Shown here: positions 1 to 40,219 of the stretch, piece after piece | Position numbering within the stretch: position 1 is the stretch's first letter | How the letters are laid out: each line of letters starts with the position of its first letter | Assembly (NCBI RefSeq): GCF_002252755.1 | Contig: NZ_NHOY01000124.1 | Coordinates: 1 to 40,219, forward strand | DNA: 40,219 nt | Reading direction: 5' to 3' | Origin: Halorubrum sp. Hd13 | GTDB taxonomy: Archaea > Halobacteriota > Halobacteria > Halobacteriales > Haloferacaceae | Position numbers and translations under genes: made by a program | The notes under the pieces: generated by a model | What the model saw: the letters and a program-made list of their open reading frames with translations, nothing else | The model's database searches: none | Told to the model about the DNA's origin: nothing

Positions 1-1
1 C

Positions 2-238
2 GTCGCGGCGCAGGTCGGCGACGAGGGGGTCGCCGTCTCCGTCGTGAACCCCTCCGAAGTGCGCACGGAGTTCGGCAGTGAGGACGGCGAGCCGTTCGAG
101 GAGCGGTTCGAACCCGGCACGGTGACTGAGCCCGAGGAGGTGGCCGAGGCGATCGCCTTCGCGGCCACGCGCGAGGGGTCGTCGGCACAGGAGATCGACC
201 TCTTCCGGCGGGACAAGTTCGGCGACGCGCTGTCGTAG
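2..238 (+). CDS. Short-chain dehydrogenase/reductase, C-terminal part (5' end outside window)
   Basis: An open frame enters from the left edge and ends at TAG 236-238. The visible 78 residues match the C-terminal third of classical SDR oxidoreductases: VSVVNPSEVRTEF corresponds to the strand and loop that follow the Rossmann core (usually PG.v.T), and a variable loop is followed by the EPEEVAEAIAFAAT helix. The cofactor motif and the YxxxK active site would lie upstream, so the substrate cannot be judged. The last ten codons and the stop are partly duplicated just downstream (see repeat 209-262). Family assignment rests on the C-terminal pattern only. Confidence 0.75.
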   Translation, partial: VAAQVGDEGVAVSVVNPSEVRTEFGSEDGEPFEERFEPGTVTEPEEVAEAIAFAATREGSSAQEIDLFRRDKFGDALS

Positions 239-262
239 AGCGGCCGGGACAAGTTCGGCGAC
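209..262. repeat. 36-bp-period direct repeat across the SDR stop codon
   Basis: An 18-bp word beginning CGGGACAAGTTCGG occurs at 209-226 and again, identical, at 245-262. The 36-bp unit contains the SDR stop codon, so the gene's last codons were copied beyond its own stop. The same architecture recurs at other gene ends in this window. Confidence 0.85.
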
Positions 263-415
263 GGTCCGGTCTCGGTCGTCGTCGGGAGTGTCGATCGGTG
301 CGCCACACTCCGGACAGGAGTCGTCGACCCGCGTTACCGCGAGGTCACACTCGAGGCAGAACCGACGGTCGCAGGCGGGGTCGCCCACGCCGGGAGAACG
401 CTGTGGCCGATTCAT
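239..415 (-). CDS. Possible small CxxC..CxxC zinc-ribbon protein (3' end unresolved)
   Basis: On the minus strand an ATG at 415 opens a frame starting MNRPQRSPGVGD and containing CLEC, then SCPECG twelve residues later, a typical small haloarchaeal zinc ribbon with two CxxC knuckles. The tail is acidic (DTPDDDRDR). The frame does not stop before the SDR 3' end but stays open antisense to it, out to the window edge, so the true end is unknown. The coordinates given here cover only the part outside the SDR gene. Either the protein is longer than expected, or the 36-bp duplication at 209-262 removed its stop. The metal-binding pattern is visible; reality as a gene is uncertain. Confidence 0.35.
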
Positions 416-485
416 AACTCCGTCGACGATCCGGCCACGTCCGTCGGATCGAAACCCACTTTGACCGCCTGCGCGCCGATCCGGT

Positions 486-1784
486 GTGAACAACGCGGAC
501 GCCGGGAACGGGGCGATCCGATCACAGTTCTGGGCGCTCTACCTCACGCGGTTCGCCGAGGGGTTCGGCTTCATCACCCTGATCACGCTTCTCGGGCCGT
601 ACATCAACGCGCTCGACCCGCAGGCGACGACGGCGCTGGGCGTCTCCATCTCCGCCGGGTTCATCATCGGGATGTACACTACGGGGTTCACGCTCGCACA
701 GACCGTCGCCGTGGTCCCGCTGGCGTGGGCCGGCGATCGGTTCGACAAGCGGACGGTCCTGCTCGTCGTCCTCGGCGTCGGCGCCGGCGTCTACGCTCTG
801 TTCCCGCTCGTCGACTCCTCCGCCTCGTTCATCCTCGTCCGGGCCCTGCAGGGACTCGTCGTCACCGGGGCGGGACTGATGACGCTGTCGCTGGTCGGCC
901 AGATCGCTGACGTCGGGACGCGAGCGGACAAGATCGGCAAAGCGAACGCCGCCTCCTTCGCCGCCTCGATCGCCGGGTCGCTGTCGGCGGGCGCGATCTA
1001 CGACGCGCTCGGCTTCGGCCCGATCTTCGCGATCATCTCCGGGCTGATGGTCGTCGGGTGGGTCGTCACGTGGCTCGTCTTGGACGACGACGACACCAGG
1101 GTGGAGGGGTTCCCCTTCTCGGAGCTCGCGGTCAACCGGAAGATCCTCACGATCACGGGGTTCCGCGCGCAGTACGCCTTCGCCGTCACCATGGTCCGGA
1201 CCTGGGTGCCGATCTACGCCGGGACGTCGATGACCGGCGGCGGCCTCGGCGTCGCGGGCGTCGCCATCGCGGTGACGGTCACCGCCGAGAAGGCGACCAA
1301 CATGGTGGGCCAGCTGTTCACCGGTCGGCTCTCGGACGCCTACGGTCGCTCGCTGTTCGTCTTCACCGGGGGCGGCGCGTACGGCCTGATCGCGATGGTG
1401 ATCCCGTTCTCCGCCGCAATCGGGACCGCGCTCGGGGCCGACGTGACGCTGCCGGTCCTCGGAGAGTTGCCGCCGGCGTACCTGCCCCTCGTCGCCTTCT
1501 CGGGACTGCTCGGCGTCGCCGACTCCTTCCGCGAGCCGGCCAGCATGGCGCTGTTCGCCGACGAAGGGACCGACGACGGCGGCGTCGCCTCCAGCTTCGG
1601 GATCCGCGAGCTCGTCTGGCGGCCCGGCTCCGTGGCGGGACCCCTCATCGCCGGCTGGCTGATGGTCGAGGTGAGCATGGCGTCCGTCTTCCGCGTCGGC
1701 GGCGCGTTCGCGGTCACCGGCGTGTTGACCTTCCTCGTGCTCCTCGCACGCGATCACGGACGCGCGGCGCTGACGGCGTGGTAG
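486..1784 (+). CDS. Major facilitator superfamily transporter
   Basis: This 432-residue polytopic membrane protein has the length and twelve-helix hydrophobicity expected of the MFS. The loop after helix 2 carries the family signature as GDRFDKR near residues 83-89. A cytoplasmic acidic stretch near the middle (LDDDDTRVEGFP) separates the N- and C-terminal six-helix halves, and the second half repeats a degenerate signature (GRLSDAYGRS). The assigned start is GTG at 486, since no in-frame ATG precedes the first helix. Substrate is not predictable; drug or metabolite export is common in such haloarchaeal members. It converges on the methyltransferase at 1846-2568 with about 60 bases between them, so it is likely monocistronic. 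Confidence 0.85.
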   Translation: MNNADAGNGAIRSQFWALYLTRFAEGFGFITLITLLGPYINALDPQATTALGVSISAGFIIGMYTTGFTLAQTVAVVPLAWAGDRFDKRTVLLVVLGVGAGVYALFPLVDSSASFILVRALQGLVVTGAGLMTLSLVGQIADVGTRADKIGKANAASFAASIAGSLSAGAIYDALGFGPIFAIISGLMVVGWVVTWLVLDDDDTRVEGFPFSELAVNRKILTITGFRAQYAFAVTMVRTWVPIYAGTSMTGGGLGVAGVAIAVTVTAEKATNMVGQLFTGRLSDAYGRSLFVFTGGGAYGLIAMVIPFSAAIGTALGADVTLPVLGELPPAYLPLVAFSGLLGVADSFREPASMALFADEGTDDGGVASSFGIRELVWRPGSVAGPLIAGWLMVEVSMASVFRVGGAFAVTGVLTFLVLLARDHGRAALTAW

Positions 1785-1845
1785 CGGACCGCGACAGCGA
1801 CGCGATGGCAGACGGCGACGGCAACGCGGGGGGTCTTTCCAGTTC

Positions 1846-2568
1846 CTACCGCTTCCGCAGCGCGGCGCGGTAGTGGTACCCGTTCTCGTCGTCGCCGCGG
1901 GCGACCTCGTCGACCGCCCAGTCCGTCCCGACCGCGGCCTCGCAGAGGCGCGCGGGACTGAACAGCCGAAGCTGGAGGATCGGGTTCGTTTCGCCCTCGT
2001 ACTCGAAGAACATGACCCGGTGTGCGAGCCCCGGCGTCGGGTCGTCTCGGTAGCCGACGAGGTCGGCGGTCGCCGGGTGAGTCGGGTCGTAACAGTCGAC
2101 GACGGCGGTCGCGTCCGGCGTCGTCACGTACGACAGGTCGCCGAGGAACTCGGTGAGTCCCCGCATCGATCCCGCGAGCCCGACCTGGGTCCCGTTCGCG
2201 AGCGCCGAGCCAAACCGGTCGCGCGGGAACGCCTCGCGCAGCGCGAACATGTCGCCCTCGCGGGCGTCCTCGACGCCGCGCTCCCGCATCGTCTCGACCA
2301 GCGCGGGGCTCGGCTCGATCGCCACCGTCTCGAACCGCTCTTGGAAGTACAGCGCGTGTCGCCCGGTCCCGGCGCCGAGGTCGACGAGCGGACCCCGCAG
2401 GCGGGACGCCAGCCACTCGTGGGCCGGGTCCTCGCTCGGGTCGAAGTCGGCGAAGTAGAACGCCTCGATCGGGTGTTCGACCGTCTCCTCGCCGTCCCGG
2501 TGCAGGAGGGGCTCGTCCCGTTCGCCGCGGAAGTGGTCTCGGATCGCGCGGCCGAAGGCGTCCGTCAT
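1846..2568 (-). CDS. Class I SAM-dependent methyltransferase
   Basis: This 240-residue protein carries motif I as LVDLGAGTGRHALYF, followed by an acidic strand end (VAIEPSP) that would bind the SAM ribose, and a GDMFAL-type motif. The ATG at 2568 (MTDAFGRAI) is preferred over a GTG seven codons upstream because homologous proteins usually start just before the DHFRGE-like segment. The acceptor substrate is unknown. It is followed downstream by the convergent MFS gene, and a 29-bp tandem array lies upstream between it and the IMPDH-like gene. Confidence 0.8.
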   Translation of the reverse strand: MTDAFGRAIRDHFRGERDEPLLHRDGEETVEHPIEAFYFADFDPSEDPAHEWLASRLRGPLVDLGAGTGRHALYFQERFETVAIEPSPALVETMRERGVEDAREGDMFALREAFPRDRFGSALANGTQVGLAGSMRGLTEFLGDLSYVTTPDATAVVDCYDPTHPATADLVGYRDDPTPGLAHRVMFFEYEGETNPILQLRLFSPARLCEAAVGTDWAVDEVARGDDENGYHYRAALRKR

Positions 2569-2651
2569 GCGTCGAGAGTGCGGGGTCACCGTGAAAAGTC
2601 GCTCGCGAGTGAGTCAGACAGACGCATGGCCCCCACGCGTCCCTCGATCGG

Positions 2652-2752
2652 CGACTCAGTCGTCGGTCGGGCGTCTCCGGCGACTCAGTCGTCGGTCGGG
2701 CGTCTCCGGTCATTCAGTCGTCGGTCGGGCGTCTCCCGCGATTCAGTCGTCG
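2652..2752. repeat. 29-bp tandem repeat, 3.5 copies, spanning the IMPDH-like stop codon
   Basis: Units lie at 2652-2680, 2681-2709 and 2710-2738, with a partial copy at 2739-2752. The first two are identical and the third differs at a few positions. The partial copy is the end of the gene at 2743-3852 (codons for SDD and the TGA). Each upstream unit carries the same CGACGACTGA end in minus-strand reading, so the array grew out of the gene 3' end and places several stop codons in series. Confidence 0.95.
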
Positions 2753-3852
2753 CTTTCGGCCGGCCTCTCGTCGGTCGCGTCGCCGACCCGCTGCGTCTCG
2801 CTGTCGACGCTGATCCCCTCCCAGTCGTCGTCGGTGTGGAACCCCTCGCGCTCCTTGGCGCCGGGCGCGACGCGGATGAACTCGGCCTCGGTGCGGGCGC
2901 GCCCGATCGTGTGCCCGCCGCAGTACGACAGCCCCGAGCGGATCCCCTGACAGAACTCCTCGGCGACGGCCGCGACCGGCCCCTTGTACGGCGTCAGCGC
3001 TTCGACCCCCTCGTCGGCGACCACGTCGGTCCCCTTGTCGTCGCGGTCCTCGGCGGCGGCGGTCGTCGCCATCCCCCGCGAGCGCTTGTACCGCGTGCCG
3101 TCGACCTCGACGACCGCGCCGGGCGCCTCCGTCGTCCCGGCGAAGAGGCTCCCGAGCATCACGGTGTCGGCGCCCGCCATCAGCGCCTTCACCGCGTCGC
3201 CGGAGGTGCGGATCCCGCCGTCGGCGCAGATCGTCGCGTCCAGGTCCTCCGCCGCCGTCGCGCAGTCGTCGACGGCGGTGAGCTGCGGGACCCCGGCGCC
3301 CGCGACCTTCCGCGTGGTGCAGTGCGAGCCGGGGCCGATCCCGACCTTCACGCAGTCCGCGCCGGCGGCCGCGAGGTCCGCGACGCCCGCGGGCGTCGCG
3401 ACGTTGCCGGCGACGAGGTCCGTCTCCGGGAACTCATCGGCGATCGCCTCGACCGCCGCGATCGTGCGTTCGAGGTGCCCGTGCGCGACGTCCACGACGA
3501 CGGCGTCCACGTCGGCCGCGACCAGCGCGGCGCTCCGGGCCACGTAGTCCTCGTTGATCCCCACGGCCGCGGCGACCCGCTCGCCCGCGGCGGCGACGCG
3601 TTCGACCTGTGCCGCCTGTTCGTCGACGGTGAGAAACCGGTGAAGCACGCCGAGTCCGCCGGCGCGAGACAGCTCGATCGCCAGCTCCGCCTCGGTGACG
3701 GTGTCCATCGCCGCCGAGACGAGCGGCGTCTCCAGTTCGAGGCTCGGCGTGAACGGCGTCGAGAGGTCCACGTCGCTCCGGCTGTCGACCGGCGACCGCT
3801 GCGGGACGAGCAGCACGTCCCCGTAGCTCAGTCCGGTTCGTAGATCGTTCAT
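2743..3852 (-). CDS. IMP dehydrogenase / GMP reductase family protein without CBS domains
   Basis: This 369-residue (beta/alpha)8 barrel enzyme acts in purine nucleotide metabolism. The N-terminus ([14 protein letters not shown]) and [10 protein letters not shown] are hallmark family segments. The catalytic loop reads GPGSHCTTR with the nucleophilic cysteine at about residue 178, followed by CADGGIR for phosphate binding and the flap region SRGM. The C-terminal [15 protein letters not shown] matches IMPDH-like members. Bacterial-type IMPDH (about 490 residues) carries two CBS domains after the second strand; they are absent here, so the size resembles GMP reductase. Whether it oxidises IMP or reduces GMP is undecided. 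A TATA-like box 29 bases upstream supports this ATG and a leaderless transcript. The acidic tail ends in a tandemly duplicated stop region. Confidence 0.85.
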
Positions 3853-3875
3853 CCCCTACCAAGGAGAGGGACCCG

Positions 3876-3885
3876 TATTAATAAA
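3876..3885 (-). promoter_or_regulatory. TATA-like box for the IMPDH/GMPR-family gene
   Basis: Minus-strand TTTATTAATA is centred about 29 bases upstream of the ATG at 3852, the archaeal TATA position for a nearly leaderless transcript. Confidence 0.65.
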
Positions 3886-3945
3886 CCCCGCGCTGGCGAG
3901 TCGGGTGTGGGCCGGAGCGAGCGGGTGCGGCGCGCTCCCGACCGC

Positions 3946-5106
3946 TCAGAACCCCTGCTCGGCCAGCGCGTCCGCCAGCGCCGCCAGCACGTACTCGACG
4001 TTCTTCCGGCGAGCGGAGTGACCCATACAGCCGATCCGCCAGATGTCGCCTTCGAGGTCGCCGAGCCCGGAGGCGATCTCGAGGTCGTACTCCGCGAGGA
4101 GGCGGTCGATGACGACGTCGTCGTCGACGCCGTCCGGGACGCGCACGGCGTTCAGGCTCGGCAGCCAGTACTCCTCGGCGGCGTTCATCTCAAGTCCGAG
4201 GTCCCGCAGGCCGGCCTTCAGCTCGCCGGCGACGTCGCGGTGGCGGGCCCACCGTTCCTCGATCCCCTCCTCGGCGACGAGTCGGAGCGCCTCGCGGAGC
4301 GCGTACACGTTCGTGATCGGCGCGGTGTGGTGGTACGCGCGGTCCTCCCCCCAGTACCCCTCCAGCAGCGAGAGGTCGAGGTACCACGAGCGGGCCGGCT
4401 CGTCGCGCGAGAGCACCTTCTCCATCGCCCGGTCGTTCAGGGTGAGCGGGCTCGCGCCGGGCGGACAGGAGAGGCACTTCTGCGGGCCGGAGTAGGCGGC
4501 GTCGACGTCCCACTCGTCGACGCGCATCTCGACGCCACCGAGCGAGGTGACGCAGTCCGCGATCACGTACGCGTCGTGGGCGTGCGCGATATCGGTCAGC
4601 GCGGGCACGTCCGGCTGGCGGACGCCGGTCGACGTCTCGGCGTGGACGAAGCCGAAGACGTCCGGCTGGTGCTCGTCGAACGCGCGCTCCACGTCGACCG
4701 GATCAAGGGGCTCGCCCCACGGCGCGTCGACCTCGACGACGTCGCCGCCCGCGCGCTCGGCCATCGACCGCATCCGCCCGCCGAAGTAGCCGTTCGTGGG
4801 CACCAGCATCGTGTCGCCCGGCTCGACGAGGTTCCCGATCGCGGCCTCCATCGACGCCGACCCCGTCCCCGAGACCGGGATCGTCCACTTGTTGTCGGTC
4901 CGGAAGGTGTACCGGAGCAGTTCCTGGACCTCGTCCATGATCTCGACGAACGAGGGGTCGAGGTGACCGACGAGCGGCGTGCTCATCGCCTTCAGCACCC
5001 GCGGGTGAACGTCGCTCGGACCCGGCCCCATCAGCGTGCGATCGGGCGGCGTCAGCTCCCCGACGTCGGGCGGCCGTTCGTCGACCGTCGGAACCTGATT
5101 CGACAT
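3946..5106 (-). CDS. PLP-dependent aminotransferase, serine-pyruvate/alanine-glyoxylate type
   Basis: This 386-residue class V aminotransferase transfers an amino group, typically from serine or alanine to glyoxylate or pyruvate. The N-terminus LMGPGPSDVHPRV is diagnostic of the family. VSGTGSASMEA forms the PLP phosphate-binding region, and SGPQKCLSCPPG carries the Schiff-base lysine at about residue 210. WRIGCMGHSA near the C-terminus is also typical. ATG 5106 is chosen over a TTG three codons upstream because a TATA-like box is centred 27 bases before it. Spacing to the threonyl-tRNA synthetase gene is about 117 bases. Exact substrates cannot be read from sequence. Confidence 0.9.
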   Translation of the reverse strand: MSNQVPTVDERPPDVGELTPPDRTLMGPGPSDVHPRVLKAMSTPLVGHLDPSFVEIMDEVQELLRYTFRTDNKWTIPVSGTGSASMEAAIGNLVEPGDTMLVPTNGYFGGRMRSMAERAGGDVVEVDAPWGEPLDPVDVERAFDEHQPDVFGFVHAETSTGVRQPDVPALTDIAHAHDAYVIADCVTSLGGVEMRVDEWDVDAAYSGPQKCLSCPPGASPLTLNDRAMEKVLSRDEPARSWYLDLSLLEGYWGEDRAYHHTAPITNVYALREALRLVAEEGIEERWARHRDVAGELKAGLRDLGLEMNAAEEYWLPSLNAVRVPDGVDDDVVIDRLLAEYDLEIASGLGDLEGDIWRIGCMGHSARRKNVEYVLAALADALAEQGF

Positions 5107-5128
5107 ACGCGACAAAGGAATCGGCGGC

Positions 5129-5137
5129 GATAAAAAC
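5129..5137 (-). promoter_or_regulatory. TATA-like box for the class V aminotransferase
   Basis: Minus-strand GTTTTTATC is centred about 27 bases upstream of the ATG at 5106, which also decides that start. Confidence 0.6.
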
Positions 5138-5187
5138 GCGACGGAACGCGCAAGCCGGTCGGGAGCCGAATCGCGCCCGTGCGAGGG

Positions 5188-5227
5188 TATCGCGCGACCC
5201 GCCTCAGTATCGCGCGACCCGCCTCAG
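5188..5227. repeat. 20-bp perfect tandem duplication across the thrS stop codon
   Basis: The 20-bp unit beginning TATCGCGCGACC occurs at 5188-5207 and 5208-5227. The thrS stop (TCA on the plus strand, 5224-5226) lies inside the second unit and is copied at 5204-5206. Confidence 0.95.
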
Positions 5228-7173
5228 TCGTCGTCGACGAAGTCCGGCTCGGTCCGCTTCTCGTCGCGCTCCGCGACGAGGTGGTCGACGAAGGCGTCGA
5301 GTTCGACCTCGCCGCGCTGGTTCTCGAAGCGGTCGCGCACGGAGACGGTCCCGGACCCCTCCTCGTCGTCGCCGACGATGACCATGTACGGGAGCCGGTC
5401 GTCGTGGCCCGCCCGGATCTTGCGGCCGACGGTCCAGTCGCGGTCCTCGACCTCGACGCGGAAGCCGGCGTCTTCGAGCTCGTTTTTCACGCGGTGCGCG
5501 TAGCCGAGCGTCCCGTCGGAGACGGGCAGGATGCGGACCTGTTCGGGCGCGAGCCACAGCGGGAAGTCGCCGTCGAAGTGCTCGATGAGCACCATGAAGA
5601 AGCGCTCGTAGCTCCCGTACAGCGCGCGGTGGATCATCACCGGCTGGTGGTCCTCGTTGTCCTCGCCGGTGTAGGTCAGGTCGAACCGGTCGGGCATGTT
5701 GAAGTCGAGCTGGACGGTGGGGCCGTCCCAGACGCGGCCGAGGGCGTCCTCGAAGCCGAAGTCGATCTTCGGGCCATAGAAGGCGCCGTCGCCCGGCTCG
5801 ACGTCGTAGTCGTAGCCGCCGGACTCCAGCACGTCGCGGAGCTGCTCCTCGGCCGACTCCCAGATCTCGTCGCCGCCGACGGACTTGTCTGGGCGGGTCG
5901 CCAGCGCGACCTCGACGTCCAGGTCCAGCGTCTCCACGACCTCGAAGATCATCTCGATGACGGACTCGATCTCCTGGCGGATCTGGTCCGGACGGACGAA
6001 CAGGTGCCCGTCGTCGATGGTGAACGACCAGACGCGCGAGAGCCCGGAGAGCTCGCCGCGCTGCTCTTTCCGGTACACCTTCCCGTTCTCGAAGTAGCGC
6101 TGCGGGAGGTCGCGGTACGACCACGACTGCTGGTCGAAGATAGTCGCGTGACCCGGGCAGTTCATCGGCTTGAGCCCGTACTCCTCGTCGTTGACGTCGA
6201 GGAGGAACATGTCGTCCTTGTAGTTCTCGTAGTGTCCGGACTGCTTCCACAGCTCCGTCCGGAACACGTGGGGGGTCTCGACCTCCTCGTAGCCGTTCTC
6301 GCGGTTGAGCTCGTTGGCGAAGTTCGAGAGCTCGCGGAGCACGGTCTTCCCCGGCGGGTGATACAGCGGGAGCCCCGGCCCGGTCACCGTCGGGATCGAG
6401 AAGAGGTTCATCTCCTGACCGATCTTCCGGTGGTCGCGCTCTAACGCCTCCTCGCGCAGTTCCAGGTGCTCCTCGAGGTCGGACTCGGACGCGAACGCGG
6501 TCCCGTACACGCGGGTGAGCGTGTCGTTCTCCTCGTCGCCGCGCCAGTAGGCGGCGGAGACCTCCAGTAAGGCCGCCGCGCCGATCTCGCCGGTCGACTC
6601 CACGTGCGGGCCCTGACAGAGGTCCTGCCAGTCGTCCTGCACGTAGAAGGTGACCTCCTCGTCGTCGGCTTCCTCCTCCAAGATCTGTCGCTTGTACTCG
6701 TTGTCGGCGTAGATCTCCGTGGCCTCCTCGCGGGACCGGACCTCGCGCTCGATGTCGTAGTCGGCCTCGATGATCGCCTCCATCTCGTCCTCGATGGCGT
6801 CGAGGTCGTCCTCGTCGAGGTCGACGTCGGTCACGTCGTAGTAGAACCCGTCGTCGGTCGGGGGGCCGATGGTGAGCGTCGCCTCGGGGTGGAGCCGCTG
6901 AAGGGCCTGCGCGAAGACGTGGGCGGCGGAGTGGCGCAGCACGGTGAGGTACTCGTCGGACTGGTCGGTGACGATCTCGATCCGCGCGCCGTCGTGGACC
7001 TCGGCGTACTTCTCGACGAGTTCGCCGTCGATCTTCCCCGCCACGGTGTCGCGACCGAGCCCGGGGCCGATCTCGAAGGCGACATCCTCGACTGTCGCCC
7101 CCGCCGGAACGTCCAGCTCTGATCCGTCCGGAAGGACGACCGTCACGTCGGCCTGCGCATCGGTCTCGCTCAT
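5224..7173 (-). CDS. thrS: Threonyl-tRNA synthetase, bacterial-type architecture
   Basis: This 649-residue class II synthetase charges tRNA-Thr. Domains in order are: a TGS domain (about 10-70, [14 protein letters not shown]), an N2 editing-like domain with [12 protein letters not shown] and, later, DLCQGPHVE giving the HxxxH...CxxxH set, a catalytic core with [11 protein letters not shown] (zinc cysteine), motif 2 around [12 protein letters not shown] and [10 protein letters not shown], motif 3 near the end of the core, and a C-terminal anticodon-binding domain (about 545-649). The ATG at 7173 is chosen over upstream in-frame starts because it precedes the TGS domain directly and has a TATA-like box 28 bases upstream. 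The TGS plus N2 layout is bacterial-like, not the archaeal D-aminoacyl-deacylase-like form. Confidence 0.95.
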
Positions 7174-7198
7174 ACCTCTTCGGAACCGGACGAGGGGC

Positions 7199-7206
7199 AT
7201 AAGTTT
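7199..7206 (-). promoter_or_regulatory. TATA-like box for thrS
   Basis: Minus-strand AAACTTAT is centred about 28 bases before the ATG at 7173. An 18-bp tandem array begins ten bases further upstream. Confidence 0.55.
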
Positions 7207-7215
7207 GTTCGATCC

Positions 7216-7286
7216 CCGGCACGCCGTCACTCACCGGCACGCCGCCACTCACCGGCACGCCGTCACTCACCGGCACGGCGTCGCAC
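7216..7286. repeat. 18-bp tandem repeat between divergent thrS and cysteine synthase genes
   Basis: Units of CCGGCACGCCGTCACTCA or close variants lie at 7216-7233, 7234-7251 and 7252-7269, followed by a decaying copy from 7270. One base differs in the second unit. The array occupies most of the space between the two divergent promoters. Confidence 0.95.
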
Positions 7287-7341
7287 CCTGACCGACGCGC
7301 TCATGGAAACACGCAAAAGGGGCGGCAACGATCTCGGGAAC

Positions 7342-8322
7342 ATGACGACCCATCGGGAGCCCCTGTCGTCGGTGTTGGAGACGATCGGGGAGACGCCGCT
7401 CGTCCGGGTGCACGACTCGCCGGACGCGGTGCCGGTGTACGCGAAGCTGGAGTCGTTCAACCCCGGCGCGAGCGTCAAAGACCGGATCGGGAAGCACATG
7501 CTCGAACGCATGCTCGAGCGCGGCGACGTCGGGGAGGGCGGCACCGTCGTCGAGCCGACCGCCGGCAACACCGGGATCGGGCTGGCGGTCGCGGCGAAAC
7601 AGCTCGGGCTGAACGCGGTGTTCGTCGTCCCCGAGCGGTTCTCCGTCGAGAAACAGCAGCTCATGCGCGCGCTCGGCGCGGAGGTCGTCAACACCCCGAG
7701 CGAGGACGGGATGGGGTTCGCGATCGATCGCGCACACGCCATCGCGGAGGAGCTCGACGAAGCGGTCGTCCCCCAGCAGTTCTCGAACCCGCTCAACGCC
7801 GAGGCCCACTACGAGACGACCGCCCCCGAGATCGACGAGGCGCTGGACGGCGAGGTGGGCGCCGTCGTCGCCGGCTGCGGCACGGGCGGGACGCTGATGG
7901 GAATGGCCCGCTACTTCCGCGAGCGCGACCCCGGCACGCACGTCGTCGCGGTCGAGCCCGCCGGCTCCGCGTACCGCGAGTTCCTCGGCGAGGAGGTCGA
8001 GCACGAGGAGTACAAGACCGAGGGGATCGGCACCCACGACATCGACCGCAACGAGCTTTTCGACCCGGACGTCGTCGACGACATCGTCACCGTCCCCGAC
8101 CGCGAGGTCCACGAGGAGATGGGCCGACTCGCGGCCGAAGAGGGACAGCTCGTCGCCTCCTCCGCCGCGGCGAACGCCATCGCGGCCAAGCGGGTCGCCC
8201 GCGACATCCGCGACGGCGCGATCGACGCGCCCCACGACACGGTGGCCACCGTCTTCTGCGACTCCTCCGAGCGCTACCTCTCGAAGGGCGTGTACCGCTC
8301 GTTCGAGGAGTGGGAGGGCTAG
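7342..8322 (+). CDS. Cysteine synthase / PLP beta-replacement enzyme
   Basis: This 326-residue fold-type II PLP enzyme makes cysteine from an activated serine and sulfide, or performs a related beta-replacement. ETIGETPLVRV is the family's N-terminal signature. NPGASVKDRIG carries the Schiff-base lysine at about residue 46, PTAGNTGIGLAV binds the substrate carboxylate, and GCGTGGTLMG binds the PLP phosphate. There are no C-terminal CBS domains. ATG 7342 is preferred over one thirteen codons upstream because the conserved region begins here and an A-rich TATA-like element sits about 26 bases before it. Donor specificity (O-acetylserine or O-phosphoserine) is open. It is convergent with the CoA-binding gene after a 19-base gap. 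Confidence 0.9.
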   Translation: MTTHREPLSSVLETIGETPLVRVHDSPDAVPVYAKLESFNPGASVKDRIGKHMLERMLERGDVGEGGTVVEPTAGNTGIGLAVAAKQLGLNAVFVVPERFSVEKQQLMRALGAEVVNTPSEDGMGFAIDRAHAIAEELDEAVVPQQFSNPLNAEAHYETTAPEIDEALDGEVGAVVAGCGTGGTLMGMARYFRERDPGTHVVAVEPAGSAYREFLGEEVEHEEYKTEGIGTHDIDRNELFDPDVVDDIVTVPDREVHEEMGRLAAEEGQLVASSAAANAIAAKRVARDIRDGAIDAPHDTVATVFCDSSERYLSKGVYRSFEEWEG

Positions 8323-8341
8323 TCGCGACTCGGTCCGGGCC

Positions 8342-8764
8342 CTATCCGCGGAGGCGGCCGTGTTCGATCTTCATACAGCGGTCCTGTACCACGGTTATCC
8401 CGTCGGCCTCCGCGGCCGCGGCCGCCTCGTCGTGGGTGATCCCGAGCTGGAGCCAAGCCGCGCCCGCGTCGCCGCGCGCCGCGTGTCGCTCGCGCACCGC
8501 GTCGAGGATCTCGGACACTTCCTCGCTCGGGCGGAACACGTTCACGATGTCTATCTCGGCGTCGACGTCCGCGAGCTCGTCGTGCGCCGGCTCACCGAGG
8601 ACCTCGTCGGCGAACGGGTTCACCGGAACGATTCGATAGCCGTGCCGCTGGAGGTACGCCGGCACGTCGTGAGCCGCCTTGCCGGTGGTCGTGGAACAGC
8701 CGACGACGGCGATCGTGTCGGCGTCGAGCAGTCGGTCGAGTCCCTCGTCGTCGGTGACGGGCAT
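8342..8764 (-). CDS. CoA-binding (YccU-like) protein
   Basis: This 140-residue protein has a single CoA-binding Rossmann domain. TIAVVGCSTTTGKAAHDVPAY gives the nucleotide-binding loop, GYRIVPVNPFADEVLGE the second strand, and IDIVNVFRPSEEV with AAWLQLGI completes the core found in stand-alone YccU-type proteins and at the N-terminus of acyl-CoA synthetases. The ATG at 8764 has a TATA-like box 28 bases upstream. Cellular role is unclear; CoA or acyl-CoA binding is inferred from the fold. Confidence 0.88.
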   Translation of the reverse strand: MPVTDDEGLDRLLDADTIAVVGCSTTTGKAAHDVPAYLQRHGYRIVPVNPFADEVLGEPAHDELADVDAEIDIVNVFRPSEEVSEILDAVRERHAARGDAGAAWLQLGITHDEAAAAAEADGITVVQDRCMKIEHGRLRG

Positions 8765-8787
8765 AGCTTAGCGTTCGCAGCGGCGGC

Positions 8788-8795
8788 GATTAAAT
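8788..8795 (-). promoter_or_regulatory. TATA-like box for the CoA-binding protein gene
   Basis: Minus-strand ATTTAATC is centred about 28 bases upstream of the ATG at 8764. Confidence 0.55.
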
Positions 8796-8922
8796 CCATC
8801 ACTCGAACTCGATGGCCGGCGGAGCGATCGAGGCCACAGCGATCGAGGCCGTAGCGATCGAGCCCGGCCCGGCCGGAGTCGGGGAGGTCGAAACGAGAAG
8901 AAGAGGTATCGAACCGGCTGAT

Positions 8923-9525
8923 TCAGGCCAGCCGAATCTCGGGCTCGCCGTCCTCGGAGAGCGTGATGACGCCGTCGAAGAGCTGTTTGAGGGTGTTCAT
9001 CGCCTGGTCGTCGTGGGAGGTCGAGTCGATGCTGAACAGCCCGAGTCCGTTCACGCTCTGGATGCGCCCGGTGAACACGTGAAGGAACCGAAACACCGTC
9101 TGGAGGTCCGAGTACATCAGCAGCGTCGACAGCGAGTGGACCATCACGCGGTTCTCTTCGATGCCGCGGTCGCCGAACGCCTGCAGGAACTCCGAGAGCT
9201 TGATCCCGATTCCCGTCATATCCACCGGCGAGGAGGCGTACTTGATCCGATCCGACTCGCGGGCGTCGCTGACGCCTTGTTGGCGCGTGACGCAGTCGAC
9301 GACGGCGACCGGCTTTCCCCCGTAGGGCGTCCGCTTCTCGTATTCTTTCAGGACGCGGTCGGCGCCGTCCTTCGTGGTCACGACGATCGCGCCGTCGCCG
9401 CGGTCGGTCCCGGCGGCCAACACGTCCATCATCATGGACCGCTTGCCGGTCAGCGGCGGGCCGGTGAGGAGGAGGTTCGTCCCGGGGTCGACCTCCTCGT
9501 CGAAGTGCGGCCTCAGATCATACAT
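8923..9525 (-). CDS. RecA-fold (RAD55/KaiC-like) ATPase-like protein
   Basis: This 200-residue single RecA-fold protein resembles the compact RAD55/KaiC-like proteins common in haloarchaea. It has a P-loop near its start (GPPLTGKRS), a strand ending AVVDCVTRQQG, a segment ENRVMVHSLSTLLMYSD where a Walker B-like strand and sensor would lie, and a C-terminal LFDGVITLSEDGE that matches KaiC-family endings. The ATG at 9525 (MYDLRPHF) is chosen; the longer upstream frame is arginine-rich and unlike a haloarchaeal N-terminus. Such proteins often act in signalling or DNA-associated regulation, but nothing here fixes the role. Confidence 0.75.
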   Translation of the reverse strand: MYDLRPHFDEEVDPGTNLLLTGPPLTGKRSMMMDVLAAGTDRGDGAIVVTTKDGADRVLKEYEKRTPYGGKPVAVVDCVTRQQGVSDARESDRIKYASSPVDMTGIGIKLSEFLQAFGDRGIEENRVMVHSLSTLLMYSDLQTVFRFLHVFTGRIQSVNGLGLFSIDSTSHDDQAMNTLKQLFDGVITLSEDGEPEIRLA

Positions 9526-9702
9526 GGGCGCACCTCGACGACGGGAGCGAACCGGGCCACTCATTCGGCTGGCAGGCCGGACGACCAAGACACATCTACT
9601 AAGAGATACATACCCAGTCCCGATAATATTCTTTTTGATCGCTCGCGGTCACGAACCCGAGAGCCGTCGATGACGACTATCCGACGCTTCCGAACCGCGG
9701 GA

Positions 9703-9709
9703 CTTAAAA
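9703..9709 (+). promoter_or_regulatory. TATA-like box for tRNA-Arg
   Basis: CTTAAAA is centred 29 bases upstream of the mature tRNA 5' end at 9735. Confidence 0.65.
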
Positions 9710-9734
9710 CGTCTAACGAGATAGCAAACGGTAC

Positions 9735-9809
9735 GGGCGCTTAGCTCAGTCTGGATAGAGTGCTTGGCTTCGGACCAAGCTGTCGCGGGTTCAAATCCTG
9801 CAGCGCCCA
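9735..9809 (+). tRNA. tRNA-Arg, anticodon UCG
   Basis: The cloverleaf is complete. Acceptor stem GGGCGCT (9735-9741) pairs with AGCGCCC (9802-9808), with discriminator A9809. The D arm contains AGCTCAGTCTGGATAGAGT. Anticodon stem CTTGG/CCAAG encloses the loop CTTCGGA, giving anticodon TCG (Arg, CGA codons). The T arm is GCGGG-TTCAAAT-CCTGC with one G-U pair. No CCA is encoded. Its last 13 bases and two flanking bases recur exactly at 13544-13558, marking it as the integration site of the downstream island. Confidence 0.96.
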
Positions 9810-9811
9810 TG
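9797..9811 (+). other. Putative attL: 15-bp core at the tRNA-Arg 3' end
   Basis: CCTGCAGCGCCCATG covers the 3' strands of the T stem and acceptor stem plus two bases beyond the tRNA. The identical 15-mer lies in direct orientation at 13544-13558. A tRNA 3' end copied at the far side of a block is the usual mark left by a tyrosine-recombinase integration. Confidence 0.75.
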
Positions 9812-10146
9812 ATTTGAGGCGAAATAATCGCCAGACAGCGCGGCAATTATCGGTCGAACGGTCTAGACCTTGCTTTCGTTCGATGGGCGATTGGGCGAGT
9901 GGATGTCACCGGGATTCGCGTACAGCCAAACTGGCCACATTTAAAAAAACTAATCGCCGATTGACGAGTGGCCGTAGTTTTGCTTGTGAGCACAGAAACT
10001 AGACGGTAGATGTGGTTTCACACCCACTCGTGTTCTTCCCACCTTTCGTAATAGACGGTTCACAAGTAGATTGTGGCCACGTTTCCCCGTGGGACGAGGT
10101 TCTGATGACACAGGTTCTTACGAACGCATCAGAAGTCTATGGGGTG
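9812..10146. other. Intergenic, 335 bp, left end of the island
   Basis: This AT-richer stretch includes an A-run (9952-9957). No frame in it looks coding. The longest plus-strand frames (9760-10002 and 10012-10257) lack haloarchaeal composition or recognisable motifs. If an integrase was once encoded next to the tRNA it would be expected here, but I see no remnant. Confidence 0.5.
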
Positions 10147-10338
10147 TCACAGTTCATTGTCATTGACACTTCCCCGCCTGCCGTTCTCCGAACGGATGGT
10201 TTCGATCGCTCGGATACCCCAGTGGACTGTTACACCGATGCCGACGACGGCGAGTAGATGAACGATCACCCGAAACAGGTACTCCCCAAGGGTCAACCCC
10301 TGACCAGTGTGCAGTACGACGCCCGATATTAAACTCAT
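10147..10338 (-). CDS. Small single-helix membrane protein, last gene of the island operon
   Basis: This 63-residue product has one clear membrane segment (about residues 19-40, around LFRVIVHLLAVVGIGVTV), with a short N-terminus and a polar C-terminal tail of about 20 residues. It begins 28 bases after the upstream four-helix protein's stop, in the same direction, which supports translation as part of the operon. I do not recognise a family. The next gene upstream is also a membrane protein, so the two could form one complex; that is conjecture. Confidence 0.5.
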   Translation of the reverse strand: MSLISGVVLHTGQGLTLGEYLFRVIVHLLAVVGIGVTVHWGIRAIETIRSENGRRGSVNDNEL

Positions 10339-10366
10339 AAATGAAGGCAGGGCTCGGTGAAATCAG

Positions 10367-10864
10367 CTACGTAGTCTGAACTCCTCGGTACGACAGTACG
10401 ACCCCGACGATGAAGATAATCGTCGCCAGGTAGATCGGTCCGAGATGCGTCACCCAATCGTGAGCGAACGCATCTCCCGTCCAATGCATCGGTAACGCGA
10501 GCGCCAGGCCGACGACGGCACTGACGATCGCCGTCGCCCACGCCCAGGTGCGCCCCTGGCGCACGCCGTACCACGAGAGGCCCGCGACGGCGATGCCCGT
10601 TGAGATGATGAACGCAGCGGTGGCCACGTGGAGGTGACTGATGTAGTACGCCACCGTCGGATCGAGATCGGCGGCCGTCATCCCGGCCAGCGTACTGACT
10701 CCGAGTTCAAATCCACTCCCCACAAAGTTCAGCACGAGAAACACGACACCGTAGCCGACGAACGCGATTCCGGCGAGAGCCATCAGCGCCGCCCCCTTCC
10801 GGACCTGCGACTCGAACTGGACCTGTTCTCCCTGTTCGTCTGTGACTGATTTTTCTGTCGCCAT
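10367..10864 (-). CDS. Four-helix integral membrane protein of unknown function
   Basis: This 165-residue protein has a charged N-terminal tail (about 1-22) and then four predicted membrane spans near 24-48, 65-90, 97-117 and 135-155. Histidines occur near membrane boundaries (YYISHLHVATAA, LPMHWTGDAFAHDW). The ATG at 10864 lies five bases after the stop of the ArsM-like methyltransferase, so it is chosen over a frame extension that would overlap that gene. The layout recalls small DoxX- or cytochrome-b-like membrane proteins, but no signature proves a family. Co-expression with OsmC and a methyltransferase suggests a link to thiol or metalloid stress; this is inference. Confidence 0.75.
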   Translation of the reverse strand: MATEKSVTDEQGEQVQFESQVRKGAALMALAGIAFVGYGVVFLVLNFVGSGFELGVSTLAGMTAADLDPTVAYYISHLHVATAAFIISTGIAVAGLSWYGVRQGRTWAWATAIVSAVVGLALALPMHWTGDAFAHDWVTHLGPIYLATIIFIVGVVLSYRGVQTT

Positions 10865-10869
10865 ACTGA

Positions 10870-11637
10870 TCACTTCATTGCCCCGACCGTGACGCTCTTG
10901 ACACCGTACTTCTCGCACGCGTTGGCCGCCCGATCAGAGAGGAATTCGTACTGTGTGTTCTCTCGGATCTCCGTCACTGAGAAGCCAGCAGCTTCGATGA
11001 ACGTCGTGTAGCTGTCGATCTGTTCGGCACCACCGATACAGGCAGCCCACAGGTCCGCGTCGGACTTGATGCTCTCGGGCATCTGTTGTTCGCTGATGAT
11101 GTCGGACAGAGCCAGCTGCCCACCCGGTTTGAGCACCCGGTTCGCCTCCTCGAAGACCGTTCTCTTCTCGGCGGAAAGGTTGATTACGCCGTTCGAGACC
11201 ACCGCGTCGAACGATGCGTCCTCGAACGGGAGGTCCTCGATATACCCTTCGCGGAAGGTGACGTTGTGGAAGCCGTTGTCCGCTGCGAGGTCGTTGGCCT
11301 TCTCGACTTGCTCTGTGGTCATATCGATGCCCGTTACTGCACCCGTCTCAGTTACGTGTAGCCCGGCGACGAAGGCGTCCATCCCCGAGCCACTGCCGAG
11401 GTCAAGCACGTCCGCACCTGATTCAAGCGCTGCCAAGTCGAAGTAGTAGCCGACACCCGCGAACGAGTCGATCGCCGCGTCCGGAACGTAGTCAAGGTCG
11501 TCGGGGTCGTACCCGAGGCGGACGGCGAGATCGCGCCCCGTCTCGAAGTGGAACTCGGCGTCGGCGGACTCCGAGACATCCTGATATATCGACTTGACCT
11601 CGCGTTCGAGTTTGTCCGTGTCGAGTGATTCGCTCAT
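10870..11637 (-). CDS. ArsM/UbiE-like SAM methyltransferase
   Basis: This 255-residue class I methyltransferase has an architecture close to arsenite methyltransferase: an N-terminal segment RDLAVRLGYDPDDLDYVPDAA, motif I as VLDLGSGSGMDAFVAG, then TGIDMTTEQVEKA and NGVINLSAEKRTVFEEA. Two cysteines are present, in WAACIGGAEQ (matching the second ArsM cysteine) and in ANACEKYG. The N-terminal ArsM cysteine, usually in a GCGNP-like stretch, is replaced by FAGVGYYFD. Full arsenite methylation is therefore doubtful, and another soft nucleophile or metabolite may be the acceptor. Its start lies 13 bases after the OsmC stop. Confidence 0.82.
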   Translation of the reverse strand: MSESLDTDKLEREVKSIYQDVSESADAEFHFETGRDLAVRLGYDPDDLDYVPDAAIDSFAGVGYYFDLAALESGADVLDLGSGSGMDAFVAGLHVTETGAVTGIDMTTEQVEKANDLAADNGFHNVTFREGYIEDLPFEDASFDAVVSNGVINLSAEKRTVFEEANRVLKPGGQLALSDIISEQQMPESIKSDADLWAACIGGAEQIDSYTTFIEAAGFSVTEIRENTQYEFLSDRAANACEKYGVKSVTVGAMK

Positions 11638-11650
11638 TGGTTGTCACCGG

Positions 11651-12256
11651 TTAGTCGTCTCCGGCCACCTCGGCGGGCGAAGCGACGGCCATTTCGACGT
11701 CCTGAGCGAGCGAGACGAGCGTGTAGACGGGTGCCCGCCGTGCCCACTCGTCGATCTGGTCTTGATCAAGGTCCTCGCCGTCTATCTCAATTTCGGCGGT
11801 TAGGTTCTCGAACGCCGAGTCGGCCTCTTTGAGTTCCTTGAGGCTGAACAGCACCGCTGGATCGAAATCGGTCCGGACACGCGTCTGGAGGTGGTCGATG
11901 TCCACGTCATTGGCGGCGGCGTTGATCGTGATGCCGACGTTGATACAGGCGGCCAGCGCCGACAGCGCCGCTTCAATTGGCTCCATCCGGTCGGTCGCTC
12001 CGATCCATCCTCCCGCCTCCAACACTTCTTTCCAGCCCCCGTAGGGAATCGTGTATTCGCGCGTATCACGAGCGACCGTCTCTCCCCCGAGCTCGTAGCT
12101 ATCGATCTTTGCCAAGCTGTGGGCGGCCGTCCCCTCGTAGGTTGCTGACGCTTCGAGGCCGAGCTGGACAGCTTCGGGGTCGTCAGCTGCGTGTTCGGCG
12201 AACCCTTCGAGTGTTTCGAGGTCGATGCCGTGCGAGGTGTGCTGGTCGTCGGTCAT
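11651..12256 (-). CDS. OsmC/Ohr-family protein
   Basis: This 201-residue OsmC-fold protein has the family pattern of a central helix with the reactive cysteine: EAALSALAACINVGITINAAAN contains the conserved AxCxN-type cysteine. The second Ohr cysteine motif is not evident in the same helix region. The N-terminal beta sheet covers about 40-90. OsmC proteins reduce organic hydroperoxides or act on thiol-linked substrates. ATG 12256 is chosen over GTG 12265 because GGAGGTGA sits about eight bases upstream of the ATG. That Shine-Dalgarno also contains the stop of the preceding small gene, implying coupled translation. Confidence 0.85.
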   Translation of the reverse strand: MTDDQHTSHGIDLETLEGFAEHAADDPEAVQLGLEASATYEGTAAHSLAKIDSYELGGETVARDTREYTIPYGGWKEVLEAGGWIGATDRMEPIEAALSALAACINVGITINAAANDVDIDHLQTRVRTDFDPAVLFSLKELKEADSAFENLTAEIEIDGEDLDQDQIDEWARRAPVYTLVSLAQDVEMAVASPAEVAGDD

Positions 12257-12261
12257 GTGGG

Positions 12262-12492
12262 TCACCTCCCTGCCAGCGACGATACGACGGCAAAGATACT
12301 GTAGTTAATTTGTGATAGTCCGCCAGGAACTGCTGGCCTGGCAGTCGCTGCAAAATCATCACCCTCTGCGACCCGAGGACGGTCGGGACCGAACGCCTCC
12401 CCGGTCAACTCTAGGACGAACCCTTGGAACGAGCCGAGATTACAGCAGCCTACGCACCGATCAGTTTCAGTAATGAAATCGGTAATCTCCAT
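12262..12492 (-). CDS. 76-residue CxxCC protein, unknown function, translationally coupled to OsmC
   Basis: The frame starts at ATG 12492, one base after the regulator's TAG (12494-12496), and its TGA sits inside the OsmC Shine-Dalgarno. This exact packing argues that it is translated. The N-terminal third reads MEITDFITETDRCVGCCNLG, with three cysteines in a CxxCC cluster near residues 13-17. The rest is acidic then small and hydrophobic (SIFAVVSSLAG at the end), with no further cysteines. I recognise no family. A metal- or metalloid-binding or persulfide-carrying protein, or a substrate of the adjacent methyltransferase, would fit, but none is shown. Confidence 0.65.
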   Translation of the reverse strand: MEITDFITETDRCVGCCNLGSFQGFVLELTGEAFGPDRPRVAEGDDFAATARPAVPGGLSQINYSIFAVVSSLAGR

Positions 12493-12493
12493 T

Positions 12494-13306
12494 CTACGGG
12501 GGTTCGACTGGCTGAGCCTCTGACGCGTACGTGTCGCACACCGACTGTGCCCACTCACGGATAGCCGCTACGTCGGTGTCGATCAACACGTGGACCGTCC
12601 CACTGTCCTGTTCGTAACAGCTGATGGCGGCACGCTCATCGAGAAGACCAGTTCCACATGGAGGGAGGGAATCGTGCTCCAGAACGGTGAAATTGTCCTG
12701 TTGCATCATTTCTACGCTTCGCTCCGGGTACGTCGAAAGAAAGTACGTATGACTCTCCGGTCGAGCCACCAAGACCACGTCAACCCCCTCATCGATCAGT
12801 TGAACGAGAACCTCAAAGCACGGCTCCATCAAAGCAATTTCAGGGCGAACTAATCGAAGATCGTTCGTCTCTTTGAGAAGCGACTCGAATCGGTCGATCG
12901 GGCGGTACGGTGAATCGGGTTCGGCAACAGTGATGGTCATCGCGTCCCACGTCTCGATGGGAAACTCGCTGACCTCCTCAGGAAGCCAGTGCCAGACGTC
13001 ACGCAATTTTCGTTCTGTTTCGACCTGTTCGATCAGGTCCTGCATTGCTGAAGCTATCGCTTCACCGAGCCGGGTCGCTGTATACTGGTAGCCGTCTTTG
13101 CGGATCCAGACCCGGTCTTCGAACTCATCCAGTGTCCGCCGTATCGTGGAGGAGGAGACACCGGCCAACTCACAGAGTTCAGAGCGACTCCGGGGACGCT
13201 CTGTCAGCGCGACGAGTGTCGGAACGCGGTGTTCGGACCGCGCTAGATACGCGATGTCACTAATTGGTGACTCCGCATTTTGATGTGGTATGCTATCGTG
13301 ACCCAT
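12494..13306 (-). CDS. Winged-helix transcriptional regulator with FilR1-like sensor domain
   Basis: This 270-residue haloarchaeal regulator has an N-terminal winged helix (about 18-85: SEHRVPTLVALTERPRSRSE, then ELAGVSSSTIRRTLDEFEDR as the recognition region). A C-terminal domain of the type following such helices in FilR1/TrmB-like proteins covers about 115-265. Cysteines at EPCFEVL, PPCGTG, SCYEQD and SVCDTY could sense redox state or metals. It is the first gene of the six-gene island operon and probably controls it. The ATG at 13306 is supported by A/T-rich sequence upstream, though no clean TATA box is seen. Confidence 0.8.
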   Translation of the reverse strand: MGHDSIPHQNAESPISDIAYLARSEHRVPTLVALTERPRSRSELCELAGVSSSTIRRTLDEFEDRVWIRKDGYQYTATRLGEAIASAMQDLIEQVETERKLRDVWHWLPEEVSEFPIETWDAMTITVAEPDSPYRPIDRFESLLKETNDLRLVRPEIALMEPCFEVLVQLIDEGVDVVLVARPESHTYFLSTYPERSVEMMQQDNFTVLEHDSLPPCGTGLLDERAAISCYEQDSGTVHVLIDTDVAAIREWAQSVCDTYASEAQPVEPP

Positions 13307-13543
13307 AAATCAAGTACGTATACGAGCCTGAAAACGATTTACCCCACCTACACAACGATCGATAATAGAGTAGCCGAGTCATTTGCTGTGTTTGTCGAGG
13401 CAGCTAATTCGGGTGACTCTGCGCTATGTATCTCTCATCTGGTCACAGGACAGCATGTTAAGTGTCAAATTCTGGTCACACAAACTCTCCAATTCGGCCG
13501 CCTCACGTCTGAAAGGTCGATTCGTTCGGCGGTCGAACCGGAG
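13307..13543. promoter_or_regulatory. Upstream region of the island operon (promoter not resolved)
   Basis: This 237-base stretch, up to the right-hand core repeat, is AT-richer than the chromosome and holds no convincing gene. It must contain the promoter of the regulator-led operon. Candidate A/T elements lie around 13316-13342, but none is a clear TATA box at the expected distance. Confidence 0.45.
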
Positions 13544-13558
13544 CCTGCAGCGCCCATG
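13544..13558 (+). other. Putative attR: second copy of the 15-bp tRNA-Arg core
   Basis: The sequence is identical over 15 bases to the tRNA-Arg 3' end and flank at 9797-9811, same orientation. Sequences on either side do not form a tRNA, so it is an isolated core. Confidence 0.72.
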
Positions 13559-13666
13559 TACTTTTTCACCGCGAACACTCGGGTAGCAAGGCGTTTTTCG
13601 GCCGATTTAGCCTCCGTTTGGCACCGGCACAACCGTTATGAGTGGCGGAGATGAATCAAATCCCGC

Positions 13667-13792
13667 ATGCGAACCTCGACGATCGTCATCGTAGTGGGCG
13701 TGGTCGTGTTCGCTCTCCCGCTTCCGGGAACGTTCATCCTCGGCGGGATACTCGTGCTCGCGGGTGTCGTCGCGCGCTTGCTGGGCGCGTGA
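13667..13792 (+). CDS. 41-residue hydrophobic membrane protein
   Basis: The frame starts at ATG 13667 and stops at TGA 13790-13792. The product has two closely spaced hydrophobic helices: a segment around STIVIVVGVVVFALPLPG, a turn at PGTFILGG, and a second segment ending VVARLLGA. Proteins of this size with a P-x-P-G turn are common in haloarchaeal genomes. It lies just outside the island, so it would originally have followed the tRNA. Function unknown; called from hydrophobicity, codon use and clean ends. Confidence 0.6.
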   Translation: MRTSTIVIVVGVVVFALPLPGTFILGGILVLAGVVARLLGA

Positions 13793-14126
13793 GAGCCACG
13801 GGAGAATTGAATGCAATTCGTCCGGCTCGCCCTTCTCTTCCTCTCTGCGAGGACCCGTGACTCCCGGAGTCGCGCGTCTCGGGTGAGCCCGTGTCTCGGG
13901 TGAGCCGGCGTCTCAGTCGACGGTCCGCGAGCGCAGTCTCCGAGCCACCGGGACCCGACCGCTCTCGCCCGGGTCCCCCTCGGCCGTGCGAGTTCGAAAC
14001 GCGCTCCGGTGAAACCCGCAGAATCCGGGATGGGTGACGGACGGACTCCGACGTACGTATTACGATATCGACACGACTATGCGAGCCGGATGCGGCCCGA
14101 GACATCCGTTCGAACGGGGGCGCAAC
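13793..14126. other. Intergenic, 334 bp
   Basis: GC-rich sequence with a short near-direct repeat (GTCTCGGGTGAGCC at 13877 and 13891). Frames here are arginine- or serine-rich and unlike haloarchaeal proteins. I see no gene. Confidence 0.5.
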
Positions 14127-14315
14127 TCAGTATCCGCCTCCGTCATCGAAACAGCGACCGCATTTCGTAGCGTTCGTGACGAGACCGTCGGTGGACACTC
14201 GACGAAGGTGATCGGCTGCGACGTTGTACGTGACCCCACAAGGGGTTTCGACTGTTGATGCGCCGGGCACCCGTTTGTGAACCGTGTTCGTCACTTCGTT
14301 TAGTATCCGTTCCAT
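14127..14315 (-). CDS. Small cysteine protein (62 residues), probable metal-binding
   Basis: The product starts MERILNEVTNTVHKRVPG and carries ETPCGVTYN and, near the end, TKCGRCFDDGGGY, giving three to four potential metal ligands (C, CxxC, nearby histidines). ATG 14315 is preferred over 14330 because a TATA-like TTATGCATA is centred about 24 bases upstream of 14315. Codon use is haloarchaeal though less GC-rich than the core. It lies alone between the tRNA-Arg island and an IS element. Function unknown. Confidence 0.6.
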   Translation of the reverse strand: MERILNEVTNTVHKRVPGASTVETPCGVTYNVAADHLRRVSTDGLVTNATKCGRCFDDGGGY

Positions 14316-14334
14316 GTGATCAATACGCATGCAA

Positions 14335-14343
14335 TATGCATAA
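14335..14343 (-). promoter_or_regulatory. TATA-like box for the small cysteine protein
   Basis: Minus-strand TTATGCATA lies about 24 bases from the ATG at 14315, within a partly palindromic GCATGCAATATGCAT stretch. Confidence 0.4.
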
Positions 14344-14571
14344 CGCGTTCACTTGGTGGATCAGGGTTCGTAACCCCGTCTAACTGCTGTTCGGAACGGA
14401 AGGGCTCGCGTCCGACAAACGGAACGGGCCTGTGCCTCCCGGGCGGCGCGAGCGCTCCGCGCCGACGGGCGGTCCACCGAGAGGAACGAGCCGTCGCCGA
14501 CGTAGCGGCCCGACGTTCGACGTCTATATCGTCGCCCCGGAGGCAACTCCGTCGGTGTTACCGAAGGCCAG

Positions 14572-15503
14572 GGCCTTGTTTAGACGCTCGAATTCACGTG
14601 GTTCAGGCGGTGAGAGACTGCTCGATGTTTCTGATGGCGGCCTTTAGGACGATCTCTCGAAACTGACCAAACCACGTTCTGGCTTTAATCGTCGAGCCGA
14701 ATCGTTTGCGCAGCGCGAAAAATATCGATTCAACGATAGATCGTCGATGGTACGTTTCATCATCAATCCGAGCATTGTGAGCGGCATCAAGCGAGTAGAA
14801 TTCACGGTGCTTGATCACCGGTCTGATGCCTTCTTCACGCAGCATATGACGGATTTCGTCCCAGTCAAAGCCTTTGTCGGCGACTACAGTTCCTAGCTGT
14901 TCGAGATTTCTCGTGAGGACTTGCCACGCGATCTGTGTGTCGTGTGGAAGGTTCTTTGAGCAGTGAACGTCGAGGATTGCTCTCGTCGAGCAATCCACGA
15001 GAAGCGTGGTTTTAACCGACTCAAACGTGCCTTTGACACGCTTCGCGTAGTTGTGGCTGGACGAACGATGAGCGAGACTGGTGGAGTCGATGGCCTGAAT
15101 CTCTCCAGTATCAAATAGATTCACAGACAGCCGCAACAGCACTCGCCAGACGCGCATCTTCAGCGCTTGCTTCCGAGCACAAACCGTGGTGAAGTCCGGC
15201 AACTCCTCGACCGACAGCCCGAGTTTCTCCACGATATCAGGCATTTCACGGAGGATATCGAGGAGTCGGCGGTACGGAAGGTCGAGGTATTCGCGGAGTC
15301 CGTGGAGAGTGATGATCACCCAGTCAGCGTAGCCACCTCCCCCTTTCTTGACAGGCTGATTTCCGTCACTCCCGACAGCTTTTTGAGACAAAGCCACACA
15401 TCGGTCGGTGAAGCGGGCGAGTTTCGAAGGCACATCGAACTCTGCTCGCTTCACTTCCTCGAAATCACGCCGTTCAGGCAATATTCTTAGCGTCTAAACA
15501 CAG
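14572..15503 (-). mobile_element. IS5-family insertion sequence, complete (about 932 bp)
   Basis: A single transposase gene nearly fills the element. Terminal inverted repeats are clear: TGTTTAGACGCT at 14577-14588 and its reverse complement at 15489-15500. The 11-bp direct repeat CCGAAGGCCAG flanks it at 14561-14571 and 15504-15514, consistent with a target duplication and setting the approximate ends. Eleven bp is on the long side for this family, so the exact boundaries may shift by a few bases. The intact gene and flanking repeats suggest a fairly recent insertion. Confidence 0.8.
14603..15481 (-). CDS. IS5-family transposase
   Basis: This 292-residue DDE transposase appears intact. The catalytic triad is visible: Asp at about 132 in QAIDSTSLAHR, Asp at about 202 in VVADKGFDWDE, and Glu at about 251 in RSIVESIFFALRKRFG, the IS5-type YxxR-like context being HRRSIVES. 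The N-terminal third carries a helix-rich DNA-binding region (LREYLDLPYRRLLDILRE). The start MPERRDFEEV lies eight bases inside the right inverted repeat. Confidence 0.9.
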   Translation of the reverse strand: MPERRDFEEVKRAEFDVPSKLARFTDRCVALSQKAVGSDGNQPVKKGGGGYADWVIITLHGLREYLDLPYRRLLDILREMPDIVEKLGLSVEELPDFTTVCARKQALKMRVWRVLLRLSVNLFDTGEIQAIDSTSLAHRSSSHNYAKRVKGTFESVKTTLLVDCSTRAILDVHCSKNLPHDTQIAWQVLTRNLEQLGTVVADKGFDWDEIRHMLREEGIRPVIKHREFYSLDAAHNARIDDETYHRRSIVESIFFALRKRFGSTIKARTWFGQFREIVLKAAIRNIEQSLTA

Positions 15504-16304
15504 CCGAAGGCCAGTGTTCCGTGCCACACGGCCAAAATACCGATTCAGTATACTACCTTGGTATATTATGTATTCAGATTAAATCGAAGTAGCGATCCGG
15601 TCGCGACTGGATACGCGAATCCGGTCCGCGAAGCGTGACGGATGAATATTAATTAAGCTGATAAAAATTCGATAGCGTCTCCCTCATTGAGATCACGAAT
15701 CGCCTTGATGCACGGAGATGCAGGCCGCACACTGCCGTCAATCTCGAATTAAAGTATAGTGATACGTACGGATCGAGTCGACGAGACCGAGACCGTCGGC
15801 CGGGCCTTCGCGACGATCGGCGACGAACACTACGCAGATGGCGCGACCTCACCCGTTAGTCGTGCGACCTCGTTCGTCGATGACCCGATACTGTCCGTCT
15901 ACGGGGCGGTTCCGCATCGGCGATCCCCTGCGAAACCGGTCATCGATGTGGGGAACGACGCGGAGATCGGTATGCGGATAAACACATACGTCAAAATATA
16001 CTATCTAGGAATTACCATATATAATAAATAACTAGGGTACGGAAGTTAAAACCGCCCATGAGCGGTTCGGATCGGTCGCTATCGCACTGGCGCTGTTCGT
16101 CTAAACGGCGCGTCGGATCGGATTCGCGGATCTATCCGATCCGTCGCACTCTTTCTGACGCTTCGTCGAGCGGCGATCGCCGGTCTGCCAGCATCAGTGG
16201 GACGCACGCCGAACGAATCCGATCGGAATCACGTGTACAGTCGTTCAACGGAATTCGATACATGACTCCGTATTTTCATATCCGATCCCGACGTGTCGAC
16301 GGCC
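15504..16304. other. Accessory AT-rich intergenic, about 800 bp, with a possible gene remnant
   Basis: No full gene is supported. A minus-strand frame at 15653-15748 ends with CIKAIRDLNEGDAIEFLSA and a TAA, reading like the C-terminus of a small protein (faintly like a TusA-type sulfur carrier) with no start, so it may be a decayed remnant. The remainder is AT-rich (15540-15580, 16000-16035) and includes the promoter of the exchanger gene at its right end. Confidence 0.45.
16271..16280 (+). promoter_or_regulatory. TATA-like box for the CaCA exchanger
   Basis: TATTTTCATA is centred about 30 bases upstream of ATG 16305. Confidence 0.55.
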
Positions 16305-17555
16305 ATGAACGGCTCTCGGCTGGTCGTCGCCTCGCTCGTGGTCGCGGTGCTCTTGGCGGTCCCGGTCGCTCCCGCGGCCGCACAGGAGGGGGGCGAAGCG
16401 GCGGAGGAGTCGGGTGAAGGCGGTATCGAAGGACAGATCGAGGGCTTCGTCGAGGAGCTCGGAGCGGCGGAGGAGTCGGGTGAAGGCGGTATCGAAGGAC
16501 AGATCGAGGGCTTCGTCGAGGAGCTCGGAGCGGCGGGCGCCGTGGCCGTGCTCGTCGCCGGTGGCGTCGTACTGACCGTCTGTGTCGAGAAGCTGATAAG
16601 TTACCTCACCCGGGCGGCGCTGGGGTTGCGAGTGTCGCTGTTCACCCTCGCGATCATCTTCACCGGGATCGAGTTCGACGACGCGGTCCTCGCGCTCGTG
16701 TTGTCCGCGGGCGACCTCGAGGGAGTCGCGCTCGGAACGGCGCTCGGCACGGGGCTGGCGATCCTCGGCTTCACGCTGGCGCTCGCCGCGATCGTCAGGC
16801 CGTTCCCGGTCGACCTCCCGACGGACTACGTCGTCCTCTTCGCGCTGGGTCCGATACTGCTGGTCCCGTTCGTACTCGCGGGGACCCTGACGACCGTCCA
16901 CGGGGTGGTGCTCCTCGGCTTCTTCCTCCTGGCGTTCGGGTACATCGTCCTCCGCGAGCGCCAGCGCGACACGCCGGTGTTTCGCAACACCGAGCTCGGC
17001 GAATCGATCAGGGCCGACGGCGGGGTCGCAGCGCCGCGGGCCCTCTCGGAGATTCCGGAAGACCGGCTCGTCGGCGGTCGGTCCGCGTCCGGGTGGCCGT
17101 GGATGGCGCTCGCCGTCCTCGCGCTGGCCGGGATCGTGTTCGCGTCGATGCTGCTCGAGGCCGGTTCGGAGGTCGTCGTGGAGGGGTTCGGCCTCGAACA
17201 GACCGTCTTCGGCGCCACCGTACTGACGGCGATCCTGACGTTCGAGGACGTCATGCTCACGATCGAGCCGGTGCGGCGGGGCGTCCCGGAGATCGGCGTG
17301 GGGAACGTCATCGGGAGCGTCCTCTTCTCGGTGACCGGCAACGTCGGCGTCATCATGCTGCTCAGCGACCTCGAGATCTCTCGGTCGGTCCTGACGTTCC
17401 ACCTCCCGTCGGTGGTCCTCGTCACGACGCTGGCGGCGTACTTCCTCTACTCGGGAGAGCTGAAGCGCTGGCACGGGGTCGTCCTCGGCGGGCTCTACGC
17501 CGTGTACTGGGTGGTCGCGATCCTCGTCTTCGGCGGCGTTCCGATCGGCGGGTGA
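16305..17555 (+). CDS. CaCA-family cation (Na+/Ca2+-type) exchanger
   Basis: This 416-residue integral membrane protein has two inverted-topology alpha-repeat regions: SLFTLAIIFTGIEFDDAVLA (about 110-130) and TVLTAILTFEDVMLTIEPVR (about 305-325). Each has an acidic residue in the first helix of the repeat, and GVGNVIGSVLFSVTGN follows the second, as in sodium/calcium exchangers. An N-terminal signal-like segment (MNGSRLVV... to APAAAQ) precedes an acidic loop that contains an exact 22-residue tandem duplication. ATG 16305 is chosen over GTG 16293 because it starts the signal peptide and fits the TATA spacing. The transported ion is not fixed by sequence. Confidence 0.82.
   Translation: MNGSRLVVASLVVAVLLAVPVAPAAAQEGGEAAEESGEGGIEGQIEGFVEELGAAEESGEGGIEGQIEGFVEELGAAGAVAVLVAGGVVLTVCVEKLISYLTRAALGLRVSLFTLAIIFTGIEFDDAVLALVLSAGDLEGVALGTALGTGLAILGFTLALAAIVRPFPVDLPTDYVVLFALGPILLVPFVLAGTLTTVHGVVLLGFFLLAFGYIVLRERQRDTPVFRNTELGESIRADGGVAAPRALSEIPEDRLVGGRSASGWPWMALAVLALAGIVFASMLLEAGSEVVVEGFGLEQTVFGATVLTAILTFEDVMLTIEPVRRGVPEIGVGNVIGSVLFSVTGNVGVIMLLSDLEISRSVLTFHLPSVVLVTTLAAYFLYSGELKRWHGVVLGGLYAVYWVVAILVFGGVPIGG
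16398..16529 (+). repeat. 66-bp perfect tandem duplication inside the exchanger gene
   Basis: Units 16398-16463 and 16464-16529 are identical and in frame. They duplicate 22 residues (AAEESGEGG, IEGQIEGFVEELG) of the acidic extracytoplasmic loop between the signal segment and the first exchanger helix. Identity at synonymous sites implies a recent event. Confidence 0.95.
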
Positions 17556-17582
17556 CCGGCGGCGTTCCGATCGGCGGCTGAT
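17531..17582 (+). repeat. 26-bp tandem duplication across the exchanger stop codon
   Basis: CGGCGGCGTTCCGATCGGCG begins at 17531 and again at 17557. Each copy ends in TGA, so codons for FGGVPIGG and the stop are repeated once, with one base difference near the end. Confidence 0.92.
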
Positions 17583-17650
17583 CGGTGGGAATTCGATCGG
17601 TTCGGCCCGCCCCCGAAGACGCGGGCGCCCGCCGGTCGCCGAGGCGAGCA

Positions 17651-17657
17651 TTTTTAT
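17651..17657 (+). promoter_or_regulatory. TATA-like box for the regulator/ABC operon
   Basis: TTTTTAT is centred 28 bases upstream of ATG 17682 and supports that start with a leaderless transcript. Confidence 0.65.
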
Positions 17658-17681
17658 CTCGCTTCGACGCATACGTGAACG

Positions 17682-18989
17682 ATGGACACGGTTGAACACT
17701 GGGTGCTCGACGGCGACGACCGCGCGCTCGTCGAGCGACTCGCGGCGGGGCTCGGCCGCGACGCGGCGCGCGTGCTGGCGTACCTCCTCCTGCGCCGCGA
17801 CCACGACCGGATCGAGCGGGCGCGAGCGACGACGATGGCGATCCGCATCGGGACGGGGCTGGGGGAGAAGGCCGTCGGCGACGCCGTCTCGAAGCTCGAA
17901 GCGCGGGACTTAGTCGAGCGAGCGACCGTCGACTCGTCCGGCGGGGGACGGCCGCCGAACGCGTGGCGACCCGTCAGCGGCCGACGGAAGAGCCTCGACC
18001 GCGTGTACCGCACCCACTCTGCAGCCCTCCTCGAGCGGGGGGCCGCGGTCGCGGACGTCGAACCGGGACCGACGGAGGGGTCCGACCCCTTGGTCGGACC
18101 GGACGACGGCTCGGCGATCGAACGCGACCGCGGGGTCGTCGTCGCGCTCAACTGGCGCCCGAACGCGCTCCACCTCCCGCTGTACGCCGCCCTCGAAGAG
18201 GGGGCGTACGAGCGACGGGGGCTCGACGCGAGGGTCACCGCCCATCGCGGCTCGCACCGGGCGCTCGAAGCGGTGCTCGACGGGGACGCCGACGTCGCGC
18301 TCGTCGGTGCCGGATCGGTCGTCCGGGCGCTGGCCGCGGGCCTCCCGGTCGTGCCCTTGGCCGTGGTCCACCAGCGGACCGCGACGGTGCTGTACACGGT
18401 CCGCGACCGCTTCGGCGAGCCGTTCGAGAGCGTTGACCAACTGCGCGGACGGCGGATCCTCACGACCGCGGGCTCGGAGACGTGTCTGCTCGCGAGGCTG
18501 TTCCTCTCGCAGGCCGACCTGCTCCGCGACGTCGAACTCGTCGACGCCGACGGCGAGGAGCGCGGCGGGCTGATCGCGGGCGACGCCGACGTGGCGACGG
18601 GGTCGTTCGCCGACCCGCTCGAACTGGAAGCGGACGACCGGACGGTCGACGTCCTCTCGATCGGCGACCACTTCCCGATATACGGGCTCACGCTCGTCGG
18701 TCCGGCGGCCCCGCTCCGGCGGACCGACGACCCCTGGCGACAGTTCCTCGCGGGGACCGCGGCGGGCTGGGTGGCCGCGCGGACCGACCCCGGCCCGGCG
18801 GCCGCGGCCGTGGCCGCGGAGACGGACGACTCCGCGAGCGCCGTGAGCGAGCGCTTCGCGCGCGGGGTCGAGTCGTTCGGGACGGGCGACGCGGTGAGAG
18901 ACGAGGGGTGGGGGTGGCACGGGCGGTCGACGTGGGACCGGCTGGAAGTCGCGCTGGAACAGGGCGACCTGCTCGGTGAGGGCCCGTGA
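17682..18989 (+). CDS. Winged-helix DNA-binding domain fused to NMT1/THI5-type substrate-binding domain
   Basis: This 435-residue protein has no signal peptide. Residues about 15-105 form a TrmB/MarR-like winged helix (RVLAYLLLRRDHDRIERAR, then GLGEKAVGDAVSKLEARDLV and a basic wing SSGGGRPPNAWRP). After a linker, residues about 150-430 form a periplasmic-binding-protein fold of the NMT1/THI5/SsuA class (VVALNWRPNALHLPLYAAL, GDADVALVGAGSVVRALAAG, QLRGRRILTTAGSET, and EGWGW near the end). The separate lipoprotein at 21530-22705 shares the same landmarks. A cytoplasmic ligand sensor controlling the transporter is the natural reading. It overlaps the ATPase gene by GTGA. Confidence 0.8.
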   Translation: MDTVEHWVLDGDDRALVERLAAGLGRDAARVLAYLLLRRDHDRIERARATTMAIRIGTGLGEKAVGDAVSKLEARDLVERATVDSSGGGRPPNAWRPVSGRRKSLDRVYRTHSAALLERGAAVADVEPGPTEGSDPLVGPDDGSAIERDRGVVVALNWRPNALHLPLYAALEEGAYERRGLDARVTAHRGSHRALEAVLDGDADVALVGAGSVVRALAAGLPVVPLAVVHQRTATVLYTVRDRFGEPFESVDQLRGRRILTTAGSETCLLARLFLSQADLLRDVELVDADGEERGGLIAGDADVATGSFADPLELEADDRTVDVLSIGDHFPIYGLTLVGPAAPLRRTDDPWRQFLAGTAAGWVAARTDPGPAAAAVAAETDDSASAVSERFARGVESFGTGDAVRDEGWGWHGRSTWDRLEVALEQGDLLGEGP

Positions 18990-19765
18990 TCGAGATCGAC
19001 GGCGTGACCGTCGCGTTCGACGACGTGCGGGCGGTCGAAGACGTCGATCTGACGGTCGATGACGGGGAGTTCCTCACGGTGGTCGGCCCGTCCGGCTGCG
19101 GGAAGACCACGCTGCTGCGGACCGTCGGGGGGCTCCAGGAGCCGACCGCGGGTCGCGTCCGCGTGAACGGGCGGACGACGGACGCGGCGCGAGCGAACGC
19201 GGAGATCGGGTACGTGTTCCAACAGCACACGCTGCTCCCGTGGAAGTCGGCCGTCGAGAACGTCGCGTTCCTCCGTGAGATGGCCGGGAAACCCGCCGAC
19301 AGAGAGGGGGCGAGACGGCTCCTCCGTGAGGTCGGGCTGGAGGGGTTCGAGAGCGCTCGCCCGGCGGCGCTGTCCGGGGGGATGAAACAGCGTGTCGCCA
19401 TCGCCCGGGCGATCCACCTCGGGGCGGAGATCCTGCTCATGGACGAGCCGTTCGGCGAGCTCGACGAGATAACGCGGGAGCGGCTCGGCGTCGAGATCCG
19501 CGGGCTCTGGCGGGCCGAGCGGAAGACGGTCGTGTTCGTCACCCACAGCGTCCCGGAGGCCGTCTTCTTGGCCGACCGCTGCGTCGTCATGGAGAGCGAC
19601 CCGGGGCGGATCGTCGAGACGTTCGACGTCGATCTGCCGCGGCCCCGGACGGACGAGGCGTACAGCAGCGACGCGTTCCAGGAACAGGTCGCGGCGGTCC
19701 GGGCCGTGTTACACGAGGACCGCTCGAACCCCTCGACGGCCGGGACGACGCTCACGGAAGTATGA
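18986..19765 (+). CDS. ABC transporter ATP-binding protein (SsuB/TauB/ThiZ type)
   Basis: This 259-residue importer ATPase has all motifs: Walker A GPSGCGKTTLL (about 34-44), Q-loop FQQHTLLPWKS, signature [14 protein letters not shown], Walker B ILLMDEPFGELD, and the switch histidine in FVTHSVPEA. The FGxLD form and length fit the nitrate/sulfonate/taurine/pyrimidine importer class. The start is GTG 18986, overlapping the regulator stop by four bases, and its stop overlaps the permease ATG. It is the only ATPase at the locus, so it may serve both permeases. Confidence 0.92.
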   Translation: MIEIDGVTVAFDDVRAVEDVDLTVDDGEFLTVVGPSGCGKTTLLRTVGGLQEPTAGRVRVNGRTTDAARANAEIGYVFQQHTLLPWKSAVENVAFLREMAGKPADREGARRLLREVGLEGFESARPAALSGGMKQRVAIARAIHLGAEILLMDEPFGELDEITRERLGVEIRGLWRAERKTVVFVTHSVPEAVFLADRCVVMESDPGRIVETFDVDLPRPRTDEAYSSDAFQEQVAAVRAVLHEDRSNPSTAGTTLTEV

Positions 19766-20544
19766 ACGGACGCGTCGGCGAGCCCGGGTCGCCGGTTTCG
19801 GTGGCCGACGTGGCCCTCCCGCTCGGCGGGCTCGCGGTAGCGACCGCCGCCTGGTGGGCCCTCGTCGCCGCGGCGGACGTCCCCCCGTATCTCCTCCCGC
19901 CGCCGGACGCCGTCGCCGCGGTGCTCCTCGGCAATCCCGGGCTGTTCGTCCGGAACGCCGCCGCGACCGCGCGGAAGATCGCGATCGGCGGCGGCGTCGG
20001 GATCGCGGCCGGGCTCGCCCTCGCGGTGTCGATCTCGCGCCTGCGGTGGCTCCGGCGAGCGGTCTACCCGTACCTCGTCACCGTGCGGGTGCTCCCGAAG
20101 ATCGCGATCGCCCCGCTGCTGCTGATATACGTCGGCACCGGCATGACGACCGCGGTCGTTTTCATCGGACTCATCGCGTTCTTCCCGATGGTGTTGAGCA
20201 CGGCGGCGGGGTTCGAACGCGTCCCGGCCGAACAGCGGGACCTGCTCCGCTCGGTCGACGCCGGCTCGCTGGACGCGTTCCTGCGGCTCGAACTGCCGTA
20301 CGCCGTCCCGGACCTGTTCGCCGGGCTCAAGCAGTCGGTGACGCTCGCCGTCATCGGGGCCGTCGTCGCCGAGTGGATCGTCGCCGACAGCGGGCTCGGG
20401 TTCCTCGTCCTCCTCGCCTCGGAGAACGTCCAAGTGGATCTCATGCTCGCCGCCCTGGTGGTGCTCGTCGCGCTCGGACTCGCGCTGTACGGGCTGATCG
20501 CCGTCGCGCAGCGCCGGCTCGTCTGGACGCCGACCGCCGACTGA
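19762..20544 (+). CDS. ABC transporter permease (SsuC/ThiX type), first copy
   Basis: This 260-residue BPD-transporter inner-membrane protein has about six helices. The ATPase-contacting EAA loop is visible as RSVDAGSLDAFLRLELPYAVPDLFAGLK (about residues 175-200). The N-terminal segment PPYLLPPPDAVAAVLL is typical of the SsuC class. ATG 19762 overlaps the ATPase stop (ATGA), so translation is coupled. It converges on the second permease with a 41-base gap. Confidence 0.9.
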   Translation: MNGRVGEPGSPVSVADVALPLGGLAVATAAWWALVAAADVPPYLLPPPDAVAAVLLGNPGLFVRNAAATARKIAIGGGVGIAAGLALAVSISRLRWLRRAVYPYLVTVRVLPKIAIAPLLLIYVGTGMTTAVVFIGLIAFFPMVLSTAAGFERVPAEQRDLLRSVDAGSLDAFLRLELPYAVPDLFAGLKQSVTLAVIGAVVAEWIVADSGLGFLVLLASENVQVDLMLAALVVLVALGLALYGLIAVAQRRLVWTPTAD

Positions 20545-20585
20545 GCGGCCGGGGGACGGCTCGGCCGGAGGCAGGGAGCGCGGAC

Positions 20586-21416
20586 TCACTCGGTCCAGAC
20601 CGCACGTTCGAGGAGGACTGGAACGAGGTAGAAGGCGACGCCGAGCGCCGACAGCGCGACCAGCGCGGCGTACGTCTCCGCGGTCCGGAGGCGCTCCGCG
20701 GTCACGAACACGCGGTAGCCGATCCCGGCCCTGAGCGTGACGAACTCGGCGACGACGGCCCCGACGATCGACAGCGTCGCCGCGAGCTTGAGCCCGGCGA
20801 ACACGCTCGGCGCGGCCGCGGGGACGCGCACCCGGAGGAACACGGCCGGCTTCGACGCGTCGACGGAGCGCGCGAGCGCGAGGTACCGCTCCGGCGTCGA
20901 CCGGAGCCCGTCCAGCGTCGCGACGGTCATCGGGAACAGCGCCAGCGTCGCGACCAGCGCCGCGCGGGCGGGAATCCCTCGGCCGAACCAGAGGAAGACG
21001 AGCGGGGCGATCGCGATCAGCGGCGCGATGCGGAGCGCGATGACGTACGGTAAGGCGATCCGGGCGGCCGTCCGCGAGTAGGTCATCGCGAACGCGAGGA
21101 GGGCGCCGACGGCGCAGCCGGCGAGCAGGCCCGTCGCCGCGGTCGCGCCCGTCACGGCGGCGTCGGCGAACAGCGTGGCGCCGCGGGCGACGAGCGCGTC
21201 TGCGACGGCCGCGGGCGGCGGCAGGATGATCGCCGGGATCCCGATCGCGACGACCGTTCCGTGCCACGCGAGGACGAGCGCGACGAACAGCAGCACCGGC
21301 GGGGCGACGCGCTTCGCCGCCGCGAGGAGCCGGGTCCGGACCCGACGCGCTCGACGCCCGGGGCTCCGACGGACGGAGGGCGTCCGCGACTCTCGCGTGC
21401 GCTCGCGCTCGGCCAT
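20586..21416 (-). CDS. ABC transporter permease (SsuC/ThiX type), second copy
   Basis: This 276-residue paralogue of the permease at 19762-20544 has an arginine-rich N-terminal tail (about 1-35), helices covering the rest, an IILPPPAAVADALV segment and an EAA loop RSVDASKPAVFLRVRVPAAAPSVFAGLK. It is transcribed with the binding lipoprotein at 21530-22705, after 113 bases, away from the ATPase operon. Two permeases with one ATPase could form a heterodimer; sequence cannot say. Confidence 0.88.
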   Translation of the reverse strand: MAERERTRESRTPSVRRSPGRRARRVRTRLLAAAKRVAPPVLLFVALVLAWHGTVVAIGIPAIILPPPAAVADALVARGATLFADAAVTGATAATGLLAGCAVGALLAFAMTYSRTAARIALPYVIALRIAPLIAIAPLVFLWFGRGIPARAALVATLALFPMTVATLDGLRSTPERYLALARSVDASKPAVFLRVRVPAAAPSVFAGLKLAATLSIVGAVVAEFVTLRAGIGYRVFVTAERLRTAETYAALVALSALGVAFYLVPVLLERAVWTE

Positions 21417-21529
21417 CGCTCACCGCACCTCCCCGACGGAGCCGTCGCTCGCCGCCTCTCCGTGGACGCTCGGCGCCCCTCGGTCGCCGCTCGGCGCCGG
21501 TCCGCCTGCCCGGGGGGAGGGGACGGGAG

Positions 21530-22705
21530 TCACTGGTCGACGAGGTCGGCGTAGTCGGCGACGTGTTCGTCGTCGGTGTCGATGTGCTCGTTCGTCCAGA
21601 CCGCGTCGGGGTCGACCGAGCCGTCGAAGAAGTCCGCGGCGTCCAGCGTCTCGTAGGTCCGCTGCCACGGCTCCGGCTCGCTCCACCCCCATCCCTCCTC
21701 GCGGACGGCCTCCGAGAGCATGTACTCGGAGCGCATCAGGTCCCACTTGTCGCGCTGGTTCTCGCGGACCTCCGCGAGTTCGCCCTGCGCGTCGACGAGC
21801 GCGTCGATCGCCCCCTCCGGATTCCGGTCGGCCCACACCGCGCCGCGGGCGGTCGCCCGGAGGAACGCGGCCACGGTCTCCGGGTTCTCCTCGGCGAACG
21901 ACTCCCCGACGGTGAGCACGTGGCCGTAGGACGGGACGGCGTCGTGCACCGAGAGCACGTCGACCTCGGCGCCCTGGTGGCGCGCGTCGACGACGTCGCC
22001 GAAGACGCCGCCCGCCGCGTCGATCTCCCCGGCGAGGAGCCGCTGTACCGTGTCGTACCCGGTGTCGACGTACTCCACGTCGGTGACGCCGGCGGCGTCG
22101 AAGTACCCGCGCACCATCTGGCGGACCATCCCGGGACCGCTCCCCACCGTCGCGCCCGACAGCTGCGACGGGTCCGTCAGCTCCTCGCCGAACCGCTCCC
22201 GGGACGAGAAGACGACGACCGGGCTCCGCTGCATCACGACCCCCACGGCCAGCGGGGAGAGGTCCCCGGCGTTGACGCCGAGGACCTGGTCGCTGCTGGA
22301 GACGCCGAACTCGGTGTTACCGAGCGCGACCTGCTGGGCCGAGAAGTCGGACCCCTCGCCGCTCTCTATCGTGACCGACTCGAACCCCTCCTCCTCGTAG
22401 AACCCCTGCGACTGCGCGGCGAAGTACGGCGCGTGGAGACCGCTTATCCGCCAGTTGAGCAGCAGCGACGGGCTCTCGACGGCGGGGGCGCTATCGGTCC
22501 CGCCGTCGTCGTCGCCGTCGCTGCCGCTCCCCCCGTCGCCGCCGTCAGTGGAGTTGCCGTCACCGTCACCGTCCCCGTTCCCGCTCCCGTTTCCGCCGTC
22601 GACGCCGCCGTCGCCGCCGAAGCGGCCGGTACACCCCGATACCGCTGCCGTCCCGACTGTAGCGAGAACCGCTCGTCTGGTTCGGATCATCCCGTTTGGG
22701 GGCAT
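21530..22705 (-). CDS. ABC substrate-binding lipoprotein (NMT1/THI5-like), Tat-exported
   Basis: This 391-residue extracytoplasmic binding protein starts with RTRRAVLATVGTAAVSGCTG, a twin-arginine signal with a lipobox cysteine at about 25. A glycine/aspartate-rich linker (about 30-75) follows, common in haloarchaeal lipoproteins. The binding domain (SLLLNWRISGLHAPYFAAQS to EEGWGWSEPEPWQRT) matches the NMT1/THI5/SsuA class, which includes hydroxymethylpyrimidine, sulfonate and nitrate binders. Either ATG 22705 or ATG 22690 (MIRTRRAV) may be used. A TATA-like element lies 37 bases upstream of 22705. Ligand unknown. Confidence 0.88.
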   Translation of the reverse strand: MPPNGMIRTRRAVLATVGTAAVSGCTGRFGGDGGVDGGNGSGNGDGDGDGNSTDGGDGGSGSDGDDDGGTDSAPAVESPSLLLNWRISGLHAPYFAAQSQGFYEEEGFESVTIESGEGSDFSAQQVALGNTEFGVSSSDQVLGVNAGDLSPLAVGVVMQRSPVVVFSSRERFGEELTDPSQLSGATVGSGPGMVRQMVRGYFDAAGVTDVEYVDTGYDTVQRLLAGEIDAAGGVFGDVVDARHQGAEVDVLSVHDAVPSYGHVLTVGESFAEENPETVAAFLRATARGAVWADRNPEGAIDALVDAQGELAEVRENQRDKWDLMRSEYMLSEAVREEGWGWSEPEPWQRTYETLDAADFFDGSVDPDAVWTNEHIDTDDEHVADYADLVDQ

Positions 22706-22737
22706 GTGAATGAATATACATAATGGTTTTCCGTAAA

Positions 22738-22745
22738 CATTTATA
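22738..22745 (-). promoter_or_regulatory. TATA-like box for the binding-lipoprotein gene
   Basis: Minus-strand TATAAATG is centred about 37 bases upstream of ATG 22705, allowing a leader of roughly ten bases. This is the likely target region for the HTH/binding-domain fusion regulator. Confidence 0.55.
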
Positions 22746-22813
22746 CCAGACCGGGTTCGGCGGCTCCGTGAGCGGCGCGGACTGACCGGTGACCCGCCCG
22801 CGCGAGACCGCGG

Positions 22814-25087
22814 TCAGCCGCTCTCGTCGGCGTCGAGGCGACCCGCGAGCGAGCCCGTCTCGTCGTCAGCGGGCGGTTCGGCCGCCGAGCCCGCCTCGCC
22901 GTCAGCGGGCGGTTCCGTGTCCGCGTCGCTCGGGGCGACCGCGTCGAGCGCCCGTTTGAAGTGGTCGCCGGTGATCCGGATCCCGTCGGCGTCGACGTCG
23001 TCGCCGCGGACGTACTCCCGCACGGCCTCGGCCGCGGCCTCGCGACAGACCGCCTCGATGTCCGCGCCGACGTACCCCTCGGTCCGGTCGGCGAGGGCGT
23101 CGACGTCGACGTCGTCCGCGAGGGGTCGACCGCGGCAGTGGACCGAGAGGATCTCCCGCCGCGCCGCCGCGTCCGGTCGGGGGACGCGGAGGTGCCGCTC
23201 GATCCGGCCGGCGCGCAGCAGCGCGTCGTCGATCAGGTCCTTCCGGTTGGTCGTGGCGACGACGACGACGTCCTCCATCTGCTCTAACCCGTCGAGCTCG
23301 GTGAGGAGCTGCGAGACGACGCGCTCGCCGACGTTCGCGTCGGTCGACCCGCCGCGCTCGGCCGCGATCGCGTCGATCTCGTCGAAGAAGACGACCGTCG
23401 GCGCGTTCTGTCTGGCCTTCGAGAACACCTCGCGGACGCCCTTCTCCGACTCGCCGACGTACTTGTCCAGCAGCTCGGGCCCCTTCACCGAGACGAAGTT
23501 CGACCGGCTCTCGTTGGCGACCGCCTTCGCGAGGAGGGTCTTCCCCGTCCCGGGCGGACCGTACAGGAGGATCCCGCGGTCGGGAGCGAGCGAGACGCGC
23601 TCGAACGCCTCCGGGTGTTCGAGCGGCCACTGCACGGTCTCGCGGAGCCGCTCTTTCACCGCCTCGAGCCCGCCCACGTCGTCCCAGGTGACGTCCGGGA
23701 CCTCGACGCTGATCGCTCGCAGCGCCGACGGCTCGACCTCCCGCAGCGCGGTCTTGAAGTCGTCGTCGGTGACCGCGATCGACGCGGTGGCCTCCGGAGG
23801 CGCCGACGCCGGATCGTCGGCGAGATCGGGCCACACGCGACGGATCGCGTTCATCGAGGCCTCCGTCACCAGGTTCTCCAAGTCCGCGCCGACGAACCCG
23901 TGGGTGTTCTCCGCGTAGGCGCCGAGGTCCACCTCGTCGCTCACGCGGAGGTCCCGCGTGTGCACGTCGAGGATCTCCTCTCGGCCGTCCCGGTCGGGAA
24001 CGCCGATCTCGATCTCGCGGTCGAACCGGCCCGGGCGCCTGAGCGCCGGGTCGATCGCGTCGACCCGGTTCGTCGTGCCGATCACCACGACGGGGTCGCC
24101 CTCGCCCAGGTCGTCCAGCAGCGAGAGCAGCTGGCCGATGAGCCGACCGTTCGCCTCCCCGCCGCGGGCCCGGTCGCCGGCGACGGCGTCGAGCTCGTCG
24201 AGGAGCAGAACCGACGGGGCCTCAGCCGTCGCCTCCTCGAAGGCGTCGCGGAGCCGCTCCTCGCTTTCCCCCCGGTACTTCGAGGTCACGTCGGGGGCGC
24301 GGAGCCGCACGACGTGGGCGTCCAGCTCGTTCGCCACGGCGTTCGAGAGGAGCGTCTTCCCCGCGCCGGAGGGCCCGTGTAACAGCACGCCGGTCGGCGG
24401 GTTCGCGCCGAGCTCCCGGAACAGCGACGGGTTCCGCATGGGGAGTTCGACCGTCTCACGCAGCCGTCGAACGGCCGCGTCGAGGCCGCCGACGTCGTCG
24501 TACGTCGCGCGGCCCTCGGGTTCCGCCGCCGGGAGCTCGACGTCCGTCGCGGGTTCCTCGGAGATCCCCAACCGCGTCCCCTCCCGCACGAGGACCGGGC
24601 CCGACGGGCTCGTCTCCGCGATCTTCACGGGGACCGTTCGCTCCGGCGCACCGGGGACGGAGTCGAGGCCGAGCGCGACGGGGACGACCTGTCCGGCCGT
24701 CAGGACCCGGTCGACGAGCGCGTCGCGGAAGGAGAGCCCGAGCGCGTCGTCGACGTCGACCGCCTCCGGCAGCGCGACGACCGCCTCGTCCGCGTCGCGC
24801 GCGACGGCGGGACGGACCGCGACGGAGTCGTCGACGCCGGCACCGAGGGACCGCCGCGTCCAGTGGGACGCCCGCACGGTCCCGTCGTCGTCGGGATCGG
24901 CGGGCCAGGCGCGCGCGGCGACCGATCCCCGCGGCCCCTCGAGGACGACGACGTCGCCCCGACTCGCTCCGAGCGACCCCATCGCGTCCGGTCCGATCCG
25001 CACCACGCCGTCGTCGTCGTCCGCGTCGCCCGGCGCCGACGCGACGCGGAGGGTCGCTTCGGGCCGTCGATCGTGGTCAGTAGACAT
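22814..25087 (-). CDS. Cdc48/VAT-like double AAA+ ATPase
   Basis: This 757-residue unfoldase-type ATPase has an N-domain (about 8-185, double-psi barrel plus second lobe) and two AAA modules. D1 has Walker [14 protein letters not shown], Walker [11 protein letters not shown] and arginine fingers in [15 protein letters not shown]2 has [27 protein letters not shown] and [13 protein letters not shown]. The pore loops read SKYRGESEE and DKYVGESEK, aromatic in both rings as in archaeal VAT. The C-terminal 45 residues are acidic and low-complexity, with a 12-residue duplication. It would extract or unfold proteins for the proteasome. It reads divergently from the zinc-ribbon gene at 25273. Confidence 0.93.
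22851..22915. repeat. 36-bp-period duplication in the Cdc48-like 3' coding end
   Basis: 29-bp near-identical words at 22851-22879 and 22887-22915 encode PPADDETGS and PPADGEAGS near the C-terminus. Unlike the other 3'-end duplications, this one stays upstream of the stop and in frame. Confidence 0.8.
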
Positions 25088-25272
25088 GGTGGTTCTCGTC
25101 GGGACGACGGCGGGGAGCGTAATGAAACCGTGGGGCGCCGCGCCGACCGCGGGAGGAACGGGTCGACCGACCCCGACGAGCCGGGTCCGACCGGTCCGAC
25201 GGGCTCGACCGACCGATCGGGACCGACGCTCCCGACCGTACGTTGAAGGGGGTCGCGGACGTGTGACACGGT

Positions 25273-25548
25273 ATGACGCGTCAGAACGCGCGCTGTGCGG
25301 ACTGCGGTTCGTGGTTCCCTCGGTCGCGCGCCGACACGGGCGGCACGGCCGCGCTGGAGTGCCCGATCTGCGGCTCCGGTCTCGTTCAGGGGAACCCGAC
25401 CGACGGAGTGCGGATCGACCGGAACAACGCGCGATGCGAGTCGTGCGGGGCCGAGTTCCCCCGACGGGAGAGCATCACGGACACGAAGGGCGTCCTCGAG
25501 TGCCCGGCCTGCGGGTCGACCGGCGACGTCGTCCTGATCGAGGAGTGA
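25273..25548 (+). CDS. Double zinc-ribbon protein (91 residues)
   Basis: Two similar halves each carry a pair of CxxC knuckles: [12 protein letters not shown] with LECPICGSG, and [13 protein letters not shown] with LECPACGST. This gives two four-cysteine zinc sites and an apparent internal duplication. The acidic end VVLIEE completes it. Such stand-alone ribbons are frequent in haloarchaea and may bind nucleic acid or protein. It lies head-to-head with the Cdc48-like gene. Confidence 0.85.
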
Positions 25549-26371
25549 CGCGCGAGAGCGAGAAGGGCTCACGCAGCGAACTCGAGGCCCGATGTCGGCG
25601 ACGGTAACGGACCGCGATCGCGGTCTCGATCGGCGAATGCCACGACCCGAACCGAGCCTCGCGCTGCCGCCGCGGCGACCGACGGGCCGACCCGGTCGCG
25701 TTGCTATCAGACGAGTGTTATTTTTCCGTGGTTCGCGCGCAGACGAGCGGAGCGCGCCGAGAAGTTATAAATTATTGATATTATAACGACAGCCGAATAT
25801 CAATTACAGACATAGGACTGTAACGGCCTTCCCGGCGGGGGATCATTGGGGTTGTATTCATAATTAATATACCTTATAATCAATTCCCTTATATAACAAT
25901 AATTAAATTTCTGATTCACGCCACGGAGAAATATAACGAAGAGTATAGCTCTCCCCCGATATCGACCGTGATCGGGGCCGATAACGCGACGGCTCTCGTC
26001 GCGTCGTCCGCGGGAGCCGTCGCGGTTCGGAGTGCGACGCGTCGCTCTCGCGCCGCCCGGGGCGGCCGGGGATCGGTCCGGCGCAACCCGCGCTCGGTCC
26101 GGCTCTCCCCGCGCTCGGGCCGGCGCAACCCGCGCTCGGGCCGGCTCTCCCCGCGCTCGGGCCGGCTCTCCCCGCGCTCGGGCCGGCTCTCCCCGCGCTC
26201 GGCGCCGCCCCTCGACGCGTCACGTGCATTCGGCCGACGATCGTCGGACAGAGACCCGCGACGCGCCGTCCGGCGCGCATACATATCAATCTGTTATAAT
26301 AATTATTATATGGTACAAAGTGCCAGTCGATACTGCGGGTGCATGGGGAGTTTCCGCACCACGATACCACT
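25549..26371. other. Long intergenic region, about 820 bp, AT-rich with a repeat array
   Basis: No gene is supported. 25765-25915 is strikingly AT-rich (several ATTATTAT and TATAAT stretches) against a GC-rich chromosome. 26088-26213 is a GC-rich 21-bp array. 26285-26315 is again AT-rich (ATAATAATTATTATA). The frames across the array are arginine-rich in every reading and unlike haloarchaeal proteins. The region is the only upstream space for the PQQ-dehydrogenase operon, so it should hold that promoter. Confidence 0.6.
26088..26213. repeat. 21-bp tandem repeat array, five to six units
   Basis: Units start at 26088, 26109, 26130, 26151, 26172 and 26193 with consensus CCGCGCTCGGGCCGGCTCTC plus C. 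The 26130-26192 units are essentially identical; the first, second and last diverge. There are no spacers, so it is not a CRISPR array. Confidence 0.95.
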
Positions 26372-27274
26372 ATGACGAGACAACAGATCACGATCGACGG
26401 CCGAGACGAACTCACAGACGCGCTCGGCATCAGTCGGTCGGACGTCGGCGAGAGACCCACGTTGTCTGAGCTCAGACAAACGGTCGAGACGGAAACGGAC
26501 CCGGAGTTCGCCTCGATGGGCGAGGCGATCCGCGACGACATGGCGGGAGCGCTCGACGCCGACCTGCTCGCGTCGGAACTCGCGGCCTTCGAAGAGCAGA
26601 TCGCTCGGCTCTCGGAGGTCCGCGACGCGGGAATTCCGGAGGGAACGGAGGAGCCGGAGGCGCTGTACCGTAAAATCGTGCAGCCCTCGTGGCGCCTCTA
26701 CGATCACCTCGTGGAGGCCGGATTCTTCGAGAGCCTCGAGGAGCGGCTCCCCCGGTTCACGCCGGAGCACATCGAGCAGACGGCACACGAGCTCGTCCGG
26801 CTCGACGCGCTGAGCGAGGAACTCGACGGTCTCGGGTTCGACGAGCGGGAGAAGACCGTGCTCGTGATGAACGTGGTGAACAACAACACTCGCCTCGCTC
26901 GGTGGGTTCCCACGAAAGAGATCCCCAGCGACGTGGAGTTCGACGTCGAACACGTCCCGCCGCTCCACAAGCGCGCGATGGGCGGGGCGCTGCTGTGGGT
27001 CAACTCGATGGACGTCCACCTCTGGCAGAAGGAGGTGCTCGTCACCGAGGAGATCCTCGACGACGGCTACTGGGACGTGAAGGCGATGCTCGCCGGCGTG
27101 GATCTGATCGCGCGGGCCGCGCTCGACATCGCCGAAAACGGGGCGATGAGCGACTCTCAGCTGGTGGCCGCGCTGACCGGCGGTGCCGCGATCGCGATCG
27201 TCAACCAGGAAGAGATCTGTAAGGACGTGTACTGGATCACCGAAGAGAAGCGCAATCCGAGTCCCGCACGCTAG
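26372..27274 (+). CDS. Helical protein of unknown function, partner of the PQQ-type dehydrogenase
   Basis: This 300-residue soluble protein has no signal peptide or membrane span. It is acidic and mostly helical by pattern (for example SELAAFEEQIARLSEVRDAG and RLDALSEELDGLGFDEREK). Notable conserved-looking stretches are VMNVVNNNTRLARWVPTKE, HVPPLHKRAMGGALLWVNSM, DVHLWQKEVLVTEEIL and NQEEICKDVYWITEE. I recognise no family. ATG 26372 is preferred over one eleven codons upstream (the upstream extension is histidine-rich and unlike the rest). The next gene begins 12 bases after its stop, whose TAG overlaps that gene's Shine-Dalgarno, so the pair is co-translated. A subunit, chaperone or scaffold for the quinoprotein is inferred. 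Confidence 0.85.
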   Translation: MTRQQITIDGRDELTDALGISRSDVGERPTLSELRQTVETETDPEFASMGEAIRDDMAGALDADLLASELAAFEEQIARLSEVRDAGIPEGTEEPEALYRKIVQPSWRLYDHLVEAGFFESLEERLPRFTPEHIEQTAHELVRLDALSEELDGLGFDEREKTVLVMNVVNNNTRLARWVPTKEIPSDVEFDVEHVPPLHKRAMGGALLWVNSMDVHLWQKEVLVTEEILDDGYWDVKAMLAGVDLIARAALDIAENGAMSDSQLVAALTGGAAIAIVNQEEICKDVYWITEEKRNPSPAR

Positions 27275-27286
27275 GAGGGTATACCA

Positions 27287-29005
27287 ATGGCAATAGAAGA
27301 AGACAGGGCGGTCAAGGCCGCACAGGACACAGTCGTACGTGAAACGGATCAGGGGTATCGGGTGCTCGGGTCGCCCGAGGAGTCCGTCACCCACCAGCAC
27401 GACACGGATCGGATCCCACGGAGGGACATCACCGAGGAGGACATCATCGACTCGGCTGACGATCCGGAGTCGTGGCTCACGTACGGCGGGAACTACGAAC
27501 AGCACCGTTGCACCACCGCGGACGTGATCACTCCAGAGACCGTCGGCGACCTCGAGCTCGAGTACGAGCTCCACGTCGGCGCGGAGTCCAGCATGGAGGG
27601 CACGCCGCTGGTGGTCCCCGGCGACCCGCCGGTGATGTACCAGTCGAACGGACCGAACCACGTCAAGGCCATCGACACGCGGGCCGGCGACGTGCTGTGG
27701 AGCTACACGTACGCGGTGCCGTCGGACGTCGTCCTCTGCTGTGACGACAACAACCGCGGCGTGGCGGTCCTCGGCGACAAGGTGTTCATGACGACGCTCG
27801 ACTCGGGCGTCGTCGCGCTCAACCGGTACACCGGCGAGGAGGAGTGGTACACGAGCACGGCCGACCACGAGTCCGGCTACTCCGCGACGTGGGCGCCGGT
27901 CGTGTACGACGGCAAGGTGTTCACCGGCAGCGCCGGCGGCGAGTACGGCGTCCGCGGCTTCCACGTCGCGCTCGACGCCGAGACCGGCGACGAGGTGTGG
28001 CGCACGATGACGTCGCCCGACGAGGAGTGGGTCGGCGACAGCATCGAGCAGTCGTGCGCGACCAACTGGATGACGGCGACGATCGACACGGAAAACGAGA
28101 AGCTGTACATGCCGGTCGGGAACCCCGGCCCCGACTTCGACGGCTCCGTCCGACCGGGGCCGAACCGGAACAGCGCGGGAACGCTCTGTCTCGACTTAGA
28201 GACCGGCGAGCGCGAGTGGTTCCACCAGGAGTCCCCCCACGACGTGTGGGACTACGACTCCGCGGCGCCGCGGCTGCTCATCCCGGACTTCGAGATGGAG
28301 CACCGCGACTTCGAGGGCGACGCCGTCGTCTCCTTCGGAAAGACCGCGTGGGGCTACACGCTCGACGCGGACAACGGAAAGCTCCTCAACCGGAGCGAGC
28401 CCGGCGTCCAACAGCTGAACATGTTCCGGATGATCCCGCACATCGACGAGGGCCGGCGGATGCCGTTCATGCCCGGCGCGATGGGCGGGAACGACTGGCA
28501 GCCGCCCGCGTACAACCCTGAGCTCGGCCTCGCGTACTTCAAGATGAACAACTCGCCCCAAGAGGCCTGGTGGCGCTTCGAGGAGTACGAAGAGGGCAAG
28601 AAGTACTGGGGCGGCATCCTCGAAGACGAGATCGACCAACCCCCGGAGGGGTACAACGACCACATCAGCGCCGTCGGCGCCGTCGATCCGGAGACCGGAC
28701 AGCTGGTCTGGCGCGACTGGATCGACAGCGACGCCTACATCTGGGGCGGGCTGGTGACCACCGAGAGCGGCGTCGTGTTCGGCGGCACGCAGAACGGCGA
28801 CGTCATCGCCTGGGACGGCGAGACCGGCGACCGCCTCTGGGAGTACTCCACCGGCGAGACGGCGATCTCCGGCAGCCCGATGAGCTGGTACGACCCCGAG
28901 ACCGAGAAGCAGTACGTGGCCATCCAGGTCGGCGGGAGCGGCTGGCTCCGCCGCGGGACCGCGGGCCGCGACGACCGGCTCTGCGTGTTCTCGCTCGAGG
29001 CGTAA
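27287..29005 (+). CDS. PQQ-dependent dehydrogenase-like quinoprotein, apparently cytoplasmic
   Basis: This 572-residue eight-bladed propeller resembles methanol/alcohol dehydrogenase large subunits. Tryptophan-docking motifs recur (TGEEEWYTS, TGDEVWRTM, TGEREWFHQ, TGQLVWRDW, TGDRLWEYS). The vicinal cysteine pair of the family is C151-C152 (VLCCDDNN). Metal-site residues are Glu219 (GGEYGVRGF), Asn279 (VGNPGPD) and the catalytic Asp322 in VWDYDS. Asp324, two residues on, is the extra acid seen in lanthanide-dependent XoxF/ExaF-type enzymes. There is no signal peptide, Tat motif or lipobox, unusual because most relatives are periplasmic. GGAGG lies about nine bases before the ATG. Substrate unknown; no PQQ synthesis genes are in the window. 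Confidence 0.88.
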   Translation: MAIEEDRAVKAAQDTVVRETDQGYRVLGSPEESVTHQHDTDRIPRRDITEEDIIDSADDPESWLTYGGNYEQHRCTTADVITPETVGDLELEYELHVGAESSMEGTPLVVPGDPPVMYQSNGPNHVKAIDTRAGDVLWSYTYAVPSDVVLCCDDNNRGVAVLGDKVFMTTLDSGVVALNRYTGEEEWYTSTADHESGYSATWAPVVYDGKVFTGSAGGEYGVRGFHVALDAETGDEVWRTMTSPDEEWVGDSIEQSCATNWMTATIDTENEKLYMPVGNPGPDFDGSVRPGPNRNSAGTLCLDLETGEREWFHQESPHDVWDYDSAAPRLLIPDFEMEHRDFEGDAVVSFGKTAWGYTLDADNGKLLNRSEPGVQQLNMFRMIPHIDEGRRMPFMPGAMGGNDWQPPAYNPELGLAYFKMNNSPQEAWWRFEEYEEGKKYWGGILEDEIDQPPEGYNDHISAVGAVDPETGQLVWRDWIDSDAYIWGGLVTTESGVVFGGTQNGDVIAWDGETGDRLWEYSTGETAISGSPMSWYDPETEKQYVAIQVGGSGWLRRGTAGRDDRLCVFSLEA

Positions 29006-29021
29006 TCCGCCCGCCGCCGAC

Positions 29022-29026
29022 TTTTT
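29022..29026 (+). terminator. Oligo-T terminator after the PQQ-dehydrogenase operon
   Basis: TTTTT begins 17 bases past the stop at 29005, the usual archaeal termination signal. Confidence 0.5.
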
Positions 29027-29089
29027 ATCGCGCGCACCGACGACCCCCGGAGCGCCGTCGCAGCGACTCCCGGAAGAGCGACGGCCGAC

Positions 29090-29833
29090 TCACGTCGGCG
29101 CCGCGACGAGGACGACGTACGGCTCGTCGCCGTCGCGCCGCGGGACGCGCGCGGCGGTCCGGACCGAGAGGCCGGCGTCGCCGACGCGGGTCCGCCAGTA
29201 CCGCTCCGGGGACGCGTCGACCCGCTCCGGAACGATCGGGAGTTCGAGTATCCCGACCGCGCCGTCTGCCCGGCAGACCCGGCGGAGCTCTCCGAGCGCG
29301 TCGCCGTGCCGGTCGGCCGGGAGGTCGTGGAGCACGCGGCACGCCGTGACGACGTCGAACGACCCGGACGCGAACGGGAGGGAGCCGGCGTCGCCGCGGA
29401 CCGGCTCGACCGCGATCCCCGCCGTCCGGGCGTTCCGTCGGGCGAGCCGGGGACCGTTCCCGAGTATCACCCTGTCGTCGAAGACGTCGACCCCGACGAC
29501 CGTCGTTGATCCGGAGAGCCGGGGCGCCAGCCCGACGAGCGACCGCCCGGTCCCGCAGCCGACGTCGAGGACGCGGCCCGCGTCGGCGAGAGGGAGCTCT
29601 CGGGCGAGCGCGTCGTACTTGTACCGCTCGAGACGCCACGGCGGGGGCGACGTCAGCGTCGAGAGCGTTCGGGCCGCGCGGGCCCCGCCGAGCGCGACGG
29701 CGGCGGCGGCGAGGGCCCGACTCGTCCGGTCTGACCGTCGGCGTGCCAGCGCGACGCCGGCGAGCGCGACGACCAGCCCCTCGCCGACCGCGCGGAACCG
29801 ACGTCGCCAGTGGTAGAGCCCGAACCAGTACAT
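29090..29833 (-). CDS. Class I SAM methyltransferase with N-terminal membrane-like segment
   Basis: This 247-residue protein has an N-terminal hydrophobic/arginine-rich region (about 1-60, VGEGLVVALAGVALARRRS and an alanine-rich stretch) that may anchor it to the membrane. A methyltransferase domain follows with motif I VLDVGCGTGRSLVGL, motif II VVGVDVFDD, GDAGSLPFASGSFDVV and RVLHDLPADRHGDAL. The substrate is unknown; lipid or quinone is possible for a membrane-associated member. It converges on the PQQ operon. Confidence 0.82.
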   Translation of the reverse strand: MYWFGLYHWRRRFRAVGEGLVVALAGVALARRRSDRTSRALAAAAVALGGARAARTLSTLTSPPPWRLERYKYDALARELPLADAGRVLDVGCGTGRSLVGLAPRLSGSTTVVGVDVFDDRVILGNGPRLARRNARTAGIAVEPVRGDAGSLPFASGSFDVVTACRVLHDLPADRHGDALGELRRVCRADGAVGILELPIVPERVDASPERYWRTRVGDAGLSVRTAARVPRRDGDEPYVVLVAAPT

Positions 29834-29911
29834 TTGATCAGTACAGCCGACCGGTGCGTCCCGCCTCCCACCGGTGGAGTCGCCGCGCGATACGTCGCGA
29901 TACGACGGCGC

Positions 29912-30214
29912 TCAGGCGACGTCGATACCGCCGCCCTCCGTGCGTTCGGTGAACTCCACCTCGAGTTCGAGCTCGCGCTCCCGCCGAGAGGAGAACTCGA
30001 CCTCGACCTCGATCGGCTCGGCGAACGCGAAGGGGATCTCCCAGTCGTCCCCGCTGATCGTCAGTTCGTGGCCCTCGTCGAGCGAGTCCGCCACCGACCG
30101 GAGGAACGCCGCCGTCTCCTCCGCCGAGAGGTAGACTTCTCGCTCGAAGAACCCGTCCGAGACCGTTCGCTTACCGCTCTCCTCGGACTCCGGAAACTCC
30201 ACATCGTCTGTCAT
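29912..30214 (-). CDS. amphi-Trp domain protein
   Basis: This 100-residue protein follows the amphi-Trp pattern. ERE, VYLSAEETAAFLRSVADSL, then the signature SGDDWEIPFAFAEPIEVEVE with the conserved tryptophan, and alternating charged strands to the end (ELELEVEFTERTE). ATG 30214 (MTDDVEFPES) is chosen over an upstream start five codons earlier. The family's function is poorly defined. Confidence 0.85.
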   Translation of the reverse strand: MTDDVEFPESEESGKRTVSDGFFEREVYLSAEETAAFLRSVADSLDEGHELTISGDDWEIPFAFAEPIEVEVEFSSRRERELELEVEFTERTEGGGIDVA

Positions 30215-30324
30215 ACGTACACGATACACGTCCCGTATCTTATCTCTTGTGACCGTGTGTCACACCCGGCCCGGGATTCGCCCCTTGGGTAACGTTGATT
30301 ATCGCTCGTCCGGATCGGATCGGT

Positions 30325-30483
30325 ATGGCACGGATTCCGACGGCCTGCCCAGAGTGCGGCGTCGAGTGGTACCGCGGCGGAACCGCCACGTCCCGGAAGC
30401 ACCACCGAAAGATCGACGAGGACAGCTGGCAGTGCACCGAGTGTCACGCCGTCGTCCCCGAGCCGTCGGCGACTCCCGACTGA
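30325..30483 (+). CDS. Small CPxCG zinc-ribbon protein (52 residues)
   Basis: The product MARIPTACPECGVEWYRGG... carries CPEC near residue 8 and CTEC near 39, separated by a basic HHRKIDEDSWQ stretch, giving a four-cysteine zinc ribbon. ATG 30325 is used instead of ATA/ATG candidates ten codons upstream because the conserved ribbon starts immediately and an A/T element (GATTATCG) lies about 28 bases before it. Role unknown. Confidence 0.75.
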   Translation: MARIPTACPECGVEWYRGGTATSRKHHRKIDEDSWQCTECHAVVPEPSATPD

Positions 30484-30540
30484 CGCCGTCGGTCCCGCCG
30501 GCCGCGCGAATCACGCGTCGGACGGTCTCGCGAAGAAACG

Positions 30541-30548
30541 CTTTTATG
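30541..30548 (+). promoter_or_regulatory. TATA-like box for the ArsR-like regulator
   Basis: CTTTTATG is centred 27 bases upstream of ATG 30571. Confidence 0.6.
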
Positions 30549-30570
30549 TCTCTGTATTAAGGCGTAGACG

Positions 30571-30867
30571 ATGTCGTTGATCGACGCGCTGGGAAACCCG
30601 CAGCGGCTCCGGATCATCCAGCACCTGTCGGACGGACCGATGTACGTCACGGAGCTGGCCGACGCCGTCGGCATGAACGGGAAGTCGGCCGTCCACCACC
30701 TCGCCGTGCTGGAGGACGAGGACCTCGTCGATCACTACTGGGACGGCAACCGGAAGTATTACCGACTGGTCCGGGCAGTCGAACTCGACATCTCTCCGCC
30801 GCCGGAGCGCCGGTTCATCCTGCAGCGTGGCGCGGAGCGAGCGACGGGGCCGGTCGGTGACGAGTGA
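30571..30867 (+). CDS. ArsR-like winged-helix regulator
   Basis: This 98-residue single-domain transcription factor has DALGNPQRLRIIQHLSDGPM at its start, TELADAVGMNGKSAVHHLAV as the recognition helix region, and DHYWDGNRKYYRLVRAVEL as the wing and following strand, the standard ArsR/HTH_20 pattern in haloarchaea. No metal-binding cysteines are present, so a metal response is not indicated. Its 3' end is duplicated together with its stop. Confidence 0.87.
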   Translation: MSLIDALGNPQRLRIIQHLSDGPMYVTELADAVGMNGKSAVHHLAVLEDEDLVDHYWDGNRKYYRLVRAVELDISPPPERRFILQRGAERATGPVGDE

Positions 30868-30928
30868 CGTGGGCGGTCAGGACCGGGCGACGGGCCTGGT
30901 CGGTCGCTGACGAGTGACGTGGGCGGTC
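30858..30928 (+). repeat. 50-bp-period duplication across the ArsR-like stop codon
   Basis: A 21-bp word starting TGACGAGTGACGTGGG at 30858-30878 recurs exactly at 30908-30928, with similar but degraded sequence between. The gene's TGA (30865-30867) is inside the first word. Confidence 0.85.
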
Positions 30929-30982
30929 GGTGACAGGTGACGACTCCGGTCGGTGCCGAGCGACTCGGCGAGTCGCCACCAA

Positions 30983-30990
30983 AATTTAAG
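30983..30990 (+). promoter_or_regulatory. TATA-like box for the coiled-coil protein gene
   Basis: AATTTAAG is centred 28 bases upstream of ATG 31015 and favours that start over longer frames. Confidence 0.65.
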
Positions 30991-31014
30991 CGGTACTATG
31001 TTAATTGTCATCGT

Positions 31015-31554
31015 ATGGCTACGTTGCCTAACACGCCGGACCTGGATCCGGAAGAGACCGAGGAACCGACCGTCGCCGCCGAAGTCGAGGCGGACGACGA
31101 CCCATCGGCCGACGTCGAACCGGGGCAAGACGGGGAGGCGGCGGGCGACACGGGGGCCGAAACGGGGCCCGACGGGACGATAGAGCGCCAGATAGAGGCG
31201 CTGATCGACGAGCGCGTCGCCGAGATAGAGCGGGACATGGAGGCGCTCGAGGCCGAGCTGGAGGAGTTGGACGACTTCGCCCGGATCAGCCTCGGCGAGC
31301 GGTATTCGCAGCGGATCGAACAGAACGTCTCGGAGCTCTCCGACTCGCTCACGGGGTTCGCGGAGCGGAACTTCCAGAAGCTGAACAGCGTCGAGGGCCG
31401 GGTCGACGAGATGTCGCTCGTGTTGACGGCGGTGATCGAGGCGCTCGACGACGCGGACGTCGACGTCGACTTCTCCGAGGTCCGACGCATGCAGGAGGGG
31501 GTCGTCGAGGAGGCCCCGGCCGAGCGACTGGCGGCCGCGAGCCGCGACGAGTGA
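31015..31554 (+). CDS. Acidic coiled-coil protein of unknown function
   Basis: This 179-residue soluble protein has an acidic, probably disordered N-terminus (about 1-50, TPDLDPEETEEP and DDDPSADVEPG) and a long heptad-rich helix region (about 52-145: IEALIDERVAEIERDMEALE, ELEELDDFARISLGERYSQR, QNVSELSDSLTGFAERNFQK). A short C-terminal acidic segment ends it. No enzymatic motif is seen. A structural or adaptor role is plausible. It converges on the ferredoxin gene. Confidence 0.75.
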   Translation: MATLPNTPDLDPEETEEPTVAAEVEADDDPSADVEPGQDGEAAGDTGAETGPDGTIERQIEALIDERVAEIERDMEALEAELEELDDFARISLGERYSQRIEQNVSELSDSLTGFAERNFQKLNSVEGRVDEMSLVLTAVIEALDDADVDVDFSEVRRMQEGVVEEAPAERLAAASRDE

Positions 31555-31602
31555 ACTCCGGCGACACCGCACCGGCGCCGCCGGAGCCGTTCCCACGCCT
31601 CG

Positions 31603-32091
31603 TCAGACCTCGCGCTCCCCGATGACGCGGTCCTGCAGGTAGTCGAGGTGTTTGGCGCTGTGGATCACCCGAACGTGGTCCGTCGCGGGCTTGCTCTGAC
31701 AGGTCAGTCGGATCCCGCGCTCCTCGACCTCCTCGTCGGTGATGATGAGATTCATCTCCATCTCCAGTTCGCCGTCGACGAGGATCCCGGCGCAGTTCGC
31801 ACAGGAGGCGGCGCGACAGGAGAAGGGCCACTCGAGCCCGTTGTCCTCGGCGGCGTCCAGGAGCTTCCGGTTCCTGCTCACCTCCATCGTGCCGTACTCC
31901 TCCTCGGTCAGGTCGGCGGCGGCCGCCTTCTCGAAGAGGTCGTCGTCGTCGATCCCCCAGTCGTTGGCGTCGACGACTTCGTAGTCGAGGTACTCGACGG
32001 TCGAAACCTCCGTCTCACCCCCCTCGAAGTCGGGATCCTTGGCCGCGTCGCTTCCGATCTTGACGTTCGGGAGGCTGGCGTCCTCGGACAT
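31603..32091 (-). CDS. Haloarchaeal plant-type 2Fe-2S ferredoxin
   Basis: This 162-residue ferredoxin has the halophile-type acidic insertion (DDDDLFEKAAAADLTEEEYG) followed by the cluster loop SCRAASCANCAGIL with three cysteines, the fourth being RLTCQSKP. The C-terminal HSAKHLDYLQDRVI is diagnostic. It has an N-terminal extension of about 30 residues (MSEDASLPNVKIGSD...) before TVEYLDYEVVD, where the common 129-residue form starts. ATG 32091 fits a TATA-like box 28 bases upstream. It could be an electron partner of the aldehyde oxidoreductase at 33780-35711, though the two are not in one operon. Confidence 0.92.
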   Translation of the reverse strand: MSEDASLPNVKIGSDAAKDPDFEGGETEVSTVEYLDYEVVDANDWGIDDDDLFEKAAAADLTEEEYGTMEVSRNRKLLDAAEDNGLEWPFSCRAASCANCAGILVDGELEMEMNLIITDEEVEERGIRLTCQSKPATDHVRVIHSAKHLDYLQDRVIGEREV

Positions 32092-32115
32092 ACCTCCGTG
32101 ATACCACCCCACGTA

Positions 32116-32122
32116 CCTAAAC
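32116..32122 (-). promoter_or_regulatory. TATA-like box for the ferredoxin gene
   Basis: Minus-strand GTTTAGG is centred 28 bases upstream of ATG 32091 and decides that start. Confidence 0.55.
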
Positions 32123-32202
32123 GTCACGGGGAGAACCCCCCGACACCGCGGGCGTCGCCGGCGGTCGGACCGCTCCCGTCGCGACGACTGTCCGCGCAGA
32201 AA

Positions 32203-32210
32203 CAATTACA
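32203..32210 (+). promoter_or_regulatory. TATA-like box for the DUF4242 gene
   Basis: CAATTACA is centred 28 bases upstream of ATG 32234. Confidence 0.5.
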
Positions 32211-32233
32211 ATCCCGGGGGACGCACGTCAGCA

Positions 32234-32533
32234 ATGCGCATGAGCGACACCGACGACTACCTGATACTGCGTGAACTGCCCGAGCCGATAACCCAAGAGG
32301 AGCTGGACGCGGCCGCCGAGGCGTCCGGCGAGACGCTCTCCGAGCTCCGCGAGGAGGGCGTCGACATCCAGTGGGTCGACTCCGAAGTAATGACCGACGA
32401 CGACGGCGGAATCGTCGGCACGTTCTGTCACTATCAGGCCGAGAGCGAGGACGCCGTGCGGGAGCACGCGGACCGCGCCGGCCTCCCGGCGACGAAGGTG
32501 ACCCGACGTGGCGACCCCCTCTCCGGTGAGTGA
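32234..32533 (+). CDS. DUF4242 / SCO4226-like small protein
   Basis: This 99-residue ferredoxin-like-fold protein follows the DUF4242 pattern: LILRELPEPITQEELDAAAE at the start, DIQWVDSEVM, TFCHYQAESEDAVREHA and AGLPATKVTR at the end. One characterised relative binds nickel, but most have no assigned role. ATG 32234 fits the promoter; ATG 32240 is an alternative. Confidence 0.8.
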   Translation: MRMSDTDDYLILRELPEPITQEELDAAAEASGETLSELREEGVDIQWVDSEVMTDDDGGIVGTFCHYQAESEDAVREHADRAGLPATKVTRRGDPLSGE

Positions 32534-32634
32534 ACCCGGGCGAGGCTCCCGCCGCGGACGGACGCGCGAGGACCGCACGCCCGACGGCCGACCGCGCGGC
32601 GGCCGCGCCGGAGGCGGCCCACCGTTCGGACGGC

Positions 32635-32706
32635 TGACCACGAGCGGACGACTGACCACGAGCGGATGACCGGCCACGAGCGGATGACCGTCCACGAGCG
32701 GATCGC
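32635..32706 (+). repeat. 18-bp tandem repeat, four units, spanning the DUF1611 start codon
   Basis: Units 32635-32652, 32653-32670, 32671-32688 and 32689-32706 share CCACGAGCGGATGAC-like sequence. Two of the units carry in-frame ATGs (32666 and 32684), so the array multiplies candidate start codons and adds six-residue blocks (TGHERM, TVHERI). Confidence 0.92.
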
Positions 32707-33727
32707 CGTGCTCGCCCACGATCGGTTCCCCGACGACGCGCGCGGGGCGATCGAACTCGTTCGGTACGGGCGCCCGGAGGTCGTCGCCGTGATCGACACG
32801 GCCAGGCGGTCCCCGGTCACCTCCCAGCTCGTCCGGTCGCTCCCGCGGATTCCGATCGTGCGGCGGTTCGACGACGTCGGCGAGCCGGTCGACGCGCTGT
32901 ACGTCGGCATCGATCTCGCCCGAGACGGCCGGATCGCCGACCTGTCGGAGCCGGTGCGACGGGACGTGCGCGCCGCGCTCGCAGCCGGGTGCGACGTGGT
33001 CGTCTCGCGGCCGGGATTCCCCGTCGGCGACCCCGCGTTCGAGCGGGCGACGGCCGCCGGCGGCGGGCGGGTCGTCGACGTCGGCGCCCCGCCGCCGGAC
33101 CGGTCGGGAGACGCGGGCCGCGACGCCGGGGTCGACGCGGAGGTCCTGCTCACCGTCGGGACCGACCGGTACGTCGGGACCTCCTCGACCGCGTTCGAGC
33201 TCGTGGACGCGGCCCGGGAGCGCGGTGTCGACGCGGCCCTCGTGCCGACGAGCCACGTCGGTGCCCTGCTCGACGGGCGGGGGGCGTCGATCGACCGTCT
33301 CCCAATCGGGCGGGTCCACGACGTGGTCGACGGGCTGGTCCGCGAGCGGGGCGAGCGCCGCGACCTGCTCGTGGTCGAGGGGCAAGGGGCCATCTGTCAC
33401 CCCGGGTCGTCCGGGCAGATCTGCGGGCTCCTCCACGGCGCGAGACCGGACGGGCTCGTCCTCTGCCACTCGGCCGGCCGCGAACTCATGCACGGGTACG
33501 ACGTCGACATCCCGTCGGTCGCGACACACGTCGACCTGTACGAGCGCGTCGCCGCGCCGGTGGCGGAGACGGCGGTCCTCGCGGGGGCGCTCAACACGAT
33601 GAACGTCGCGACGCCCCCGGCGGCGCGCGAGGCGGTCGCCGACTTCGCCGAGCGCCTCGGCGCGCCGGCGACCGACCCCCTCCGGTTCGACGCGGACGCG
33701 CTCCTCGACGCTGTCGGTCTCGGCTGA
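32666..33727 (+). CDS. DUF1611/DgcN-like P-loop protein with degenerate P-loop
   Basis: This 353-residue protein has the two-domain layout of DUF1611: an N-terminal Rossmann-like part (about 10-150) and a C-terminal NTPase-like part with LLTVGTDRYVGTSSTAFELV, VPTSHVGALLDG, VVEGQGAICHPG and VLCHSAGRELMHGYD. Family members such as DgcN take part in D-amino-acid metabolism with a DgcA epimerase; none is adjacent here. The P-loop lysine usually in VGKxS/T is Thr at about residue 172, so ATP binding is in doubt. The start is ATG 32666 or 32684, both inside the repeat. It converges on the aldehyde oxidoreductase. Confidence 0.8.
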   Translation: MTGHERMTVHERIAVLAHDRFPDDARGAIELVRYGRPEVVAVIDTARRSPVTSQLVRSLPRIPIVRRFDDVGEPVDALYVGIDLARDGRIADLSEPVRRDVRAALAAGCDVVVSRPGFPVGDPAFERATAAGGGRVVDVGAPPPDRSGDAGRDAGVDAEVLLTVGTDRYVGTSSTAFELVDAARERGVDAALVPTSHVGALLDGRGASIDRLPIGRVHDVVDGLVRERGERRDLLVVEGQGAICHPGSSGQICGLLHGARPDGLVLCHSAGRELMHGYDVDIPSVATHVDLYERVAAPVAETAVLAGALNTMNVATPPAAREAVADFAERLGAPATDPLRFDADALLDAVGLG

Positions 33728-33744
33728 GAGGGACGCGGTAGCCG

Positions 33745-33750
33745 AAAAAA
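33745..33750 (-). terminator. Oligo-T terminator for the aldehyde oxidoreductase gene
   Basis: Six T's on the minus strand lie 30 bases past the gene's stop at 33780, flanked by short GGC/GCC words (GTCGGC-T6-CGGC). Confidence 0.5.
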
Positions 33751-33779
33751 GCCGACGCACGACCGCGACGCGGTCGCGT

Positions 33780-35711
33780 TCAGTCGTCGGCCGGAGCCGC
33801 GGAGTCGCCGGCGGAGACGCCGGTTCCGGGGCCGACGTCGATGCCGAGTTCCTCGAGCTTCTCGTCGGGGACGACGCCGTCGACCCAGCCGCGGGTCTCG
33901 TAGTATTCCGCCTTCATCTCGTCGAGCTCGCAGAGCTCGCCCTCGCTCCCTCCCTGTCCGGGGACGGCGTCCGGGTGGCCCTCGACGAAGCGCCCGGGGA
34001 GGTCGTCGTCCTCGGCGTCGAAGCCGGCGAGGTTGTTGAAGTAGCGTTCGAGGTTGTACACCCGCTCGCCCGCCTCGAACAGCTCGTCCTCGGTGACCTC
34101 GCGGCCGGTCATGCCGCTGTACTGGAGGACGTACTCCTCGATCCCCTCGGCGAAGGCGTTGAACTTGCAGATGTCGAACGAGTCGGAGATCGCGTGCAGG
34201 TCCTGGAAGGTGGCGGTGAGCTCGCCTTTCCCCTCCCACTCGTACGGGTCGACCTTCTCCGGAATGCCGAGGATCTCGGCGGCCGGCGTGTAGGCCCGGA
34301 GGTGACAGGCGCCGCGGTTGGAGGTCGCGTACGCGATCCCCATCCCCTTCATGCAGCGCGGGTCGTACGCCGGGATCGACTGCCCCTTGACCGCCAGCGA
34401 GTTGTCGTGGGCGTCCTTCTCGTCGGCGACGCGGTCAGCCCCCTCCGCGAGGAGGTCGCCGAGGTCCGAGGAGCGGTGGCCGATCTCACCGATGAGGTCG
34501 ATCATGCGCTCGGCGTCGCCCCAGTCGATGGTCTCGACGTCGTCGAGCTTGCCCTCTTCGCTCATCTCCATCGCCATCGCCATCATGTTGCCGACCTCGA
34601 TCGTGTCGACGCCCACCTGGTTGCAGCGCTGGATCATCAGCGCGACCTCGTCGCGGTGGGTGTGTCCCGAGTTCGGGCCGAGCGCGAACGCGGACTCGTA
34701 CTCGAACGACTCCATGTGGACGTTCATGTCCTCGCCCTTGTGGTTGAGCTGGACCTCGACCTCCTTCTTGCAGGCGACCGGGCAGGAGTGACAGGTCGGG
34801 TCGTTGACGAGGATGTTCTCCTCCACGTTCTCGCCGGAGACGCGCTCGGCGTCGAGGTCGGTCCCCTCCGCGTCGCTGTACGCCTCGGTCGAGGTGTACT
34901 TCGCGTTCTTCGTGGGGAGGCCGTCCATCTCCTCGGTCGCGTTCATCAGGACGTTCGTCCCGTACACGGAGAGTCCGCCCTCATTGGGCGCGGTGACCTC
35001 CGACTCCTGAATGACGCCCATCGCCTGCTGATACCCCTCTTGGAACGTCTCGGGGTCGGCGGGTTTCGGCATGTCGGTGCCGCTCTTCACGACGACGGCC
35101 TTCACGTTCTTCGCCCCCATGACGGCGCCGGTGCCGCCGCGGCCGGACGCCCGGTCGTCCTCGTTCATCACGCAGGCGTAGCGGACGCCGTTCTCGCCGC
35201 CCGGTCCGATCGCCATCACGGAGAGGTTCTTGCCGACGGCGCCGTCGACCTCCTCGCCGATCGCGTCGATCGCGTCGTCCGTCTCCTTCCCCCAGAGGTG
35301 GGAGGCGTCGCGTACCTCGACCTCGCCGTCCTCGACGAACAGGTAGACGGGGTCGTCGCTGGCGCCGTCGAGGAGGATCCCGTCGAGCCCCGCCCACTTG
35401 AGCCGCGCGCCGGACCAGCCGCCGTGGTGCGAGTCGGTGACCGTCCCCGTCAGCGGGGACTTCGTCACGAGCGCGATCCGACCGCTCATCACGGTCTGGG
35501 TCCCGGTGAGCGGCCCAGTCATGAACGCCAGTCGGTTCTCCGGCCCCAGCGGGTCGACGTCCGGCCCGGCCTCGAAGAGATACTTCACTCCGAGCCCGCG
35601 CGCGCCGATGTACTTCTCCGCGTCCTCCTCGTCGATGCCCTCGTAGCTGACGTCGCCGTCGCCGAGGTCGACCTGTGCCACTCGGTCTCTGTAGCCGCCC
35701 ATTTCAGTCAT
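33780..35711 (-). CDS. Aldehyde:ferredoxin oxidoreductase, tungsten/molybdopterin family
   Basis: This 643-residue AOR-family enzyme oxidises aldehydes to acids with ferredoxin as acceptor. N-terminal landmarks are IGARGLGVKYLFE and MTGPLTGTQTVMSGR, then SHHGGWSGARLKWAG. The 4Fe-4S cysteines appear as C307-xx-C310-xxx-C314 (PTCHSCPVACKK) and C515 (FDICKFNAF). ASGRGGTGAVMGAKNVKA is the pterin-binding segment. ATG 35711 (MTEMGGYRD) is chosen over one four codons upstream. A TATA-like TTAATTATT lies about 40 bases upstream. No pterin-synthesis gene is adjacent. The ferredoxin at 31603-32091 is a candidate electron acceptor. Confidence 0.93.
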   Translation of the reverse strand: MTEMGGYRDRVAQVDLGDGDVSYEGIDEEDAEKYIGARGLGVKYLFEAGPDVDPLGPENRLAFMTGPLTGTQTVMSGRIALVTKSPLTGTVTDSHHGGWSGARLKWAGLDGILLDGASDDPVYLFVEDGEVEVRDASHLWGKETDDAIDAIGEEVDGAVGKNLSVMAIGPGGENGVRYACVMNEDDRASGRGGTGAVMGAKNVKAVVVKSGTDMPKPADPETFQEGYQQAMGVIQESEVTAPNEGGLSVYGTNVLMNATEEMDGLPTKNAKYTSTEAYSDAEGTDLDAERVSGENVEENILVNDPTCHSCPVACKKEVEVQLNHKGEDMNVHMESFEYESAFALGPNSGHTHRDEVALMIQRCNQVGVDTIEVGNMMAMAMEMSEEGKLDDVETIDWGDAERMIDLIGEIGHRSSDLGDLLAEGADRVADEKDAHDNSLAVKGQSIPAYDPRCMKGMGIAYATSNRGACHLRAYTPAAEILGIPEKVDPYEWEGKGELTATFQDLHAISDSFDICKFNAFAEGIEEYVLQYSGMTGREVTEDELFEAGERVYNLERYFNNLAGFDAEDDDLPGRFVEGHPDAVPGQGGSEGELCELDEMKAEYYETRGWVDGVVPDEKLEELGIDVGPGTGVSAGDSAAPADD

Positions 35712-35747
35712 GGGAGTGTCCAACGTGAGTGTTTGCGCTTCTGTGTG

Positions 35748-35757
35748 TTAATTATTG
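35748..35757 (-). promoter_or_regulatory. TATA-like element for the aldehyde oxidoreductase gene
   Basis: Minus-strand CAATAATTAA is centred about 41 bases upstream of ATG 35711, implying a leader of about 14 bases. Confidence 0.5.
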
Positions 35758-35930
35758 TCATCGCTACCCCCCATAAGGGAGGGGTTCGGCGCGTCTGACG
35801 GGCGCCTGAAGGGAGACGGGAGGACGACAGAGGGCCGACCGGAGCGCCCGCCCGGCGTGCTCGGCCGGCGTGCCCGACCGCCGTGCCCGACCGCACGCGC
35901 CGCGCGCGTCGCGATCGGTCACACGCCCTA

Positions 35931-35938
35931 CGTTTATG
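35931..35938 (+). promoter_or_regulatory. TATA-like box for the membrane/zinc protein gene
   Basis: CGTTTATG is centred 27 bases upstream of ATG 35962. Confidence 0.6.
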
Positions 35939-35961
35939 ACGGTTGACGGGTATCTCGGGGT

Positions 35962-36831
35962 ATGAGCGATCAGAGCGTCGCCGACCGACTCCGCCGGCCG
36001 GAGTACACGGGCGAGAACCGGTGTCTGCCGTGCACGGCGTTGAACGTCGCGCTCGCCGTCGTCGCCGCCGTCGCGGTCGGCGCCGGCGGTCTCGTAGCGG
36101 GGGCGTCTCGCGTCGCCGCGGTCGGCGCCGGCGGCGTCGTGTTCGCCGTCGCGCTGGCCGCGATCGCGCTGCGCGGCTACCTGATCCCCGGGACGCCGGC
36201 GATCACGCGCCGGTACTTCCCCAACCGGGTCCTCGACGCGTTCGGTAAGGGGGAGGCCGACCGTCCGGTCCTCGAGTCGGTCGACGACGAGGCGGTCGTG
36301 GCGACGTTGTCGCGGGCGGGCGTGCTGACCGAGGACGGCGACGCCCTCGGTCTCACCGACGAGTTTCGGGCGGCCGTCGGCGACGGGGTCGACTCGGGGA
36401 ACCCGGACGCGGAGGGCGTTCGCGCGGCGCTGCGTGCGGACGAGGTCGACGCGCTCGGACCGACGTCGTTCGAGGTCGACGGCGAGGGGATCGAGCGCTG
36501 GGTCTCGACGGAGGCGGTCGCCGTGGACGTGGCGCTCGCCGCCGAGCTCGACGACCGGCTCGACGGCTGGGCGGACCTCAACCGCGGCGACCGGCGCGAC
36601 GTGTTGACGGGCCTCCGACTGCGCGTCGAGCGCTGTCCCGCGTGCGACTCCCGGGCGGAGACGACGGTCGAGCGACTCGACCACTGCTGCCGTCGCCCCC
36701 ACGTCGCCGTTCAGTCGGCCTGCCGGGAGTGCGACGCCCTGCTCGGGGACCACGTGGTGCCAGCGTCGGCCGCGGACACGTGGATCGAGCGCGTGGACGG
36801 CGCCGAGCCGCCGCGAGCTTCGACGCGGTGA
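35962..36831 (+). CDS. Haloarchaeal membrane protein with C-terminal zinc ribbon; 3' end lies at a deletion junction
   Basis: This 289-residue protein starts with RCLPCTALN (CxxC), then two membrane helices (about 28-50 and 52-70, separated by a short turn at AGASRVAAVG), a soluble middle domain (about 90-220), and a cysteine cluster (RCPACDS, then DHCCRRPH, then SACRECDALLGDH) forming a zinc ribbon near the end. Function unknown. Its last codons (ASTR and TGA) lie in DNA that, in another frame, encodes the truncated methyltransferase that follows. The natural C-terminus may therefore have been slightly altered by the rearrangement. Confidence 0.82.
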   Translation: MSDQSVADRLRRPEYTGENRCLPCTALNVALAVVAAVAVGAGGLVAGASRVAAVGAGGVVFAVALAAIALRGYLIPGTPAITRRYFPNRVLDAFGKGEADRPVLESVDDEAVVATLSRAGVLTEDGDALGLTDEFRAAVGDGVDSGNPDAEGVRAALRADEVDALGPTSFEVDGEGIERWVSTEAVAVDVALAAELDDRLDGWADLNRGDRRDVLTGLRLRVERCPACDSRAETTVERLDHCCRRPHVAVQSACRECDALLGDHVVPASAADTWIERVDGAEPPRASTR

Positions 36832-37265
36832 GCTGTCGCATCGCGGCCCACCACTCCCCGGCGCCGACCGCGTTCGTCGACGAGGTCGCGCGTGTCCTCG
36901 AACCGGGCGTGACCCTCGCCTTCGAGGACAACGTCTCCCCCGCGGACGACGACCTCGACGCCTTCCTCAACGACGTGGAGCGGCTCCGCGACCCGACGCA
37001 CGTCCGGTCACACGCCGTCGCCGACTGGATCGAGTGGCTCGAGGGCGCCGGGTTCACCGTCGAGACCGCGAGCGTCGCGAGCAAGCGCATCGCGTTCGGC
37101 GAGTGGGTCGCGAACGTCGACGCGTCGGCCGAGCGCCGCGAGCGGATCGCCGCCGCGTTCGAGGCGGCGCCGCCCGGCGCCGCGGAGCGGTTCGAGTTCG
37201 CCCGCGAGGGCGGGCGGATCGAGTCGTTCGCCAATCTCAAATTGCTCGTCAAAGCGACCCGATGA
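36816..37265 (+). pseudogene. 5'-truncated SAM methyltransferase remnant
   Basis: From 36816 the frame reads SFDAVSCRIAAHHSPAPTAF, then DEVARVLEPGVTLAFEDNVS and on to FANLKLLVKATR, the complete C-terminal half of a ubiE-like methyltransferase (motif-I and SAM-binding half missing). Upstream the frame continues only as arginine-rich antisense-like sequence inside the preceding gene, with no plausible start. The join is abrupt, so a deletion removed roughly the first 80 codons and fused the remnant to the neighbouring gene's 3' end. It is not expected to be an active enzyme. Confidence 0.8.
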
Positions 37266-37290
37266 CTCGCGCGGCGAGACCCGAGCGTCC

Positions 37291-39447
37291 TCAGTCGACG
37301 TCGGCCGGCTCGTCGATCTCGGCGGGGTCGTCGACCGTCGACCCCTCGGCCGGGTGGAAACACGCCGCGGAGTGGTCGGCGTCGGTCCAGGCGTCGAGTT
37401 CGGGCTCCGACTCCCGGCAGCGCTCGGTCGCCTTCGGACAGCGGGGTGCGAACCGACACCCCCCCGGCGACCCCTCCGGATCGGCGGGCTCGCCACGGAG
37501 GGTGACCCGGTCGCGGCCCCCGCGCGGGTCCGTCTCCGGGACGGCCGCGAGCAACGCCTCCGTGTACGGGTGTCGCGGGTCGCTCACGACCCGCTCCGTC
37601 GGCCCGGTCTCCACGAATCGACCGAGGTACATGATCGAGAGCCGGTCGGCGATCCGCGTGAGGCTCGCGAGGTCGTGCGAGATGTACAGCACGCCGATCC
37701 CCTCGGTGTTGGCCAGCGAGCGGAGGAGGTTGAGCACCTCCGCCTGGAGCGAGACGTCGAGCATCGACGCCGGCTCGTCGCAGATGAGGAACTCGGGGTC
37801 GATGACGAGCGCCCGGGCGATGGCGACCCGCTGGCGCTGGCCGCCCGAGAGCTCGTTCGGGTACTTGTCCAGGTAGCGCTCGGCGGGGGCCATCCCGACC
37901 CGTTCGAGCGTCTCCCGGACTGCCGCGTCGCGCTCGTCGAGCCGGTAGCCGTGGATCGTGAGCGGCTCTTTCACCAGCGTCTCGACCGTCAGCCGCGGGT
38001 TCAGCGACTCGTAGGGGTTCTGGAAGACGATCTGGAGCTTCTGTCTGAACGACCGGAGGTTCCCGTCCCGGTAGTGCTCGTGCGACTGGCCGTCGAAGGT
38101 GAACCCGCCGTCGGTCGGCTCCTCGAGCAGCGCGAGCGTCTGTCCGAGCGTGGACTTCCCGCAGCCGGACTCGCCGACGACGCCCCGTATCTCGCCCCGC
38201 GAGACCGACAGGGAGACCCCGTCGACGGCGCGGATGTGCGAGCCGCCGCCGAACACCTCTCGGAGGAGCTCGCCGCGGCGCGCGTACCAGCGACTGAGGC
38301 TGTTCGTGAACCCGGTCACCGTCGGCGAGACGCCGTCGACGGGGAGCCGGCCGAAGAGCGACTCCGAGCTCTCGTACCACTTGCGTAAGCCGTCGACTTC
38401 GAGGACGACGTCGTCGGCGTCGGGACGCGACCCCTCCGCGGCACCGCCCCACGTCGTCGCTGAGTCGGCCTCTCGGCGCATCTGAGCCGCTCGCTCCGCG
38501 TTGTGACACGCGACGCGCTGGTCGCGGTACGGGAGGTCCCGGAGGTCGGGCGTCGTCGTCGCGCACTCCTCGGTCGCGAACGGGCACCGGGGCTCGAAGA
38601 CGCAGCCCGTCGGCTTCTCGTCCAGTTGCGGCGGTGTCCCCGGGACCGAAACCAGCCCGTCGGCGTCGCCGTCCAGCGCGGGGAAGGCGTTCTTCAGCCC
38701 CATCGTGTAGGGGTTCGCCGGGTTGAGGAGGAGGTTCTCGACGCGGCCCTGCTCCATCACCGTCCCGCCGTACAGCACCGACATCTCGTCGCAGGTCTCC
38801 GCGATGACGCTCAGGTCGTGGGTGATCAACAGCAGAGAGCTGTCGGTCTCCGCTTGGATCTGGAGGATGTTGTCGATGATCCGGTCTTGGACGATCACGT
38901 CCAAGCCGGTCGTGGGCTCGTCCGCGACGACGAGCTTCGGCTCCAGCGCGAGCGCCATCGCGATGACGACACGCTGGCGCATCCCGTCAGAGAACTGGTG
39001 CGGGTAGTCGCCGACGCGGTCGGGGTCGAGTCCGACCGTCTCGAACAGCTCGTGCGCGCGACGCCGAGCCCGCCGCTCGGAGACCTCCCGATGCGTCTGG
39101 ATCGCCTGCCGGATCTGCGCGCCGACCGACATCACCGGGTCGAGGGCGTCGATCGCCGTCTGGGGGATGAACGCGATCTCCTCCCAGAGGAGGTCCTGCC
39201 GCTCCGACGGCGCCAGCGACCGCAGATCCCGTCCCTCGAATTCGATCTCGCCGGACTCGATCTCCGCGTGGTCGGGGAGCAGACCGAGGATGGCCTTCGC
39301 GGTGGTCGACTTCCCGGACGCCGACTCGCCGGACAGCGCGTAGTTGACCCCGTCGTCGATGGCGAACGACACGCCGTTCACGCTGTGGAGCGGTCCGTCC
39401 CGCGCGTCGTATCGTACCGTCAGGTCGTCGACGGAGAGGAGCGTCAC
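37291..39447 (-). CDS. Dipeptide/oligopeptide ABC transporter, fused double ATPase (OppD-OppF type)
   Basis: This 718-residue fusion energises a peptide- or nickel-type importer. The first ATPase has Walker [15 protein letters not shown], signature [15 protein letters not shown] and Walker [13 protein letters not shown]. It is followed by an OppD-like cysteine region ([14 protein letters not shown]). The second has [27 protein letters not shown] and [12 protein letters not shown], and ends with the OppF-type [14 protein letters not shown] region. GTG 39447 is the likely start; a short upstream frame ends by GTGA overlap there. The permeases and binding protein normally encoded in the operon are not upstream, where an IS lies instead. 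Confidence 0.88.
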
Positions 39448-39599
39448 GCGGACACCACCCCGTTCAGTGCGACCGCGGGCGCGCTCGGACGACCGCCGCC
39501 GCGCGCCGGATCCGGCCCCCGCTGCGTACCCCGAACCATCACGAATGATAGTAGGATTCAGTACCGTTATGAACGCTTGGGTCGAACCGGCCTTCGTGT

Positions 39600-40219
39600 T
39601 CAGATAAGCTGATTCCATGCGAAAGCGAACGATCTGAGCCACTCGTCAGCAGTTTCTGCTTCAGCGTTGCTGAAACAGTTTGAAAATCTGTCAGTTCTGC
39701 GTTTTACCTCACGAAAGACACGTTCGACGCTATTCCGATTTCCATGTCGTTCGTCTCTGAAATCAAGGCCATGTTTTTCACGTGCTCGGTGAAGTGGAAC
39801 CGCTCCATCAACGAGAAAGATCGCGTTATCTACATCGAATTTTTGCGAAGCTCCGCGAAGAACTGATCTGCGATCGCGTTTGTTCGTGTCGGTTCAAGCT
39901 TTGGGTGGAGCAAATCGTTTGAATCGGGATCGACAGCAGCGTACAGCCAGTATTGTTCATCGTCAAGCTGAATCACAGTTTCGTCAACTGCAACGTGATT
40001 CGGGTTTCGACCAGATTCCGGCTGTAAGTCGGCCTTGTGAACCCAGTTATGGACGGTGGATCGAACCATTTCAACACCGAATATCTCAAGAAACGAAACA
40101 GTATTCGAAAGCGATAGTCCAGCAAGGTGGAGCTGAATACTGAGCTTCATCAACAGCCGCGGTGTTGCTTCTCGCTCCACAAGCTCTAAGTTGATCTCGT
40201 CTGCTTTGTTGAATCCGAT
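39600..40219 (-). pseudogene. Haloarchaeal IS6-like transposase, frameshifted, running off the window
   Basis: The minus-strand frame from the right edge reads ADEINLELVEREATPRLLMK, LHLAGLSLSNTVSFLEIFGV, ARSTVHNWVH-like STVHNWVHKADLQ and VAVDETVIQLDDEQYWLYAA, with the first catalytic Asp. Near 39828 it hits a stop (KNSM, TAG). A one-base frame change restores VDNAIFLVDGAVPLHRA, then ERHGNRNSVERVFREVKRRT with the catalytic Glu, to FAWNQLI and TGA at 39600. One base was therefore lost and the gene is probably inactive. The element's left end lies near 39575-39600, but I could not fix its inverted repeat. Confidence 0.82.

Follow-up and report, generated by a model that had tools for sequence, protein, structure and literature searches.

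Introduction

The elements of bacterial ICE/IME systems known as CIMEs (cis-mobilizable elements) have lost their integration and transfer genes, have kept attL and attR, and often stand in tandem with other elements (PMC5704250). In haloarchaea, integrated elements without an integrase have been noted and attributed to loss in a review (PMC8371274). Archaeal integrons use IntI and attC; the main text of the study describing them makes no mention of haloarchaea under the names searched (PMC9668308). Gene exchange among halophilic archaea is heavy, but for the most part there is no explanation of how small adaptive operons arrive at one chromosomal site in different genera.

Here we analyze a stretch of 40,219 nucleotides, referred to below in its entirety as the window, which is contig C51 of a 3.81-Mb assembly (genome G000) from the genus Halorubrum. 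A block at its tRNA-Arg(UCG) gene appears, from sequence comparison, to belong to a widespread set of small passenger cassettes, unnamed until now, which have shared ends and have spread between genera.

An exact repeat of the tRNA 3′ end bounds a 3.75-kb block

The features of the locus are listed by position and strand.

9735-9809, plus strand: tRNA-Arg(UCG) gene (ARAGORN); the attachment target is its 3′ end
9797-9811, plus strand: left core, CCTGCAGCGCCCATG, the tRNA 3′ end plus TG
9812-9965, plus strand: left attachment arm, also kept in other units whose cargo is unrelated
10147-10338, minus strand: 63-aa membrane-type protein that closes the operon, 85-87% identity in G028 and G305
10367-10864, minus strand: 165-aa four-helix membrane-type protein, no Pfam family, relatives 76-96% identical
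10870-11637, minus strand: 255-aa ArsM-like methyltransferase, two of three arsenic-binding cysteines missing
11651-12256, minus strand: OsmC-family protein, PF02566, single conserved cysteine
12257-12493, minus strand: leader or promoter region, holding a non-conserved 76-aa ORF (12262-12492)
12494-13306, minus strand: 270-aa winged-helix regulator, HVO_A0261_N plus FilR1_middle
13491-13543, plus strand: right attachment arm, 80-94% identity in other units
13544-13558, plus strand: right core, repeating the tRNA 3′ end exactly

A first-pass annotation of this DNA had reported a 15-base repeat of the tRNA 3′ end at 13544. The repeat is exact, and in the whole 3.81-Mb assembly CCTGCAGCGCCCATG is matched at two places only, 9797 and 13544. 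Base composition predicts about 2e-5 chance copies in the next 3.8 kb and 0.03 genome-wide, so the 15-bp core repeat is not attributable to chance. The block that the two cores bound measures 3.75 kb and carries five stress-type genes. That no integrase is visible was borne out as well: neither an integrase nor a recognizable fragment lies between the cores, and integration and transfer genes are absent from the block (all ORFs against Pfam and NCBIfam; five integrases as tblastn queries).

Low GC, also proposed as a mark of the island, proved less informative. The block (57.7%) is poorer in GC than the far flanks (~70%), but the adjoining chromosomal stretch 13559-16250 is as low (56.8%) and is common to the sister species G009; low GC therefore does not delimit the island and was dropped as a mark of one.

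Cargo of the block

All cargo ORFs are co-directional on the minus strand, and the operon is headed, as had been suggested, by its own regulator, the winged-helix HVO_A0261_N/FilR1 protein. The six genes with small gaps initially described are essentially correct as ORFs and spacing, but five are supported as genes. The sixth, the 76-aa ORF, has stop codons within it in G028 and G305 and is lacking in plasmid relatives; for this reason it is probably not a gene but part of the OsmC leader or promoter region. An AlphaFold2 model of the 165-aa protein was set aside (pLDDT 56).

The OsmC-family protein has the fold expected from its name (PF02566, 35.5 bits, over the cut-off), with one conserved cysteine across 7 homologues in place of the two redox cysteines of an OsmC peroxidase. 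The methyltransferase shares the SAM-methyltransferase family of the arsenite methyltransferase ArsM, and its best PDB relatives are ArsM proteins. The three arsenic-binding cysteines of CmArsM, C72, C174 and C224, are all kept in four canonical haloarchaeal ArsM controls, whereas in the cargo clade C72 is replaced by Val and C174 by Gly in every member (8/8, CmArsM numbering). Since two of the three cysteines are missing, arsenic methylation by the cargo enzyme seems unlikely and was dropped as the cargo function. The metalloid or peroxide chemistry first envisaged is thus not supported, since diagnostic cysteines are missing from both proteins. As a tentative alternative, the cargo could be a regulated detoxification operon directed at a reactive small molecule other than arsenite.

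Conserved arms and their joined form

When the arms were aligned, the right at 14 sites and the left at 12, both were conserved at 70-94% identity across families; the left arm matches Halopenitus persicus at 83% over 172 bp. They recur at the tRNA-Arg(UCG) of many haloarchaea with unrelated cargo, and pairwise similarity from unit to unit ends abruptly at the arms, the cargo inside being unrelated. The proposal of an element targeted to the tRNA 3′ end is sustained by the cores, by these conserved arms, and by the different occupant of the site in G009.

A third core (14-mer) is located on contig C79 of the same genome, without a tRNA. There, 67 bp through the core match the right end of the window block at 91% identity and 170 bp from the core onward match its left end at 76%, so that the two ends are found joined. 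Judged from these matches, C79 joins both ends in the manner of an attP or of a tandem junction. The same head-to-tail, tRNA-free order of right arm, core and left arm is present on megaplasmids and also between tandem units. The ORFs of C79, read by eye, include ParA-type and Orc1/Cdc6-type proteins, and the contig may therefore be a plasmid.

Sequence similar to the left arm follows tRNA-Arg(UCG) in many relatives, and in Halorubrum there are other types of arm after this tRNA. A reading of the left arm as the native tRNA trailer was rejected as the main one because this arm also follows cores on tRNA-free contigs or plasmids and between tandem units. The 224-bp arm junction had no match in a phage collection; one viral contig carries the core.

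Variable occupancy of tRNA-Arg(UCG) in Halorubrum

The first-pass annotation had weighed the case in which all close relatives carry the genes at this locus. This is not what we observe: the block occupies tRNA-Arg(UCG) in 1 of 52 Halorubrum species, that of the window. Close full-length copies of the methyltransferase are present in three of the 52 genomes (G000, G028 and G040), at tRNA-Arg(UCG) in G000 only. In G028 the operon lies 21 kb from tRNA-Arg(UCG) with cobalamin-type genes alongside; it was considered as a related element and discarded, as there are no arms there and the nearness is probably a coincidence.

The site is a hot spot with other occupants. To either side of it the window and the sister species G009 run collinear (~90% identity), but G009 holds 30.6 kb at the same point, an island bounded by the core repeat, with an integrase adjoining the right repeat and defense genes inside. 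Occupancy of the core by integrase-bearing elements, which the first-pass annotation had proposed to look for, is thereby seen between the same flanks. Halorubrum aidingense (G002) has two tandem units, 9.28 kb with an integrase and 5.37 kb without; in G008, a unit of 0.84 kb comes after an 8-kb one that has an integrase; and G039 has one integrase-less unit of 4.86 kb. The site is nearly empty in G045, with 267 bp from the tRNA to a flank gene that in G039 and G008 borders an occupied site. The proposed comparison of relatives consequently delivers variable occupancy that includes a near-empty state (the G009 island; G045 against G039 and G008), but no empty site with exactly the two flanks of the window was found among the relatives compared, the right flank of G045 being different.

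A family of integrase-less cassettes across haloarchaea

The 224-bp junction is matched in 87 of 392 genomes, representing 40 of the 95 genera of the order, and on nine plasmid records. Direct inspection yielded about 30 arm-bounded units without an intact integrase, a number that is no rate, as these come partly from genomes chosen for two arm hits. They range from 0.9 to 10 kb, and many start at tRNA-Arg(UCG). Three consecutive integrase-less units stand at the tRNA-Arg of G277, and three more on a Natrinema megaplasmid, followed by a broken integrase. The cargo ranges over a TetR-ABC exporter, histidine kinases, a metallo-hydrolase, a PIN toxin, an arsenite methyltransferase-arsN2 pair and others, and many cassettes include a regulator.

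Several cassettes recur in distant hosts. At its own tRNA-Arg(UCG), G305, of another genus in the same family, carries the window operon: the two are 90.2% identical over 3,520 bp reaching to the right core, four proteins are 89-96% identical, and the chromosomal flank is unrelated to that of the window. This copy is without the left arm, its core being joined directly to sequence that matches the window from 10040 onward. Together with the single occupied species in Halorubrum, it speaks for the transferability first suggested. The search for the operon elsewhere had a mixed outcome: G305 has it at tRNA-Arg(UCG), but G028 and several plasmids have it with no arms nearby. A 0.95-kb PIN-toxin cassette matches from core to core among G251 and G391 (84%) and G315 (82%), which represent three genera and two families, and its right part is also present in G362, G039, G282 and C79. 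Another cassette is common to G308, G083 and Halorientalis at 86-97% identity, and an OsmC-methyltransferase cassette is 84-88% identical between a Natrinema plasmid, a Haloprofundus plasmid and the chromosomal tRNA-Arg array of G277. Such recurrence of integrase-less cassettes across genera would be hard to explain if all units were dead remnants.

The conserved arms and the membership of the block in a large, mostly integrase-less family go beyond the first-pass annotation. We found no description of haloarchaeal cassettes of the right arm-core-left arm kind in the open-access literature, which is no proof of absence.

A candidate integrase beside the right arm

In Halorubrum halophilum (G014), Natrinema zhouii and Natronomonas aquatica, the right arm lies ~50 bp from the start of an integrase, a near-constant spacing across three genera. 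These integrases are of one tyrosine-integrase type, 83-95% identical to that of G014. As one type follows the right arm at near-constant distance, it is the probable cognate recombinase. An intact integrase of that type faces the junction at a distance of ~100-118 bp in N. zhouii, G083, G308 and G378, and the far side of the junction is occupied by an integrase-less unit. The related integrase of H. aidingense has PF00589 and a phage SAM-like domain, and both integrases tested match phage integrase PHROGs.

Origin and movement of the cassettes

We consider it fairly probable that the block is a non-autonomous integrative cassette and that the integrase family linked to the right arm moves it in trans, mobilization in trans being what we infer from the layout of arms and integrases. 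A tyrosine integrase of the H. halophilum, N. zhouii and Natronomonas aquatica type would bind the cassette arms in trans and excise the cassette as a circle, which would then insert at the tRNA-Arg(UCG) 3′ end, restoring the tRNA gene, or at an existing core. Insertion at existing cores would cause cassettes to stack in arrays.

Decay offers an unlikely but serious alternative, in which integrase-less units are stranded CIME-like remnants whose integrase was lost after integration and which make no further site-specific movement. Some decay does occur, to judge by the integrase fragments or broken integrases that units of G348, G234 and the Natrinema plasmid keep where an intact one is expected. 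Remnants of 93-168 bp with degenerate cores are common downstream of tRNA-Arg(UCG), and post-integration loss is the published explanation for integrase-less haloarchaeal elements (PMC8371274). Decay alone accounts poorly, however, for the reappearance of the same cassettes, from one core to the other, in different genera and on plasmids, for the retention of both arms across families, and for most inspected units, which have no trace of an integrase.

Improbable, in our view, is a spread mainly by homologous recombination, in which shared arms, tRNA genes and megaplasmid arrays recombine with one another and no integrase is active. The arms, 67-170 bp long and 70-94% identical, could, with the tRNA, act as anchors, and mosaic units exist: that of G039 combines the left end of G008 unit 1 with the right end of C79, and the left end of the G305 copy also differs. 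Yet it is at the tRNA-derived core that the junctions lie, and between genera the flanks share no homology, as site-specific integration predicts, and the arms are short and diverged, which makes them poor substrates for homologous recombination.

It is scarcely credible that the operon is a resident one beside a chance or unrelated tRNA-end repeat, with no mobile element: the armless copies of G028 and several plasmids do indicate that the operon does not need an element, but the uniqueness of the 15-mer pair in the genome, the right arm conserved in many genomes, the joined ends on C79, the aligned arms and the cross-genus copies, among them the same unit at the same tRNA in G305, contradict it.

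Mobilization in trans by the right-arm-linked integrases could be part of something larger. More speculatively, and on balance doubtfully, the tRNA-Arg(UCG)-anchored integrase family might form a haloarchaeal platform, integron-like but unrelated to integrons, that captures and stacks integrase-less operon cassettes with a common recombination site of right arm, core and left arm, the megaplasmid arrays serving as reservoirs. If so, the smallest cassettes, a PIN toxin module plus arms, could stabilize the arrays. With a recognizable pair of arms, cassettes could be listed in any haloarchaeal genome, the integrase that moves them could be predicted, and a transfer assay could be built.

Comparison with known systems

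The cassettes would add an archaeal case of passengers dependent on the integrase of another element. Like a CIME, the window unit is without integration genes and keeps attL and attR, and tandem arrangement with integrase-bearing elements at a tRNA 3′ end is seen in the cassette family. They differ from CIMEs in being archaeal, in their size from 0.9 kb, and in keeping both arms as a family across many genera; moreover, one and the same integrase-less unit can turn up in different genera and on megaplasmids, and no conjugation genes were seen in the units inspected.

Islands of tRNA-targeted tyrosine integrases (Islander, PMC4383910; archaeal, PMC8371274) share with the cassettes a core from the tRNA 3′ end, a restored tRNA gene, variable cargo and, in autonomous units, an integrase at the right end. 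Both boundaries of the window block are likewise marked by a direct repeat of the tRNA 3′ end, but whereas such islands have the integrase inside, the window unit and ~30 others are without an intact one.

The likeness to the cassette arrays of integrons, bacterial and archaeal (PMC9668308), lies in tandem cassettes between recombination sites, with the 5′ end of the integrase facing the first site and the cassettes opposite. The sites here are long double-arm junctions around a tRNA core, a layout unlike that of attC. Whole operons, in many cases with a regulator of their own, take the place of the single promoterless ORF with attC that is usual in integrons, and the integrase matches phage-type tyrosine integrase families.

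Occupants of the attachment site in Halorubrum

The tRNA-Arg(UCG) gene that bounds the integrase-less block is shared with an island of 30.6 kb in a sister Halorubrum species (G009:C2:334972-365600, loci L053-L055), which encodes DrmD/DrmMI/DruE-like, DUF262 (HEC-05) and TIR genes together with an integrase. This unit is a defence island occupying the attachment site of the block. Across many Halorubrum species, the approximately 150 nt located 3′ of this tRNA (equivalents of window positions 9812-9960) fall into several arm types, characterized by short palindromes and a TATA-like box. These may represent the arms of other element families, or native trailers.

A minimal cassette of ~0.95 kb, found in several genera, consists of a PIN-domain toxin gene flanked by the right and left attachment arms of the block's family:

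Minimal PIN cassette: loci L161, L164, L159, L162, L157 and L139

In the source genome itself, contig C79 (L097/L098) carries a right arm-core-left arm junction that lacks the tRNA and adjoins a PIN toxin gene. ORFs resembling ParA and Orc1/Cdc6 are also present on this contig, whereas the integrase family linked to this right arm in other haloarchaea was not found there.

Other features of the window and a second hot spot

The right flank of the block contains the following feature:

14572-15505, IS5-family element bounded by short terminal inverted repeats, with its transposase gene at 14603-15481

Because the corresponding stretch of G009 shows no alignment there, this element probably represents a separate insertion. 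A 66-bp tandem duplication (16386-16517) lies near the start of a Na/Ca-exchanger-like gene. ARAGORN predicted a second tRNA-Arg(UCG) at 37129-37211, in a high-GC region, which is possibly a false positive.

The tRNA-Arg(CCG) gene constitutes a second hot spot (L142-L144; positions 64000-83990 of contig C27 of the source genome), where many Halorubrum species harbor related integrases and related right arms.
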